Below, piece by piece: positions 1 through 64,000 of a stretch of 64,000 nt of DNA (position 1 is its first letter; each line of letters opens with the position of its first letter). The translations under genes were made by a program, and so were the position numbers. The DNA is from Prosthecobacter sp. (GTDB taxonomy: Bacteria > Verrucomicrobiota > Verrucomicrobiia > Verrucomicrobiales > Verrucomicrobiaceae). The stretch is taken from the NCBI RefSeq assembly GCF_034366625.1, contig NZ_JAXMIH010000005.1, forward strand, positions 1-64,000, given 5' to 3'. A model generated the notes under the pieces. The model had not been told where the DNA came from, did not search any database, and saw nothing but the letters and a program-made list of their open reading frames with translations.

Positions 1-2752
<2,752 letters not shown>

Positions 2753-2890
2753 TGTTCCATCTCAAACTGAAGCCTGGTTCTAAGGCTCAATTTGAATTCT
2801 ATTCTTCCTATATGCAGTTGTCAGGGAACGTTTCCTGAAAGTGTCGTCAGACCTCGGTTCACACATCTAATACATGCTCGTGAGCCGCAG

Positions 2891-3005
2891 TCTGGTGACC
2901 ATGGCACAGTGGTACCACCCGTTCCCATTCCGAACACGGAAGTGAAACGCTGTTGCGCCGATGATAGTATGGCGAAAGGCTATGCGAAAGTAGGACGTTG
3001 CCAGA
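2891..3005 (+). rRNA. rrf: 5S ribosomal RNA
   Basis: About 115 bases containing the conserved loop CCGTTCCCATTCCGAACACGG segment (2919-2939), GAAGTGAAACGC, and complementary ends TCTGGTGACC / GGACGTTGCCAGA. It lies about 140 bases after 23S, in the usual bacterial 23S-5S order. I saw no tRNA in the 2753-2890 spacer. End positions come from the closing helix and could be off by a few bases. Confidence 0.95.
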
Positions 3006-3015
3006 TTAAACATCA

Positions 3016-3047
3016 CCCCGCATCTCGCAAGAGATGCGGGGTTTTTT
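3016..3047 (+). terminator. Rho-independent terminator of the rRNA operon
   Basis: A perfect 11-bp stem, CCCCGCATCTC (3016-3026) with GAGATGCGGGG (3031-3041), is closed by a GCAA tetraloop and followed by six T residues. It sits 10 bases after 5S. Confidence 0.95.
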
Positions 3048-3145
3048 GTGCTCACGGAAAACAGCACGGTCCTCAAAGTCACCCCAGAATTTTGGCTCAA
3101 AGGCTCATCAGAGCGCCATTCAGACGCGAGAAAGTCGCTGTTCGC

Positions 3146-3646
3146 TTAGTTCCGTTCCAGAGACAGCACAAAAATCAAGCGTCCGCCTTTCCACGCTGGT
3201 CCACCAATGAAAAGCGGACTTCCTGCGCGCAGAACCGCGTCACTCTTGACCAGCACTTGCTGCTCACGCCAGACTTGGAGATGAAGATTGACCCCGCCTT
3301 TATCAGCGGGGCCTTTGGAGTCGATCTTCAAGAACAAATCACGAGAAGGAACCACCCAGGATTCATACTCGCGAAAAATATCCTGTTGATGCTGGCCCAG
3401 TATCTCGAAATGCTTGAATGGAAAGACCTTGCCGAGCCGCTCATTGAGTTTGGGCAGATGTGCGGGGGCCTGCTCTCGTGCGCCTGTGAGCTGCGCAGCA
3501 TCATTGGTGGCAAAAATCAAAGCGCCCCACACACGGCCATCGGTCGCAGCTTTGACTGCTAGATTTGGTTTGGGCGCGGTTGCTTCCTGCGCATCGGTTA
3601 CCGCGCATAGGAATAGCAGGGAGAGAACTGGCAATAACGGCTTCAT
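3146..3646 (-). CDS. Exported protein of unknown function, third gene of the sigma/anti-sigma operon
   Basis: A 166-residue protein with a hydrophobic leader (MKPLLPVLSLLFLCAV, cleavage likely after TDA) and an otherwise soluble body. I recognise no family. The ATG at 3646 is chosen because it overlaps the stop of the upstream anti-sigma gene as ATGA, implying translational coupling, and because the leader starts there; a longer frame would add seven polar residues. The C-terminal half (GGVNLHLQVWREQQVLVKSD, GSPLFIGGPAWKGGRLIFVL) looks like beta-strand. Its location suggests an envelope role in the regulon of the neighbouring sigma factor, which is inference only. Confidence 0.75.
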   Translation of the reverse strand: MKPLLPVLSLLFLCAVTDAQEATAPKPNLAVKAATDGRVWGALIFATNDAAQLTGAREQAPAHLPKLNERLGKVFPFKHFEILGQHQQDIFREYESWVVPSRDLFLKIDSKGPADKGGVNLHLQVWREQQVLVKSDAVLRAGSPLFIGGPAWKGGRLIFVLSLERN

Positions 3647-4299
3647 CCGCGTGGCGCTTGAGTCCATATCAGCGGATTCCCAGTGGCATCACGTGCAAGC
3701 AGGAGCACACGCGCACCCGATGCATCGTAGAATGTGGTCGAGGCCAGTTCCGGATCGATTTCCGTGCGATGAACACTGATACCCGAGACTTTGCGCTCGG
3801 CAGGAATGGCATCAAGTCCATCAAGCATCAGAACCGTGGCGTCTGCCGCATCGTCATGAAACGTGTGGGCGTGAACACTGACGTTGGGGGTGTAGGAACT
3901 CAGGATAAAACTCTCAGAATGACTGTCACCGGCAGGCTGAAGCAACAGGAAGCTCAAAACAGCCAGCGCTGCCGCACCTGTGGCGAACAACCATGGTTGA
4001 CGCAGCCAGTTGAACAAAACAGCCAGGCCCACTTTGCCATTCGGTTCGGCTCTCGTGTTTCCCATCTCCAGTTGTGCAATGCGAACCTGAATCTGTGAAT
4101 TGAAAAAATCCTCGTGGGGAACTTTTAATTCGGCAGGCAGGTGGGCACGGATGCCCGCGCTCAATTCGCGCAGTCCTTTTGCCTCCTTGGCGAGTACAGG
4201 ATCTTGTTTGAGCCGCTCCTCAAATGAGGTGCGTTCTGCTTCGCTCATCTCGCCATCCAGCCAGCGGATGAGGTCATGGTCTTCAGAGGGTGGTTTCAT
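3643..4299 (-). CDS. Putative membrane anti-sigma factor
   Basis: The 218 residues have an acidic N-terminal cytoplasmic part (residues 1-100, beginning DHDLIRWLDGEMSEAER, the style of anti-sigma N-domains), one membrane segment at about 102-120 (PWLFATGAAALAVLSFLLL) and an exported C-terminal domain of about 95 residues. The N-domain lacks the HxxxCxxC zinc motif of ZAS anti-sigmas. The gene starts 17 bases inside the end of the upstream ECF sigma gene and ends with an ATGA overlap to the next gene. The anti-sigma role is inferred from topology, size and position beside the sigma gene. Confidence 0.75.
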   Translation of the reverse strand: MKPPSEDHDLIRWLDGEMSEAERTSFEERLKQDPVLAKEAKGLRELSAGIRAHLPAELKVPHEDFFNSQIQVRIAQLEMGNTRAEPNGKVGLAVLFNWLRQPWLFATGAAALAVLSFLLLQPAGDSHSESFILSSYTPNVSVHAHTFHDDAADATVLMLDGLDAIPAERKVSGISVHRTEIDPELASTTFYDASGARVLLLARDATGNPLIWTQAPRG

Positions 4300-4894
4300 A
4301 AACGTCTTGGAGTTGTTCCTGAAGTTTCTTGCGTGCGTAAAACAGGCGCGACATCACAGTGCCCAGCGAACAAGGAACCGTTGCGGCGATCTCCTCGTAG
4401 GCAAGTCCTTCGACTTCGCGCAGCACAATAACCTGTCGGTGCTCCGGTGAAAGCCTGGAGATTGCCGCCTGGATGCGCTGGCCGAGCTCTGCATTTCGTA
4501 AAGCTGCATCTGGAGCGGTGTCTCCCTTGGGGGTTGTCTCAGCCCCGGCTGCAGCACGGTGTTCCGTGCGTTCGTCATCGAATTCGCCATCACCCTGGAT
4601 TTTCTTCTTTCTCAGCCAGTCGTAACTGACGTTGTGGGCAATGCGGTACAGCCAAGTGTAGAAACCGGCATCCAGTTTGAAATTGGGAAGTGCGCGCCAT
4701 GCCTTAATAAAGGCCTCCTGTGCGAGGTCCCATGCTTCGGTTTCATTCTGGATGAGATGGTAGGTCATGGCATAGATCCTCCCACGATAGCGGGTGACGA
4801 GAACGTCAAAGGCTCGTGTGTCGCCCGCTTGGCTGCGTTTGACCAAGTCGATGTCAGGGACTTCGCCAAGGTCAGTCGCGGCTGAGGCAGGCAT
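4283..4894 (-). CDS. ECF-family RNA polymerase sigma factor
   Basis: From the chosen ATG the protein has 203 residues. Region 2 spans about 26-97 (AFDVLVTRYRGRIYAMTYHL, DLAQEAFIKAWRAL, FYTWLYRIAHNVSYDWLRKK), and region 4 about 140-192 (LSPEHRQVIVLREVEGLAYE, EEIA..PCSLGTVMSRLFYA, a helix-turn-helix). Regions 1.1 and 3 are absent, which defines group-4 (ECF) sigma factors. The frame extends 16 codons further upstream, but MPASAATDLG fits family N-termini better; neither start has a strong Shine-Dalgarno. It is first in a three-gene operon with its likely anti-sigma, so autoregulation is expected. Confidence 0.92.
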   Translation of the reverse strand: MPASAATDLGEVPDIDLVKRSQAGDTRAFDVLVTRYRGRIYAMTYHLIQNETEAWDLAQEAFIKAWRALPNFKLDAGFYTWLYRIAHNVSYDWLRKKKIQGDGEFDDERTEHRAAAGAETTPKGDTAPDAALRNAELGQRIQAAISRLSPEHRQVIVLREVEGLAYEEIAATVPCSLGTVMSRLFYARKKLQEQLQDVYETTL

Positions 4895-4983
4895 GGATGT
4901 TAGTGGCGGAGGATGGACGGCCTTAGACCGGGGAAAATTCAAATCGAAGGCCGTTTGGATGCAAAAACGTGCCGGACGTTGAA

Positions 4984-5481
4984 TCAGGGGATTTTCAAGC
5001 TCTGCCCAGGACGTATCAGATCGCCACTGAGACTGTTGGCGGCTTTGATTTTCGCCACCGTGCTGCCTTTTTTCCGTGCGATGGCAGAGAGAGTGTCACC
5101 TTTTGCGACAGTGTATCTGGACCCGGAGGATTTCTTGGCGGCTGATTTCGATGGGGTCGACTTCTTCTTGGCGGAACTACTGGAGGCCGTGGTCTTTTTG
5201 GGCGTGGCGGAAGCATTGGAGGGGGTCGACTTCTTCGATCCGCTGAAAGCATAGGGGTCTGCAGGAGGTTCCGGCTGCACCGGAGCGAGAGGAGCTGGCG
5301 GCGTCTGATATTTAGGGGCCGCAGCTGACGCGTAGCCACTTTGGCCTGGGTAGGGGTTGTAGTGTCCGTCGTTGCCGTAGTTGGAAGCATAGGGATCACT
5401 GCTTCCACCTTGTTTCGTGTTTTCACAGGAAGCCAAGGCGAGAGAAAGAGTCGTCAGCGCGAATAAACGAAATGCAGTCAT
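4984..5481 (-). CDS. LysM-domain lipoprotein
   Basis: 165 residues. The N-terminus is a lipoprotein signal with lipobox LASC (Cys about 19), followed by a low-complexity linker rich in Gly, Tyr, Pro, then Ala/Ser/Lys/Thr runs. The C-terminal 44 residues form one LysM domain (YTVAKGDTLSAIARKKGSTV, ending RPGQSLKIP). LysM binds peptidoglycan, so this is probably an outer-membrane lipoprotein gripping the wall. There is no catalytic domain. It is transcribed in the same direction as, and about 90 bases upstream of, the ECF sigma gene; no shared transcript is evident. Confidence 0.88.
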   Translation of the reverse strand: MTAFRLFALTTLSLALASCENTKQGGSSDPYASNYGNDGHYNPYPGQSGYASAAAPKYQTPPAPLAPVQPEPPADPYAFSGSKKSTPSNASATPKKTTASSSSAKKKSTPSKSAAKKSSGSRYTVAKGDTLSAIARKKGSTVAKIKAANSLSGDLIRPGQSLKIP

Positions 5482-5710
5482 GATGATGGGGATGTTCAGG
5501 CCTGCGAACCTCCATGGAAAGAGACCAATGCATTAATGAGATCGGGCGCTCCCTTTTCAATGCCAATTTTGTCCGCGTTGCCCTCACTTTGCGATCCAGG
5601 TAGCCGGGCGAAATAGATCGCTTGCCATCTTCGTTCACGCCTGCCCGGCAAATCTCCCGACACAGACCTTGCCAATTCGCCTGCTCTTCCCTAGCTTTAC
5701 GGCCCACCAC

Positions 5711-6562
5711 ATGAAAATCGGATTCAATCTTCTGCTCTATACCGGCCACGTCACCGAGGCGAACTACCCAGTCATCGAAAAACTCAAGGCCACCGGCTAC
5801 GATGGCGTGGAAGTCCCGATTTTTGACGTCAGCACCCCGGCGCACTTCAAAGGCATCGGCCAAGTGCTCAAGGACAATGGCTTGGAATGTACCGCCGTCA
5901 CCGTGCTGCCAGATGAAACGCACAACGCCATCAGCCCCGTCGCCGCGAACCGCCAGGGAGCCATCGATCACCTCAAGCGCGTCATTGAATGCGCTCACAA
6001 TGCCGGTGTGCAGACCCTTTGCGGCCCGTATTATCAGGTGCTCGGTCAGTTCACGGGTGCGTTCCCTTCGGAAGCCGAACTCGCAGGAGCCGCTGAAGTC
6101 CATCGCGCCATCGCCCCTGTTGCCGAGGCCGCAGGCGTGAAATGCGCCATCGAAGCGCTCAACCGCTTCGAGTCCCACCTGCTCAACACCATGGAGCAGG
6201 CCGCCGCTTATGTGAAGCGCGTCGATCACCCGAACTTCGGCACGATGTACGACACCTTCCACGCGAACATCGAAGAAAAGAACCCGCTCAAGGCCATCGA
6301 TACCGTCTTCGCCACCGGCAAGCTCAACCACGTGCATATCTCCGAGAACGATCGCGGCACGCCCGGTCGCGGCCACATCAACATCGTCGAGCAGATCAAG
6401 CATCTCAAAAAGATCGGCTATGACGGCTGGATGACCATCGAGGCATTCGGCAGCGCCCTGCCGGATCTCGCCGCCGCCACCCGCGTCTGGCGCGATTTCT
6501 TCCCCAGCACCGAGCAAGTTTACACCGAAGGCTACGCGCTCATCAAAAACGCGCTGGCTTGA
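5711..6562 (+). CDS. Sugar epimerase of the D-tagatose/D-psicose 3-epimerase family
   Basis: A 283-residue TIM-barrel protein (AP-endonuclease-2-like fold). The four family metal ligands can be placed: E148 in CAIEALNRFE, D181 in TMYDTFHANIEE, H207 in NHVHISENDRG and E244 in WMTIEAF, matching Glu152, Asp185, His211 and Glu246 of ketose 3-epimerases. RGTPGRGH is also family-typical. The ATG at 5711 begins MKIGFNLLLY, the usual start; the frame is open 14 codons upstream without similarity. It is followed by an oxidoreductase and a lactonase, suggesting oxidative catabolism of an unusual sugar. The exact substrate cannot be read from sequence; hydroxypyruvate isomerase-like annotations are also possible. 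Confidence 0.9.
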   Translation: MKIGFNLLLYTGHVTEANYPVIEKLKATGYDGVEVPIFDVSTPAHFKGIGQVLKDNGLECTAVTVLPDETHNAISPVAANRQGAIDHLKRVIECAHNAGVQTLCGPYYQVLGQFTGAFPSEAELAGAAEVHRAIAPVAEAAGVKCAIEALNRFESHLLNTMEQAAAYVKRVDHPNFGTMYDTFHANIEEKNPLKAIDTVFATGKLNHVHISENDRGTPGRGHINIVEQIKHLKKIGYDGWMTIEAFGSALPDLAAATRVWRDFFPSTEQVYTEGYALIKNALA

Positions 6563-6598
6563 TTTTAGAGATCATCGAACAACCCATCCATTCCATCC

Positions 6599-7972
6599 AT
6601 GAACACACCGACCACCCCCCCCGCAGCGGCCACGTCACGCCGCCAGTTTATCGGCACCACAGCCGCCGCCAGCGCCCTCACTGTCGCCCAATCCGCCTGG
6701 GCCGCAGGCAGCGATGAAATCAAAGTCGGCCTCATCGGCTGCGGCGGTCGTGGCACCGGTGCCGCCAGCCAGGCCCTCAGCACCAGTCAGCAGGGTGTCA
6801 CGCTCCACGCCGTCGCCGATGCCTTCAAAGAAAAGGCCGACGGCGCCCTCAGCAACCTGCGGAACAAAAACCCCGAGAAGGTGAAAGTCGACGACTCCCG
6901 CATCTTCGCCGGTCCTGACGCCTACCAGAAAGTCATCGAAAGCTGCGACCTCGTCATCCTCACCACGCCTCCCGGCTTCCGCCCGTATCATTTCGAGGCC
7001 GCTGTGAACGCTGGCAAAAACATCTTCATGGAAAAACCCGTCGCCGTCGATGCCCCCGGCGTGCGTAAAGTTCTCGAAATGGCCAAAGTCGCCGACGAGA
7101 AGAACCTCAAAGTCGTCGTCGGCCTCCAGCGCCGTTACCAGAATTGCTACAAGGAAGCCCTCACTCAGGTCAAGGAACAGGGCATCATCGGCGATATCAC
7201 TGGTGGCCAGGTTTACTGGAACGGCGGCGGCATCTGGTTCCGCGACAAGCGCCCCGACCAGTCCGAGCTCATGTACCAAATCAACAACTGGTACTTCTTC
7301 ACCTGGCTCTGCGGCGACCACATCAACGAGCAGCACATCCACAACATCGACGTCGCCAACTGGTTCATCGGCGGCCATCCCGTCAGCGCCCAGGGCATGG
7401 GCGGCCGCATGCAGCGTGTGGAGAAGAAATTCGGTCAAATCTACGACCACCACTACGTCGAGTACACCTATGAAAACGGTGTCCGCATCAACAGCCAGTG
7501 CCGCCACCAGTCCGGCGTCTCCAACGCTGTGCGTGAGGAATTCACCGGCACCAAAGGCAAGATCTACCTCGACAACAGCGGGCGCTGCTACGCCAACAAC
7601 CACAAGGGCGAAACCATCTGGAAATACCGTCCGGGTGGCAAGGACATCGGCGAAGCCAAGGGCAAGGCCGCCAAGCGCCTCGATCCCGATCCATACCAGA
7701 CCGAGCATGACACTCTCCAGGCCGCGATTCGCGAGAACAAACCGCTCAACAATGCTTACTACGGCGCCGAAAGCACCATGACCGCCGTCATGGGCCGCAT
7801 GGCCACCTACTCCGGCAAGGAATTGAAGTGGGACGAAGTCCTGAACTCCAAAGTTCAGCACATGCCCAACATCATCACCCTGGAGTCCGAGCCACCCGTC
7901 AAGACCGATGCTGACGGCTGGTATCCCATCGCCATCCCCGGCAAGGACATCCCCGGCGCTCCCGTCGTCTAA
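6599..7972 (+). CDS. Exported Gfo/Idh/MocA-family oxidoreductase
   Basis: 457 residues. The leader contains a twin-arginine motif (SRRQFIGTTAAASALTVAQS, cleavage after WA), so it is probably exported folded with its NAD(P) cofactor through Tat, as is common in PVC bacteria. The Rossmann nucleotide motif is VGLIGCGGRGTGAA at about 43; EKPVAVD at about 143 is the conserved Gfo/Idh/MocA Lys-Pro motif. The C-terminal half is the alpha/beta domain (substrate-side H in HINEQHIHNID). It follows the epimerase gene by 36 bases and is closed by a strong terminator, so the two probably form one unit. The substrate is unknown. Confidence 0.92.
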   Translation: MNTPTTPPAAATSRRQFIGTTAAASALTVAQSAWAAGSDEIKVGLIGCGGRGTGAASQALSTSQQGVTLHAVADAFKEKADGALSNLRNKNPEKVKVDDSRIFAGPDAYQKVIESCDLVILTTPPGFRPYHFEAAVNAGKNIFMEKPVAVDAPGVRKVLEMAKVADEKNLKVVVGLQRRYQNCYKEALTQVKEQGIIGDITGGQVYWNGGGIWFRDKRPDQSELMYQINNWYFFTWLCGDHINEQHIHNIDVANWFIGGHPVSAQGMGGRMQRVEKKFGQIYDHHYVEYTYENGVRINSQCRHQSGVSNAVREEFTGTKGKIYLDNSGRCYANNHKGETIWKYRPGGKDIGEAKGKAAKRLDPDPYQTEHDTLQAAIRENKPLNNAYYGAESTMTAVMGRMATYSGKELKWDEVLNSKVQHMPNIITLESEPPVKTDADGWYPIAIPGKDIPGAPVV

Positions 7973-7996
7973 TTAATTCGACAGCCAAACTCATCA

Positions 7997-8029
7997 GCCC
8001 CGGCCGCAGCCATGCGCCGGGGCTTTTTT
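7997..8029 (+). terminator. Rho-independent terminator after the oxidoreductase gene
   Basis: Stem GCCCCGGC (7997-8004) pairs with GCCGGGGC (8016-8023), followed by six T residues. It ends the epimerase-oxidoreductase unit 25 bases after the stop. Confidence 0.9.
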
Positions 8030-8040
8030 GTATGGTTGTC

Positions 8041-8054
8041 CCGGCTTTAGCCGG
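8041..8054. repeat. Short palindrome, REP-like (CCGGCT-TT-AGCCGG)
   Basis: A perfect 6-bp stem with a TT centre. It matches in design the GCGGGCT-TT-AGCCCGC hairpin at 24287-24302, suggesting one dispersed palindromic family. It lies between a terminator and the next gene and could also overlap that gene's leader. Confidence 0.45.
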
Positions 8055-8169
8055 TTCCGGAAAATCAGACCAGCCGCAACTCCAAACCTCCGCCTTCCGT
8101 GTGTTCTGTGTATTCCCTGGTCCAAATCTCTTGCCAATCCCGCGTTCCATTCGCTACAACCGCACCGTC

Positions 8170-9198
8170 ATGAACTCCAACCGCCGCACCTTCCTCACCA
8201 GCTTCGCCGTTTCCGCCGCCACCACGACCCTCCTTGCCCGCGATTGGTCCGGCAAAACACCCGAACGCTATCCTGACCCCGACGTCATCGCGCTTGATCC
8301 CGCTTTTGAAAAACTGATCCAGGGCAACGCGCCCATTCGCCGTCTCCACACCGGTATGCTCTGGGCCGAAGGTCCCGCCTGGAACGGCAGCGGCAACTAC
8401 CTTGTCTTCAGCGACATCCCCAATAACGCCCAGATGCGTTACCTCCCCGAAGACGGCCATGTCTCCGTCATGCGCAACAACGCCAACAACAGCAACGGCA
8501 ACACCTTTGACCTCCAGGGCCGCCAGATCAGCTTCGAGCACGGCACGCGCCGTGTCGTACGCTACGAACTCGACGGCAAGATCACCGTCCTTGCCGAAAA
8601 ATTTGATGGCAAGCCTCTCAATGCCCCCAACGACGGCGCGGTGCATCCCGACGGCTCCATCTGGTTCACCGATCCCGGCTACGGCAGCATGATGGACTAC
8701 GAGGGCAACAAAGGTGAGCTTCTTCTCAAAGAAGCCGTCTATCGCATCGACCCCGGCGGCGAGATCACCAAAGTCACCGAGGATTTGACCAAACCCAACG
8801 GCCTCTGTTTCTCCCCCGACTACAAGAAGCTCTACATCGTCGATACCGGCGCGCCCAAAAACATCCGCGTCTATGACGTGGACGGGGCCAGCCTGAAAAA
8901 CGGCAAGGTTTTCGCCACCAACAAAGGCCAGCTCGCGGACCCCAAGGGCAAAGGCAATTCCGACGGCGTCCGCTGCGACATCGAAGGCAACCTCTGGGCC
9001 AGCGCCGGCTGGATCGGCGACGGCTACGACGGCGTCCACGTCTTCAACCCCGAAGGCAAGCTCATCGGTTTCATCAAACTCCCCGAAACCGCCAGCAACG
9101 TCTGCTTCGGCGGCCAAAAGCGGAACCGCCTCTTCATCACCGCTTCGCAGAGCCTCTACTCGGTGTATGTGAACACGCGTGGTGCGCATCATTGCTGA
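8170..9198 (+). CDS. Exported SMP-30/gluconolactonase-family protein
   Basis: 342 residues. The ATG at 8170 gives a twin-arginine-like leader (MNSNRRTFLTSFAVSAATTT), so 46 upstream in-frame codons were rejected. The six-bladed propeller carries the SMP-30 metal-site motifs: E of AEGPAWNG, N of NAPNDGAVHP and D of NSDGVRCDIEGN. The family hydrolyses sugar lactones. Its position after the epimerase and oxidoreductase fits an oxidation-then-lactone-hydrolysis route in the periplasm, though a terminator separates it from them. Substrate unproven. Confidence 0.9.
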   Translation: MNSNRRTFLTSFAVSAATTTLLARDWSGKTPERYPDPDVIALDPAFEKLIQGNAPIRRLHTGMLWAEGPAWNGSGNYLVFSDIPNNAQMRYLPEDGHVSVMRNNANNSNGNTFDLQGRQISFEHGTRRVVRYELDGKITVLAEKFDGKPLNAPNDGAVHPDGSIWFTDPGYGSMMDYEGNKGELLLKEAVYRIDPGGEITKVTEDLTKPNGLCFSPDYKKLYIVDTGAPKNIRVYDVDGASLKNGKVFATNKGQLADPKGKGNSDGVRCDIEGNLWASAGWIGDGYDGVHVFNPEGKLIGFIKLPETASNVCFGGQKRNRLFITASQSLYSVYVNTRGAHHC

Positions 9199-9214
9199 CG
9201 CAAAGCTGCCGCGT

Positions 9215-9238
9215 AGCGGAAAACTTACGTTTTCCGCT
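9215..9238. repeat. Perfect 10-bp inverted repeat between genes
   Basis: AGCGGAAAAC (9215-9224), loop TTAC, GTTTTCCGCT (9229-9238). No T-tract follows on either strand, so it is not a standard terminator; a REP-like hairpin or an mRNA 3'-end stabiliser is more likely. Confidence 0.5.
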
Positions 9239-9317
9239 GCTCGTCGGCAGGCTCACGCCAGCCGCCACGATCATGCCCTCCACTTGCCCGCATCGCCAGC
9301 TCCGCGTATGAAGCGGC

Positions 9318-10112
9318 ATGGATGAATCCTACACCCAGCGCTTCGGCGGCATCGGACGGCTCTATGGAGCCGCAGTGTTGCCACGTCTCGCAGCAGCACA
9401 CGTCGCCATCATCGGCGTTGGCGGTGTCGGCTCCTGGGTCGTCGAAGCACTCGCCCGCAGCGGCATTGGCGAGCTGACGTTGATCGACATGGACGATGTC
9501 TGCATCACGAACACGAATCGACAGCTTCCTGCCCTCGCGCATACTGTCGGACAGTCCAAAGTGGACGTGCTGGCCACCCGTGTGGCCGAAATCAATCCCG
9601 CCTGCCGTGTGAATCGCGTCATCGAGTTCCTCACCGAGTCGAACGTGGACCGCCTGCTCGCGCCGGATTTCGATTTCGTCGTCGATGCCGTCGATCGCAC
9701 CTCCATCAAGGCCCTGATCATCGCCAAATGCCACGCACGCGGCTTGCGCGTGATCACCTCCGGCTCCGCCGGTGGTCGGCGTGATCCCGCCGTTATCAAA
9801 ATTGCCGATCTCGGCCACGCCGGGGCCGATCCGTTGCTCCGAGGCGTGCGCCAGAGCCTCCGCCGCGACCACGGCTTCGCCAAAAGCGAGCAGCATCGTC
9901 CCGTGACGATGAACGTTCCATGCGTCTTCTCCACCGAGAAGCCGGTTTACCCCTGGGCCGACGGTTCCTGCTCCCTTGAACCCGAACAAGGCGCCGAAAC
10001 CGGCCTCCGCCTCGACTGCGCCGCAGGCTTCGGGGCGGCAACATTCGTCACTGGCACGTTTGGCTTCATGCTCGCGGCGGAAGTGGTGCGGCGTCTGACG
10101 AAGGTGAATTGA
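9318..10112 (+). CDS. tcdA: tRNA threonylcarbamoyladenosine dehydratase (TcdA/CsdL, E1-like)
   Basis: 264 residues of the ThiF/E1-like superfamily. The ATP motif GVGGVGSWVVEALARSG, the acidic pair in LIDMDDVCITNTNRQ and DAVDRTSIKA are typical of TcdA/CsdL rather than ThiF or MoeB; the two CxxC zinc pairs of MoeB are missing. The enzyme uses ATP to cyclise t6A37 to ct6A in ANN-decoding tRNAs. It is a single gene, convergent with the rhodanese gene with one base between stops. In E. coli TcdA works with a CsdA/CsdE sulfur relay; no such gene is nearby. Confidence 0.92.
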   Translation: MDESYTQRFGGIGRLYGAAVLPRLAAAHVAIIGVGGVGSWVVEALARSGIGELTLIDMDDVCITNTNRQLPALAHTVGQSKVDVLATRVAEINPACRVNRVIEFLTESNVDRLLAPDFDFVVDAVDRTSIKALIIAKCHARGLRVITSGSAGGRRDPAVIKIADLGHAGADPLLRGVRQSLRRDHGFAKSEQHRPVTMNVPCVFSTEKPVYPWADGSCSLEPEQGAETGLRLDCAAGFGAATFVTGTFGFMLAAEVVRRLTKVN

Positions 10113-10113
10113 A

Positions 10114-10491
10114 TCACTTCTCCACCGGCTTGCCCGCGGCTTCCCAGCCAGCGAAGCCTTCATCCAAGTGGATCAGGTGTTCGAAGCCGAGTTTTTCGAA
10201 GGTTTTCAAGGCGCGGGTGCTGCGACCACCGGACTGGCAGTGGACGAGGGTGGGCTGGGTTTTGTCGAGTTTGGCGAGCTGGGTCTCGAAGTCGTTGGCC
10301 ATGATGTCGATGTTTTTGGCGCCTTTGATGTGGCCGTCTTTGAACTCGTCGGCGGTGCGTACGTCGATGATGGCGACTTTGCCTTCGGCGATGATCTTGG
10401 CGGCTTCGTCGGCTTTGACGTGCTTGGCTTTATCTTCAGCGAAGACGAACGCGGGAATGAACAGGAGGAGGGTGGTGAGGAGGGTTTTCAT
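10114..10491 (-). CDS. Periplasmic single-domain rhodanese
   Basis: 125 residues: a signal peptide (MKTLLTTLLLFIPAFVFA) and one rhodanese domain. The active-site loop is CQSGGRS (Cys at about 88), preceded by DVRTADEFKDGHIKGAKNI, the CH2A-type signature. An exported rhodanese may handle sulfane sulfur or act as a phosphatase-like fold; the six-residue loop favours sulfurtransferase activity. It lies 37 bases downstream of the following membrane protein gene on the same strand. Confidence 0.92.
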   Translation of the reverse strand: MKTLLTTLLLFIPAFVFAEDKAKHVKADEAAKIIAEGKVAIIDVRTADEFKDGHIKGAKNIDIMANDFETQLAKLDKTQPTLVHCQSGGRSTRALKTFEKLGFEHLIHLDEGFAGWEAAGKPVEK

Positions 10492-10528
10492 GTTTGTGTG
10501 AAGGGTTATGAGTTACGGGTGATGGGGT

Positions 10529-11056
10529 TCATGTGGCGCAATGGACTTCGACGGGCATGCGGCTGAGACGTTGGTAGAGGCGGCGGCGGGCGAGGATGGG
10601 CCACCAGCGGTAGAGATAGATGTCGAGCGGCTTCCACATGGCGACCCAGCCGATGATGGTGAGGCCTTCACGGGCGACGGTCTGCCAATTTCCTTCCGGC
10701 GGGGTGAGCAATGTGGCGGCGAATTCACAGAGGGCGAGGAAGGCCAGTCCTACGAGGAACGCGGCACGGCCTTCGCGCATGAGACGCTTGAACTCACGCA
10801 GAGCCATGTTCGCACGGTAGTCAAAGTAGTGTGCGACGGAGTCGGCGACGAGCTTCTGCGAGTCGGCGGCATCGGCGGGATGTTTCGCCAGATGCACGAG
10901 GAGCTTCAAGTCATGCTGCTTGGGATGCTCCTGCGCCCAACTGACGATGAACTCCTCGGCATCGTGATCCAGATCGCGCTCATGGAACGGCGAGGGGTCC
11001 ATGGAGTTGAACAACTGGTTCAATTCCGTGAGCTTGACCTCGATGAGTCCGGTCAT
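10529..11056 (-). CDS. Membrane protein of unknown function
   Basis: 175 residues. The N-terminal ~100 residues are soluble and acidic (DPSPFHERDLDHDAEEFIVS), followed by two membrane segments at about 101-118 (AAFLVGLAFLALCEFAATLL) and 131-150 (LTIIGWVAMWKPLDIYLY), and a basic C-terminus. I do not recognise the family by name; the N-terminal pattern recurs in small bacterial conserved proteins. It is followed by the rhodanese gene and preceded by superoxide dismutase on the same strand, giving a possible three-gene stress-related unit. Translation is better supported here than in the opposite strand, which is also open. Confidence 0.7.
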   Translation of the reverse strand: MTGLIEVKLTELNQLFNSMDPSPFHERDLDHDAEEFIVSWAQEHPKQHDLKLLVHLAKHPADAADSQKLVADSVAHYFDYRANMALREFKRLMREGRAAFLVGLAFLALCEFAATLLTPPEGNWQTVAREGLTIIGWVAMWKPLDIYLYRWWPILARRRLYQRLSRMPVEVHCAT

Positions 11057-11077
11057 GAGCGCGATTGAATGAGAGGC

Positions 11078-11797
11078 TTACGCCTTCTTTGCAGCGGCAT
11101 ACTGCTTCGCCACTTCGGCCCAGTTCACCACATTCCACCAAGCGGCGATGTAGTCAGGACGTTTGTTTTGATATTTGAGATAGTAGGCGTGCTCCCAGAC
11201 ATCAAGGCCGAGGATCGGGGTGCCTAGATTTTCGTCTTCGAGGATGCCTTTCATGAGCGGGTTGTCCTGGTTTGGCGTGGAGGTGACTTTGAGCGTGCCG
11301 TCCTTGGTGACGATGAGCCAAGCCCAGCCGGAGCCGAAGCGCTTCGTGCCGGCCTCGCTGAAGAGTTTTTTGAAGTCGTCGATGCTGGTGAAGGTGCTCT
11401 GGATCGCCTCGCCGAGCTTGCCTTCGGGGCCTTTGGGGCCGCTGCCGGCGGGGGCCATCCATTTCCAGAACCAGGTGTGGTTCACATGGCCGCCACCGTT
11501 GTTGCGGATGAGCATGCGCTGGGCCTCGGGGACGGCTTTGAGGTCGGAAATCAGGGCGACAGGGTCGGTTTTGTCCACGCTGGCGGCCTTGAGGGCGTCG
11601 CCGAGATTTTTGATATAGGCGGCGTGGTGCTTGCTGAAGTGGATATTCATCGTCATCGCGTCGATGTGCGGCTCCAAGGCCTCAGGCGCGTAGGGCAGGG
11701 GAGATTGAGTGAGATCCAGCGCGTGGCTGCTGGCTGGGACGATGAGAGATCCCGCCAGGGCGGCGGTGCTGGTGGTGAGGAAAACGCGGCGGTTCAT
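11078..11797 (-). CDS. sod: Exported Fe/Mn-family superoxide dismutase, Mn-like
   Basis: 239 residues. The leader MNRRVFLTTSTAALAGSLIV carries a Tat-like RR, so export is likely. The mature part begins about residue 28 (LDLTQSPLPYAPEALEPHID). Metal ligands: His of MNIHFSKHHAAY, His of GGGHVNHTWFWKW, Asp of LGLDVWEHAYYLKYQN and the following His. The GGGHVNH motif resembles Mn- rather than Fe-type enzymes (AAQxWNH), but metal use cannot be settled from sequence. It detoxifies superoxide in the periplasm. A Fe-only or cambialistic enzyme remains possible. Confidence 0.93.
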   Translation of the reverse strand: MNRRVFLTTSTAALAGSLIVPASSHALDLTQSPLPYAPEALEPHIDAMTMNIHFSKHHAAYIKNLGDALKAASVDKTDPVALISDLKAVPEAQRMLIRNNGGGHVNHTWFWKWMAPAGSGPKGPEGKLGEAIQSTFTSIDDFKKLFSEAGTKRFGSGWAWLIVTKDGTLKVTSTPNQDNPLMKGILEDENLGTPILGLDVWEHAYYLKYQNKRPDYIAAWWNVVNWAEVAKQYAAAKKA

Positions 11798-11906
11798 GAT
11801 GAGAGTGAGGTTGAGATAGGGCCTGAGGATACGAAGGAGGCCGGGCCGATGTCACGGTTAAAGTGATGCGTGCAAAGCTTTGCCGTCGTGGTAGCATCCG
11901 CCCGTC

Positions 11907-12977
11907 ATGGCCGCAGTCACCCATCCCCCCGAGTGGACCACTCCGCAGTCCTCCTTTCGTTCGCGCGACGATTGGAGCCTGAAATGGTGGGTGATGTTCG
12001 CGCTGATCCTCTCCGTGGTGTTTCACATGCTGCTGGTGGTCGGTTTCGACTTCCTGGGCGTGTCGGGTTTGCAGCCCGTGCAGCCACGTCAGGTGCCGGA
12101 GCGCATCCGCATCAGCGAGCAGTTGCTGAAGGATCAGCAGGCCATTCAGCAAATTCCCGAAACCATCGCGCCGGGCAATGTGCCGGACATGAAGGCCTTT
12201 GAGCCGAAACTGGACGATTTCGACAAGCTGCAGGAGTTGCCGGCAAACCAGGAGATCGACCTCACGCCGAATGTGAAGGAGATCACGAACTTCATCCGCG
12301 CCAACGATCCTGGCGATGGTGCTCCCGGTTCACCGAAGGCCACGGACATGGCGAAGCTGCTTGCGCCGCAAGCCATGGCCGCGCCCGACATCGCTGCCGA
12401 GATGGCCAGCGTGCGCCGCGAAGTGCTGTCGAAGCCGGTTTCCGAAAAACAAATGCTGCTTGATGCCGGAGCGCTCGATCCTGGCCAGGGCGGCAAGATG
12501 GACAGCGGATTGCTCGATGCCGTGAAAAGCCAGGGCACGGCGACCGCCGCAGGCGCACGTGTGAAGGGATTCAGCAATCTCGATGATCTCCTCGGTGGTG
12601 GCGGCAAGATGGGCGGCAGCACCGCGCCGATTCTGATGCCCACCGACCTGCTCTTTGAGTACGGCAGCGATCAACTCGCCGAAGCTGCCCGCCTCAGCCT
12701 CATGAAGCTCGGTTTCCTCATTCAAAAGAACCCGGACTCGCTGTTTATCATCGAAGGCCATACCGACAGCTTCGGTGGCGAGGATTTCAATTTCGAACTC
12801 AGCATCCGCCGCGCGAACGCCGTGGTGGCGTGGCTGCGTGAATCGCTCGGCCTTGGCAGTGATCGCATTCAGGCGATGGGCATGGGCAAATCGAAGCCCA
12901 TCGTCAGTGTCGCCGGCACCGTGGAGCAGCAGGGCCTGAACCGCCGCGTGGAGATCAAGGTGCGGCCGAAAAAATAA
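11907..12977 (+). CDS. OmpA-family peptidoglycan-binding protein with N-terminal membrane anchor
   Basis: 356 residues. An N-terminal cytoplasmic tail is followed by one membrane segment at about 29-47 (WVMFALILSVVFHMLLVVGF) and a long polar linker; the C-terminal ~120 residues form the OmpA/MotB domain (LLFEYGSDQLAEAARLSL, IIEGHTDSFGGEDFNFELS, LNRRVEIKV). GHTD and NxxLSxxRA-like residues are the diaminopimelate-binding motifs. The layout (inner-membrane anchor, periplasmic wall-binding domain) resembles a MotB or TolR/TonB-like spacer protein more than an outer-membrane porin. No MotA/ExbB partner is adjacent. The next gene, 27 bases on, is a polytopic membrane protein. Confidence 0.88.
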   Translation: MAAVTHPPEWTTPQSSFRSRDDWSLKWWVMFALILSVVFHMLLVVGFDFLGVSGLQPVQPRQVPERIRISEQLLKDQQAIQQIPETIAPGNVPDMKAFEPKLDDFDKLQELPANQEIDLTPNVKEITNFIRANDPGDGAPGSPKATDMAKLLAPQAMAAPDIAAEMASVRREVLSKPVSEKQMLLDAGALDPGQGGKMDSGLLDAVKSQGTATAAGARVKGFSNLDDLLGGGGKMGGSTAPILMPTDLLFEYGSDQLAEAARLSLMKLGFLIQKNPDSLFIIEGHTDSFGGEDFNFELSIRRANAVVAWLRESLGLGSDRIQAMGMGKSKPIVSVAGTVEQQGLNRRVEIKVRPKK

Positions 12978-13004
12978 CCACCTCACGTCAACCTCGCAGC
13001 ACGC

Positions 13005-14444
13005 ATGCCGGTCAAATCCGTGTTTCTGCATCTCACTAGGCTTTGGCTGAGCGGTGGCCGCTGGGTGGTGATGTTCGCGTGTTTGGTTTTCTTTGCCTGG
13101 TGCTACATGCGGGCGTTTCAACGGCAAGGCGAGGCTGGTGCAAGCATCCACGAGCAAGAACGGATGTATCTGAATGCCGCCATCGAAACGCGGCGTGATC
13201 TGACACCGGATTTTTCCAAAGGTGTCTCCAAGCCGCTGAACGACTGGCTGCCGCATCACACGGATGGTGTCGTGCGCCCGCTGTGGCCGTGGCTTGCCGC
13301 GTGGAGCGTTGCTGCCGATCATGTTCCAGCCTCCTCCTTGAGCGTTGAGGATCAGCGCGTGCTGCGCTCTGGCAAACGCTGGCTCTTTGGTCTGAGCCTT
13401 GGATTTCTGCTGATGCTTGGCCTGGCTGCGGCGCGGGTATTTTCGGTGCCTGCGGCCCTGTTGACAATCCTGACGATCGGTTTTGGTGTGCTGCTGCCTT
13501 CGGCGGCGATGTTTTCCCCCGACGTGCTTTTTCAGCTCCTGTTTCTGCTCACCTGGGTGTGCTGCATCGCCGCGTTGAAGCGCAATTCGCTCTGGCTCTA
13601 CGGTGTGATCGGTTTTTTCTCCGCTCTGGCCAATCTCGCGTTGCCTTCGGCGACGTCGCTGGTCCTCGTCTTCATTTTCGTGAGCACCCTGCGCTGGCTG
13701 TGGGGCATGATCCTGGCGTATTGGTCGCAGGAAGGCGGCACGACGCTCTGGGTGTGGCGCAATCATTGGCTGGGCATGATCTTGCTCGTCGTCTGTCACC
13801 TGATCACCGTGGGACCGATGCTGGCGCACTCAAAGGAGAAGCTGGGAGATGCCGCGCCGTTTTTCTGGCGCTGGTTTGACGATGAAAACGCCATGCGCCA
13901 GTGGACGGCCGCGCATCAAACCCGCGAGGCTTTGCAAGCGGTGCCTGTGGGCGAGGTGCCAAGTTATGCAAACTACCTTGAATCCCACGCGCCGGATGCG
14001 GTCAGCGCACGGTTGAGCCAAGGAAGCATGAAAATGATCGAATCCGTGCTGCAATGGCCATGGAGCTTCGATTCACTGCCCCAGGAGCGCGGTGTTTTTG
14101 TCGCCGTTCTGGCGGCTGTCTTGATCTTGCTCATCCTCATCGTCTGGTTCGTGGCGCCGCGTGCTTCACATGCCGGTCAGGCGCTGCATCCCGAGACTGC
14201 GCCGCTGGTTTTTTTCACCGTGCTGGCTTTCGTGGTCTGCATGCTCGACTTCGGCTGGGACATGTCGGTTTTGACGTGGGGGAACCGCCATCTCGCCCTG
14301 TATCCACCGCTTGTGCTCAGCCTGCTGTGGGCCAGCGAGTCCCTCGTGCATCGCGCCCGGCGGCGGAAGATGCGCCTGCCAGTTTTTGTGGTCTATGAGA
14401 TGATTTTGTGGGCGCTCTCCGTTCTGGTCGTCTTGCGCGCGTGA
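13005..14444 (+). CDS. Polytopic membrane protein, possible GT-C-type glycosyltransferase
   Basis: 479 residues with about 9-10 hydrophobic segments: one near the N-terminus (VVMFACLVFFAWCYM), then a periplasmic loop with acidic residues (HEQERMYLNAAIETR, HHTDGVVRPLWPWLAAW), then a run of helices to the end. One TM, an acidic loop and many helices is the general layout of PMT/ArnT-type glycosyltransferases, and PLWPWLAAW is reminiscent of that group, but I cannot show a DD/DE catalytic motif. Probably co-transcribed with the OmpA-like gene upstream. Confidence 0.7.
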   Translation: MPVKSVFLHLTRLWLSGGRWVVMFACLVFFAWCYMRAFQRQGEAGASIHEQERMYLNAAIETRRDLTPDFSKGVSKPLNDWLPHHTDGVVRPLWPWLAAWSVAADHVPASSLSVEDQRVLRSGKRWLFGLSLGFLLMLGLAAARVFSVPAALLTILTIGFGVLLPSAAMFSPDVLFQLLFLLTWVCCIAALKRNSLWLYGVIGFFSALANLALPSATSLVLVFIFVSTLRWLWGMILAYWSQEGGTTLWVWRNHWLGMILLVVCHLITVGPMLAHSKEKLGDAAPFFWRWFDDENAMRQWTAAHQTREALQAVPVGEVPSYANYLESHAPDAVSARLSQGSMKMIESVLQWPWSFDSLPQERGVFVAVLAAVLILLILIVWFVAPRASHAGQALHPETAPLVFFTVLAFVVCMLDFGWDMSVLTWGNRHLALYPPLVLSLLWASESLVHRARRRKMRLPVFVVYEMILWALSVLVVLRA

Positions 14445-14495
14445 TCGTGTTCTTGCAGCCCGCCCCTTTCACGGCATGAATGCGCGCCCTGCTTC

Positions 14496-15296
14496 ATGGC
14501 CGCCCCCAAACATCGTTTCATCCTCTGCTTCGACTTCGATGGCACCCTCGTGCATCCAGAGAGCGATCCCGTGTTTCATCCGGGCCTCGGGCAGATGATT
14601 CAACTGCTGCGCGGCCAGGGTGCCGCGTGGGTCATCAACACCGGTCGCAGCCTCAGCCAGACCATCGAAGGTCTCGCGCAGCACGGCATTTACTCCGAGC
14701 CGGATTTCATCATCGCGCAGGAGTGTGACATCTACAAACCGGGCTTCTTCAGTCAGTGGAAGGACTTTGGCTCATGGAACCGCCTGGCCCGCCGGGCGCA
14801 GGAACGATTCGCCAAAGATCACCAGCCCTCGCTACAGGCCATCAAACAGATGGTCGAGACACAGACGCAAGCTTCCTTCATCACCGGTGGTGAAGGCGAG
14901 ATGGGAATCGTCGCCACGAGTGATGCCGAACTCGATGGCGTCTGCGCCTACATCGACTCGCACGCACGCCAGTTCCCGGACATCGGTTACCATCGCAACG
15001 GCATCTACCTGCGCTTTTCCCACAGCGGCTACAGCAAAGGCACCGCGCTGAGCGAGCTGGCGCGTCTGCTCGGCCTCGATTCGTCCGCCTGCTTCGCTGC
15101 CGGGGATAACTACAACGACCTCAGCATGCTTGATCCCCGCCACGCCCGCATGATCGCCTGCCCCGGCAATGCGGTTGATCCGGTGAAGCACATCGTGCAT
15201 TCCCGCGGCGGTTTCATCGCCACCCGCGTTGCCAGCGAGGGCATGATGGAGGCGCTGACGCATTATTTTGGCGGTTCCCCAGCCCCAGCGGCCTGA
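14496..15296 (+). CDS. HAD-superfamily phosphatase (Cof/sucrose-phosphatase-like)
   Basis: 266 residues. Motif I is CFDFDGTLVHPESD (nucleophile and acid Asp at 17 and 19), motif II NTGRS, motif III Lys in YSKGTALSELARLLG, motif IV GDNYNDLSMLDP. The large C2 cap between motifs II and III places it in the IIB group (Cof, sucrose-6F-phosphate phosphatase). It likely dephosphorylates a sugar phosphate in the cytoplasm; substrate unknown. The ATG at 14496 immediately precedes the beta-strand of motif I, a normal start. Confidence 0.9.
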   Translation: MAAPKHRFILCFDFDGTLVHPESDPVFHPGLGQMIQLLRGQGAAWVINTGRSLSQTIEGLAQHGIYSEPDFIIAQECDIYKPGFFSQWKDFGSWNRLARRAQERFAKDHQPSLQAIKQMVETQTQASFITGGEGEMGIVATSDAELDGVCAYIDSHARQFPDIGYHRNGIYLRFSHSGYSKGTALSELARLLGLDSSACFAAGDNYNDLSMLDPRHARMIACPGNAVDPVKHIVHSRGGFIATRVASEGMMEALTHYFGGSPAPAA

Positions 15297-15400
15297 TTTC
15301 GCGGTCGAAGGTAGCAGTTTTCTCTTGCCGAACGGGGTGAGGTGTGGAAATCTCCGCGCCCCTCGTCCCAGACGGCGGGAAAACTCTCACTTTTCAGGTT

Positions 15401-15715
15401 ATGGCATACGCAATCATCAAAACAGGCGGCAAGCAGTACAAAGTCTCCGTGGGCGACAAGCTCGACGTGGAGAAGCTCGAATCCGCCGAAGGCGAAACCG
15501 CCACCTTCGATCAGGTGCTCGCCGCCGGTGAAGGCAGCACCATCACCGTGGGCGCTCCCACTGTCGCTGGAGCCAGCGTTTCCGCCAAGGTGCTCAAGCA
15601 GCACAAGGCCGACAAGGTCACCACCTTCAAGTTCCGCAAGCGCAAGGGCTTCCACAAGACCCGTGGTCACCGTCAGCCGCTGACCCTCGTGCAGATCACT
15701 GCCATCAACGCCTAA
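15401..15715 (+). CDS. rplU: 50S ribosomal protein L21
   Basis: 104 residues beginning MAYAIIKTGGKQYKVSVGDK, the canonical L21 start, with the family signature KFRKRKGFHKTRGHRQPLT near the C-terminus. In-frame codons upstream of 15401 are rejected because the standard L21 N-terminus starts here. It binds 23S rRNA in the large subunit. It precedes rpmA by 21 bases in the universal rplU-rpmA operon. Confidence 0.98.
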   Translation: MAYAIIKTGGKQYKVSVGDKLDVEKLESAEGETATFDQVLAAGEGSTITVGAPTVAGASVSAKVLKQHKADKVTTFKFRKRKGFHKTRGHRQPLTLVQITAINA

Positions 15716-15736
15716 TCCCCTCACCACTCTCCTCTT

Positions 15737-15994
15737 ATGGCCCATAAAAAAGGACAAGGTTCCGTCAAGAACGGTCGCGACAGCCAGAGCAAGCGTCTTG
15801 GCGTCAAAAAATTCGGCGGTGAATCCGTCGTCGCAGGCAACATCATCCTCCGCCAGCGCGGAACGAAGTGGATTCCCGGCCTCAATGTCGGTCTCGGCAG
15901 AGATCACACCATCTTTGCTCTCGTGGACGGCAATGTCCGCTTCGACAAAGACGGTCGTCGCGTGAACATCCAGCCTGCCGCCCTTCAGGCGTAA
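15737..15994 (+). CDS. rpmA: 50S ribosomal protein L27
   Basis: 85 residues with the L27 signature ([47 protein letters not shown]). The N-terminus starts directly at MAHKKG, the normal mature-like form, with no Firmicutes-style cleavable extension. It sits near the peptidyl-transferase centre. Followed by a clear terminator, so rplU-rpmA is a self-contained unit here; obg is not next to it. Confidence 0.98.
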
Positions 15995-16018
15995 CTTTCA
16001 GGCACAATAACTTTTCGA

Positions 16019-16047
16019 AGGGCGCGGACAAACTCCGCGCCCTTTTT
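16019..16047 (+). terminator. Rho-independent terminator of rplU-rpmA
   Basis: Stem AGGGCGCGGA (16019-16028), loop CAAAC, TCCGCGCCCT (16034-16043), followed by TTTTT. Confidence 0.93.
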
Positions 16048-16111
16048 CATGCCCGAAGTGGCTATTTCCTACTTTACACATCGAGAATAAGGTGAATAAT
16101 CCGCGCTCCGC

Positions 16112-16768
16112 ATGAATCCCGACCAAATCCAAGCTCTCAACGACGATCTCAAAGGCAAGTCGCCCCAGGAAATCATCCAAGCTGCGCTCGCTCATGCCGA
16201 CGGCCAGTCCATCGTCACCACAAATTTTCGTCCGTATGAGGCAGTGATCCTGCATCTCGCCACGGAGCAGGAGGCGGGCATCCCCATCCTGTGGGTCGAT
16301 CACGGCACCAATCTCCCTGAAACTTACCGTTTCGCCGAAAAGAGCCACGCACGCCTCGGCCTCAACTTGAAGCCTTATCTGCCGCTCATGACCGCCGCGC
16401 ACTGGTTGGCCCTCAACGGTGGCCAGGTGCCGATGCCGGACGAAGTCGAGCGTGTGGAGTCCTTCAGCCGCATCATGAAGCTGGAGCCGTTCGAGCGCGG
16501 CATGCGCGAACTGGCCCCGAAAGTCTGGATCACCGCCCTGCGCAAAGAGCAGAACCCCCAGCGTGCGGCCACGCTTCAGCCCTTCATGTGGGACGCGAAA
16601 TTCAACTGCCTTAAGGTGAACCCCATCCTCGACTGGACGCCCGTCGAGATGGACGCCTACCTGCTCGAACATGATCTGCCCAACGAGCGCACCTACTACG
16701 ATCCCGCCAAGGGTGATGAAAAACACGAATGCGGCCTGCACGCCAAGCTCGTCACTGACAAAGTGTAA
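16112..16768 (+). CDS. cysH: Phosphoadenylyl-sulfate reductase (thioredoxin), CysH
   Basis: 218 residues of the PAPS-reductase family: IPILWVDHGTNLPETYRFAE matches the conserved region around the nucleotide site, and the catalytic-tail motif KHECGLHAKL ends the protein (catalytic Cys about 208). The CC...CxxC iron-sulfur cysteines of APS reductases are missing, so the PAPS-specific type is more likely. It reduces PAPS to sulfite using thioredoxin. The nucleotide-binding segment is diverged (VTTNFRPYEAVILHLA). It is first of a tight cysH-tauE-cysD-cysN set. No cysC kinase gene is seen to make PAPS. Confidence 0.9.
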   Translation: MNPDQIQALNDDLKGKSPQEIIQAALAHADGQSIVTTNFRPYEAVILHLATEQEAGIPILWVDHGTNLPETYRFAEKSHARLGLNLKPYLPLMTAAHWLALNGGQVPMPDEVERVESFSRIMKLEPFERGMRELAPKVWITALRKEQNPQRAATLQPFMWDAKFNCLKVNPILDWTPVEMDAYLLEHDLPNERTYYDPAKGDEKHECGLHAKLVTDKV

Positions 16769-16774
16769 GCGCCC

Positions 16775-17524
16775 ATGGATCTGCCGCCCGACTTCCTGCT
16801 CTACATCGCCGCCGGCTTCGTCGCTCAATTGATCGATGGAGCGCTCGGCATGGCCTATGGCGTCAGCGCCTCGTCGCTGCTCATGGCCCTCGGTGTACCG
16901 CCTGCGGCCACGAGTGCCACCGTGCATGCGGCGGAGTGCTTCACCACCGGCGCGTCTGCGATTTCGCATCACGCGTTTGGGAATGTGGACCGCTTTCTGT
17001 TTCGTCGGCTGCTCATTCCCGCCGTCATCGGTGCCATCATCGGCGCGTACTTGCTCTCCTCAATCGGCGACGTGCTCAAACCCTGGGTTTCCGGCTATCT
17101 CATCCTCATGGGTGCCGTGATCATCGCCAAAGCCTTCGTCCGCGTGCCGCCGCGCAATGTGACCACGCATCTGGCCCCACTCGGCTTCTTCGGCGCTCTC
17201 GTCGATGCCATGGGCGGCGGCGGCTGGGGCCCGATTGTCGCGTCCAACCTCATCGTGCGTGGCAACAACGTCCGCATCACAGTCGGCAGCGTGAACGCCG
17301 TCGAGTTCTTCGTCACGCTGGCCGCCAGCATCACCTTTTTCCTCACCATCGGCCTCACGCATTGGAGCATCATCCTCGGTCTTGCCATCGGCGGCATGAT
17401 CGCCGCGCCGTTTGGAGCCTGGGCTGCCAAACACATCCCGCACAAGCCCTTCATGATTCTCGTCGGCGTCCTCGTCGTCGTCCTCAGCACGCGCAATCTC
17501 CTCAAATTCATGTCCTGGATCTAG
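16775..17524 (+). CDS. TauE/SafE-family anion permease
   Basis: 249 residues, about 7-8 membrane helices, with the duplicated TauE/SafE pattern: GFVAQLIDGALGMAYGVSAS in the first half and FFGALVDAMGGGGWGPIVAS in the second. It is seven bases after cysH and upstream of cysD, so it likely moves sulfate, sulfite or a sulfonate for assimilation. Direction of transport cannot be read from sequence. The family also includes sulfite exporters. Confidence 0.9.
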   Translation: MDLPPDFLLYIAAGFVAQLIDGALGMAYGVSASSLLMALGVPPAATSATVHAAECFTTGASAISHHAFGNVDRFLFRRLLIPAVIGAIIGAYLLSSIGDVLKPWVSGYLILMGAVIIAKAFVRVPPRNVTTHLAPLGFFGALVDAMGGGGWGPIVASNLIVRGNNVRITVGSVNAVEFFVTLAASITFFLTIGLTHWSIILGLAIGGMIAAPFGAWAAKHIPHKPFMILVGVLVVVLSTRNLLKFMSWI

Positions 17525-17647
17525 TCTGCTCAAGACGCCTCCGCTCTTGCCATTCCTTGAGCATCCGTACCCGGCGTCTTGACACCCCCCTTCCCCTGTT
17601 TCCTCTCCAGTCTTCCCTACGGCTCTCGTTTTCTTTTCCCTGACGTC

Positions 17648-18556
17648 ATGTCCGCCATCACCCACCTTCAATTCCTCGAATCCGAGGCCATCTACATCCT
17701 GCGCGAAACCGCCGCGCAGTTCCAAAAGCCCGCGCTTCTCTTCTCCGGCGGCAAAGATTCCATCGTCATGGCCTGGCTGGCTCGCAAAGCCTTCTATCCA
17801 TCGAAACTCCCCTTCCCGCTGCTCCACGTCGATACCGGCCACAACTTCCCCGAGGCCATGGAGTACCGCGATTGGTTCGTGCAGGAAATCGGCGCGACCT
17901 TGACCATCGGCCTCGTGCAGAAGTCCATCGACGATGGTCGCGTGCAGGAAGAAAAGGGTCACAACGCCAGCCGCAACAAACTACAGACCGTCACCTTGCT
18001 CGACACCATCGAGGAGCACCAATACGACGCCTGCCTCGGCGGTGGTCGTCGTGATGAAGAAAAAGCACGCGCCAAAGAGCGCTTCTTCAGCCACCGCGAT
18101 GAATTCGGCCAATGGGACCCGAAAAACCAGCGCCCCGAGCTCTGGAACATCTTCAACGGCCGCAAACACTTCGGTGAGCACTTCCGCGTCTTCCCGCTCA
18201 GCAACTGGACCGAGATGGACATCTGGCAATACATCCGCCAGGAAAACATCCCGCTGCCGAGCCTCTACTTCAGCCATCAGCGCAAAATCATCGAGCGCCA
18301 CGGCCAGTTTCTCGACGCCAGCACCGGCATCATCCCGCTGCTCGATGAAGAGAAACCCAAGGTCAAAGAAATGACCATCCGTTTCCGCACCGTCGGCGAC
18401 GCCACCTGCACCGGCGCCGTCGAATCCACCGCCAGCACCATCGACGAAATCGTCGCCGAAGTCGCCGCCGCTCGCCAGACCGAACGCGGCACCCGCGCCG
18501 ACGACAAGCGCAGCGAAACCGCCATGGAGGACCGCAAGAAGGAAGGATACTTCTGA
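17648..18556 (+). CDS. cysD: Sulfate adenylyltransferase subunit 2
   Basis: 302 residues. PP-loop FSGGKDSIVMAW at about 36, DTGHNFPEAM, the GGRRDEEKARAKER segment and PLSNWTEMDIWQYI are CysD hallmarks. The enzyme makes APS from ATP and sulfate, with energy from the CysN GTPase. The ATG at 17648 (MSAITHLQFLESEAIYILRE) is the family start; the upstream in-frame stretch is proline-rich and non-conserved. cysN follows 50 bases later. Confidence 0.96.
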   Translation: MSAITHLQFLESEAIYILRETAAQFQKPALLFSGGKDSIVMAWLARKAFYPSKLPFPLLHVDTGHNFPEAMEYRDWFVQEIGATLTIGLVQKSIDDGRVQEEKGHNASRNKLQTVTLLDTIEEHQYDACLGGGRRDEEKARAKERFFSHRDEFGQWDPKNQRPELWNIFNGRKHFGEHFRVFPLSNWTEMDIWQYIRQENIPLPSLYFSHQRKIIERHGQFLDASTGIIPLLDEEKPKVKEMTIRFRTVGDATCTGAVESTASTIDEIVAEVAAARQTERGTRADDKRSETAMEDRKKEGYF

Positions 18557-18606
18557 TCTTAGCGAGAACCGCAGCCCACCCACTTCACTCTCACTTTCCT
18601 CAGATC

Positions 18607-19947
18607 ATGGACGTTCTCGTCAACCCCACCGAATCCTCTCTTCTCCGCTTCACGACAGCCGGTTCTGTCGATGATGGCAAAAGCACGCTCATCGGCCGCT
18701 TGCTGTATGACTCGAAGTCGATCTTTGAAGACCAGCTTCTTGCCGTCGAAGAATCCTCCAAGCGTCGTGGCGACGCGCATGTGAATCTTGCGCTGCTGAC
18801 CGATGGCCTGCGCGCTGAACGCGAGCAAGGCATCACGATTGATGTGGCCTACCGCTACTTCGCCACGCCAAAGCGCAAGTTTATCATCGCCGACACACCG
18901 GGGCACATTCAGTACACGCGTAATATGGTCACCGGCGCTTCCACGGCCGATTTGGCGATCATTCTCATCGACGCACGTCTCGGCGTGATCGAGCAGACGA
19001 TGCGTCACACGTATCTCGCGTCGCTGCTGCGCATCGGGCACATCGTGTTGGCCGTGAACAAGATGGATCTCGTGGATTTCGACCAGACGGTCTATGACAA
19101 GATCGTCGGCGACTTCCAAGCCTTCGCCAAAGGCCTGGACAATCTCCCCCAAGTCACGCCGATCCCCATGAGCGCCCTGAATGGCGACAACGTGGTCGAT
19201 AAATCCGAAAGCACGCCGTGGTACACCGGCCCCTCGCTCCTGCAGCATCTCGAAACCGTGCAGGTGCATGCCGAAACCGCCGCCGATGAAGCGCGCTTCG
19301 CCGTGCAGTGGGTGATTCGCCCGATCTCTGACCGCAAGGACGCCAAGCTCGGCAATCTGCACGACTATCGCGGCTTCGCTGGCCGCATGGCCAGCGGCAC
19401 CTTCCGCATGGGCGATGACGTGCTTGTTTATCCTTCGGCGATGAAGTCGAAGATCACCGGCATTCACACCTATGAAGGCCCGCAGCAGGAAACCACCCCG
19501 CAGCTCAGCTACAGCATCACCGTCGCCGATGAGATCGACACCAGCCGCGGCGGCATGATCGTCAAGGCGAACGAACCCGCGCAAACCAGCCAGGAGTTCG
19601 ACGCCATGATCTGCTGGTTCTCCGACAAGAAGATCCTCAAGCCGCGTGGTCGTTTCCATCTGCGCCACACCACGAATGATGTGCGCGCCATCGTCACCGA
19701 CGTGCTCTACAAGGTGAACATCAGCACGCTCGAAAAAACCGTCGAGAGCAAGGAATTCCATCTCAATGACATCGGTTGCATCCGCATCCGTTGTGCCACG
19801 CCGATCTTCTTCGACCCCTATTCCAAGAACCGCACCACCGGCAGCTTCGTGCTCGTCGATGAGCAGACCAACAACACCGTCGCCGCCGGCATGATCCAGC
19901 GCAGTGTGGGCGGGGACGACTTCGAAGATCCGGGTTCGGCGATCTAA
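18607..19947 (+). CDS. cysN: Sulfate adenylyltransferase subunit 1 (GTPase)
   Basis: 446 residues of the EF-Tu-like CysN family. G1 GSVDDGKST, G3 DTPGH, G4 NKMDLVD; the beta-barrel domains follow and the protein ends at about residue 446 without an APS-kinase (CysC) domain. It hydrolyses GTP to drive APS formation by CysD. It is the last gene of the sulfur cluster; no sulfite reductase (cysI/cysJ) lies downstream, so those steps must be encoded elsewhere. Confidence 0.96.
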   Translation: MDVLVNPTESSLLRFTTAGSVDDGKSTLIGRLLYDSKSIFEDQLLAVEESSKRRGDAHVNLALLTDGLRAEREQGITIDVAYRYFATPKRKFIIADTPGHIQYTRNMVTGASTADLAIILIDARLGVIEQTMRHTYLASLLRIGHIVLAVNKMDLVDFDQTVYDKIVGDFQAFAKGLDNLPQVTPIPMSALNGDNVVDKSESTPWYTGPSLLQHLETVQVHAETAADEARFAVQWVIRPISDRKDAKLGNLHDYRGFAGRMASGTFRMGDDVLVYPSAMKSKITGIHTYEGPQQETTPQLSYSITVADEIDTSRGGMIVKANEPAQTSQEFDAMICWFSDKKILKPRGRFHLRHTTNDVRAIVTDVLYKVNISTLEKTVESKEFHLNDIGCIRIRCATPIFFDPYSKNRTTGSFVLVDEQTNNTVAAGMIQRSVGGDDFEDPGSAI

Positions 19948-19988
19948 AGCGCGAGAACCTGCGCAGGGCCGCGTAATGGTTCGCGGCC

Positions 19989-21551
19989 ATGATTTACGAC
20001 GGCATCCTTCTCGGCTCCGGGCACAACGCGCTGGTGCTCGCCTGCTATGCGGCACGCGCCGGCCTGAAGGTGGCCGTGGTGGAGAAGAATGACGTGGCGG
20101 GCGGCGGGCTGGCCACGGTGGAGCATCCGCCGGGCTCCGGCTTTAAGCACAACACGCATTCGTTCTTCCATCGCGCGCTGACCTCGATGCCGTGGTATCG
20201 CGATCTGGAATTGGAGCGCTATGGCGTGCGCTACATCGAGCCGGAGCTCAATGTGGCGATGATTCTGCCGGAAGATCGCGTGCTGGAGTGGTGGACGGAT
20301 TTTGAAAAAACTTTCGCCTCGTTCGCGGCGATCTCACCACGCGATGCGGACCGTCTGCGCGAGTGGACGGAGCGCTTCCGGCCCATCGTGGAGCAGATCC
20401 TCATCCCCGAAGCGCAGAACGCGCCGCTGCCGCCGGAACAACGCCTCGCGAAATTGCGGCAAAGCGAACTCGGGCGCACGCTGCTGGAGGTGCAGGCGCT
20501 GTCACCCATCGAATTTGTGATGCGCGAGTTCGAGCATCCGGCGGTGCGGGCCGGTTTGCTGTTCTTCAATGGCCTGCGGGAAGTCGATTTGCGACAGCAG
20601 GGCTTCGGGCACTCGATTCCCGCGCTGCTGGCCAGTCCGCGCAAAGCGCAGATGTGCCTCGGCGGTTCGCGTCGTCTCGCGGAGGCGCTGTGCGCGGATT
20701 TGCGCGAGCATGGCGGTGAGGTTTTCACGAACTGGCAGCCGCGCTCGATTCTGACTCGGAATGGCCGTGCGTGTGGCGTCGAATCAATGACCGGTGACCG
20801 CATCGAGGCCTCGCAGTTCGTCGCCAGCGGCTTGAATCCGCAGCAGACCTTCCTCGATTTGATCCCGGCCGATGTCACGTCCGCGCATCTGCGTGAACGA
20901 GCCGCTGGCTTCGAGTACAACCTGCTCGCGCCGCTGTTCGCGCTGAATTTGAATCTGCGCGAGCCGCCACGTTATGCGGCGGCGGGGAAACATCCCGAAT
21001 TGAACCACGCGTTCATGATGATCCTCGGTCTGGATGACGTCGCGCAGTTTCACGACATCGTCGCCGCACACGAACGCGGTGAAATCCCGCGCACGGTGAT
21101 GTGGGGCGCGTGTCCGACGCAGTTTGATCCCTCGCAGTCTCCTGCGGACCGCCATACGGCCTTCATGTGGGAAAAACTGCCGTATGCGCTGCATGGCGAT
21201 GCACGGAACTGGGACACACAAAAAGAACTGCATGGCCGCGAGATGCTGTCGCTGTGGCAAACGTATGCGCCGAACCTGCGTGAAGCCGTGCTGGACTCCT
21301 TCACCCGCAGCGCCCTCGATACCGAGCGCCTGCTGCCGAACATGCGGCGTGGCGATCTGCTGGTGGGATCGTTCGCGAACGATCAGATCGGCTACCATCG
21401 CCCCTTCCCTGGTGCAGGAACTTACCGCACCGAAATCCCCGGCCTCTACCTCTGTGGCGGCTCCACCCACCCCGGCGGCAATGTCACCGGCCTCTGCGGC
21501 TTCAATGCGGCGAAGGTGGTGCTGGCGGACGGCGGGCTTTCACGCGGGTAG
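19989..21551 (+). CDS. FAD-dependent phytoene-desaturase-like oxidoreductase
   Basis: 520 residues. The dinucleotide-binding motif GSGHNALVLACYAARAGLKV begins at residue 9, followed by VVEKNDVAGGGL; the C-terminal FAD signature GLYLCGGSTHPGGNVTGLCG is typical of the carotenoid desaturase / retinol saturase / CrtISO group. Substrate is unknown: members act on carotenoids, retinoids or long-chain polyenes. No other carotenoid gene (crtB, crtE) is adjacent, so this is not a standard crt operon. It follows cysN by 41 bases but functionally seems unrelated. Confidence 0.88.
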   Translation: MIYDGILLGSGHNALVLACYAARAGLKVAVVEKNDVAGGGLATVEHPPGSGFKHNTHSFFHRALTSMPWYRDLELERYGVRYIEPELNVAMILPEDRVLEWWTDFEKTFASFAAISPRDADRLREWTERFRPIVEQILIPEAQNAPLPPEQRLAKLRQSELGRTLLEVQALSPIEFVMREFEHPAVRAGLLFFNGLREVDLRQQGFGHSIPALLASPRKAQMCLGGSRRLAEALCADLREHGGEVFTNWQPRSILTRNGRACGVESMTGDRIEASQFVASGLNPQQTFLDLIPADVTSAHLRERAAGFEYNLLAPLFALNLNLREPPRYAAAGKHPELNHAFMMILGLDDVAQFHDIVAAHERGEIPRTVMWGACPTQFDPSQSPADRHTAFMWEKLPYALHGDARNWDTQKELHGREMLSLWQTYAPNLREAVLDSFTRSALDTERLLPNMRRGDLLVGSFANDQIGYHRPFPGAGTYRTEIPGLYLCGGSTHPGGNVTGLCGFNAAKVVLADGGLSRG

Positions 21552-21612
21552 GGCTTCTCACCGTTGGTCGATGATCTTTTCCTCCTTCGTGTGGTTGATG
21601 CAGCGTTGAGCG

Positions 21613-22533
21613 TCATCTCGGCAAACCAGCGACGCCGGCGCGCACCTGATAGAGGTTTTTGCCGGCGGTGATGTAAAGCGTCTTCATGTCCGCTCCGCCG
21701 AAGGCGGTATTGGTGATGGTGTCCTCGACGATGGGGATGAACTGGATGCGCCTTCCCTGCGGCGAGATGACATGCACACCGCATTTCGTGTCCAGCGTCT
21801 CGGAAGTGCCGCGCCGTTGGTTGAGGCCGGCGGCGGCCCAGAGATTTCCCTCCGCGTCGATGCTCATGCCATCGGCGCTGCGGCCGGGCGAGAAATCGAA
21901 ATGCACGCGCATGTTCGTGACGCTGCCATCGGCTTGCAGGTCGTAAGCGCGGATAAGGCGCGCGCCGCCTTGCGCTTGATTGGCCTCCACGAGGTAGAGC
22001 GTGCGGTCATCGGGCGAGATCTGGATGCCGTTCGGGTTCTGCACGTCCGGTGCGGCGAGGATGCGGGCGATTTTTCCCGGCGCGTCGATGCGATACACCG
22101 CCGCGCCGCCGAGTTCGGTGAAATAGAGACGGCCCTTCGAGTCGATCGTCACGTCGTTCGGTCCGGTGAGCGGCTTGCCTTCGAAACTGTCCGCCAGCAC
22201 TTCGATCTGGCCGGTTTTCATGTCGGTGCGCGTCACGCGCGGGATGCCGCTGACCTTGACGCCGGGGCGTTGGAAGGTCGCGCCCTCGCAGGCGATGAGG
22301 CGGCCCTCGGGATCAAAGAGCAGGCCGTTGGCCACGTTGCTGTTCTCGCGGAAGACGCTCAGCTGGCCATCCGTGCCGAGCTTCATGATACGCTGGTTCA
22401 CGACCTCGGTGAAGTACACGCTGCCATCCGGTGCCACGGTGGGCCCTTCGGTGAAGGTGAGCGTCGCCGCGAGCTGCGGCTCCTGGGCGGCGGTGATGGA
22501 GGCGAGGGCGAGATAGACGAAGGCGCGGATCAT
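21613..22533 (-). CDS. Exported SMP-30/gluconolactonase-family propeller protein
   Basis: 306 residues with a signal peptide (MIRAFVYLALASITAA) whose ATG at 22533 is preferred over one 16 codons earlier. Propeller motifs with metal-site residues: E of FTEGPTVAPDGSVYF, N of GPNDVTIDSKGRLYFTE and D of SADGMSIDAEGNLWAAAG. A second lactonase-like gene in the window (other at 8170), differing in leader type (Sec-like here, Tat-like there). It likely hydrolyses a lactone in the periplasm; substrate unknown. Confidence 0.88.
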   Translation of the reverse strand: MIRAFVYLALASITAAQEPQLAATLTFTEGPTVAPDGSVYFTEVVNQRIMKLGTDGQLSVFRENSNVANGLLFDPEGRLIACEGATFQRPGVKVSGIPRVTRTDMKTGQIEVLADSFEGKPLTGPNDVTIDSKGRLYFTELGGAAVYRIDAPGKIARILAAPDVQNPNGIQISPDDRTLYLVEANQAQGGARLIRAYDLQADGSVTNMRVHFDFSPGRSADGMSIDAEGNLWAAAGLNQRRGTSETLDTKCGVHVISPQGRRIQFIPIVEDTITNTAFGGADMKTLYITAGKNLYQVRAGVAGLPR

Positions 22534-22690
22534 GCGTGGAAAGAGCGCGGGAGGAGCGGGATTCTTGCACCGCAGACGCATCGCTCCACGACCGCCGCTG
22601 CGTGCGGCTTCTTGTTTTTGTTTTTTGCACCCTGGTTTCGTTTCTCGTCGTTGCTTAACGGACGGCGGATGGCAGCGGAAACTTTATCAA

Positions 22691-23722
22691 ATGATCACAT
22701 CGGAGACAACGGGCGTGAGGGAAGGCGGCGGGAACATCCTCGACGCTGAAATGGCACGGATGGAGATCATCGCTCCGGCCTTCGTGCGGGAGGCGATTTC
22801 CCGCCTCGGCCGCACCGAGGACCTCCGTTTCTCACCGGACAACCGGAAGCTGGCCGTCGCCGGGTTTGTGGCCAACACCTGCATGATCTTCGACATCGAG
22901 GTGGACCGCTCCGCCGCGAGGCCGGTGGTGCGGCTCAACGACTTCATCGAGATCCGGTCGGACAGCTTCAAGGGACCGCATGGCCTCGATTTCATCGGCG
23001 GGAACCTGCTGCTCGTGGCGAACCGCTGCGGCGGTATCTCACTCTTTGCCATGCCGGAGCGCCCTGCAGAAAGCCGGGTCGTTCACGTCAGGCCCATCCG
23101 TGAAGTGCGCCGGATCAGCCTGCTGAGACGCCTGAACTCACCGGGCTCGCTCTGCGTGCTCAGCGCCTCGGACGACCAGGTCGAAATCCTCGTGTGCAAC
23201 AACTACAGCCACCGGATCACACGTCACGTCATCCCCATTCACGCCGGGCTCTGCCGGCCGCAGAATGACATCTTCCTGAACCAGGGTTTTCAGATCCCGG
23301 ATGGCATCGCGATCAACCCTGACAAATCGTGGCTGGCTATCAGCAATCACAGCACGCACAGCGTCCTGATGTTCGACCTGAAGGCCGGGCTGGAGCCCTC
23401 CTCCGTGGCGGTTGGTCACCTCACCGGCATGGCCTATCCCCATGGCATCCGCTTTTCTGAAGACGGACGCCGGTTCTTCGTCGCCGACGCCGGGGCTCCT
23501 TCCGTTCATGTGTATGAGGCAGATGGTGCCGGCTGGCGTGGGGAACGGGGTACGATCCGGTCGTTGGCCGTGCTCAGCGAGGAGACCTATTTGAAAGGCC
23601 GCGTGAGTCCTCAGGAAGGCGGCCCGAAAGGGATCGATCTCAACGCGGCGGGAGATGTCCTGGCGGTCACCTGCCATGAGCAGCCGCTCGCCTTCTTCCA
23701 TCTGCCGGAACTCGTGGGGTGA
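22691..23722 (+). CDS. Beta-propeller protein of unknown function
   Basis: 343 residues built from propeller blades such as DLRFSPDNRKLAVAGF, GLDFIGGNLLLVANRCGG, IAINPDKSWLAISNHS and GIRFSEDGRRFFVADAGAPS. The blades resemble the YncE/lactonase (PF10282-like) class. No signal peptide is visible from the ATG at 22691; longer upstream frames are basic and non-conserved in look. No catalytic motif is visible. In similar contexts such proteins sit beside glycosyltransferases in polysaccharide loci, but none are here. Confidence 0.75.
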   Translation: MITSETTGVREGGGNILDAEMARMEIIAPAFVREAISRLGRTEDLRFSPDNRKLAVAGFVANTCMIFDIEVDRSAARPVVRLNDFIEIRSDSFKGPHGLDFIGGNLLLVANRCGGISLFAMPERPAESRVVHVRPIREVRRISLLRRLNSPGSLCVLSASDDQVEILVCNNYSHRITRHVIPIHAGLCRPQNDIFLNQGFQIPDGIAINPDKSWLAISNHSTHSVLMFDLKAGLEPSSVAVGHLTGMAYPHGIRFSEDGRRFFVADAGAPSVHVYEADGAGWRGERGTIRSLAVLSEETYLKGRVSPQEGGPKGIDLNAAGDVLAVTCHEQPLAFFHLPELVG

Positions 23723-23749
23723 AAATCCCAGGGTGGAGATCCTCGCAAC

Positions 23750-24208
23750 CTACAGCTCCGTGATGACCTTGCCCGTCTTCGTGCGGCAGGGCACGCGGAG
23801 GTGTTCGAGCCAGATGGGGATGAAGTCGTTGAGGAGGAGCTTCCGAGCCTCGGTGAGGTCGTCGAAGACGGCGTGCGCCCACGGGTGCCCACGCTCCTGA
23901 TAGTAGTACTCCCAGTCCTTGCCTTCGGCGATGAAGTAAGAGCCGTCGCGCAAGCCCGTCTCGGTGCGGATGGGTGGCAGATCCTCGGGCTGGAGGTCTT
24001 GGGCGGCGAGGCTGGCCTCGATGTCGGGCCGCGTGAGGGTGAAGAGGCGGTTCACGGCCTCCTGGCAGCGTTCGGTGTTGCCGGGCTCGTTCGTATCGCG
24101 CCATTCCGGCGGCAGGCCCAGGTGCTTCAGCGACCAGGTGGCCACGTCCTCACGCGATTGCAGCACCTGCATCTGCTCGGCGATGGAAAGGGAGTCTGGA
24201 TGCTTCAT
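23750..24208 (-). CDS. Small soluble protein of unknown function
   Basis: 152 residues with no signal peptide or membrane segment. Aromatic and acidic stretches (GKDWEYYYQERGHPWAHAVF, DLTEARKLLLNDFIPIWLEH) suggest a compact alpha/beta domain. I recognise no family. It is convergent with the propeller gene (27 bases between stops). Codon use matches neighbours, and the frame is clean over its length. Confidence 0.65.
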   Translation of the reverse strand: MKHPDSLSIAEQMQVLQSREDVATWSLKHLGLPPEWRDTNEPGNTERCQEAVNRLFTLTRPDIEASLAAQDLQPEDLPPIRTETGLRDGSYFIAEGKDWEYYYQERGHPWAHAVFDDLTEARKLLLNDFIPIWLEHLRVPCRTKTGKVITEL

Positions 24209-24281
24209 GGGCGGATTGTTCCTGGAAATGGCGTCGAGGCAAGGGAGTGGTGAAATAATTGGAGTGGTGGAATGATGGAGT

Positions 24282-24440
24282 GGAGCGCGGGCTTTAGCCC
24301 GCAGCAGGTTGAATGCGGATCCTGGGAGCGAAGATCATGAGACGTGTCGCCAAACGGTGATCGTCGGTGTGGCGGGGGCGGGGTGCTGACAATGATGCGC
24401 TCGATGGAGCGGTGTGCTGCGGACTAAGGTCCGCGCTCCT
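24282..24440. repeat. Pair of inverted REP-like hairpins (BIME-like)
   Basis: Hairpin 1: GCGGGCT-TT-AGCCCGC (24287-24302), within GGAGCGCGGGCTTTAGCCCG. Hairpin 2: GCGGAC-TAAG-GTCCGC (24419-24434), whose reverse complement reads GGAGCGCGGACCTTAGTCCG. The two are the same unit in opposite orientation about 115 bases apart, as in bacterial interspersed mosaic elements. The 24209-24460 gap holds nothing else that I can see. Confidence 0.7.
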
Positions 24441-24460
24441 CGGAGACGAAGTGATCTCGT

Positions 24461-25237
24461 TTACTTCACCACCAGCGCGGCGCTGACCTCGCCGTTTTCG
24501 CCGGCGGTGAAGGTGCGGCGCTGGTCGTTGATCTCGTGGACGATGATGAGGGCTTTGTTCCAGCCGGGCGTCGGATCGGCGCCGAGCCAGTGCGGGTTGG
24601 CTTGGAAGAGGGCACCGGGCTCGTCGAGGAGGGCTTTCACGCGGTCGGTGACATCGGTGAAGGCGGTGCCGGAGCCATAGACGGCGGAGATGAGCTTCAC
24701 GGGCACACGCTCCGGCGCGGGCGCGGGTTTGCCGTTGGGCAGGAGCTTGATGAAGCTGGCGTTGCCGATGCCGAGGGAGAGCGACGGGGTGTTCCAGAGG
24801 TTTTCAAATTTGGCGAGGTCACACACGCCGGTCATCTCGATGAGATCGCCTTCGCGCAGCGTGGCGAGCTTGGGCAGCATGTTCTTGTCCTGCCACTGGC
24901 TGGCGAAGACACGGATGGAGTAGCCTTCGTCCGAGGAGAGATGGGACCACACGACAAAGTTGCCCCAGAAGTCCACGCCATGCACCCTGAAGCGCATGCG
25001 GGCGGGGCGCTTGGCATCGACGAGCTTCTTTTTGAAGAGGCCGTTGGCCACTTCCTTCTGCGCTTCAGACCAGTTTCGTGCGTTTTCCGGCTCCAGATCC
25101 TTCGGAATGACGGCGAGGAAGTCGCGATAGGTGCGCAGCGGTTTCGGCTCCTTGGATTTGGCCGGTACGGGATCGGCCGCGTGCAGGAAACAGACCGGGG
25201 CGAGGGCGAGAAGGAGGAGAACAGGTGTCAGTTTCAT
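24461..25237 (-). CDS. Exported protein with a possible OB-like domain
   Basis: 258 residues. Signal peptide MKLTPVLLLLALAPVCFLHA; mature part rich in charged residues. Around residue 85-170, MRFRVHGVDFWGNFVVWSHL and LREGDLIEMTGVCDLAKFEN have the strand pattern of a periplasmic OB-fold (the 'GDLIEMTGV' turn), and VYGSGTAFTDVTDRVKALLD then ALIIVHEINDQRRTFTAGEN near the end looks like a second beta domain. No family name recognised. Confidence is for the gene, not the fold. Confidence 0.72.
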   Translation of the reverse strand: MKLTPVLLLLALAPVCFLHAADPVPAKSKEPKPLRTYRDFLAVIPKDLEPENARNWSEAQKEVANGLFKKKLVDAKRPARMRFRVHGVDFWGNFVVWSHLSSDEGYSIRVFASQWQDKNMLPKLATLREGDLIEMTGVCDLAKFENLWNTPSLSLGIGNASFIKLLPNGKPAPAPERVPVKLISAVYGSGTAFTDVTDRVKALLDEPGALFQANPHWLGADPTPGWNKALIIVHEINDQRRTFTAGENGEVSAALVVK

Positions 25238-25408
25238 GCGAGCGAGGGAGTGTCGTGATCAGGATCACGGATTGCAACCGGTGATCCTTGGGGCTTGATG
25301 CGACCGGTGTTTGTAAAGGGTACGTCAAGTGATGGCTCGGAGGAGGTCTCCCACGGAATGCACGGAAAGGTGGGGAACATGGCGGCGTGTGTAGTGAAAA
25401 GTGAGAGA

Positions 25409-25437
25409 TTGCGTCTAAGGCAGCAGTTCCGTATAAT
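25409..25437 (+). promoter_or_regulatory. Sigma-70-type promoter, apparently giving a leaderless transcript
   Basis: TTGCGT (25409-25414), a 17-base spacer and a perfect TATAAT (25432-25437). The expected start point, 6-7 bases beyond the -10, falls at 25443-25444, exactly on the ATG at 25444. No Shine-Dalgarno can fit, so the mRNA would be leaderless or nearly so. Confidence 0.7.
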
Positions 25438-25443
25438 CTGACC

Positions 25444-25656
25444 ATGTCACAGGCCATTCATCTTGATCTGGAACTGCCCGGTGATCTCGCGCGGTTCAAA
25501 CTGCCGGCGGGAGTGAACGAGCGGCTGTCGGCGTTGCTGGACAAGCAGGACGCCGGGGAGGAACTCACGGTCCAGGAGCGGCGCGAGGCGGAGGGTTTGG
25601 TCGATCTGGCAGACACGCTGACGTATCTCGGTCTCAAAGCCAAAGCTGCGGCATGA
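25444..25656 (+). CDS. 70-residue protein of unknown function, paired with an HNH endonuclease
   Basis: An acidic, helix-forming protein (ELPGDLARFKLPAGVNERLS, QERREAEGLVDLADTLTYLG) with Ala-rich C-terminus. It overlaps the HNH gene by ATGA (25653-25656), so the two are translationally coupled, and is preceded by a consensus promoter with almost no 5' leader. The length and pairing invite a partner or antitoxin reading, but I see no DNA-binding or antitoxin motif; similar small proteins precede HNH genes in other bacteria by my recollection. Confidence 0.7.
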   Translation: MSQAIHLDLELPGDLARFKLPAGVNERLSALLDKQDAGEELTVQERREAEGLVDLADTLTYLGLKAKAAA

Positions 25657-26072
25657 GCCTCCCGGATGCCTTGCGCTGGCAGGTGATCGAGAGGGCGGGA
25701 AACCGCTGCGAGTATTGTGGCTTGTCGCAGGAGGGGCAGGAGGCGGTGTTTCATGTGGATCACATCCACCCGGTGAAACTGGCCGGGCAGACGGAGTTGG
25801 AAAATCTGGCGCTGGCCTGTGTGTCCTGCTCGTTGCGCAAAGGTGCGCGTGTGAGCGCGGAAGATCCGGTCGGCGGAGACTTCGTGCCGTTGTTTCATCC
25901 GCGCCGGGATCGGTGGAATCTGCACTTTCGCTGGCAGCAGGCGGAGGTGGTGGGCATCACAGCCACCGGAAGGGCCACGGTGACCTCCTTGGCGATGAAC
26001 CGGCCCATTGCGGTGAGCATCCGGCGGGAGGAAGCGTTGCGCGGGCGGCATCCGGCTCCTGGCCAGCTCTGA
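25653..26072 (+). CDS. HNH endonuclease
   Basis: 139 residues. The HNH core is complete: CEYCG (zinc CxxC), HVDHIHPVKLAG (catalytic His pair), ENLALACVSCS (Asn and second CxxC). Beyond residue 75 comes an extra C-terminal region (FVPLFHPRRDRWNLHFRWQQ, VVGITATGRATVTSLAMNRP) typical of the small stand-alone HNH proteins that are common in cyanobacteria and PVC bacteria. Target unknown; could be a nicking nuclease, a mobile-element remnant or part of a defence or maintenance pair with the 70-residue protein. Confidence 0.85.
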   Translation: MSLPDALRWQVIERAGNRCEYCGLSQEGQEAVFHVDHIHPVKLAGQTELENLALACVSCSLRKGARVSAEDPVGGDFVPLFHPRRDRWNLHFRWQQAEVVGITATGRATVTSLAMNRPIAVSIRREEALRGRHPAPGQL

Positions 26073-26121
26073 GTGAGAGCGGGCCACTCAAGCATCACTG
26101 TGGTGCCTGCTTGCCAGCAGA

Positions 26122-26706
26122 GAACCGCAACGCGGTTCCGTCATGGAGCCCAAGGGTGCCGTGGAGACCGTCCCGTCGCTCGACTCCTTTGTCGATGTGA
26201 GCGAAGCGGCTCATCCGGCGGGCGGGGGCTGCTGGGAAACAACCGTAGCCAAGGTAGGCGCTGAAAAGGCCGCTTTTCGGCCCTCCCGAGGCCGGTTCCA
26301 TGCCGAACGACTCCGCAATCGAGACGAGGGACTCTCCCGACAAGCGGGACGGCTCCGCGATCAGGGCGAGGAGGTTAGGGTTCTGGCCAAGGAGCGGGGC
26401 CATCTTGGCCCCGGGGTTGAGGCATGAGGGATCAGGATGATCCCTCTCCTAGTCCAACGCAGCCCATGGGTGCCGAGCCTTGGCGAGCGCTCCCTTGGGA
26501 ATCGCGTGCCACACCGCCCCCATCACGTTCCCGGACCGCAACGCGGTCCCGTCACGGGCGATTCGATGTCGCAGGGATGTTCGGGTGACGGAACCTCGTA
26601 GGTTCCTGATCCGGCGGGGATCGGGGGTGGCGCGATTCCCAGGAGAGCGCTCGCTGGCGCTCGGCACTCCTGGGCTGCATGACGAAAGCCCGTTAGGCTT
26701 TGGGCT
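26122..26706. repeat. Palindrome-dense non-coding segment with REP-like units
   Basis: The 26073-26749 gap (677 bases) has no convincing gene. It holds three copies of a hairpin-plus-CGTCAY unit: GAACCGC-AAC-GCGGTTC (26122-26138), GGACCGC-AAC-GCGGTCC (26533-26549), and on the minus strand GGAACCT-ACG-AGGTTCC (26590-26606). It also holds GAGGGATCA-GGA-TGATCCCTC (26426-26446), AAAGCC-CGTTA-GGCTTT (26685-26701), GGCCAA...TTGGCC (26384-26409), and a long imperfect inverted repeat pairing 26460-26513 with 26627-26678 around the middle pair. It looks like a mosaic of REP/BIME elements or a decayed non-autonomous mobile element. Confidence 0.7.
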
Positions 26707-26749
26707 ATAGAGGGACAGACATTATTGATCTCCGCTAACAGTGTAAGTG

Positions 26750-28129
26750 TCAGGCGTGGGTTGAGGTTTTGTCCAGTTCCTCGTCAATTTCTGCGATCCA
26801 TTTCCGCGTGGCGGAAACCTGTGAAGACAAGTTTTGCTTTGTTCGTTCTACCCAATCAAGGAATAAAACCAAATCGCGTCTGGCGGAGATCAAGTCGGGC
26901 TTTCCTCGGAGGTTGATCAATCCTAGCGCGTAAAAAAGCTGGCCTTTGTCAGGCTCTGTCTCCATGACGAGGTATATGAACTCTTCGCATTGAAGAGGTA
27001 CATTCTCATTGCCAGTTTTAGTGGCAAATGCCTTCTGGTAGCTCCTGTAGGCACTCTCCAGATCACCAGAATAAGCTTCCAGAAACGCACGGCTCCAGAG
27101 CCATGTTCCGTCATCTACGTTCTCGCATTTCTTGAGACTTTCTGCCGCAGCTTGAACGTCTCTCCGAAGTAAGAAGTGACACATCGCACGTGTCAGATGG
27201 AGTCCATAATAACTTGGCTCCCACAGGTCTAGTTGCGCCAAGACCTTCTCGGACTCCATCAGGAGTTCAGGAGAACGACTCATGTGGTATTTTGTGCTCA
27301 GGTAAGACAGTTTTGTTTTGTACACTTCCGCGATTCGCGAAGGCACTCTGGCTCGGATTTTGGCGATTTGGGGCAAATGAGATGGTGCGGTTTTGTCCAA
27401 TCGTTGATGAAGAGTAAGAAATAACGATTCGGCATGATCTAGATCGCCAGAGAGATAGGATGCTATGGCGATTACATATTGTGCAACCACATCAATCCAT
27501 TGAGCCGTGAACTGGAAGGTGAATAGGTCTTTCTCCTTCTCGAGAAGCACACGCCGAGGGAACAAGTCGCGAAATTCTGCTGATAGCGCAGCGCCAGCCT
27601 CTCCTGGGATTGGGGCGTGACAAACACTTCCTTCCAACTCCAACACGTGTTTAGGTCCGTCAATGTTACGCTCTTTGGCATCTCCCCAAATCAGGAAATG
27701 GCATCTTGTTTGGTTATGAATACTAACTATATGCTTGGCTGGATCTACTAGCAGATCTTCCACTGGGGACGCCCCTAAATCGAGAAACGCAACACTTCCG
27801 GTCCTCCAAGTGCCTACTAGCTCTCGGAGCCTTTTGATAAAATCTGCCTTTAGTTTTTTTGCCTGATCCTGATTCTCCGTCCTGATAGCGACACCAAAAC
27901 CAATCGTGCCCTTAGGGACGCATGGTAACCGCGTCGTTCGCCACCAGATGACAGTCAGAATCAATGGCGTGATCACCAAGGCAACCCAGTGCCAAAAAGA
28001 AAGCCTTTCGATCTGTATATTAAGGAACAGAAACACAAGCAAGCCAATCGCAAGCACGATGGATACAATGAGGCCATGGGGGCGCGCCCAGTTGGTTCGG
28101 CAGTAATTGAGTGTTTTTATCAAGTCCAT
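26750..28129 (-). CDS. Orphan membrane protein with TPR-like C-terminal region
   Basis: 459 residues. Two membrane helices near the N-terminus (about 20-36 and 45-62), then a soluble domain from about 75 (GTIGFGVAIRTENQDQAKKL, later RCHFLIWGDAKERNI), then a mostly helical C-terminal half with TPR-like spacing (SYLSGDLDHAESLFLTLHQR, LEAYSGDLESAYRSYQKAFA, LFYALGLINLRGKPDLISAR). I know no named family, though the middle segment resembles uncharacterised membrane-TPR proteins scattered among bacteria. Its DNA is clearly more AT-rich than its neighbours, and the repeat field lies at its 3' end, suggesting transfer. A sensor or accessory role is a guess. Confidence 0.75.
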   Translation of the reverse strand: MDLIKTLNYCRTNWARPHGLIVSIVLAIGLLVFLFLNIQIERLSFWHWVALVITPLILTVIWWRTTRLPCVPKGTIGFGVAIRTENQDQAKKLKADFIKRLRELVGTWRTGSVAFLDLGASPVEDLLVDPAKHIVSIHNQTRCHFLIWGDAKERNIDGPKHVLELEGSVCHAPIPGEAGAALSAEFRDLFPRRVLLEKEKDLFTFQFTAQWIDVVAQYVIAIASYLSGDLDHAESLFLTLHQRLDKTAPSHLPQIAKIRARVPSRIAEVYKTKLSYLSTKYHMSRSPELLMESEKVLAQLDLWEPSYYGLHLTRAMCHFLLRRDVQAAAESLKKCENVDDGTWLWSRAFLEAYSGDLESAYRSYQKAFATKTGNENVPLQCEEFIYLVMETEPDKGQLFYALGLINLRGKPDLISARRDLVLFLDWVERTKQNLSSQVSATRKWIAEIDEELDKTSTHA

Positions 28130-28183
28130 TAAAGTTGAAACTGCATGTATTGAAGCCGGCGCAAAGCCTGCCGTTCCGTATCA

Positions 28184-28213
28184 GAAAAGCGGCGGGCTTT
28201 TCGGCCCGCCGCT
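28184..28213 (-). terminator. Rho-independent terminator of nrdBA
   Basis: On the minus strand, AGCGGCGGGC, loop CGAAAA, GCCCGCCGCT, then TTTTC. A perfect 10-bp GC-rich stem 33 bases after the nrdA stop. Confidence 0.85.
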
Positions 28214-28245
28214 GAAGAGAGGATTATGCTGAGCTTGTCGAATTA

Positions 28246-31566
<3,321 letters not shown>

Positions 31567-31633
31567 GGCGGGAGGTCCAGGTTTGAGTTTAACGCGAGCG
31601 ATTGATTAACGGAAATGAGCTAATTTGGAGGAT

Positions 31634-31661
31634 AAAAAATTCCCGCCGGATCACTCCGGCG
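31634..31661 (-). terminator. Terminator-like hairpin between nrdB and nrdA
   Basis: Minus strand: CGCCGGA, loop GTGA, TCCGGCG, then GGAA and TTTTTT. The four-base gap before the T-tract makes it a weak or leaky terminator, which could set nrdB above nrdA levels, or mark an RNA-processing point. Confidence 0.55.
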
Positions 31662-31685
31662 AAAATCAATGGGAGAGGAAAACAG

Positions 31686-32768
31686 TTACAGGTCGTCGTC
31701 GGAGCAGGTGGCGAGGTTGGAGGACTTCTGATAGTCGGTGACCTTGCCTTCGAAGAAGTTCTGCTCCTTCTTGATGTCCATCAACTCCGCCAGCCAGGGC
31801 AGCGGATTGGTGATGCCTGGGTTCAGCACCGGCAGGCCGCAGCCGTCCAGACGACGGTCGGCGATGTAGTCAGTGTAACGCTCAAATTCCTCGGGGCTCA
31901 GGCCGACGGCGTTCGTCGGCAGGCAGTCACGGATGAACTCCTTCTCCAGTGCCACGGCCTCGCGCATGATGTTCACCAGTTCATCGCGGAACTCGGCGGT
32001 CCAGATTTCTGGATTCTCCTCGACGAGATCCATGAAGAGATTGCGCAGCAGCTCGATGTGATTGCTCTCGTCGCGCAGCGTGTAGCGGAACATCTGGCCG
32101 ATGCCGGGGAACTTGTTCTGCCGGTAGAGGCTGAGGATCATGCCGAACAGGCCGTAAAACTGCGTGCCTTCCATGCATTGGCCGAACATGAAGATGTTCT
32201 TCGCCAGCAACTGCTTGTTCACCACCTGCGTCAGATCCAGGTCGCGGCGCAGCACATGGGAAATGCGGGTGACGAATTCGTTCTTCTTCACGATCGTCGG
32301 GATCTGCTCGAACATCGCCTCGCACTCATGCGGGTTGATGCCCAGGGAGGAAATCATGTACAGCAGCGAATCGGCGTGGATGTTCTCCTCATGCGCATGG
32401 CGGCCCAGCACGAGTTTCAATTCCGGCGCAGTGACCAGTTCGCGGATCACATGCTGGATGTTGTCGCCTACGATGCCCTCGGCGGCGCTGAAGTAGCCGA
32501 TGCCCATCATGATGATCCAGCGCTCGTTCTGCGTGATCTCGTTGGAGCGCCACTGTTCCACGTCCTTCTGCATCTGGATGTCCTCCGGCTCCCAGTGGTT
32601 GGCCTTCATGATCCGGTAGAGGTCATAGGCCCACTGATATTTCAGCGGGAGCAGGTTAAAGGTCATGCTCTTGCGGCCATTGATGACCTTTTTGGCGGCG
32701 AAGGCCGCCTCAGCTTTGTCTTGATCGAGAATGAACTCGCGGTTGCCGATCTTGAATGTCTTTTCCAT
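31686..32768 (-). CDS. nrdB: Ribonucleoside-diphosphate reductase beta subunit, class Ic-like
   Basis: 360 residues of the R2 family. Placing the diiron ligands: E97 (SAAEGIVGDN), E128 and H131 (HEENIHADS), E200 (QCMEGTQF), E234 and H237 (RDESNHIE). The radical-tyrosine position, seven residues after E128, is L135, not Tyr, and the first ligand is Glu rather than Asp. Both are marks of the Chlamydia-type class Ic R2 that uses a Mn(IV)/Fe(III) cofactor without a tyrosyl radical; the surrounding AAEGIVGDNI and LLYMISSLG also resemble that group. It transfers a radical to NrdA. Cofactor assignment is inferred. Confidence 0.95.
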   Translation of the reverse strand: MEKTFKIGNREFILDQDKAEAAFAAKKVINGRKSMTFNLLPLKYQWAYDLYRIMKANHWEPEDIQMQKDVEQWRSNEITQNERWIIMMGIGYFSAAEGIVGDNIQHVIRELVTAPELKLVLGRHAHEENIHADSLLYMISSLGINPHECEAMFEQIPTIVKKNEFVTRISHVLRRDLDLTQVVNKQLLAKNIFMFGQCMEGTQFYGLFGMILSLYRQNKFPGIGQMFRYTLRDESNHIELLRNLFMDLVEENPEIWTAEFRDELVNIMREAVALEKEFIRDCLPTNAVGLSPEEFERYTDYIADRRLDGCGLPVLNPGITNPLPWLAELMDIKKEQNFFEGKVTDYQKSSNLATCSDDDL

Positions 32769-32843
32769 GACGATTTCGTTGCAGAGTGACGGTGATTTGG
32801 TCGAGTTACGGGGAAACGGGAGGGAAACCCAAATGCACTATAA

Positions 32844-32859
32844 ATACTATATATTGCGG
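32844..32859 (-). promoter_or_regulatory. Putative NrdR box, nrdB-proximal
   Basis: ATACTATATATTGCGG fits the published NrdR consensus (acaCwATATaTwGtgt) at 13 of 16 positions by my count. It is about 76 bases upstream of the nrdB ATG. A second box lies 33 bases (about three helical turns) further away, the usual paired arrangement. NrdR would repress the nrdBA genes. The 32769-33137 gap otherwise holds only AT-rich promoter-like sequence and the start of the amidase gene's leader. Confidence 0.72.
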
Positions 32860-32876
32860 GTACCGAGGTGGATCAT

Positions 32877-32892
32877 GCACAAGATATTGTGG
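32877..32892 (-). promoter_or_regulatory. Putative NrdR box, nrdB-distal
   Basis: GCACAAGATATTGTGG matches the NrdR consensus at 13 of 16 positions and is nearly self-complementary. Its 33-base offset from the first box puts both on one face of the helix, as NrdR needs. Confidence 0.7.
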
Positions 32893-33137
32893 GATGGCGA
32901 GATTTTTTTCCCATCCATTGTGCTGAAAAGCGTTTCTCATCGCAATTTCAAGGGTTCCACGCTGATAAAATTTTTCAGGCGTCAAAATCCCGGTCTTGAT
33001 CGGCGAAAATGAGAAATTTTTCATGACAGTCGGAGAGCACTGAAAACCAATGCGAAACCAAAAAAACTCAATCAAGCCCTGCGACAACCGCCCCTCGTTC
33101 GTAACCTTGTCACGCAACCTGCTCTGACCCCCGTCCT

Positions 33138-33776
33138 ATGAATTTTCAGCAAATTGTCTCCTGCGGGCTTGCAGCCTCCCTGCTCGCCTCCTGTGCGGTC
33201 ATGGTGCCCCAGGGAACCCCGCCCGGCGTCACCGTCGATCTCGTGCCCCGTGGCCGCTACTCCCGCGCCTACCACCGGTCGATGACGCCGCGCTACATCA
33301 CCATCCACGCCACGGAAAACCGCTCGCGTGGCGGGAATGCCTACGCGCATGCCCAGATGCTCAAAACCGGCGCCCTCAAAGGCCGTCACAATGCCATCGG
33401 CTACGTCGCCTGGCATTTCACCGTGGACGACCACTCCATTTACCAGAGCCTGCCCACCAACGAGCGCGGCGAGCACGCCGATTATGACGGCCAGGGCAAC
33501 CGCAGCTCCATCGGCATCGAAATGTGCGAAAATCGCGGCAACGACCGCGCCCGCACCATCGACAAGACCGCCCGCCTCACCGCCTGGCTCCTCAACAAGC
33601 ACGGCATCCCCACCTCCCATGTCGTCCCGCACATGCACTGGCGCATGATCCGCCACGACGACCACCGCGATCTCGGCCATAAGCTCTGCCCGCACTTCCT
33701 CCTCGACCGTGGCAGGCTGGGGCCGAAATGGCAGGCATTCATCGCCAAAGTGGAGTCCTATCGCCGGGCGATGTAA
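33138..33776 (+). CDS. N-acetylmuramoyl-L-alanine amidase lipoprotein (Amidase_2, AmiD-like)
   Basis: 212 residues. Lipoprotein signal with lipobox LLASC (Cys about 19), then an Amidase_2 domain from about 50: YITIHATENRSRGGNA carries the first zinc His, IGYVAWHFTVDDHSIYQSLP the middle region, and HDDHRDLGHKLCPHFL the second His and Cys. It cleaves the amide between MurNAc and L-Ala in peptidoglycan, probably from the outer membrane for wall recycling. It stops eight bases before the convergent cytochrome gene. Zinc ligand assignment is by pattern. Confidence 0.92.
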   Translation: MNFQQIVSCGLAASLLASCAVMVPQGTPPGVTVDLVPRGRYSRAYHRSMTPRYITIHATENRSRGGNAYAHAQMLKTGALKGRHNAIGYVAWHFTVDDHSIYQSLPTNERGEHADYDGQGNRSSIGIEMCENRGNDRARTIDKTARLTAWLLNKHGIPTSHVVPHMHWRMIRHDDHRDLGHKLCPHFLLDRGRLGPKWQAFIAKVESYRRAM

Positions 33777-33784
33777 AACTCGTC

Positions 33785-36700
33785 CTACTTCTTCATCAGA
33801 TACGCAAAGAAGTCCTTCAAATCCGCGTCGCTCATGCCGGTTAGCAGGCCTTCGGGCATCAGCGAAATCGGAGAGGCTTCGAGTTTCTCGATGTCGGCTT
33901 GCTTCACGGGAGTTTTGTTGCTGGCCATGTCTTTGATGACGATGCCGTTGGCGTCCTGGGCGTCGATGAGGCCGGTGAGGAACTGGCCGCTTTTGGTTTT
34001 CACGATGTAGGCGCCGAAGCCTTCGCGGATTTCCATGCTGGGATTGAATAGGTTGTCGAGCCAGAAGTCGGCGTTGGCGCGGTCGTAGCCGGTGAGGTCG
34101 GGGCTGAGGGTGCCGCCTTCGCCAAAGAGGCTGTGGCAGACGGCGCAGCGGGCGGTGAATTGCAGTTTGCCTTTGTCGGCATCACCGAGGCCGGTTTTGA
34201 GCACGGCCTTGATTCGCTCTGCCTCTTTTTTCTTCGCTTCAGTCGGACCGGTGGCGAGCAGGCCGCGCCAGTGTTTGTCGATGGCAGCGTCGATGTCCGC
34301 GTCTTTGTGCAGGCTGAGCTGGCGGACGATGTCGATGGTGAAGTGCTTCACGGGCACCTTCCAGTCGTTGACGAAGCTCACGAGCACCTGTGCCCATTCT
34401 TTGCGCCCGGCCATGACGCGGAGCGCATCTTCACGCAGCGCTTTGTCACCGGCGATCTGGCCTTCCCAACCGAGCAGCAGCGCTTCGGGGATGCGTTTGT
34501 CGTCAAATTTCGCCGCAGCCTGCAAAATGCCGCGTTTGAGGCTGGGTGGATTCGTGGCCTTTAAAATGGCGACCATCGGCATCACAGCCTCTTGTTTGCC
34601 GAGTTCGGCCAAGGTCTTCGCGATGGCGATGCGCGCGGTGTTGGAGGCGTTTTTGTCCGCAAGCAACGCCAGCGCTTTCTTGAGCGCGTCCGCGTTTCCG
34701 CTGCGCAAAGCAAGCGTGAGATCGCCGCCGCTTTGCTTCGCCATGTAGTCGTTGAGGGCCTTGGTAAGTGAATCCGGCAGTTTGGGCATCTCCGCGCCTT
34801 CAAAGGCTGAGGCGATGCCTGCGATGAACTTGCCGCGCAGCGCTTCGTCGTTCGTGAGGGCGAGCAAGTCGGCGCAGGAGTTCAGGTTTTCCTCGCCACC
34901 GGCCAGCGCGTAGCGTTTCGCGAGCTTTGCGGCGAGGTGGTCGCGGAAGATAATGGATTTGGCGAAACCAGTTTCTTTGTACAGCTTCGCTGACAACGTT
35001 GAACTTCTGAGGAAGGAAAAGACCACATCCCGCTCTTTTTCAGCCTTCGATTCCAGAGCCCACCATGCGAGAAGCATTAAATGCTCATCCTTCATTGCCT
35101 CGGTATGGTCTGCGATCCAGAGAAGTGGCAGGCCGTCCTCCGCAGGCAGTTTTTTCGCCGTGGCTAGGATCTGTGCATGCACTTCAGGATGCGTCTCGCT
35201 CTGAACCAGCTTAAAAAGCAGGTTTCGCATTTGCCAGATGCCTGCATCCCCAATCATTTTCACCGCCCAGCGACGCACATAGGGATCTTGGTGGTCTAGA
35301 CCTCTCGCAATGTACACCAAGCCTGTAGTCCAGGGAAACTTGGATGTGTTCTGTTGGATCAAATCCAAAGTCCACAAGGCTTCGAGCACTTTGGGATCCG
35401 AGTTACTCGAAGTCAGGGCCGAAAGTTTCGGTTCCAGCTCCTTCATCCCGCGCCAGCCCATCTCCAGCACTGCCTGCTTCCGAAACCACTCATTCGGATG
35501 GCTCAGATACCCGAGCAGCTCTTCCCCGCTCGCTTTGCTCAAATCGAAGGGCTTCAGCTTTGGCGCACCACTCGCTGGCCTCACACGATAGATGCGGCCG
35601 CTGGTTTTGTGCCAGTCATCGACGGGGCTGACGTGGCTGAGTCTCGTGTCATACCAATCAGCCATGTAGAAGCCGCCATCGGGACCGACGCCGGCCCAGA
35701 CGGGACGGAACCAGCGGTCGGTGGTGGTGATGAGCTGCTCTTCGTCCTTGGTGCGGAAGGTGGAGCCGTCGGCGATGCGCTCGCTGACATAGACGAGGTT
35801 TTGAAGGGCGTTGGGCGCGATGATTCTGCCCTCGTAGGCGCTGCCGAGCAGGCCGCCTTCATAGACGGTGAAGGCTTGGGGAAAGCGTTTGTTGTCGCCC
35901 TCGTGCTTCATGTGCTCGAACCAGCCGAAGGCATACGGATTGGTGAGCGGGCCATGTTTGCCCCAGCCTTTGATGCCGTAGCTGCCCTGCTCGTAGTGCA
36001 TGCCGCGTGTGGCTCCGTTGGTGCCGGAGAAAACGCGCCCCTTGCTGTCGATGTCGAGGCTGAAGGTGTTGCCGCCGCCTTCGGCGTAGATTTCAAAAGT
36101 CTTCTTTTTCGGATGGTAGCGCCAGATGCACTGGCCTTCCCACTTCACGTTCTTGGTGTTGGCGCTGCTGACGTTGCCGGTGGTGGTGCTGCCGTTCGCG
36201 CCGTAGAGCCAGCCATCCATGCCCCATTGCAGGTTCGTAGCGACGCTGTGGGTGTCTTCGAGACCGAAGCCGCTGAGCTCGACTTCGGGATCGCCATCCG
36301 GCTTGGCATCGAAGTCAGCATCGGGGTAGCTGAGGAGGTAAGGCGGATTCAGCACCCAGATGCGGCCCATGCCGTGCAACGCGGCGCTGGCGATGTTCAG
36401 GCCGGTGATGACATCGGTGTGCTTGTCAAAAAAGCCGTCGCCATCGGTGTCTTCGAAGACGGTGATCTTATCCGCACCTTTTTCGCCACGCGGCGGCGGG
36501 AGCGGCACTTTGTCGAACTTCGCGCGGAGGTGCTGGTCGTAGCTGACGATTTTCAATCCTGCGGGGAACTGATACTGACGATACTGCGTGACCCACATGC
36601 GGCCCTTGGAGTCCCAGCTCGCGTAAAGCGGCTGCTCGACGACGGGCTCGTGCGCCATGAGATCGATGGCGACATCGCTGCGGTGTTTGAAGTTCTTCAC

Positions 36701-36871
36701 CGCGTCCTGCGGCGCGGTGGGTGGGGTGTCGTCGCGCATCACGCCGCGACCAGGGCGTGTCTCCATGATTTTCTTCACGGCTTCGTTGCCGGCGACCGTA
36801 TCGGCCTTGGGATTGGGGTCGGCGGCAAAGGCTGAGGAGCCAAGCACAAGGAAAAGGAGGCGCGATTTCAT
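33785..36871 (-). CDS. PVC-type dehydrogenase with HEAT-like repeats and CxxCH haem domain
   Basis: 1028 residues with signal peptide (MKSRLLFLVLGSSAFA). Order: N-terminal six-bladed propeller of the PVC membrane-bound dehydrogenase type (about 60-440; DTDGDGFFDKHTDVITGLNI, DTHSVATNLQWGMDGWLYGA), a central helical region of HEAT-like repeats (about 460-870), and a C-terminal c-type haem domain with CAVCH near 905. This architecture is characteristic of PVC bacteria. Electrons from an unknown substrate (often proposed to be a sugar or carbohydrate) go to a haem c. Start at 36871 gives a normal Sec leader. Confidence 0.9.
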   Translation of the reverse strand: MKSRLLFLVLGSSAFAADPNPKADTVAGNEAVKKIMETRPGRGVMRDDTPPTAPQDAVKNFKHRSDVAIDLMAHEPVVEQPLYASWDSKGRMWVTQYRQYQFPAGLKIVSYDQHLRAKFDKVPLPPPRGEKGADKITVFEDTDGDGFFDKHTDVITGLNIASAALHGMGRIWVLNPPYLLSYPDADFDAKPDGDPEVELSGFGLEDTHSVATNLQWGMDGWLYGANGSTTTGNVSSANTKNVKWEGQCIWRYHPKKKTFEIYAEGGGNTFSLDIDSKGRVFSGTNGATRGMHYEQGSYGIKGWGKHGPLTNPYAFGWFEHMKHEGDNKRFPQAFTVYEGGLLGSAYEGRIIAPNALQNLVYVSERIADGSTFRTKDEEQLITTTDRWFRPVWAGVGPDGGFYMADWYDTRLSHVSPVDDWHKTSGRIYRVRPASGAPKLKPFDLSKASGEELLGYLSHPNEWFRKQAVLEMGWRGMKELEPKLSALTSSNSDPKVLEALWTLDLIQQNTSKFPWTTGLVYIARGLDHQDPYVRRWAVKMIGDAGIWQMRNLLFKLVQSETHPEVHAQILATAKKLPAEDGLPLLWIADHTEAMKDEHLMLLAWWALESKAEKERDVVFSFLRSSTLSAKLYKETGFAKSIIFRDHLAAKLAKRYALAGGEENLNSCADLLALTNDEALRGKFIAGIASAFEGAEMPKLPDSLTKALNDYMAKQSGGDLTLALRSGNADALKKALALLADKNASNTARIAIAKTLAELGKQEAVMPMVAILKATNPPSLKRGILQAAAKFDDKRIPEALLLGWEGQIAGDKALREDALRVMAGRKEWAQVLVSFVNDWKVPVKHFTIDIVRQLSLHKDADIDAAIDKHWRGLLATGPTEAKKKEAERIKAVLKTGLGDADKGKLQFTARCAVCHSLFGEGGTLSPDLTGYDRANADFWLDNLFNPSMEIREGFGAYIVKTKSGQFLTGLIDAQDANGIVIKDMASNKTPVKQADIEKLEASPISLMPEGLLTGMSDADLKDFFAYLMKK

Positions 36872-37022
36872 GGCGGAGACTAACAAGCGAAGCCGCGGCG
36901 GTTTCTTGCCGACTTGTCACTGGTTCCGGTATTTTCGTGCGTGCGTCCTCGCGGCCGACAAAAAGATTCGACTTTGGGAATGCTTTCCGCTTTAAGCTGC
37001 CGGGACACCACCCCGTAACACC

Positions 37023-38186
37023 ATGGCTGACTCCTACACCGAAGTAACATCACAAAACTGGTTCAGCCGCATCGGCGAATCGATCAAGGGCATCATCTTC
37101 GGGATCATCGTGATTCCCCTGACCATCATCCTGCTCTGGTGGAATGAAGGCCGCGCTGTCACCACCGCGAACAGCCTCAAGGAAGGAGCCGCCGCCGTGG
37201 TGGACGTCTCAGCGGACAAGGTGGACCCTGCCAACAACAAAAAGCTCATCCATGTGACCGGCGAGGCCAAAGCCGCCGAACCGGTGAGCGATCCTGAATT
37301 TGGCATCAGCGTCCCGGCGTTGCGGCTGGTGCGCAGTGAGGAGATTTACCAGTGGGTGGAGGAGACCAAGACCGAGAAGAAGGAGAAAGTCGGCGGCGGT
37401 GAAGAAACCAAGACGACCTACACCTACGAGAAGAAGTGGACGGACAAGCCGGTGAACTCCTCCGAGTTCAAAAAGCCCCAAGGTCACACCAACGAGGGCG
37501 ACTTGATCGCGGGCAACGCGAACATCAGCGCCGAGAACGTCACTCTGGGCGCTTTCAAGGTGCCGGAAAGTTTTGTGAACCAGATGGGCAGCCCGGCCAA
37601 GCACTCGGTTGCCGAGGCGGATCTGGCGAAACTGACGGCAGACCTCAAAGATGCGGCCCATGTCAGCAGCGGAGCCTTTTACTTCGGCGAAAAACCCGAC
37701 GCTCCGCAGGTGGGCGATGTTCGCGTGTCGTTTGAAGTCGTGAAGCCCGGCACCTTCAGCATCCTGGCCGCTCAACTCGGCGACACGTTTGAGCCTTATC
37801 AAACCAAGGCCGGGGACGCGATCAGCTTCATCGAAGATGGCACGGTCAGCGCGGAGACGATGTTCAAGAACGCGGCCAGCGCGAACACCATCATCACCTG
37901 GCTGGCGCGGCTCGGTGGCTTCCTGTTCATGGCCTTTGGCTTCATGGCCATCATGCGTCCGCTCAGCGTGCTTGGCAGCGTGGTGCCCTTCATCGGCAAC
38001 ATCATCGGCATGGGCACGGGTTTGATCTCCTTTGTGCTCGCAGGCACGATCTCGCTGGTCGTGATTGCCATCGCCTGGATTGTAGTGCGTCCGTTGCTGG
38101 GCATTGTGATCCTGGCACTAGCCATCGGCGGCTTCATCTACGCGCGCAAGCTGGCGGCAGCCAGCAAGCCGGTCGTCGCCGCCTGA
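37023..38186 (+). CDS. TMEM43-family membrane protein
   Basis: 387 residues. N-terminal helix at about 25-43 (IIFGIIVIPLTIILLWWNEG), a large extracytoplasmic domain to about 285, then three to four membrane helices at the C-terminus (FLFMAFGFMAIMRPL, LISFVLAGTISLVVIAIAWI, LLGIVILALAIGGFIYA). The WWNEGRAV start and the TMEM43 pattern (EEIYQWVEE, then EKKWTDKPVNSSEFKKPQGH) match the LUMA/TMEM43 family, known from eukaryotic nuclear envelope and scattered bacteria. Function in bacteria unknown. It is monocistronic here. Confidence 0.88.
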   Translation: MADSYTEVTSQNWFSRIGESIKGIIFGIIVIPLTIILLWWNEGRAVTTANSLKEGAAAVVDVSADKVDPANNKKLIHVTGEAKAAEPVSDPEFGISVPALRLVRSEEIYQWVEETKTEKKEKVGGGEETKTTYTYEKKWTDKPVNSSEFKKPQGHTNEGDLIAGNANISAENVTLGAFKVPESFVNQMGSPAKHSVAEADLAKLTADLKDAAHVSSGAFYFGEKPDAPQVGDVRVSFEVVKPGTFSILAAQLGDTFEPYQTKAGDAISFIEDGTVSAETMFKNAASANTIITWLARLGGFLFMAFGFMAIMRPLSVLGSVVPFIGNIIGMGTGLISFVLAGTISLVVIAIAWIVVRPLLGIVILALAIGGFIYARKLAAASKPVVAA

Positions 38187-38264
38187 GCCAGGCGTCATGC
38201 CTGAATGCTAACTAAAGCTTACGGAAGTTGCTCCCCTCGTCGGGTGTGCCACAGTGCATGACTG

Positions 38265-39572
38265 ATGCGACCCACCAGCAGTTCCCAACCCGCCACACCC
38301 CTCGTGACACGTTCCGTGCCGCCTTCGGCGGTGGAATTGTCCGCGATGATGCCCTTCGGCCGCTACTCTGTGCAGGCGCAGGTCGGCATCGGCGGCATGG
38401 GCACGGTGTATCGCGGCACCCAGCTCAGCCTGGGCCGTCCGGTGGCCATCAAGGTGCTGCGTGTCAGCGATGGCTACGATTTCGCCTTTGAGGACCGCTT
38501 TCGCCGTGAGGCGCGGGCCATGGCCACGCTGAACCATCCCAACATCGTTGCCATCTACGACTATGGCCACCTCGGCACCGAGTTCCTGTTCTTCGTCATG
38601 GAATTCGTCGATGGCACGGATCTCGGAGAGATCATGACCCAGGGCCGCATGACGCCTCAGCTCGCGCTGCAACTGCTGCCGCAGATTTGTGCCGGACTCG
38701 AATACGCGCACGCCAAGGGCATCGTCCATCGTGACATCAAGCCCGCGAACGTCATGCTCACCCGCCAGGGCGAGGTGAAGATCGCCGACTTTGGCCTCGC
38801 CAAGGATGTGATGCGCTCCCCGTCCATGGCCACGGAAACGCACATGGTCATGGGCACGCCGGAATATGCCGCGCCGGAGCAGTTCACTGCGCACCGCGAG
38901 GTGGATCATCGTGCCGACATCTATGCGCTGGGAGTGCTGATGTATCAGATGCTCACCGGAGCGCTGCCACGCGGCTCCTGGCAGCCGCCCTCCTCCTTGC
39001 GGTCCGGTGTGGATCCCCGCCTGGACGGGGTCGTTGTTCGCGCCCTGATGACGGATCGTCAGCATCGCTATCAATCCGTGGGCGACATGCATCGCGCGAT
39101 CGAGGCGGCACTGGTGCCATCCACCGCGCAGAGCCCGACACCCAGCAGACCGCTGCCTGCCGCGGCGAAACCCAGAGCCGGGCGCATTCTCCTTCTCGAA
39201 GACGACCTCATGGTGCGTGACCTCTTGCGCCGCGCTTTGGAAAAAGCCGCGTTCGAAGTCGTCGAGACGGGTGATGGCAAGGACACGCTGCGCCTTTACC
39301 AAGAGGCGATGAGTCAGGGCCGTCCCTACGATCTCGCCATCCTCGACCTCACCATTCCTGACGGCATGTGCGGCCGCGAAACCATGCTGAACCTGCGCCG
39401 CCTCGACCCGCAGATCCTCGCCATCGTCTCCTCCGGTTATCGCGATGATCCCGTGATGAAGGACTGCGCCGCCTACGGTTTCGCCGCCGCGTTACCGAAG
39501 CCGTATCAGGTCGAAGGCCTGTTGCAGATCGTGAATGGCGCGCTCGCCGTGGGCCGCAGACGCGCCGCGTGA
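38265..39572 (+). CDS. Serine/threonine kinase fused to a response-regulator receiver domain
   Basis: 435 residues. Kinase domain about 32-285: glycine loop [15 protein letters not shown] Lys63, catalytic [10 protein letters not shown] (Asp157), DFGLAK (Asp175), APE. It has no membrane segment. A proline-rich linker (289-304) leads to a receiver domain (about 307-430): acidic pair [11 protein letters not shown], phospho-acceptor Asp361 ([10 protein letters not shown]), SSGY and the conserved Lys in PKPY. Most Ser/Thr kinases end in sensory PASTA or TPR parts; a C-terminal REC lets a histidine kinase control it. No partner histidine kinase is nearby. Confidence 0.93.
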
Positions 39573-39573
39573 T

Positions 39574-40605
39574 TCACATCACCCGCACCGCCGCCTGCGT
39601 GTCCATCGCCTGCCACACGGCATGCACCACGCGCATGTAGTTCATGCCTTCGTTGAAGTCAGGCTTGGGACGTGGCGCGGATGGATCTCGCACAGCGGCG
39701 ATGAAATCGCGCTCCACCGTCCAGCTTCGTTGCATCTCGGTCGGAATCGGCACCGACTCCAGTTTGCCGCCGCGTTTACCGAGTAGGAGTTCATCCGTGT
39801 TGAAATCATAGCTCAGCGTGCCTTCGGAGCCGAAGAGCCACAGCTTGTCCGTCGGTGCATGCGCGGCCACGCCGCTGAAAAGCATCGTCGCTTCGAGGCC
39901 GCTGCGAAATTTCGCCATCACGTTCACGAAATCGGGAATATCGACCTCCACGCCCGCACGTTCGGGAATCACCACATTCCCACGCGCCTCGACTTCGACG
40001 ATGTGGCCGAGCCAACGCTGCAACACCTCGGTGTAGATGCCCAGCGTGAGGATTTGGATGCCGCTCAACTCCGACTGCTGCCGCCAGTGCGCGGGCTTCG
40101 AGGCATCCAGCCACGCATCGTTGAAACTGTGCAGTAGAGCCTGATGCGGCGTGCCGATGGCGCCTTCCGCGAGCAGTTGCTTCACCAATTCGCCGGCCTT
40201 CATGCCTTGCGGAGGCGGACAGATCGCCGTGATGAGTTCAGGATAACGAATCGACGCCTCCCACATCTGATTCGCCTCCGGTAGCGAGGCAGCCATGCGT
40301 GCCTGCGTGAAGACATGCTTCCCGTGCTGAAGCGCGTAGCAGGTCATCTCCGCGTGCATGTAGGGATGCGTGCCGATCCAGACGACATCGACCTTGGGTG
40401 ACGATGCCAGCTCCTCCCAGCGCTCCACCGCCTGCGCTTCCGGCGCAAACTCGCGGCAAAAGGCCTCGGCGCTTGCCAGCGAGCGGTTCGTGACCTGAAC
40501 GATCTGCACGTTCGGAATCGCCCGCAGACCGGGCATGTGGCGTGATTTGACGATGCCGCCAGCGCCGATGATGCCGATGCGGATGGGTTGCTCTGTGGAG
40601 GTCAT
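39574..40605 (-). CDS. Cytoplasmic Gfo/Idh/MocA-family oxidoreductase
   Basis: 343 residues. Rossmann motif RIGIIGAGGIVKSRHMP at residue 9, then VWIGTHPYMH and a diverged Lys-Pro motif region; unlike the copy at 6599 there is no signal peptide. The ATG at 40605 fits because it places the nucleotide fold at the normal distance; the frame extends upstream without similarity. Convergent with the kinase gene and divergent from the MOSC gene 45 bases away. Substrate unknown. Confidence 0.88.
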   Translation of the reverse strand: MTSTEQPIRIGIIGAGGIVKSRHMPGLRAIPNVQIVQVTNRSLASAEAFCREFAPEAQAVERWEELASSPKVDVVWIGTHPYMHAEMTCYALQHGKHVFTQARMAASLPEANQMWEASIRYPELITAICPPPQGMKAGELVKQLLAEGAIGTPHQALLHSFNDAWLDASKPAHWRQQSELSGIQILTLGIYTEVLQRWLGHIVEVEARGNVVIPERAGVEVDIPDFVNVMAKFRSGLEATMLFSGVAAHAPTDKLWLFGSEGTLSYDFNTDELLLGKRGGKLESVPIPTEMQRSWTVERDFIAAVRDPSAPRPKPDFNEGMNYMRVVHAVWQAMDTQAAVRVM

Positions 40606-40650
40606 AGACGTATGAATCGTGACACGTTTGCGCCAACATCCAAGCCCTGC

Positions 40651-41106
40651 ATGCAAATCCTGCACATCTTCATCTCTCCCGAGCACATCTACGTCGGTCA
40701 TCACGGCCTGCCGCCCGGCACCGCGCCGATGATTGAGGTGCCGGAGGTCGAATGCGTGACCGGCAAGGGCCTGCGGGGCGACCGCTACTGCGGCTGGAAG
40801 GAAGATTACAAGGGCCAGGTCACCTTCTTCGAGCACGAGCAGTATGAGCGCCTCTGTGAGCAGTTCAGCATCATGGGCGTGCCGCCTTCGGCTTTCCGTC
40901 GCAACATCATCACCAAGGGCATCGACCTCAACACGCTCATCGATGTCGAATTCGAAGTGCAGGGCGTGCGCTTCCTCGGCACGCAGGAGGCCGCGCCCTG
41001 CCAGTGGATGAACCAGGCTTTCGCGGAAGGTGCGGAATCAGCCCTCAAAGGCCACGGCGGCCTGCGCGCAAAAATTTTGAGCAACGGCATCCTCCGCAAG
41101 TCATGA
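40651..41106 (+). CDS. MOSC-domain protein
   Basis: 151 residues with the MOSC (MoCo sulfurase C-terminal) pattern: TGKGLRGDRYCGWKEDYKGQ, RRNIITKGIDLNTLID, FEVQGVRFLGTQEAAPCQWM, with the conserved Cys near 121. MOSC proteins bind or sulfurate molybdenum cofactor or use pyranopterin-like ligands. The start at 40651 (MQILHIFISP) is chosen; upstream ATGs add unrelated residues. It overlaps mobA by ATGA, supporting a role in Mo-cofactor handling. Confidence 0.9.
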   Translation: MQILHIFISPEHIYVGHHGLPPGTAPMIEVPEVECVTGKGLRGDRYCGWKEDYKGQVTFFEHEQYERLCEQFSIMGVPPSAFRRNIITKGIDLNTLIDVEFEVQGVRFLGTQEAAPCQWMNQAFAEGAESALKGHGGLRAKILSNGILRKS

Positions 41107-41678
41107 GCTCGTCCTTCGCAGCCGTCCTGCTCGCCGGTGGTCGTTCCACCCGGATGAAGCAGGACAAGGCCTTGCTTCACTGGCATGGGCAGGAGCTGTG
41201 GCAGGCGCAGTTGCACAAACTGCAATCCATCGGAGCCGCACGCGTGCTGCTCTCCTGCCGCCGCGAGCAACCCTTGTTCGTGAGCGACGACGTTGAGATC
41301 ATCCATGATCCCGCCGATGTCGATGACGGTCCGCTGGGCGCGATCACACGTTGTTTGGAGCGCGTGCAGACGCCGCTGCTTGTCCTCGCCGTCGATATGC
41401 CATGGATGACCGTCGCGTTTCTGCGTGAACAGCTCGGCAAGCACGAAAATCCCGATCAAGGCTGGTTTTTTCGCGGTCCGCATGGCGATGAAGCCCTCGC
41501 CGGCATGTACGTTCCCGCCATGCTGCCACACATGCGCCAGGCGCTGAGTGAAAAGAATCTCAAGCTCCAGCACGTGATCGAAGCCTGTGTGCATTCCGGA
41601 TCAGCCGTCACCAACCAGATGAGCGACGATCAGGCCGCCTTCTTCCATAACGTAAACACACCGGCGGATTTGAAATGA
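41103..41678 (+). CDS. mobA: Molybdenum cofactor guanylyltransferase
   Basis: 191 residues. Starts at the ATG inside the MOSC stop (ATGA overlap). The nucleotide motif AAVLLAGGRSTRMKQDKALL is the MobA signature; DMPWMTVAFLREQLG contains the metal-binding region. MobA attaches GMP to Mo-pterin for DMSO-reductase-type enzymes. Partner enzymes are not in the window. A general nucleotidyltransferase is possible, but operon with MOSC fits MobA. Confidence 0.88.
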   Translation: MSSSFAAVLLAGGRSTRMKQDKALLHWHGQELWQAQLHKLQSIGAARVLLSCRREQPLFVSDDVEIIHDPADVDDGPLGAITRCLERVQTPLLVLAVDMPWMTVAFLREQLGKHENPDQGWFFRGPHGDEALAGMYVPAMLPHMRQALSEKNLKLQHVIEACVHSGSAVTNQMSDDQAAFFHNVNTPADLK

Positions 41679-41696
41679 GTGAGGAGCGCTTTTGCG

Positions 41697-42062
41697 TCAC
41701 GGCTCCTTGAGCCGAGCGGCAAGATAATCACCGCAGGGCAGCTCTTTGCCGTCTTTGAAACGGATCACGTATGACTTGCCGGAAGTTCCCGAAACGGACG
41801 CCACGTGTGTGATGAAATCGGCGGCGGTCTTGACCTTATTGCCCTCTTTTTTCCATTTGGCGCGGAGGAACTTGGCCGCAGATGAAGCGTCATAGTTGCT
41901 TCCGTTGCGAATGAAGGTGGCTCCTTCGAGTCCCTCAATGTGAGAGATGAGCGCTTCGATTTTGGTCTTTTCGGCTGTTTCGGCAGTTTGAGCCGGCAGC
42001 GTGAGAGCGGCGGCGAAAAACAGGAGCATGAGGCAGACGGCGTGGAAAATCTTTGGGTTCAT
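41697..42062 (-). CDS. Exported DUF5329-like protein
   Basis: 121 residues. Signal peptide MNPKIFHAVCLMLLFFAAAL; mature domain IEALISHIEGLEGATFIRNG, YDASSAAKFLRAKWKKEGNK, GKSYVIRFKDGKELPCGDYL, which matches my memory of the DUF5329 family (small periplasmic proteins of unknown role). The start at 42062 is preferred over MFSAM four codons up. It follows rsmE by 94 bases on the same strand. Confidence 0.75.
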   Translation of the reverse strand: MNPKIFHAVCLMLLFFAAALTLPAQTAETAEKTKIEALISHIEGLEGATFIRNGSNYDASSAAKFLRAKWKKEGNKVKTAADFITHVASVSGTSGKSYVIRFKDGKELPCGDYLAARLKEP

Positions 42063-42156
42063 GGCTGAAAACAAACTGGTCGTTGTTCAAACGTACCAAC
42101 GCGTGAGGGCAGCATCGGGAAGCAGCGAACGTGGCGTGGCTGGCAACAGCGACCTA

Positions 42157-42882
42157 TCAGCGCAACTCGTGACCGAGAATCGCCAAAGTGGCGATGGCGG
42201 CGGTTTCGGCGCGAAGGACGAGCGGCCCGAGCGTGACCGGCACAAAACCGGCGGCGAAGGCCTGCGCTTCTTCTTCGGCTGTGAAATCGCCTTCAGGGCC
42301 AATGAGAACCGCGACGCTGGCGGGTTTGGTCACAGGCAACACTTGTTTAAGCGTGCGGCCATGCTCGCTGAGCGCGGGGATGAGTTTGAAGTCGGCTTGA
42401 AGCTTCAAACTGGCCGCGAAGGCGATGGGAGTCTTCAATTCGGGCAGAAATGGCGAGTGGCACTGCTTGGCGCTCTCAATCATGTGCCTGCGCCACTTGA
42501 TGAGCTTCTTCTCCGTCTGTACCGCATCGAGATGGACGACGGTGCGCTCGGTGATCACGGGCTGGATGCTGGCGGCACCAAGTTCGACGGCTTTTTCGAG
42601 CAGCCACTCGAAGGGTTCGGCTTTGATGAGGGTGGGTAGGAGATGAATCGCGGTCTGAAACGGTTCCATGCGCGTTTCGTCGGTAATTTTGGCCTGCACT
42701 TCCGCTTTCGAGACATGAGTGATCTCGCAAACGGCCACGCGGCCTGCGCCGTCGAAAATCTCGATCGTGTCGCCGGGCTGCTTGCGCATCACGCGGCTGC
42801 AATGCTGCGCTTCATCGCCGGCGAGCGTGAGATGCGGGCCGTTCCAGGCTTCGGCGGACAGATGGAAGCGTGGCAGCGACAT
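42157..42882 (-). CDS. rsmE: 16S rRNA m3U1498 methyltransferase
   Basis: 241 residues, SPOUT (trefoil-knot) methyltransferase. The N-terminal PUA-like part starts LPRFHLSAEAWNG, with DEAQHCSRVMRKQPGDTIEI; the SAM knot contains VAVLIGPEGDFTAEEEAQAF and LGPLVLRAETAAIATLAILG, near-invariant in RsmE. It methylates U1498 of 16S rRNA. It ends one base after the start of the neighbouring pepP-like gene region (stop-start gap of one base), so the two are coupled. Confidence 0.96.
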   Translation of the reverse strand: MSLPRFHLSAEAWNGPHLTLAGDEAQHCSRVMRKQPGDTIEIFDGAGRVAVCEITHVSKAEVQAKITDETRMEPFQTAIHLLPTLIKAEPFEWLLEKAVELGAASIQPVITERTVVHLDAVQTEKKLIKWRRHMIESAKQCHSPFLPELKTPIAFAASLKLQADFKLIPALSEHGRTLKQVLPVTKPASVAVLIGPEGDFTAEEEAQAFAAGFVPVTLGPLVLRAETAAIATLAILGHELR

Positions 42883-42883
42883 G

Positions 42884-44176
42884 TCAGCGTTTCATCAGCG
42901 ACTCGATCTCATCCGCCTCAATGGGAATGTGGGCCATGAGGTCGATGTTTGTGTGTTCGCCGATGACAATGTTGTTTTCGAGGCGGACTCCGAGTTTTTC
43001 TTCGCGGATGTAGATGCCGGGTTCGACGGTGAAGACCATGCCGGGCTGAACAGGCTTCCACATGTGGCCGACATCGTGTACGTCGATGCCGAGCGGATGC
43101 GAGGTGCCGTGAGGAAAATATTTTTTATACGCAGGCTTGTCGGGATCTTGCTTGGCGATGTCCTCGGGCGTGATGAGTCCGAGGCCAAGGAGTTCTTCCT
43201 GCATGAGGAGGCCGACTTGCTCCTGATATTCGCGGATGATGACGCCGGGGCGCAGCATCTGGCAGCACTGTTTGAAGACGCGCAGCACGGCGTCGTAAAC
43301 CTGGCGCTGGCGTGGCGTGAATTTGCCGTTCACGGGGATCGTGCGCGTGAGGTCGGCGTTGTAGTTGCCGTAGTTGGCGGCCACGTCGAGCAGCAGCAGC
43401 TCGCCATCCTGACACTGGCAGTGATTGGTGATGTAGTGCAGCACGCAGGCGTTTGCACCGCTGGCGATGATCGGCGTGTAGGCGAAGCCACGAGCGCGCT
43501 GGCGGATGAACTCGTGGGAAAGCTCGGCCTCGATCTCGAATTCATGCACGCCGGGCTTCACAAACTTCAGCAGGCGGTCGAAGCCATCGCTGGTGATGTG
43601 GATCGCCTCGCTGAGTGCAGTGATTTCGTGCGGGCTCTTGATGACGCGCAGCTCGTGCATGAGCTGCGCGAGGCGGCGGTAGTCGTGCAGCGGGTATTCG
43701 TGTTTGCAGCGGTGCGTGAAGCGTGTCTCGCGGGTCTCCGTGGGAATCGTGGCGCGGGAGTGCTCGTTCGAGTTGAGGAAGACGTGATCGGCCTGGCACA
43801 TGACGGAGCGGAACTGTGTCTCGAAGTCGGTGAGCCAATGCACGCGCTGGATGCCGCTGCGCTCGGTGGCCTGGGGTTTGGAGAGCTTCTCGCCTTCCCA
43901 CACCGCAATGGTTTCGTTGGTCTCGCGCACGAAAAGCATCTCGCGCTGCTTCGGGTCGGCGGCATCTGGGAAGAGGATGAGGATCGTTTCCTCCTGATCC
44001 ACACCGCTCAGGTAAAACAGATCGCTGTTCTGCACGAATCCCATCGTGCCGTCCGCATTCGTCGGCAGCACGTCATTGGCATGGACGATCACGACAGACT
44101 GCGGCGGCAGCTTGGCATAAAGACGCTGGCGGTTTTCCGTGAACAGTTCGGCGGGCAGAGGTTGGTAACGCAACAT
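42884..44176 (-). CDS. pepP: Xaa-Pro aminopeptidase (M24B)
   Basis: 430 residues with the aminopeptidase P layout: N-terminal domain (YQPLPAELFTENRQRLYAKL) and C-terminal pita-bread domain. Metal ligands by pattern: Asp of LLLLDVAANYGNYNADLTRT (two), His of GTSHPLGIDVHDVG, Glu of FTVEPGIYI and Glu of VRLENNIVIG. It removes an N-terminal residue before proline. Directly upstream of rsmE. Cytoplasmic; no signal. Confidence 0.94.
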   Translation of the reverse strand: MLRYQPLPAELFTENRQRLYAKLPPQSVVIVHANDVLPTNADGTMGFVQNSDLFYLSGVDQEETILILFPDAADPKQREMLFVRETNETIAVWEGEKLSKPQATERSGIQRVHWLTDFETQFRSVMCQADHVFLNSNEHSRATIPTETRETRFTHRCKHEYPLHDYRRLAQLMHELRVIKSPHEITALSEAIHITSDGFDRLLKFVKPGVHEFEIEAELSHEFIRQRARGFAYTPIIASGANACVLHYITNHCQCQDGELLLLDVAANYGNYNADLTRTIPVNGKFTPRQRQVYDAVLRVFKQCCQMLRPGVIIREYQEQVGLLMQEELLGLGLITPEDIAKQDPDKPAYKKYFPHGTSHPLGIDVHDVGHMWKPVQPGMVFTVEPGIYIREEKLGVRLENNIVIGEHTNIDLMAHIPIEADEIESLMKR

Positions 44177-44218
44177 GCCGGACAGGGAGCAAGGGCGGCA
44201 GCGCTGGCAATCCTTCTC

Positions 44219-45268
44219 TTACTCCGCCCGCACCGCCTTGGGCGGATGGCGGTCGGCTTGCATCCACTGCTGGGCCTCGGTCCAGAACGCTTCGACGGGG
44301 AGGGCAAAGGTCGTCACGCGATCGACGCGTGCGATGTTGATGCCGACGACTTTGCCTTCGAGCGTGGCGACGGGGCCGCCCATGTCGGTGGGCAGGAGCG
44401 GGATGTCGTGCTGGAGGACTTCGGGGAAGTTGTCGGTGCGCAGGGAGATGCCGCCATTGGCAAAATCTTCGCCTTCCCAGTTTTGCAGCACCTTGGTGCG
44501 GCTGGCGAGGCGAACGCGGCAGGTTTCCTCCTTGTTTTTGCGCAGGTAACGGATCTCGACGATTTCACCGGGCTGGCGCTTGTTCACGATGTCATGCACC
44601 TCACGGTACTGGGCGACGTTTTTGCTGGCGATGGCGAGGAGCACGTCGTTTTCCTGCAAACCGGCGATTTCGGCGGGGCTTTCGCTGGCGATGCCGATGA
44701 TGCGGACCCCCTTGGCTCCCTCCGGCGATTTTTCATCCATGCGGATGCCGAGCGCGGCCCCGGTGCCGGGAATGCGACGGATCTTGGCGCTGACGATGCC
44801 GATGCGCGGCTCCTTGCCCGCATCAGCGACGCTGCAAAGCCAATGGCCCATGGCGAGAGGTCGCGCGGCACCGAAGGAAACTGCTCGCAGGCCGGTGATG
44901 CCCACTGCTTGCGCCATGACGAGATCGAGACTTGTCTCGCGGTGTACCTCGCGCAGTTCGGTGGTGCGGCCGTCGCCGAACTTGATGCGTGCTTTGCCGA
45001 GATCGGGCACTTCGCTGGCCTTGAACAAGACATAACCGTCTTCGCCGACGATGGTGGCGGCGCAGATCGCACGGCCGAGAGTGCTCTCAATGCGCGCAGC
45101 GCAGGCGGTGGTGAGCGGTTTGAGTTTTTCGACGGCGGAGAGGGTTTGTTTGCCGTTGGTGCGCTGTTCGGGTGGCAGCGTGGGACGCGGAGATTCGGCG
45201 TGAGCGATTGTCACGAACAGAAACAACCCTGCGGACAAGAGTGTCCGCGCTCCCTTCAAAGAAGTCAC
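44219..45268 (-). CDS. Trypsin-like (S1C) protease homologue, catalytically inactive, with inserted PDZ
   Basis: 349 residues, signal peptide (LLSAGLFLFVTIAHA). The fold matches S1C but catalysis is gone: the His-loop is GYVLFKASEV (Ser85 where His belongs), Asp115 remains (SLDLVMAQ), and the serine motif is TDMGGP (Met296 in place of Ser). A PDZ domain (about 172-255, IIGIASESPAEIAGLQENDV) lies between the protease halves: the serine-side barrel segment TDMGGPVATLEGKVVGINIA is C-terminal to PDZ, unlike HtrA. Starts inside the stop of the active protease gene (ATGA at 45265-45268). Likely a regulatory or scaffold partner; inference. Confidence 0.85.
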   Translation of the reverse strand: MTSLKGARTLLSAGLFLFVTIAHAESPRPTLPPEQRTNGKQTLSAVEKLKPLTTACAARIESTLGRAICAATIVGEDGYVLFKASEVPDLGKARIKFGDGRTTELREVHRETSLDLVMAQAVGITGLRAVSFGAARPLAMGHWLCSVADAGKEPRIGIVSAKIRRIPGTGAALGIRMDEKSPEGAKGVRIIGIASESPAEIAGLQENDVLLAIASKNVAQYREVHDIVNKRQPGEIVEIRYLRKNKEETCRVRLASRTKVLQNWEGEDFANGGISLRTDNFPEVLQHDIPLLPTDMGGPVATLEGKVVGINIARVDRVTTFALPVEAFWTEAQQWMQADRHPPKAVRAE

Positions 45269-46275
45269 TGCCCCTCCTCCTGTGGTTTCTGCGCCAGTTG
45301 GACGGAGAGCTCGCGCTCCTTGCCCTCGTTGCGGAGTTTGATTTTGAGCGTGTCTCCGGCGGCCCGGGCGCGCACGGTGGCGGTGAACTGCTGCTGATCC
45401 GTCATCGCGTCACCATTGACACTGAGGATGACATCGCCGGCACGCACGCCGGCCTTCTGCGCGGGTGATCCCTCGATCACATCGGCCACCGCAAGCTCCA
45501 CATCGTCGCTCATCACGGTGGCGACGCCGAGATAGCCGCCAGCGCCGATGCCCCACGTTTTGATGATCTCCGATTTCTGCATCGCATCCCACGAACGGAG
45601 GAAGGGAGCCATCGAGACGTGCACGTTTTGATCGCGGTTCTCCCAAATCTGGCTGTGGATGCCGATGACCTCGCCGGTGAAATTGAAGAGCGGGCCGCCG
45701 GAATCGCCGCCCATCAGCACGCAGTCGGTGTGCAGGCTGTTGGCGGTCTGCTTGACGATCTTGCCCACGCGGAGCACGGGGCCGCGTGCTTTGTCGAATC
45801 CGCCCGGATGGCCGAGCGCGAAACACCATTCACCCGGCTGCGCCTTGGCGACTTCGCGGTTGAGACTCACGAAGGGCCACGGCTTCTCGCGCTTCTTGAG
45901 CTGCGCCAGCGCTGCATCTGTCGTCTTGTCCATGCCAAGCGATTTGGCCGTGGTCATGGTGCCGTCTTCCAAAATGACCCGCATGTCCTTGCCTGGAGCG
46001 CCGGGGACGTGCGCGGCGGTCAGCAGCAGGCCGTCGGCGGAAATGATCACCCCGCTGGCCGTGCCGCCGCCGGTCTGGATGGCCACCAGCGCCAGGCGCA
46101 CCTGCGGCAGGAGCTTCTGCACGTCGCTTTGCACTTGCAGGAGCGCGGCGATGTCGGTCATCGGCGTGGCGCTCTTGTCCGAGCCACCGGCTGCGAGGGC
46201 GTGCGCGGCGATGATTTGCATCACCACGAGGATCGTGGCGGCTCTGCGCGGAAATGGGGTGCAGAGTGAGAGCAT
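45265..46275 (-). CDS. HtrA/DegP-like S1C serine protease with one PDZ domain
   Basis: 336 residues with a leader (RRAATILVVMQIIAAHA). Catalytic triad present: His89 (LLLTAAHV), Asp120 (KTTDAALAQL), Ser192 (MGGDSGGPLFN). One PDZ at about 245-330 (VIEGSPAQKAGVRAGDVILS). It is a periplasmic protease for misfolded proteins, shorter than DegP (which has two PDZ). It is co-transcribed with an inactive paralogue 3' to it. The start could be 18 codons further in (MQIIAAHALA). Confidence 0.92.
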   Translation of the reverse strand: MLSLCTPFPRRAATILVVMQIIAAHALAAGGSDKSATPMTDIAALLQVQSDVQKLLPQVRLALVAIQTGGGTASGVIISADGLLLTAAHVPGAPGKDMRVILEDGTMTTAKSLGMDKTTDAALAQLKKREKPWPFVSLNREVAKAQPGEWCFALGHPGGFDKARGPVLRVGKIVKQTANSLHTDCVLMGGDSGGPLFNFTGEVIGIHSQIWENRDQNVHVSMAPFLRSWDAMQKSEIIKTWGIGAGGYLGVATVMSDDVELAVADVIEGSPAQKAGVRAGDVILSVNGDAMTDQQQFTATVRARAAGDTLKIKLRNEGKERELSVQLAQKPQEEGQ

Positions 46276-46402
46276 GCGCGTGGTGTAAACTACGTTCTTC
46301 CGCTCCTGTGGTCAATCCGGGATGCGAAGGGGGAATCTGCGGTTGAATACGGTCCGGGGCTGCGCTTCTCTCGCCCTTCACTCCCCCAAACACACTCTTT
46401 CC

Positions 46403-47779
46403 ATGAACTACGACCTCATTGTCATCGGCGGCGGGCCTGCGGGCTACGTCGGAGCCATCCGCGCAGCGCAACTCGGCAAAAAAGTGGCCTGCGTCGAAAA
46501 TGACCGCGCCGGGGGCACCTGCCTGAACTGGGGCTGCATTCCCACCAAGGCCCTGCTCAAAAACGCCGAGCTTTACCACACGATCACCCACCGCGCCGAG
46601 GAGTTCGGCCTCAAAATCGGCAGCATCGAGTATGACTGGTCCAAAGTGATCGGCCGCAGCCGCAACGTGTCCGACAAGCTGAACAAGGGCATCGAGTTCC
46701 TCTTCAAAAAGAACAAGATCGACTACCTCAAAGGCACCGCCAGCATCCCCGCCGCTGGCAAGGTCGAAGTCACCGCCGCCGACGGCAAAAAGGAGACGCA
46801 TGACGCGGCGAACATCCTCATCACCACCGGCGCGAAAAGCCGCCCCATGCCCGGTTTCCCCTTCAATGGCAAGACCGTCATCGGCAGCAAGGAGGCCATG
46901 ACCCTCGAAAAGCAGCCGAAGAGCATCATCGTCATCGGCGCGGGCGCCATCGGCATCGAGTTCGCCTATTTCTTCAACGCCTACGGCACCAAGGTCACCG
47001 TCGTTGAAATGCTGCCTGACGTGCTGCCCGTCGAGGACACCGAGGTCAGCAAACTGCTAGAGAAGAGCCTCACCAAATCCGGCATCCGCATTCTCACCAA
47101 CACGAAGGTCACCGGCACCTCCGAGGACGGCAAAGGCGTCAAGATCAACGTCGAAGGCGCGGCCAATGAAACCCTGGAGGCCGAGGTTTGCCTCGTCGCC
47201 ATCGGCGTCGCCCCCGTGCTGCCCGGCGGCATCGAAATCAAACTGACTGACCGCGGCTGGCTGCATACCGACGACCGTTATCAAACTTCCGTGAAGGGCA
47301 TCTACGGCGCTGGCGACATCATCGGACCGCCCTGGCTCGCCCACGTTGCCAGCTACGAGGCCGTTCAGTGCGTCGAAGGTCTCTTCACCAAGCACAAGCC
47401 CAAGAAAGTCACCGTCTTCCCCGGCTGCACCTACTGCCATCCGCAGGTCGCCAGCATCGGCCTCACCGAGCGTGCCGCGAAGGAAAAGGGCCTCAAGTTC
47501 AAGATCGGCAAGTTCCCGTATGTCGCCAGCGGCAAGGCCCTCGCCGCCGCCGAGCCCGAAGGCTTCGTCAAGATCCTCTACGGCGAACCGCACGGCGAAA
47601 TCCTCGGCGCGCACATCATCGGCAGCGAAAGCACCGAGATGATCGCCGAGATCGGCCTCGCCATGAATCTGGAAGCCACCTGGGACGAAATCGAAGCCAC
47701 CATCCACGCCCATCCGACGCTTAGCGAGATGGTCAAGGAGGCGACGGAAGTCGCCAAGGGGCATCCGATTCATGTGTGA
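46403..47779 (+). CDS. lpdA: Dihydrolipoyl dehydrogenase
   Basis: 458 residues. FAD motif IVIGGGPAGYVGAIRAAQLG, redox disulfide GGTCLNWGCIPTKAL (Cys near 40 and 45), NAD motif IIVIGAGAIGIEFAYFFNAY, and the C-terminal dimer motif HAHPTLSEMVKEA with catalytic His. E3 of 2-oxoacid dehydrogenase complexes or glycine cleavage; no E1/E2 genes are near, so it may serve several complexes. The ATG at 46403 matches family starts. A terminator follows. Confidence 0.96.
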   Translation: MNYDLIVIGGGPAGYVGAIRAAQLGKKVACVENDRAGGTCLNWGCIPTKALLKNAELYHTITHRAEEFGLKIGSIEYDWSKVIGRSRNVSDKLNKGIEFLFKKNKIDYLKGTASIPAAGKVEVTAADGKKETHDAANILITTGAKSRPMPGFPFNGKTVIGSKEAMTLEKQPKSIIVIGAGAIGIEFAYFFNAYGTKVTVVEMLPDVLPVEDTEVSKLLEKSLTKSGIRILTNTKVTGTSEDGKGVKINVEGAANETLEAEVCLVAIGVAPVLPGGIEIKLTDRGWLHTDDRYQTSVKGIYGAGDIIGPPWLAHVASYEAVQCVEGLFTKHKPKKVTVFPGCTYCHPQVASIGLTERAAKEKGLKFKIGKFPYVASGKALAAAEPEGFVKILYGEPHGEILGAHIIGSESTEMIAEIGLAMNLEATWDEIEATIHAHPTLSEMVKEATEVAKGHPIHV

Positions 47780-47815
47780 TTGCAGGATAAGCCTTCTCCA
47801 ACTCACCCTAACCTT

Positions 47816-47849
47816 CTGGCGTGCCCTCAAAAGGCACGCCAGTTTTTTT
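47816..47849 (+). terminator. Rho-independent terminator of lpdA
   Basis: CTGGCGTGCC (47816-47825), loop CTCAAAA, GGCACGCCAG (47833-47842), then seven T. It shows that the reading frame continuing from 47772 is not the start of the next gene. Confidence 0.95.
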
Positions 47850-47888
47850 GCAGACAACGTTTGCACCGGTTTGGGGATCAAGGCATCC

Positions 47889-48119
47889 ATGGCCATGCCA
47901 ATCGATGACGCTTCCGGTTTCGGCGAACTCCTCGAGCACTTCATCCGTGGCTGGCGTTATCTCTTCAGTCGCAGCTATAGAATCAAAAAGAACCAGCAGT
48001 GGCGGGAAGACAGGCTCACCGCCTTTTTCGAGATCCCCTTCGCCCTATGTGTCGTGGTCATCTCCGCCGGCCTGCTCGGTTGGGCGGCATGGGCACTTTG
48101 GTCATCGTTGCGTCATTAA
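47889..48119 (+). CDS. Small membrane protein of unknown function
   Basis: 76 residues with one C-terminal membrane helix (about 49-70, FEIPFALCVVVISAGLLGWAA) after a polar basic part (FIRGWRYLFSRSYRIKKNQQ). Start placed after the lpdA terminator, at the ATG of MAMPIDDASGFGELL; a second ATG two codons later is possible. First of three small membrane genes. Confidence 0.6.
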   Translation: MAMPIDDASGFGELLEHFIRGWRYLFSRSYRIKKNQQWREDRLTAFFEIPFALCVVVISAGLLGWAAWALWSSLRH

Positions 48120-48144
48120 GCATTGCTTCTTATCCTGTCATCTC

Positions 48145-48741
48145 ATGATCTCTGCCTACAACCATTCCCAGATCATTCGCGGCGTGCTTTGCGTGTTTGG
48201 TGGCCTTGTCTGCTATGTGCTGGCGTGGCTGTTTTTTCGTTATGCTTCTTCATGGGTGCTCGACAGCTTTCGTTTTTCGACAAGCTGGGCGGTTTGGATC
48301 GCCGTTGCAGCCCTGATCGGCATCACAATCAGCGGATACATCACATGGCAGCGTGGGCAGGGCTTTCAAAGCTATGTGGAAACCTCCTTGTTTCACGATC
48401 TGGCGGGCAGCGCGGACACTGCGGGTGCTAATGTCGTGGATTACTATGCCCGGCAGGTGACCGGCCCGGCTTATGTGCTGAGCCAGGTCTTCTTGGGTGG
48501 GCCGCTGCTGCTTCTGCGTGGCATACGCCATTTCCAGCAATTGATTCCAAACGAGGCCGTTCTGGAGCAGAAATTGCATCACACGCTTGGAATCCTGCGC
48601 AAAGCGAACAAATGGCAGTCCATCACCGAGTATCCCGAAGAGCGGCGGGAAATCCTCATGCTAGCGCAGATGAAGCAGATCGATTTCAGCGCCCACAAGG
48701 GTACGCCACGCTTCAAAGCCCTGCCGCCTGATGGAGTTTAA
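48145..48741 (+). CDS. Membrane protein of unknown function
   Basis: 198 residues. Two membrane helices (about 10-31, IIRGVLCVFGGLVCYVLAWLFF; 44-61, AVWIAVAALIGITISGYI), then a long soluble C-terminal part (GSADTAGANVVDYYARQVTG, PEERREILMLAQMKQIDFSA). No family known to me. The ATG at 48145 begins at the first helix; the open frame upstream overlaps another gene. It overlaps the next gene by 11 bases, so the pair is probably coupled. Confidence 0.7.
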   Translation: MISAYNHSQIIRGVLCVFGGLVCYVLAWLFFRYASSWVLDSFRFSTSWAVWIAVAALIGITISGYITWQRGQGFQSYVETSLFHDLAGSADTAGANVVDYYARQVTGPAYVLSQVFLGGPLLLLRGIRHFQQLIPNEAVLEQKLHHTLGILRKANKWQSITEYPEERREILMLAQMKQIDFSAHKGTPRFKALPPDGV

Positions 48742-49105
48742 CTTCGATCTTCGACGCCTGCTGCTCCTGGCCGTGTTGCTGGGTGGTTTTGCCTGCCTAG
48801 GCGGTTTCACAGCTCCCAAAGTCGGCCCGGACAGCCCTCATCAATCATCTCGCGTGCAGAAGGCGTGGAGTTACTGCGTCGTCCTCTTTCTATTCGGAGC
48901 CGCCTCAGCGACCATTGTCGAGCACACCGTCGGCCACATGGATCCCACGAACCTCCGCCCTGCCTACATCGTCCTTGGTGTGTTGCTCATGACTGCCTCC
49001 ATCGTCTGGCTCAGATCGCTCAAGCAAACGGTCGAGTCCCCGCCCAAGGCCAACGGCCTTGCGTCAGGCAACCCGTTGGACTTCGGATTCGCCGCAAGGC
49101 CCTGA
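48731..49105 (+). CDS. Small membrane protein of unknown function
   Basis: 124 residues with three hydrophobic stretches (LLLLAVLLGGFACLGGF; YCVVLFLFGAASATIVEHTV; YIVLGVLLMTASIVWL) and little else. It starts within the end of the preceding gene, which suggests they act together. No family known. Confidence 0.6.
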   Translation: MEFNFDLRRLLLLAVLLGGFACLGGFTAPKVGPDSPHQSSRVQKAWSYCVVLFLFGAASATIVEHTVGHMDPTNLRPAYIVLGVLLMTASIVWLRSLKQTVESPPKANGLASGNPLDFGFAARP

Positions 49106-49149
49106 AGCAAAGGCTTTTCCAAAAGCGAAAACCGTTCTTAAATCCGCCC

Positions 49150-50172
49150 ATGCCGCCGACCAGCCTCGAAGAGCTCGAAGAACGTCTCAGCCGACCCACG
49201 CCTGCCGTGATCGACCTGATGCGCGCCATGCCGGGCGACATCATCGTTTTGGGCGCGGCGGGCAAGATGGGGCCGTCGCTCGCGCGCATGGCAAAACGTG
49301 CCAGCGATGAGGCGGACACGCAGCGGCGCATCATCGCGGTGTCGCGCTTCAGCACGCCGGGTGCGGCGGAGGAGTTTCAGCAGCACGGCATCGAAACCAT
49401 CGCCGTTGATCTGCTGGCGGCGAACGCCGTGGCCTACCTGCCGCATGCGCCAAACGTGGTCTTCATGGCGGGCATGAAATTCGGCTCCACCGGCCAGGAA
49501 CCGATGACCTGGGGCATGAACGCGTGGCTGCCCGGCCTCGTGTGCGAGCGCTACCATCGCAGCCGCATCGCCGCGTTCTCCACCGGCAATGTCTATGGCC
49601 TCGTGCCGGTGGAACGCGGCGGCAGCAAGGAGGAGGACGCTTTGAATCCCGCCGGCGAATACGCCATGAGCTGCCTGGGCCGCGAGCGCATCTTCCAGCA
49701 CTTCAGCCAGACACGCGGCACGCCCGTCTCCCTCATCCGCCTGAACTACGCCTGCGACCTGCGCTACGGCGTGCTGGTGGATGTCGCGCAGAAAGTTTGG
49801 AACGGCCAGCCGGTGGATGTGCGCATGGGCTACTTCAACACCATCTGGCAGGGCGATGCGAACGCACTCTCGCTCCTCAGCCTCGGCAAAGCCCAAAGCC
49901 CCGCCTGGACCGTGAATCTCACCGGCACCGCCACGCTCAGTGTGCGCGAGGTCGCGAAGCGCTTCGGCGAACTCTTCGGCAAACCGATTCAGATCGAAGG
50001 CAAGGAGGCTCCCGATGCGCTCCTCAGCAATCCCTACCGCTGTTTCGTCGAGCTCGGCATTCCGTTCATCCGCGATGAGGAGTTGATGGAATGGGTCGCA
50101 AGCTGGGTCTCACACGGCGGCGAATCCCTCGGCAAACCGACGCACTTTGAGTCGCGGGATGGGAAATTTTGA
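49150..50172 (+). CDS. NAD-dependent epimerase/dehydratase-like (atypical extended SDR)
   Basis: 340 residues. Nucleotide motif DIIVLGAAGKMGPSLARMAK; FSTGNVYGLV matches the extended-SDR Ser region. The active-site YxxxK reads YAMSC (Tyr, then Cys where Lys is needed), so the classical catalytic Lys is absent and dehydrogenation is doubtful; it may bind NAD(P) only or use another mechanism. The C-terminal part ARYGVLVDVAQKVWNGQPVD is SDR-like. Start at 49150 avoids an unrelated upstream reading frame. Confidence 0.85.
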   Translation: MPPTSLEELEERLSRPTPAVIDLMRAMPGDIIVLGAAGKMGPSLARMAKRASDEADTQRRIIAVSRFSTPGAAEEFQQHGIETIAVDLLAANAVAYLPHAPNVVFMAGMKFGSTGQEPMTWGMNAWLPGLVCERYHRSRIAAFSTGNVYGLVPVERGGSKEEDALNPAGEYAMSCLGRERIFQHFSQTRGTPVSLIRLNYACDLRYGVLVDVAQKVWNGQPVDVRMGYFNTIWQGDANALSLLSLGKAQSPAWTVNLTGTATLSVREVAKRFGELFGKPIQIEGKEAPDALLSNPYRCFVELGIPFIRDEELMEWVASWVSHGGESLGKPTHFESRDGKF

Positions 50173-50255
50173 AGGCCTGCTCTATCCTTCCTCTGTGCTG
50201 CATAATATCTATCGTGTACTCGACAGATGTGTTTCCTCTTCAATAGTTATGCCAT

Positions 50256-50777
50256 ATGCAAGATGGGACATCAGCACTGCTGTTTTTCTATGGTCTCTTT
50301 TGGGCTGAAATCCTCGCGACTTCTGCTCGGTACCAAGGCTTCCCGACCGTAACCCTCTGGGCTCGATGGAGCTATCGTGACGAACGAACTCGGCGTTTAA
50401 AACGCATTTTCGCCTCCGTTGTCCTACTGAACGTCTTTCCCATTGTCTGGCTATTTGTGCTCTATCAATGTGTTGTGCCTAAAGGGGCGGGCTTTGTCCC
50501 GGTCAGCATGGCTGCATTAGCGTCGCTATCAATATTTGGCATCACACGACTTTATCACGGGGTTGTCGCCAGCAGCGAAACGATGAACAAGTACTACACT
50601 TCGGAAGAACTCACGAAATGGAAAATTCATGGCGTTGATGATCCTCATCCCAGATGGGCGCATCTAGTGCCAAGCATGTTTTACTTGGTTTGCTATCCAA
50701 GTGCGGCAATTGCCGTGGGTTGGATCGCCTCACTTTGTTGTAACGCTCACTCGGGCGCTCCTGGTCTGAGCCAGTAG
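50256..50777 (+). CDS. Membrane protein of unknown function
   Basis: 173 residues with about four hydrophobic segments (LLFFYGLFWAEILATSA; FASVVLLNVFPIVWLFVLYQ; VSMAALASLSIFGIT; VPSMFYLVCYPSAAIAVGWI). No family known. Its DNA is more AT-rich than its neighbours. Its last ten codons run antisense through the remnant of a pyrB 3' end (50747-50845), so its C-terminus (SGAPGLSQ) may be a product of that rearrangement. Confidence 0.65.
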   Translation: MQDGTSALLFFYGLFWAEILATSARYQGFPTVTLWARWSYRDERTRRLKRIFASVVLLNVFPIVWLFVLYQCVVPKGAGFVPVSMAALASLSIFGITRLYHGVVASSETMNKYYTSEELTKWKIHGVDDPHPRWAHLVPSMFYLVCYPSAAIAVGWIASLCCNAHSGAPGLSQ

Positions 50778-50845
50778 TGCATGCTCATGTGAGCGGCGAT
50801 GCTGTTTTCGACCTGCTGGTTGATGAGTCGCTTCTCGTCGTTATG
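50747..50845 (-). pseudogene. Remnant of the pyrB 3' end (aspartate carbamoyltransferase C-terminus)
   Basis: Minus-strand translation runs NDEKRLINQQVENSIAAHMS then MHYWLRPGAPE and a stop, closely matching the C-terminus of the intact pyrB at 51693 (NYEKCLINQQVENGIAVRMS, VLYWLRPGAVE). About 32 codons remain and nothing of the rest is visible. The two stretches are in the same orientation and flank the RAYT element, which lies between them. It is either a diverged partial duplication or the tail of a second pyrB lost on insertion. Confidence 0.85.
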
Positions 50846-50885
50846 CGGGAACTTGCTATCTCAACGTTGTCGCTGACGAGTCTCA

Positions 50886-50983
50886 AAGCCCAACGGGCTT
50901 GTGTAACTCAGCCCAGGGTTCGCAGAACCCTGGGTTAACGATTCACCATCCAACGTTTCTCAAGGACCAACCCCAACGGGGTT
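50886..50983. repeat. Left REP hairpin set of the RAYT element
   Basis: Three hairpins: AAGCCC-AAC-GGGCTT (50886-50900), CCCAGGGTT-CGCAG-AACCCTGGG (50912-50934), AACCCC-AAC-GGGGTT (50969-50983). Confidence 0.85.
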
Positions 50984-51014
50984 GCGTCCATCGCCGCCGC
51001 TCCCTGACCCCTCT

Positions 51015-51470
51015 TCAATCCCACGCATACGCCTCGTCCCATGCCTGCCCGTGGCGGCGCAACAACTCGCGGTATTCGTCCTGAAATGTGATCTTCTGAT
51101 GGTGCTCCTCCTGTCGTTCGATGTAACGCGTGACGGCCCCCGCTTTCGATTCGGACACGGAGAAACACCCATACCCCGCCTGCCAGTGGAACTGGCGGAA
51201 CATGCCGCCGCGTTCGTGAATCCAGCCGGTGGAGACGCGTTTGATCTCCTTCACGAACTCCGCGATGGCGAGGGTGCGTGAAAGCGTGGTCAGCAGATGC
51301 ACATGATCGGCGACACCGCCGATCTGGATCGGCAGACAATCGAGCGCCTTCGCACAACCGCCCAGATACGCATGCACCTCGGAGCGAAACGCGGGGTCGT
51401 GGAAGGTGGGCTCACGGCCTTTGGTGGAGAACACGGTGTGGATCAAAACGCGGACGAGGGATTGTGGCAT
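51015..51470 (-). CDS. REP-associated tyrosine transposase (IS200-like, Y1_Tnp)
   Basis: 151 residues. Starts MPQSLVRVLIHTVFSTKGRE, the RAYT N-terminal motif (HxVFSTKxR). HUH site HVHLL at about 58 (VADHVHLLTTLS) and the catalytic-tyrosine region AVTRYIERQEEHHQKITFQD near the C-terminus. RAYTs cut single-stranded DNA at REP hairpins and are usually single-copy residents rather than active IS. The frame is complete. The start at 51470 is preferred; 32 further codons upstream are non-conserved. Confidence 0.92.
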   Translation of the reverse strand: MPQSLVRVLIHTVFSTKGREPTFHDPAFRSEVHAYLGGCAKALDCLPIQIGGVADHVHLLTTLSRTLAIAEFVKEIKRVSTGWIHERGGMFRQFHWQAGYGCFSVSESKAGAVTRYIERQEEHHQKITFQDEYRELLRRHGQAWDEAYAWD

Positions 51471-51503
51471 GGCGCGAGTTTTGGATGATTCGGGGATGGA
51501 CGC

Positions 51504-51600
51504 AACCCCGTTGGGGTTGCTCGGAATGGAGGAGGTGGGCGATGCGGTGACCCAGGGTTGTGCCAACCCTGGGCTGAGTTACGGAAGGCCGTTGGCCTTC
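51504..51600. repeat. Right REP hairpin set of the RAYT element
   Basis: Inverted copy of the left set: AACCCC-GTT-GGGGTT (51504-51518), CCCAGGGTT-GTGCC-AACCCTGGG (51551-51573), GAAGGCC-GTT-GGCCTTC (51584-51600). Confidence 0.85.
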
Positions 51601-51650
51601 AAGGCTTCGATGACGTGAATATGTTGTTCGCAAGCGATGTGGCCTCACGC

Positions 51651-51672
51651 GGCGGACTGAGGACAGTCCGCC
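51651..51672. repeat. Separate REP-like hairpin just outside the RAYT element
   Basis: GGCGGACT-GAGGAC-AGTCCGCC lies 21 bases from the pyrB stop. Its design differs from the A/B/C hairpins and resembles the GCGGAC palindrome at 24419-24434, so it may belong to another REP family. It could also help end the pyrB transcript, though no T-tract follows. Confidence 0.6.
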
Positions 51673-51692
51673 CTACCCATCAATCATCTCAG

Positions 51693-52619
51693 TCACTCCA
51701 CCGCACCCGGCCTCAGCCAGTACAACACGCTCATTCTCACAGCGATGCCGTTTTCGACCTGCTGGTTGATGAGGCACTTCTCGTAGTTCATGCCGGTGTC
51801 GGTGATCTCGACGCCGCGGTTCACGGGACCGGGATGCATGAGGTGGAGGCCGCGCTCGCGCAAGATTTCGACGCGCTCGTTGGTGAGGCCGTAGTTTTTG
51901 TGATACTCGGCGGCGGTGGGAAAGAAGGGCTCGTCGAGGCGCTCGCTCTGCACGCGGAGGAGGTAGATGACATCGGGCTTCCAGTCGAAGGCGTCGCGCC
52001 AGTTGCCGAACTGCGGGATTTCCTGCGGCACCTCGCGCGGCATCATCGAGCCGGGGGCGAGGTAGGCCACGTTCATGCCGAGACGGCGGAACATCAGGCT
52101 GGTGCTGCGGGCGACGCGGGAGTGCTGGATGTCGCCGACGATCAACGCGCGGCAGCCACGCAGGTCTTTGTGAATCTCTCTCAGCGTGAAGGCATCCAGC
52201 AGCGCCTGGGTGGGATGCGCATGCCAGCCGTCGCCGGCGTTGATGACGCTGGCGCGGGTGTTTCGGGCGATGAGGTTCGGCGTGCCGGACTGCTTGTGCC
52301 GCACGACGATGTAATCGACGCGCATGGCCTCCAGGGTCTCGACAGTGTCGAGAACGGATTCGCCTTTGACGACGCTGCTCGATTCGATGTCGAAGTGCGT
52401 CACGTCAGCGCTGAGACGGCTGGCGGCGACTTCAAAGCTGGAGCGTGTGCGCGTCGATGGCTCGTAAAACAGCGTGAGCATCGTCCGGCCCTTGAGCGTG
52501 GGCACTTTCTTCACGCTGCGTTTGAAGAGGTCTTTGAACGGCACGGCGTTGTCGAGCACGAACGCGATTTCCTCATCCGTGAGCGAGGCGATGTCGAGGA
52601 GGTCTTTGCGCGGGGTCAT
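51693..52619 (-). CDS. pyrB: Aspartate carbamoyltransferase catalytic subunit
   Basis: 308 residues. Carbamoyl-phosphate site FYEPSTRTRSSFE, HPTQALLDAF, and MHPGPVNRGVEI are the family signatures. Catalyses the first committed step of pyrimidine synthesis. It overlaps pyrR by ATGA (52616-52619), giving a pyrR-pyrB unit. pyrC, normally next, is missing; instead the RAYT element starts after the stop. No regulatory pyrI gene is present, which agrees with a PyrR-linked catalytic trimer. Confidence 0.97.
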   Translation of the reverse strand: MTPRKDLLDIASLTDEEIAFVLDNAVPFKDLFKRSVKKVPTLKGRTMLTLFYEPSTRTRSSFEVAASRLSADVTHFDIESSSVVKGESVLDTVETLEAMRVDYIVVRHKQSGTPNLIARNTRASVINAGDGWHAHPTQALLDAFTLREIHKDLRGCRALIVGDIQHSRVARSTSLMFRRLGMNVAYLAPGSMMPREVPQEIPQFGNWRDAFDWKPDVIYLLRVQSERLDEPFFPTAAEYHKNYGLTNERVEILRERGLHLMHPGPVNRGVEITDTGMNYEKCLINQQVENGIAVRMSVLYWLRPGAVE

Positions 52620-53167
52620 CTCGGTGAGGCTTGGGTTTGCACGGTGCAGGAGTCCTGGCCGTCCACTTCTTCAAAACGCACCGCCACACGCTCGCCAGCG
52701 GCCAGGGTGACCTTGAGCGCGGAAAAATCCGGCTGCACGGGAAATTCGCGACCGCAGCGGTCCACCAGCACGGCAAGCTGCACGCGTTGCGGGCGGCCAA
52801 AATTGAGCAGTTCCTCCAGCGCGGCGCGCACGCTGCGGCCGGTGAAGATCACTTCGTCACACAGCACGACATTGAGGCCGTCGAGGTCGAAGGCGATGTC
52901 GGAGCCTTCGAGCTTGGGCACCATCTGGAAGGTGTTCAGGTCATCGCGATACTGCGTGAGGTCGATGGTGCCGACGAAGACCTTCGTGCAGCCGAGTTTT
53001 TCGATCTCGGCGGCGATGCGCGTCGCCAGCGGCACGCCGCGGGTGAAAATGCCGACGAGGGCGAGGCTTTCCGCGCCTTGGTTCGCGTCGCAGATGTTTT
53101 TTGCCAAAGCGGCCACTCCTTCAGCCATCTGGGCCTTGGTGAGGAGGGTGCGTACAAATTCTGGCAT
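52616..53167 (-). CDS. pyrR: PyrR bifunctional regulator / uracil phosphoribosyltransferase-like
   Basis: 183 residues. The PRPP motif VVLCDEVIFTGRSVRAALEE and N-terminal KAQMAEGVAALAKNICDANQ match PyrR, which binds pyr mRNA to attenuate transcription and shows uracil phosphoribosyltransferase activity. The ATG at 53167 is supported by position and similarity. No convincing PyrR-binding anti-antiterminator was seen in the 135-base leader, so control by PyrR at this locus is inferred only from the pairing. Confidence 0.93.
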   Translation of the reverse strand: MPEFVRTLLTKAQMAEGVAALAKNICDANQGAESLALVGIFTRGVPLATRIAAEIEKLGCTKVFVGTIDLTQYRDDLNTFQMVPKLEGSDIAFDLDGLNVVLCDEVIFTGRSVRAALEELLNFGRPQRVQLAVLVDRCGREFPVQPDFSALKVTLAAGERVAVRFEEVDGQDSCTVQTQASPR

Positions 53168-53302
53168 GGCGATGGGGTGCGCGGAAAGTCCGGCGATTCG
53201 TGGTCTTGTCAAATCAGCCGATGGCGGCGCCAGCGGAGAAGTTTCGCGTCCGTTTCCGCCTCCAGGGTTGCAAAGCAGGCACGGCTTTGGTTTGATGAGC
53301 GC

Positions 53303-53956
53303 ATGAAACGAATTCCCCGTGCCGTCCTGCTGCTGACCCTTCCGGCACTGCTGGCCAGTTGTGACAACTTTCGTGAGAACAAGCTGCTGATGACCATGCA
53401 CGTCCAGACGGACGCGATCGAGCATCCCAGCGAGATCATGAAGCTGCCGATCGGTGGTCAGGAAATGACCTTCAGGAAGGTGCCCGAGTTCAGCCAGCGC
53501 AGCATCTCGGGCTTTGAGCCCTTCCCGGCCGAGGACGGCCAGAGCTTCGGCGTGTTGCTCCAACTCGACACGAAGGGTAGGAACTCGCTCGAACTCGCCT
53601 CCCGCATGAGCCACGGCATGGTGATGCTGACGATGGTCAATGCACTGCCCATCGACTTGGTCGAGCTCGACCAGCCGATCACCGACGGCCGATTCACCGT
53701 CTGGCGCGGGCTGTCCAAGGAGACGATCGACAGGATGGACAAGTTTTACCCGCGCATCAAATACATGAAGTCCTCCTCGCGCTGGATGGACATGCTGCCC
53801 TCCACACACCGCGAGAAGCTGAACTCACGCCGCGTCGCCAAAGAAGCTGAAGCGGCCGAAAAAGCCGCTCTGCGTGATAAAGAGCGCGGCATCATCCGCA
53901 ACGCGCCCAAGACGAAGGACATCCCGCTCGAAGGCTATAAACAGCCCGGCACCTGA
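53303..53956 (+). CDS. Lipoprotein of unknown function
   Basis: 217 residues with a lipoprotein signal (LLTLPALLASC, Cys about 20). The mature part contains a mixed alpha/beta domain (LLMTMHVQTDAIEHPSEIMK, FTVWRGLSKETIDRMDKFYP) and a charged helical tail (RVAKEAEAAEKAALRDKERG). Not recognised. Its stop overlaps the ATG of the M23 peptidase gene (TGATG), so it is likely coupled to it and may be a partner for wall hydrolysis. Confidence 0.75.
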   Translation: MKRIPRAVLLLTLPALLASCDNFRENKLLMTMHVQTDAIEHPSEIMKLPIGGQEMTFRKVPEFSQRSISGFEPFPAEDGQSFGVLLQLDTKGRNSLELASRMSHGMVMLTMVNALPIDLVELDQPITDGRFTVWRGLSKETIDRMDKFYPRIKYMKSSSRWMDMLPSTHREKLNSRRVAKEAEAAEKAALRDKERGIIRNAPKTKDIPLEGYKQPGT

Positions 53957-54975
53957 TGAAGCGCCCCGCCTTGTCATTGATTGCGTTCTTTGTGCTCGGC
54001 TGCATGGCGCAGGGGCAGAGCCTGCTGCTGCCCACGGACAATCGTGCGCTGTTTGACGAGCCGGCGCAGTTTTTCCAGTTCGTGGATCGTGACTTTGAGG
54101 GCGCGAAGAGCACACCGTGGGAGGGCGGGCAGTTTGGATTCGTGCGCGATCCGCGGCGTCTCGGCAGCCGCATCGCCTACGCGCGGTTTCACGAGGGTCT
54201 CGACATCAAACCGCTCCAGCGAGACGCGCAGGGCAATCCGCAGGATGAGGTGCGTGCGATTGCCGACGGCATCGTGGCTTACTCGGCAGCGACGGCCAGT
54301 CTGAGCAATTACGGCCGCTACATCGTGGTGAGGCATGATTGGGGCGAGGGCTCGCTTTACTCGCTCTACGCGCATCTGCGTGAGTCACGTGTCACGGCAG
54401 GTCAGAAAGTGAAGGCAGGCACGACTCTTGGGATTCTCGGTTACACCGGCAGTGGGATCGATCAGCGCCGTGCCCATGTGCATGTGGAGCTGAACCTCTT
54501 TCTCTCCAGCCGCTTCGAGGCCTGGCATGCGGCGAACTTTGCCACGCCAAATCACCACGGCGTGTTCAACGGCCTGAATCTCATCGGTCTCGATTTGCAG
54601 GCGCTTTACCTCGCACAGCAGAAGAATCCGGCCATCACCGCCGCCGGAGCTGTGCGTGCGACGGAAAGCGGCTACCGTGTGGCGATCCCAGGCGATGCGA
54701 CGATGGAGATCGTGAAACACTATCCCTGGCTGCTCGATGGGCCGCGTCCTGCGGGCAAATCTGCGAGCTGGGAGGTCACTTTCAGCCGCTGGGGGCTGCC
54801 GCTGGCCGTCAAAGCCTCGAACATGACCGTGTCACAGCCGGTGGTGACGTGGGTGAAGGACGCTGGCATTCCACACTACACCCACACCCGTGGCTGCGTG
54901 ACCGGCAGCGGTGAAACAGGCAAGCTCACGACGGAAGGACTGCGTTTTGTGAAGCTGGTGTGCGGCTGGTTTTAG
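53956..54975 (+). CDS. M23-family peptidoglycan endopeptidase
   Basis: 339 residues with a signal peptide (MKRPALSLIAFFVLGC) that may be a weak lipobox. LytM domain: FHEGLDIK (first His and Asp), AHVHVELNLF (HxH), plus YIVVRHDWGEGSLYSLYAHL. It carries an extra C-terminal domain of about 110 residues. It probably cleaves peptidoglycan crosslinks in the periplasm. Coupled with the upstream lipoprotein gene. Confidence 0.9.
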   Translation: MKRPALSLIAFFVLGCMAQGQSLLLPTDNRALFDEPAQFFQFVDRDFEGAKSTPWEGGQFGFVRDPRRLGSRIAYARFHEGLDIKPLQRDAQGNPQDEVRAIADGIVAYSAATASLSNYGRYIVVRHDWGEGSLYSLYAHLRESRVTAGQKVKAGTTLGILGYTGSGIDQRRAHVHVELNLFLSSRFEAWHAANFATPNHHGVFNGLNLIGLDLQALYLAQQKNPAITAAGAVRATESGYRVAIPGDATMEIVKHYPWLLDGPRPAGKSASWEVTFSRWGLPLAVKASNMTVSQPVVTWVKDAGIPHYTHTRGCVTGSGETGKLTTEGLRFVKLVCGWF

Positions 54976-55014
54976 GATGGACAAATCACAGCAGGCCGCC
55001 GCAGAATCAGCGGC

Positions 55015-55539
55015 ATGGACGAGACCTTCAATCCTTACGCCGCTCCGCAGTCGAATGTGATCCCCGCACCCGCTTCAGGCGATGCGCTGCCATCAGCCAG
55101 CCGGTGGCATCGCTTTCTAGCCTCGATGCTGGACGCGCTCATCATCATGGCGGTGGTCATGCCCATAGAATGGATGGCGGGCGCATTTGACCGGGCGCAG
55201 CCAAGTTACGCCTTCAGAGGAGAAGATGTGTTTTGGAGCGCCATTGGTTTTGGAATCATGGTGCTGATCAACTGGAATCAACTGCTGAACGGCCAGACCA
55301 TTGGCAAAAGCGTGCTCAAGATCAAGGTTGTGCGTAGAGATGGCAGCCCCTGTGATCGGAAACGCCTCATCCTTTGGCGCATGCTGCCGATTCAAGTCGT
55401 CGTGCTGATTCCTGTCATCGGCATGATCGCCGCGCTGGCCGACTGCTTCAGCATCTTCCGCTCCAGCCGCTACACGCTGCATGATGATGTGGCTGACACG
55501 AAAGTCGTCGATCTGCGCCCGCAGCTTGCGGGTGGTTGA
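55015..55539 (+). CDS. RDD-family membrane protein
   Basis: 174 residues. The RDD pattern is visible: ASRWHRFLASMLDALIIMAV (Arg and Asp), LNGQTIGKSVLKIKVVRRDG and RMLPIQVVVLIPVIGMIAAL, with three membrane helices. N-terminal NPYAAPQSN repeats are common in RDD proteins of PVC bacteria. Function unknown; some RDD proteins act in ion or drug movement. Convergent with the thioredoxin-like gene. Confidence 0.9.
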   Translation: MDETFNPYAAPQSNVIPAPASGDALPSASRWHRFLASMLDALIIMAVVMPIEWMAGAFDRAQPSYAFRGEDVFWSAIGFGIMVLINWNQLLNGQTIGKSVLKIKVVRRDGSPCDRKRLILWRMLPIQVVVLIPVIGMIAALADCFSIFRSSRYTLHDDVADTKVVDLRPQLAGG

Positions 55540-55545
55540 CGAACT

Positions 55546-56769
55546 TTACGGCTTCACTTCCGGCTCCGGCACGTAGAAGCGGCCCATGTGTGCCAGGATC
55601 TTGGCACGGAGTTCGTCACCATCGACCTCGCCGTTGTGGCGGAAGATAACTTCACCGCCGGGGGCGACGACCAGCGTGTGCGGAATCGGGCCTGGCCATT
55701 CGGGATCAAGCGCCTGGATCAGCGCATCGCTGCTGGCCTCGTTGAAGATGTAGGCGTTGCCCTTGCGGCCCTCGGCTTTGAGCGAGGGTTTCAATTTGTC
55801 AGGTACGATGGCGTTGTGCTTTTCGAGAAAGGCTTTCACCGCAGGCAGCTCCTTTGGGTCATCCATGCTGATGCTGATGAACTCAAACTCACGGAGGCCA
55901 AATTTGCGCGAGGTGGCAACGAGTTCGGGGAATTCCTTCACGCACGGCCCGCACCAAGTGGCCCAGACATTGAAGAGCCGAACTTTCTTCGTGTCATTCT
56001 TCCGCAGAGCGGCCACGCCCTTCGCGTCAATCAATTCGACCTCCACCTCGCCCTTCTCCCATTTTTCATTGTCGGCAGCGAGCTGACCGCGCTTGTCGAT
56101 CCACTTGGTGGAGCAGCCATGCGGCTTCGTTTCGGCCACAGGCACCGGTTTGCCTGCCAGCAAAGCTTCAATGGCATTGCGTGCATCGGGCGAAGTCACG
56201 GTGGCATCATCGTCATAGCGTGAGTCATCGAGACGGCCCTGGTAGCGGAGTTTGCGCTCCTTGTCGAAGATCATGACATGCGGCGTGGCAAGGCAGCCGT
56301 AGGCGAGGGCGATCTTCTGCGTTTCGCCGTCGTAGAGGTAGGGGAAGTTGAAGCCCTGCTCCTTGGCATGGCGCTTCATCTCGGGGAAACTGTCGTTGTA
56401 CTTCGAGTAGCCGAGTTCATCCGGTCGCAGGGCGGCGGGATCATTCGGATTGATCGCCACGAGTCGCAGTCCTTTGCCCTTGTAGTCTTTTACCAGCTTT
56501 TTGATGCGGCCCTCCACCGCCTGAGAGGTCGGGCAGTGGTTGCTGAGGAAGGCGATCATGAGCAGATCGGCGTCCGCGTAATCCTTGAGCGTGTGTTTCT
56601 CCTCATCGATGCCGATCAGCTCAAAATCTGGCGCCGCATCGCCGACTTTGAGCTCGTGGAAGCCCTCGGGCATGCCCTGCTTTTTTGCTTTCGGCGTTTC
56701 AGCATTCGTGAGGGCCGGAAGCAGGGCCACCAGCAGGGAAACAGCGAGCTTGTTCATGGTCGTGATCAT
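55546..56769 (-). CDS. Exported double thioredoxin-like protein
   Basis: 407 residues, signal peptide (NKLAVSLLVALLPALTNA). Two modules: an AhpC/TSA-like one at about 38-205 (FLSNHCPTSQAVEGRIKKLV; peroxiredoxin-like with only Cys in NHCPTSQ), and a TlpA-like one at about 250-400 with the redox motif WATWCGPCVKEFPE. Likely a periplasmic reductase. The start at 56769 forms ATGA with the preceding gene; 56757 (MNKLAV) is an alternative. Last in the hemL-cupin-DUF2007 cluster. Confidence 0.88.
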   Translation of the reverse strand: MITTMNKLAVSLLVALLPALTNAETPKAKKQGMPEGFHELKVGDAAPDFELIGIDEEKHTLKDYADADLLMIAFLSNHCPTSQAVEGRIKKLVKDYKGKGLRLVAINPNDPAALRPDELGYSKYNDSFPEMKRHAKEQGFNFPYLYDGETQKIALAYGCLATPHVMIFDKERKLRYQGRLDDSRYDDDATVTSPDARNAIEALLAGKPVPVAETKPHGCSTKWIDKRGQLAADNEKWEKGEVEVELIDAKGVAALRKNDTKKVRLFNVWATWCGPCVKEFPELVATSRKFGLREFEFISISMDDPKELPAVKAFLEKHNAIVPDKLKPSLKAEGRKGNAYIFNEASSDALIQALDPEWPGPIPHTLVVAPGGEVIFRHNGEVDGDELRAKILAHMGRFYVPEPEVKP

Positions 56770-57077
56770 TCGGGTTTGGCGGCCTGGCAGTTCCAGCACA
56801 GCTCAAACGAGGCCGGATTGGATTCTTTGCACGCGTGGCAGGGCCATTCCTCAGACGAGGAGGGCTGGGGAGAGTGGTATGAACGGAGCAGGGCGCTTGC
56901 CTGGTCATAATCGGCATCGTTCAGCAGACACAGCGTCGGCTGAAGCGGCATGATGAAGATGTTGGCGAGTTGCGCGGTCGTTTCATTGCGAATGAAGCAG
57001 GGGATCTCAGCCTCATCGAGGATCGACTTGTAATAGCCAAGCCGGGTGGAATCCAAACTGGTCAACAGGTCGCGCAT
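56766..57077 (-). CDS. DUF2007 signal-transducing-type domain fused to zinc ribbon
   Basis: 103 residues. The first ~70 form a DUF2007 domain (AEIPCFIRNETTAQLANIFI, LCLLNDADYDQASALLRSYH); the last ~30 carry CHACKESNPASFELCWNCQA, a two-CxxC zinc ribbon of the RanBP2 type. No enzyme activity is expected; it may bind protein or nucleic acid. It overlaps the downstream thioredoxin-like gene by ATGA. Confidence 0.85.
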   Translation of the reverse strand: MRDLLTSLDSTRLGYYKSILDEAEIPCFIRNETTAQLANIFIMPLQPTLCLLNDADYDQASALLRSYHSPQPSSSEEWPCHACKESNPASFELCWNCQAAKPE

Positions 57078-57089
57078 ACACGTAGGTGT

Positions 57090-57437
57090 TTAGACCTCAA
57101 ATTCATCCGCCGGATCAAACGGCGGCATGGGCACATTGATGATCTTCAGCTTGCCCACCGCGCGATGCACGCACCCGGGGCGGATCATGACCGTGGTCAT
57201 CGGTTTGAGCGGAATGATCTGCCCGTCCGCCTCCAGATGACCTTCGCCTTCGAGGACAATGTAGATCTCCGTCATCTTCTGGTGGTAGTGCGCCTTGGAG
57301 TCCGCGTGGATGTCCGTCAGATGCACGGTGGCGAGAGTGTTCCAGTCTTCCTTAAAGGCACGCCGCGCCTGACCACAAGGACAGGGCGTTGGCGGAATCT
57401 CATCAAGCTGGGCGACGGCGAAGCGGGGAGTGTTCAT
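57090..57437 (-). CDS. Cupin-domain protein
   Basis: 115 residues with a single cupin: metal motif 1 HADSKAHYHQKMTEIYIVLE (H, H, E), motif 2 RPGCVHRAVG (His). Such small cupins are often sugar-phosphate isomerases, dioxygenases or binding proteins; substrate is not readable. Same direction as hemL with 33 bases between. Confidence 0.85.
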   Translation of the reverse strand: MNTPRFAVAQLDEIPPTPCPCGQARRAFKEDWNTLATVHLTDIHADSKAHYHQKMTEIYIVLEGEGHLEADGQIIPLKPMTTVMIRPGCVHRAVGKLKIINVPMPPFDPADEFEV

Positions 57438-57470
57438 GGAAATGACGAATGCAGAGTGTCGAATGACAAA

Positions 57471-58757
57471 TTAAAGCGCCGCCAGTGCCGCGGCGGCGAC
57501 TTCGGCGGTTTGTTCGAGGTCGTCGCGGCTGTGGGCCATGCTGATGAAGCCGGTCTCGAACTGGCTGGGGGCAAAGTACACGCCGTGGTCGAGGCAGTGG
57601 TGGAAGAATTTGCGGAAGGCGGCGAGATCGGACGTTTTGGCGTCTTGGAGGTTGTGGACTTCCTTCTCGGTGAAGAAGAGGCAGAACATGCTGCCTTTGC
57701 GATACCAGCGATAGTTGAGGCCCTTTTTCTTGAGGACATCGAGCACGGCGGTTTCCATGATCTGACCGAGGTTTTCGAGCAGGGCGTAGCCGTTTTTCTT
57801 CTCCAGCTCGCGAAGTTGAGCCAAACCGGCGGCGAGGGCGACGGGATTGCCGCTGAGTGTGCCGGCCTGATATACCGGGCCGAGCGGTGCGAGCTGGTCC
57901 ATGATGTCGGCACGACCTCCGAAGGCGCCGACGGGCAATCCGCCGCCGATGACCTTGCCGAGGCAGGTCAGATCGGGTGTGATCTTCTCCAGTTCCTGCA
58001 CGCCGCCTTTGGCGAGACGGAAGCCGGTCATGACTTCGTCGAAAATGAGCAGCGCGCCGTGCTTGGTGGTGATGTCGCGGAGTTTTTGCAGGAAGCCGGG
58101 CTTGGGCAGGATGAGACCCGCGTTCGCCGGATACGGTTCGACGATGATGCAGGCAATTTCGTGGCCTTGTTTCTCGAACAGCTCTTCCAAGGCCGCTTCA
58201 TCGTTGAAGGGCAGCACGCTCGTCAATTCGGCGAAGGCTTTCGGCACACCGGCGCTGTCGGGATTGCCGTGCGTGAGCGCTCCGCTGCCGGCGGCGACGA
58301 GGAGGCTGTCGGAATGGCCGTGGTAGCAGCCGTCAAACTTCACGAGGCGATCGCGGCCGGTGAATCCACGTGCGAGGCGAATGGCGGACATCGTGGCTTC
58401 CGTGCCGCTGCTGACCATGCGGACTTTTTGAATGCTGGGCACCCATTCGCAGATGGTGCGGGCCATTTCGACTTCGTAGAGGTTCGGGATGCCAAAGCTG
58501 ACGCCATCCTTGGCAGCGTTATGGATGGCCTCAATCACCGGAATCGGCGCATGACCGAGAATGGCGGGGCCCCAGGTGCCGACGTAGTCGATCATGCAAC
58601 GGTCATCGACATCGTAGATGCGGCAGCCTTTGGCACGCTTCACAAAGAAGGGATCGCCGCCGACGTTGCGAAAGGCGCGCACGGGCGAGTTCACCCCGCC
58701 GGGGATGTACTGCTTGGCGAGCTCGAAGAGCTTGGTGGAAAGGGGTCCGTTGGGCAT
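57471..58757 (-). CDS. hemL: Glutamate-1-semialdehyde 2,1-aminomutase
   Basis: 428 residues, class III aminotransferase fold. [11 protein letters not shown] at the N-terminus and the PLP lysine in [17 protein letters not shown] (Lys about 266) match HemL. It makes 5-aminolevulinate from glutamate semialdehyde in the C5 tetrapyrrole route. Starts the hemL-cupin-DUF2007-thioredoxin-like unit. hemA is not nearby. Confidence 0.96.
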
Positions 58758-58855
58758 GGGTGGGGTGGCAAGGGATACGCGGGAGGTTTGAGGCGTCGAA
58801 CAAAAGGTTGCCGGGGACCGTCTGAGTCGGCTATTCTCATTTCAAAATCAGCCCC

Positions 58856-59584
58856 ATGCCTATGAAAGCGCTCTGTTGGATGCTCCTCACGCTATTGACC
58901 GCTCAAGCGGCCCAGGCGCAGTCAGTGACCTCGTCTTCCCGAAACAAATCGTCCTTGCAGAATCTGGAGCCGGGAACGTTTTCCGTGGAAGGCATGACAC
59001 CGAAGCCGGTGATCCTTAAAGTGCAGATTGAGGCGCCGATGTATCCCACCAGCAAGTTCCAGGGTGCGCTTGGTTCCTTTGCGCCCGGCACGCTGGTTAC
59101 CCTCATCGCGATGTCGGACACAGCCTACCGTGTGCGTGGCCGGGCCCGTCATGGCGATGTCGCCGGCTGGATTCGCCAGGCCGATGTGCTGTCAGCCGAC
59201 CCAAATCTGGCCGCAAATCTCAAGAAGCTCTACGAGCGCACCAAGAAGGTCGAGGAACTCATTCAGAATCGTCAGGTCGCTCTTGGCATGACCAGCCAGG
59301 AGGTGCAGGCATCGCTGGGCAAGCCCTCCCGCACGAGCGCTAAAATCAACGCCGCAGGCAAAGAGGAGAAGCTTGAGTTCAGCATCTACGAAAGAGTGCC
59401 GCAGACCACCACCAGTCGTGATGGCTTTGGCCAGCTCGTGCAGACCGTGATTTATGTGAAAGTCGAGGTCGGCACGCTCGGCGTCAGTTTCAAAGACGGC
59501 GTCGTCGCCGAAATCGAGGAGACCAAGGGCAATCCGCTCGGTGGTGGTGGCGTGCAGATTGTGCCTACTCCACCCGTCTTCTGA
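58856..59584 (+). CDS. Exported SH3-like protein
   Basis: 242 residues with a Sec leader (LCWMLLTLLTAQAAQA). The next ~75 residues resemble a bacterial SH3 domain (MYPTSKFQGALGSFAPGTLV, RARHGDVAGWIRQADVLSAD); the following part has a BamE-like phrase (GMTSQEVQASLGKPSRTS), and the C-terminus is Gly/Pro-rich. Function unknown, probably envelope. Convergent with gluQRS, one base between stops. Confidence 0.8.
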   Translation: MPMKALCWMLLTLLTAQAAQAQSVTSSSRNKSSLQNLEPGTFSVEGMTPKPVILKVQIEAPMYPTSKFQGALGSFAPGTLVTLIAMSDTAYRVRGRARHGDVAGWIRQADVLSADPNLAANLKKLYERTKKVEELIQNRQVALGMTSQEVQASLGKPSRTSAKINAAGKEEKLEFSIYERVPQTTTSRDGFGQLVQTVIYVKVEVGTLGVSFKDGVVAEIEETKGNPLGGGGVQIVPTPPVF

Positions 59585-60415
59585 TCAGCGCATCGCCTCT
59601 TTCACCCGCTCCGGCGTCCACCCAGCCGCACGCAGGCTGCGCAACGAGCGCGCATCATCACGTTTCGCCAGACGTTTGCCGGTTTCATCCGTGATCAGCC
59701 GATGATGATGCCATTCCGGCACCGGCAGGTCGAGCAACTCCTGCAACAGCCGGTGCAAATGCGTCGCTTCGAGCAAATCTTCGCCACGCGTCACCAGCGT
59801 GATGCCTTGCAGCGCGTCATCGACCACCACCGCGAGATGATAACTCGCAGGCGTGTCCTTCCGCGCCAGCACGACATCGCCAAACACATCGGGTCGCGTG
59901 GTGAAGCTGCCACGATCGCGATCTTTCCAGGTGAGTTGTTTGGAAACGAGCGTCACTGCTTTGGCAACATCCAGACGAAGCGCATAGGCCTCACCAGCCG
60001 CGATGCGTTCTGCACGCTCGTTCGCACTCCGATTCCGGCATGTGCCCGGATACAGCGGACCATCGGGGCCTTGGGGTGCATTTCCAGCGCGTGCGATCTC
60101 CTCCTGAATCTCCCGCCGCGTGCAAAAACATGGATACAAGACGCCCCGTGCTTCCAGCTTTGCCAAAGCGGTCCGGTAATCGTCAAAGTGGTCGCTTTGA
60201 CGTCGCACTGGCCTTTCCCACGTCAAACCCAGCCATGCGAGATCCTCAAAGATCGCCTCCTCATACTCCGGCCGTGCCCGCGTGCCATCGATGTCCTCCA
60301 GCCGGATCAAGAACCGTCCGCCTACGGCCGCATCATGCGCAAACAATGCCGCATACGCATGCCCCAGATGCAGCCATCCGGTGGGGCTGGGGGCGAATCG
60401 GGTGACTTCGAGCAT
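59585..60415 (-). CDS. gluQRS: tRNA glutamyl-Q(34) synthetase
   Basis: 276 residues. It has only the catalytic domain of GluRS: HIGH-like LHLGHAYAALF, zinc-type CFCTRRE...YPGTC and KMSKS-like KRLAKRDDAR. The absence of an anticodon-binding domain defines GluQ-RS, which attaches Glu to queuosine in tRNA-Asp. The ATG at 60415 (MLEVTRFAPSPTG) is the family start; upstream in-frame residues overlap the neighbouring gene. Confidence 0.95.
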   Translation of the reverse strand: MLEVTRFAPSPTGWLHLGHAYAALFAHDAAVGGRFLIRLEDIDGTRARPEYEEAIFEDLAWLGLTWERPVRRQSDHFDDYRTALAKLEARGVLYPCFCTRREIQEEIARAGNAPQGPDGPLYPGTCRNRSANERAERIAAGEAYALRLDVAKAVTLVSKQLTWKDRDRGSFTTRPDVFGDVVLARKDTPASYHLAVVVDDALQGITLVTRGEDLLEATHLHRLLQELLDLPVPEWHHHRLITDETGKRLAKRDDARSLRSLRAAGWTPERVKEAMR

Positions 60416-60426
60416 GCGCGGCGGGT

Positions 60427-61185
60427 TCAGGCGGCACGTACTTTCGCCACGACATCGCCATTGTCGAATTTCCCGCGCATGATCTGGTTGTACACATGGA
60501 GGTCCGGGCGGATCATGCCGTGAGTGAGTCCGCATTTGACCTTGGTGACCGCCAAGGCGGGAGACTCGCGCCAGCCGCCGCGTGCCAGGTTGGACGCCGG
60601 CGCCTGCAAATACAGCGTGTGATCGAAGGTCTCCTTCGCATGCACCTCGCCATCGTGAATGTGCAGTGTGGGGAAGAACACCGTGCCGGTCAGCGCGGAT
60701 GGAAACGAAAACGCCATCGGATGCACCTGCGCGTTGCCCGGCTTCAACTTGAACACGGCAAAGCCAAAGTCCGCATAACCCGGAAGCTTTGCCCACACGC
60801 CCTCTGGCAGCCTGAAGCGAGCATCCAACCGGCTGAAGTCGGCGATGGTCGGCACGAAGCTCGCATCATAGGCGCCGACGGACACGACTTTGAGCGAATA
60901 CCCGGTTGCGGCTGGTGCAGCACCAAACGGGTCCGCTTCTCTGCTTTTCGGCATCGGAAACAGCTCCCACAGATCCTCGAAGACGTTTTCATACTTCGAG
61001 AAGTCGAAAAACTTCACCGCATCCTCGCCTGTGCCCTCCTTGACCGGAATCGGCAGCACCATCGCCAGATCCTGATCCGCCTTCACCGACATCTGGTAGA
61101 TGATCACCTGATTCCCATGCTCGCCCAGCCGCGCGAAGATACGCGTGTTTTTGACCTCCTCGACTTTTCCAGTGAAGCAGCACAT
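60427..61185 (-). CDS. Conserved protein of unknown function with N-terminal MCCFTG motif
   Basis: 252 residues beginning MCCFTGKVEEVKNTRIFARL. There is no signal peptide; two adjacent Cys at residues 2-3 and a mostly beta C-terminal region (KVVSVGAYDASFVPTIADFS, VHPMAFSFPSALTGTVFFPT, IHDGEVHAKETFDHTLYLQA). I recall similar proteins in PVC and other bacteria without assigned function. The N-terminal di-Cys could bind metal or be redox-active. Same strand as and 11 bases upstream of gluQRS, so possibly co-transcribed. Confidence 0.75.
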   Translation of the reverse strand: MCCFTGKVEEVKNTRIFARLGEHGNQVIIYQMSVKADQDLAMVLPIPVKEGTGEDAVKFFDFSKYENVFEDLWELFPMPKSREADPFGAAPAATGYSLKVVSVGAYDASFVPTIADFSRLDARFRLPEGVWAKLPGYADFGFAVFKLKPGNAQVHPMAFSFPSALTGTVFFPTLHIHDGEVHAKETFDHTLYLQAPASNLARGGWRESPALAVTKVKCGLTHGMIRPDLHVYNQIMRGKFDNGDVVAKVRAA

Positions 61186-61225
61186 GATGCCGCATGCTAC
61201 CGAACCGTCACACCTCCTGTCCAGC

Positions 61226-61981
61226 ATGAATCTCGCCGACCTCGTCTCCCATCTCGACACCGAATTGCGCATCGCGGAGATCGCAGATTACTCGAACGCG
61301 CTCAACGGCCTCCAGCTCGAAAATCATCACGGCAAGGCCACGAAGATTGTCGCCGCCGTCGATGCGACGCTGCCGGTGATGCGCAAGGCAGTCGCTGCGG
61401 GAGCGGATTTGCTGATCGTGCATCACGGCATGTTCTGGACGGGGCTTCAAACGTGTACCGGACCGGTGTTTCAGAAGATGAAAGTAGCGCTGGATGCCGG
61501 GCTGGCGGTTTACAGCTGCCATCTGCCGCTGGATTTCCATCCCACGCTCGGCAACGACGCCGTGCTTGCGCGGTCGCTTGGTTTGGAGCCTTGCGGCACC
61601 TTCATGAAGACCAAGGGCACCGAAAATGGTGCTAAGATCGAGACGGAGATCAGTCGTGATGAACTGGTGAAGCGTCTGGAGACCGCGACGGGCTCGAGAG
61701 TGCATGTTTGCGCTGCTGGACCGGCTGTTTGCCGCAAAATTGGCATCATGACCGGTGGCGCGGGTTCGGAGGTGGCCACGGTGGCGAAGGCGGGCATCGA
61801 CACTTTCATCACCGGCGAAGGGCCGCATTGGAGCTACACGCTCGCCGAAGAGCTGGGCATCAACGTCCTGTATGGTGGCCACTATGCCACGGAGACCTTC
61901 GGCGTGAAGGCGCTGGCGGCGCACATCGAGGCGAAATTCGGCATCCCGTGGGAGTTTGTGGATCACCCGACGGGTTTGTGA
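61226..61981 (+). CDS. Nif3-like dinuclear metal centre protein
   Basis: 251 residues of the NIF3/YbgI family. Metal residues: LLIVHHGMFW (two His), then YSCHLPLDFHPTLGNDAVLA, with distal H and E in THFITGEGPHW-like segment (FITGEGPHWSYTLAEE). The enzyme role is uncertain; some members are GTP cyclohydrolase-1-like. Start at 61226 (MNLADLVSHLDTEL) is the family start. Directly before the glycosylase gene (4 bases). Confidence 0.93.
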   Translation: MNLADLVSHLDTELRIAEIADYSNALNGLQLENHHGKATKIVAAVDATLPVMRKAVAAGADLLIVHHGMFWTGLQTCTGPVFQKMKVALDAGLAVYSCHLPLDFHPTLGNDAVLARSLGLEPCGTFMKTKGTENGAKIETEISRDELVKRLETATGSRVHVCAAGPAVCRKIGIMTGGAGSEVATVAKAGIDTFITGEGPHWSYTLAEELGINVLYGGHYATETFGVKALAAHIEAKFGIPWEFVDHPTGL

Positions 61982-61984
61982 GCC

Positions 61985-62608
61985 ATGAGCTGGTTGAAGC
62001 GTGATTTCTTCGAGCGCGACGTTCTCGACGTGGCGCATGATCTGGTCGGCGTCGAACTCGTCTGGAACGGTTGCTCCGGCATCATCATCGAAACCGAAGC
62101 CTACGCAGTCAACGACGATCCGGCCTGCCACACGGCCTCACGTCCAAGCGCCCGTGAGTTTGTGCGCTCCAAGCCTCCCGGCACGGCCTATGTTTATTTC
62201 AACTACGGCATGTACTGGCTCTTCAACCTGCTCGTCAAAGGTGGTGGGCGCGACGGCCTGATCCTCATCCGTGCTCTGGAACCCAAACGGGGCATCGAGG
62301 CAATGCAGCAGCGCCGCAAGCGCGACAAACTACACGAACTCTGCTCCGGCCCCGGCAAACTGTCGGTCGCTCTTGGAATCGAAGGCGCTCATCACGGCAC
62401 CGTGATGGTCGGACGCGGCAGACCGCCGGGCTGTGGTCTCAGGATGCCGCAGGATTCCACGCATGAAGTGGTTACCGACATCCGCGTCGGCATCAGCCAG
62501 GCGGTGGACTTCCCCTGGCGCTTCCTGTCACACCACAGCCCTCATCTCAGCGTGAAACACGGCAAGGTGAAGCTGTCGGCGCTCACGCCACGCCGCCGCC
62601 CAAAATGA
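61985..62608 (+). CDS. mpg: 3-methyladenine DNA glycosylase (AAG/MPG family)
   Basis: 207 residues of the Mpg family. FFERDVLDVAHDLVGVELVW, ETEAYAVNDDPACHTASRPS (catalytic Glu region), AYVYFNYGMYWLFNLLV and RALEPKRGI, with GPGKLSVALGI are strong matches. It removes alkylated purines to begin base-excision repair. Adjacent to nif3 on the same strand. Its 3' end overlaps an antisense small membrane gene by 26 bases. Confidence 0.95.
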   Translation: MSWLKRDFFERDVLDVAHDLVGVELVWNGCSGIIIETEAYAVNDDPACHTASRPSAREFVRSKPPGTAYVYFNYGMYWLFNLLVKGGGRDGLILIRALEPKRGIEAMQQRRKRDKLHELCSGPGKLSVALGIEGAHHGTVMVGRGRPPGCGLRMPQDSTHEVVTDIRVGISQAVDFPWRFLSHHSPHLSVKHGKVKLSALTPRRRPK

Positions 62609-62813
62609 GGCGCACCAAGGCCACGATGCCGACGGCGATGTTGATGGTGAGGCCGATCTTTCTCTCCGGGAAGACGCCGAAGATGATGCCAATCACGCAG
62701 AACACGAGTACCAGCCAGTTCAGTGCTCCCAGCAGCGGAATGAGGCTGGGGACCATGCACAGCGCGGCGAACAAGCCGATCAGGACCGAGAGGATTTGGC
62801 AGATGGTTTTCAT
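62583..62813 (-). CDS. Small membrane protein of unknown function
   Basis: 76 residues with two to three membrane helices (SVLIGLFAALCMVPSLIPL; LNWLVLVFCVIGIIFGVF; GLTINIAVGIVALVRLILGG). ATG at 62813 follows from the hydrophobic start; upstream codons are poor. Its end overlaps mpg by 26 bases antisense. Common type in bacteria; no known function. Confidence 0.65.
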   Translation of the reverse strand: MKTICQILSVLIGLFAALCMVPSLIPLLGALNWLVLVFCVIGIIFGVFPERKIGLTINIAVGIVALVRLILGGGVA

Positions 62814-62930
62814 AGTGGCGGCAAAGATCGTCGGTTGGCCTTGAACACAACTGGAATTCTGGGGTGAAATTGGAAGCCCGCCTTGCATTCCCCTCGCTGG
62901 AGGCTAATCTCGCCGCCGCTCGTGATTCCA

Positions 62931-63021
<91 letters not shown>

Positions 63022-63022
63022 C

Positions 63023-63352
63023 TTATCGAGTCACCACCGGGAACGAGTCCGGCGCATCCACGGCGTAAAACTCGCTCGCTTCAGGATCAGGCATGCCATG
63101 ACTGCGGATGCCTTCCAATCGGCGGCGGCTGCCACGTTCGCTGCTCGGACGATTCGCCGTGCGCTGCACGAGATCCGTGATGACGGGCGCGGCAACTGCG
63201 GCGCCGGCCGCGAGCAGCGCCAGAGCGATCACATTGGAGGAACCACGACGCATGCCACGCCCAAACAGGATGCCCAGCGCGCAGCCTGCGGCGGCGGGGG
63301 CTATCAGGGAAGCATAGGACTCATAGCTGGGGGCGGTAGCGTTCTCTTGCAT
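63023..63352 (-). CDS. Small membrane protein of unknown function
   Basis: 109 residues with two hydrophobic stretches (about 13-28, LIAPAAAGCALGILFG; 39-55, VIALALLAAGAAVAAPV) and a basic tail (RTANRPSSERGSRRRLEGIR). The ATG at 63352 (MQENATAPSY) is the best start. It lies between tRNA-Ser and the next gene on the opposite strand, close to the tRNA 3' end (two bases). No family assigned. Confidence 0.6.
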   Translation of the reverse strand: MQENATAPSYESYASLIAPAAAGCALGILFGRGMRRGSSNVIALALLAAGAAVAAPVITDLVQRTANRPSSERGSRRRLEGIRSHGMPDPEASEFYAVDAPDSFPVVTR

Positions 63353-63445
63353 GCGGTACCATAGCCGCACACGGAGAATCACCAAAGAGGAATTTGCCCG
63401 TTCCCCGTTTCCTGTTAAATCATCCCTTTGCCTCTTTCCCCCCAC

Positions 63446-64000
63446 ATGACTCAAGCCGCATCCCCCAAACGTTACGCCCTCATCCTCGCCGGAGGCAGCG
63501 GCCAGCGCTTCTGGCCCATCAGTCGAGACGCCCTGCCCAAGCAGTTGCTCAAGCTCTTTGGCGACAAGACACTCTTGGAACTTACCATTGAGCGTCTCAC
63601 CGGCTTCGTGCCCAAGGAGAACATCCTCATTCTCACCAACAAGCAGCAGGAGGCCTCTGTTCGCGCCCTTGTGAAGGATTTGCCCGCCGAAAACATCGTC
63701 GCTGAACCAGAAAAACGGGACACTGCGCCCGCCATAGCTCTTGCGGTTGGTTGGGTCGTTGCTCGCGAACCGACGGCCACCATGATCGTGCTGCCGGCCG
63801 ATCATCTGATCCAAAACCACGCCGAGTTTCAGCGCGTGCTGCAAAACGCGGCTCTGGCCGCCGAAAACAGCGGCAGCCTTGTGACCGTAGGCATCAAACC
63901 GACCTGGCCGTGCCCCAGCTACGGCTACGTCGAGCGTGGTCGTCGTGCCAGCATTGGTGGTCTCGATGATCTGCCTGTCTGGGAGGTCGCCCGCTTTCGT
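63446..64000 (+). CDS. manC: Mannose-1-phosphate guanylyltransferase, N-terminal part (runs off the window)
   Basis: The first 185 codons of a sugar nucleotidyltransferase. ALILAGGSGQRFWPISRDAL is the GDP-mannose pyrophosphorylase signature (LAGGxGxRxxPLSR-like), followed by PKQLLKLFGDKTLLELTI and VLPADHLI, all family-specific. Makes GDP-mannose from mannose-1-phosphate and GTP for glycan synthesis. The 3' end is outside the window, so a fused isomerase domain cannot be judged. Confidence 0.92.
   Translation, partial: MTQAASPKRYALILAGGSGQRFWPISRDALPKQLLKLFGDKTLLELTIERLTGFVPKENILILTNKQQEASVRALVKDLPAENIVAEPEKRDTAPAIALAVGWVVAREPTATMIVLPADHLIQNHAEFQRVLQNAALAAENSGSLVTVGIKPTWPCPSYGYVERGRRASIGGLDDLPVWEVARFR

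What the first reader, a model, noticed from the sequence alone, without database searches (positions are those of the whole stretch)
31686..32768. NrdB lacks the radical tyrosine and has Glu as first metal ligand: class Ic-like (Mn/Fe) ribonucleotide reductase
Metal ligands E97, E128, H131, E200, E234 and H237 align with E. coli D84, E115, H118, E204, E238 and H241. The radical-Tyr position, E128+7, is L135. Chlamydia R2c also has Glu at the first position and a non-Tyr at the last, and uses a Mn(IV)/Fe(III) cofactor. The sequence around SAAEGIVGDN and HADSLLYMI fits that group. So DNA-precursor synthesis may not need a tyrosyl radical. Y137, two residues on, might be mistaken for it.
Basis: partly seen in the sequence, partly recalled or inferred. 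Interest (0 to 1): 0.75.

Follow-up and report, generated by a model that had tools for sequence, protein, structure and literature searches.

The report
Tyrosine-less DNA-precursor enzyme subunit (NrdB)
The only ribonucleotide reductase found in this bacterium has leucine where the radical-carrying tyrosine usually sits, so it probably stores its oxidising power on a metal pair, as the Chlamydia enzyme does; this leucine type was already listed in the literature but belongs to a large branch for which we found no experimental study.

Summary
Window 31686-32768, minus strand, encodes a 360-residue NrdB. The six metal ligands align with Chlamydia R2c, the first is Glu97, and the radical-tyrosine position is Leu135. 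nrdA follows, NrdR-like boxes lie upstream, and no other class I/II and no class III reductase was found in the genome, so it very probably works.

Leu135 is not an oddity of one genome. Besides the window gene, 187 aligned relatives from Verrucomicrobiota and other phyla carry the same eleven-residue signature. In a thinned tree Leu rows form one well supported branch, apart from the Chlamydia (Phe) branch. Papers already put Phe, Leu or Val at this site in subclass Ic, so this is a new member of a known kind.

One refinement: the Leu branch has Thr at the pocket position where Chlamydia has Ile, the position of the class Id threonine that holds its tyrosine away from the metals. The window protein lacks the class Id Lys and Trp. 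A metal-only oxidant is well supported; Mn/Fe is inferred and untested.

The parts
31686..32768 (-). nrdB: class I ribonucleotide reductase R2 (beta) subunit, 360 aa, Leu-type
   Evidence: NCBIfam PRK07209.1 327.5 bits against cut-off 309; Pfam PF00268 E 2.9e-67
32364..32366 (-). codon of Leu135 (CTG), position of the radical Tyr / Chlamydia F127
   Evidence: 80 of 80 named loci also Leu
32478..32480 (-). codon of Glu97, first metal ligand (Asp in class Ia/Ib)
32385..32387 (-). codon of Glu128, second metal ligand
32376..32378 (-). codon of His131, third metal ligand
32169..32171 (-). codon of Glu200, fourth metal ligand
32079..32081 (-). codon of Thr230, pocket position (ligand 5 minus 4); Ile/Val in the Phe rows, Thr191 in class Id of F. 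johnsoniae
32067..32069 (-). codon of Glu234, fifth metal ligand
32058..32060 (-). codon of His237, sixth metal ligand
28246..31566 (-). nrdA: class I alpha subunit, 1106 aa, one clear ATP-cone (169-255) and two weak cone-like stretches; SCYL, NLCTE, CNLGS, TYYLRT and C-terminal GTCEACQ motifs present
32877..32892 (.). NrdR-box-like site, 3 mismatches to the recalled consensus (matches on both strands)
   Evidence: the three matches in the 64 kb window lie at two sites, both upstream of nrdB; mean 0.09 matches expected per shuffled window
32844..32859 (.). second NrdR-box-like site, 3 mismatches

Best explanation
This is the working, and apparently only, ribonucleotide reductase of the organism, a class I NrdAB enzyme whose R2 subunit cannot form the usual tyrosyl radical. 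O2 (or peroxide) oxidises a dimetal site held by E97, E128, H131, E200, E234 and H237. The oxidised metal pair itself, most likely Mn(IV)/Fe(III) as in Chlamydia class Ic, is the one-electron oxidant. The hole passes along the conserved path (W59, D233, Y346 in R2; the Tyr-Tyr pair in TYYLRT of NrdA) to the active-site Cys, where ribonucleotides are reduced. Shown here: residues, gene pair, no other class I/II/III reductase found in the assembly, branch. Inferred from homology: metal-only oxidant (strong), Mn/Fe as the metals (moderate), electron path (moderate).
For: No Tyr at the site and Glu as first ligand. Best solved-sequence matches are Chlamydia R2c (E 4e-76) and 6y2n (4e-67), then a drop to 2e-38. 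The predicted fold (pLDDT 82) is nearest to Mn/Fe-loaded Chlamydia NrdB (4d8g, Z 41.2, rmsd 2.2, 322 aligned; the next Chlamydia entries are tied). It is above the curated cut-off of NCBIfam PRK07209.1. The pattern E E H E E H + E D equals the NrdBzc row of a table in PMC6370689 (passages). W59 (Chlamydia W51), Y229 (Y222), D233 and Y346 are the same in 187 of 187 Leu-type rows. PF00268 1 match, PF02867 1, NRDD 0 in the own genome, 96.67% complete. NrdR is encoded in the genome and NrdR-like boxes lie upstream.
Against: No metal or EPR data. The Leu branch is not shown to group with the Phe branch: they are apart in the free tree, and joining them is not rejected (p-AU 0.2). Thr230 is the class Id residue, not the class Ic one, and several other positions differ from the Phe rows, so carrying Mn/Fe over from Chlamydia is less safe than the ligands alone suggest.
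Confidence: 0.72

Rival explanations
1. Metal-only oxidant, but dimanganese as in class Id (Mn2(IV,III)) rather than Mn/Fe.
For: Thr230 lies at the class Id Thr191 position; a Glu first ligand is shared with Id. Among 374 aligned rows Thr at this column occurs only in the Leu rows (191, the window protein included), the six class Id rows and one R2lox-like row (L290). The 374 rows are a sample, not all R2.
Against: The class Id Lys (first ligand +4) and Trp (+7) are Gly101 and Ile104 here, as Gly and Ile in Chlamydia. Class Id keeps the Tyr, which a review calls essential for activity (passage). Sequence and fold are much nearer to Chlamydia R2c than to class Id structures.
Confidence: 0.13
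2. A tyrosyl radical forms on another Tyr (Y137, or the branch-specific Y92 five residues before the first ligand).
For: Y137 is constant in the Leu branch proper, though not in the outlying row L108 nor in two tandem copies, which have His. Y92 is Tyr in 188 of 188 Leu rows (window protein included) and in 0 of 49 Phe rows.
Against: Y137 is Tyr in all 15 Phe rows too, the Chlamydia protein among them, where the oxidant is metal-based.
Confidence: 0.06
3. A non-catalytic or partner R2, like yeast Rnr4 (recalled), with the real R2 elsewhere.
For: A decayed R2 copy with lost ligands does exist beside the intact one in one related genome (L055 3299-4513).
Against: All ligands, W59, D233 and Y346 are intact here, and no other R2, class II or class III reductase was found in the genome. 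Of 84 sampled genomes with a Leu-type R2, 63 have a single PF02867 match.
Confidence: 0.02

Closest known systems
Class Ic R2 of Chlamydia trachomatis (NrdBzc; PDB 1syy, 4d8f, 4d8g, 4m1i)
   Same: Six ligands with Glu first, no radical Tyr, Glu before ligand 2, W51/Y222/D226/Y338 equivalents, overall fold
   Different: 37-38% identity; Leu instead of Phe at the radical site, Thr instead of Ile in the pocket, D133 instead of His, Q203 instead of Phe, an acidic C-terminal tail; separate branch
NrdBz group of RNRdb with subclass rule NrdBzc = Phe, Leu or Val at the Tyr site (PMC6370689, passages); Leu/Ile/Val in R2c also cited in PMC3824934 (passages)
   Same: Leu variant foreseen by the rule; ligand pattern as in the table
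   Different: The passages seen name no Verrucomicrobiota Leu branch and no Thr in the pocket
Class Id R2 (NrdBi; Flavobacterium johnsoniae 6cwo, Leeuwenhoekiella blandensis 6sf4)
   Same: Glu first ligand; Thr at ligand 5 minus 4
   Different: No Tyr, no Lys at +4, no Trp at +7; distant sequence
6y2n R2 (serial synchrotron structure)
   Same: Glu first ligand, no radical Tyr, second best sequence match
   Different: Phe at the radical site and Ile in the pocket

Membership tests
Class Ic R2 (NrdBzc) | No Tyr at the radical position (Phe, Leu or Val) | tested here: met
   Leu135; rule from PMC6370689, passages
Class Ic R2 (NrdBzc) | Ligand pattern E E H E E H, second sphere E and D | tested here: met
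   E97 E128 H131 E200 E234 H237, E127, D233
Class Ic R2 (NrdBzc) | In one clade with characterised class Ic R2 | tested here: inconclusive
   Leu branch separate (100/98*); joining it to the Phe branch not rejected, p-AU 0.2
Class Ic R2 (NrdBzc) | C-terminal Tyr and relay residues W51, Y222 | tested here: met
   Y346, W59, Y229; also 187 of 187 Leu rows
Class Ic R2 (NrdBzc) | Mn(IV)/Fe(III) cofactor | not testable with these tools
   Needs purified protein
Class Id R2 (NrdBi) | Tyr kept, H-bonded to Thr | tested here: not met
   Leu135; the Thr alone is present
Class Id R2 (NrdBi) | Trp at first ligand +7 (and Lys at +4 in the studied subgroup) | tested here: not met
   Ile104 and Gly101
Class Ia/Ib R2 | Asp first ligand with radical Tyr | tested here: not met
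   Glu97 and Leu135
[quoted passage not shown] not a partner of nrdA | tested here: not met
   Y346 present; nrdA directly downstream

The most novel reading that the evidence does not exclude
The Leu branch is a biochemically distinct subclass. It lost the radical Tyr separately from the Chlamydia-type branch and rebuilt the pocket as Leu + Thr, combining the missing Tyr of class Ic with the pocket Thr of class Id. Its cofactor, or the way the metal-bound water and first proton transfer are handled, then differs from both characterised metal-only R2 types.
Probability: 0.22. Interest if true: 0.65.

Novelty: new member of a known kind. Interest (0 to 1): 0.36.

Why it matters
In 63 of 84 sampled genomes with this type no second class I/II reductase was found, so there aerobic DNA synthesis would depend on a metal pair rather than on a tyrosyl radical. 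The Leu branch gives a large set of environmental proteins (nearest named relatives: Prosthecobacter) for asking what chooses Mn/Fe against Mn/Mn: the ligands are those of Chlamydia, while the pocket residue is that of class Id.

Tried and rejected
A sequencing error as the cause of Leu135 was rejected: CTG needs at least two changes to become a Tyr codon, and relatives agree.

A viral carrier of the Leu type was looked for. The IMG/VR scan gave 47 R2 loci. Of 43 rows that could be aligned, 36 have Tyr, 6 Phe and 1 a gap at the radical position; 4 loci were too short to align. None has Leu, and the longest and best match is 40% identical to the window protein.

Single or multiple loss of Tyr could not be settled. 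The free tree needs 4 changes among the three states (least possible 2). Holding Leu and Phe branches together is not rejected (p-AU 0.2), nor is holding the Phe rows together without the two Asp/Tyr rows inside them (p-AU 0.107). Several long branches are present, and the bootstrap had not settled (correlation 0.987). A first IQ-TREE run failed on a thread setting; a second was stopped by the time limit and gave no support values. Neither is used. A FastTree run had also put the branches apart.

Distances in the predicted model (L135 to T230, Y92, Y137) could not be measured, because the tool returns no coordinates. Class Id numbering was taken from the F. johnsoniae alignment of a class Id relative.

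Rows left out of counts: fragments L128 (two pieces), L129 and L227 (the first three still appear in the table); L001, the window's own copy; in the 61-row tree also L055b, L290 and near-identical rows. L230 gave no R2 row. Not fetched or aligned: R2 fragments in G382 and G369 and the weak hit G257:C97; 5 matches, 6 and those without a locus, except the ten fetched. These unread matches are under 37% identical to the window protein by the tables; their radical position is not known here.

Full report
What is there. The ORF at 31686-32768 on the minus strand encodes a 360-residue R2 subunit. It passes the curated cut-off of NCBIfam PRK07209.1 (327.5 against 309 bits; it also just passes PRK09614.1-5, 239.3 against 237) and matches PF00268 (2.9e-67). 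nrdA follows on the same strand at 28246-31566 (1106 aa). It passes PRK07207.1 (1215.7 against 965 bits), has one ATP-cone above cut-off and weak cone-like stretches on either side (E 0.0072 and 0.13, below cut-off), and holds the SCYL, NLCTE, CNLGS, TYYLRT and GTCEACQ motifs, which I read from memory as the catalytic Cys, Asn/Cys/Glu, Cys, radical-path Tyr-Tyr and C-terminal Cys pair. A scan for the recalled NrdR consensus gave three matches in 64 kb, at two sites, 32844-32859 and 32877-32892, directly upstream of nrdB. The mean expectation is 0.09 matches, and none of 100 shuffles had three. Two of the three are one palindromic site seen on both strands. NrdR itself is encoded in the genome (192 bits).

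The residues. Against Chlamydia R2c the alignment runs without a gap through both stretches with ligands 1-3 and 4-6. Glu97, Glu128, His131, Glu200, Glu234 and His237 are the ligands, and Leu135 is opposite F127. W59, Y229, D233 and Y346 correspond to W51, Y222, D226 and Y338 of Chlamydia (numbering partly recalled).

Sole reductase. The own genome (6.65 Mb, 96.67% complete) has one PF00268 match, one PF02867 match (the family that includes class II) and no NRDD match. The Leu-type enzyme must therefore supply dNTPs unless a second reductase lies in the missing few percent. In the phylum sample, 126 of 387 genomes have a PF00268 match. I read R2 from 122 genomes: 84 have a Glu/Leu copy, 13 a Glu/Phe copy and 27 an Asp/Tyr copy; two (G116, G345) have both Leu and Asp/Tyr copies. 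Of the 84 genomes with Leu, 63 have exactly one PF02867 match and 21 have two or more, so in a quarter of them another class I or II reductase may share the work.

How common. In the phylum sample 85 of 135 aligned rows have the signature E E H L Y E Y D E H Y (the window protein and its own copy included), 15 have Phe (two solved structures included), and the rest are mostly Asp/Tyr. By their titles most are Verrucomicrobiota, nearest Prosthecobacter at 88%, but some are labelled Fimbriimonadaceae (L155, titled a chromosome), UBP7, Planctomycetaceae, Patulibacter and Bacteroidia. Searching the window protein in the phyla of four of these genomes gave Leu-type R2 (70% identity or more, full length, centres included) in 15 of 201, 3 of 246, 3 of 198 and 3 of 198 genomes (signatures); the tool does not name these phyla. 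Some lie far inside single large contigs (for example G916:C1 at 2.54 Mb, G1065:C1 at 2.18 Mb), so they are unlikely all to be binning errors. nrdA lies within 3 kb downstream on the same strand for 167 of 191 Leu rows (own copy included); for 20 none was seen, 17 of which have under 4 kb of sequence downstream; 4 have it farther away. The Fimbriimonadaceae loci L151 and L155 are among those without nrdA nearby.

Branch. In a 61-row tree with both trait columns left out, the 12 Leu rows are one side of a branch (100/98, starred). The Phe rows with Chlamydia are elsewhere (91/92, not starred), with two Asp/Tyr rows nested among them beside 6y2n. Whether Leu and Phe branches share one loss of Tyr is open (p-AU 0.2, p-AU 0.107).

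Pocket. Comparing 187 Leu rows (181 distinct; the window protein and its copy left out), 43 Phe rows and 82 Asp/Tyr rows, position 230 is Thr in 187 of 187, Ile/Val in 43 of 43, and Ile/Val in 78 and Ser in 4 of 82. PMC3824934 (passages) names yeast Ile269, which I place at the same position (ligand 5 minus 4, ligand numbers recalled), as part of the pocket around the radical. Class Id relatives fetched here (L327-L332; two of the six were compared with PDB, top matches 6cwo and 6sf4) have Thr in this column, and numbering puts it at Thr191 of F. johnsoniae, four before ligand Glu195. PMC8463856 (passages) and PMC6754362 (passages) describe this Thr as the partner that holds the Tyr away from the metals. 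Across 374 rows, 191 of 192 Leu rows have Glu + Leu + Thr. The exception is the decayed copy in L055. Because the Leu rows form one branch, this association counts as one event, not many. The class Id Lys and Trp are absent in the window protein (Gly101, Ile104).

How it most likely works. Without a Tyr at the site, the metal pair must hold the oxidising equivalent. Chlamydia class Ic is the nearest characterised case by sequence and by predicted fold (Z 41; the model was predicted from 24 aligned sequences, pLDDT 82, residues 332-360 unreliable), so Mn(IV)/Fe(III) is the best guess. A class-Id-like dimanganese centre is the main rival, because of Thr230.

What is known. PMC6370689 (passages) states that NrdBz sequences with Phe, Leu or Val at the Tyr site were classed as subclass Ic, citing Lundin 2009, and those with Tyr as Ia. 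PMC3824934 (passages) says Leu, Ile and Val are documented in R2c, citing Hogbom 2010. PMC8463856 (passages) gives Phe/Glu as the Ic pairing and does not contain the word Leu. PMC4118035 (passages) notes Glu as the first ligand in Ic, R2lox and BMMs. PMC9531940 (passages) describes Phe or Leu in class O ferritin-like proteins. PMC9816063 (passages) infers class Ic in the last common ancestor of Chlamydiae. Searches for Verrucomicrobia + class Ic, Prosthecobacter + ribonucleotide reductase, class Ic + leucine and Opitutus + ribonucleotide reductase showed no title or abstract start on a Leu-type R2 in their listings. The library lacks most subscription journals, so this is weak evidence of absence.

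Noticed in passing
L055 3299-4513 (+), next to intact R2 4541-5647: Tandem R2 copy that lost its ligands (Q, E, R at ligands 1-3; V, R at 5-6) and the C-terminal Tyr (Val there), near the Leu branch: a possible beta-prime like yeast Rnr4.
   Followed up: partly
L103 4403-6229 (+) and L110 3896-5143 (-): Tandem second R2 with full ligands but Asn at the Chlamydia Y222 position; the ORF in L103 is 609 aa, with no Pfam match outside R2.
   Followed up: partly
L319 1501-2517 (-), L320 1426-2418 (+): R2 from the phylum sample of G390 (a MAG labelled Bacteroidia) with Glu/Phe; L319 is below the NCBIfam cut-offs and on a very long branch outside the Chlamydia-type clade: a possible separate loss of the radical Tyr.
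   Followed up: partly
L349 2995-3996 (+), viral contig: Viral R2 with Glu first ligand and Tyr at the radical site but Ile in the pocket: a Glu/Tyr pair without the class Id Thr.
   Followed up: no
L245, L250 (phylum sample of G388) beside 6y2n in the tree: Asp/Tyr R2 nested among Glu/Phe R2, as if the two states had switched together (one clade of the Phe rows not rejected).
   Followed up: partly
G010, G075, G080, G099, G143, G283, G348 (same class; the genome search): Genomes given as 97-100% complete without any PF02867 match; their reductase was not looked for, perhaps class III.
   Followed up: no
L128 3629-4752 (-): Leu-type R2 split over two frames in G330 (frameshift or assembly error); left as it is.
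   Followed up: no
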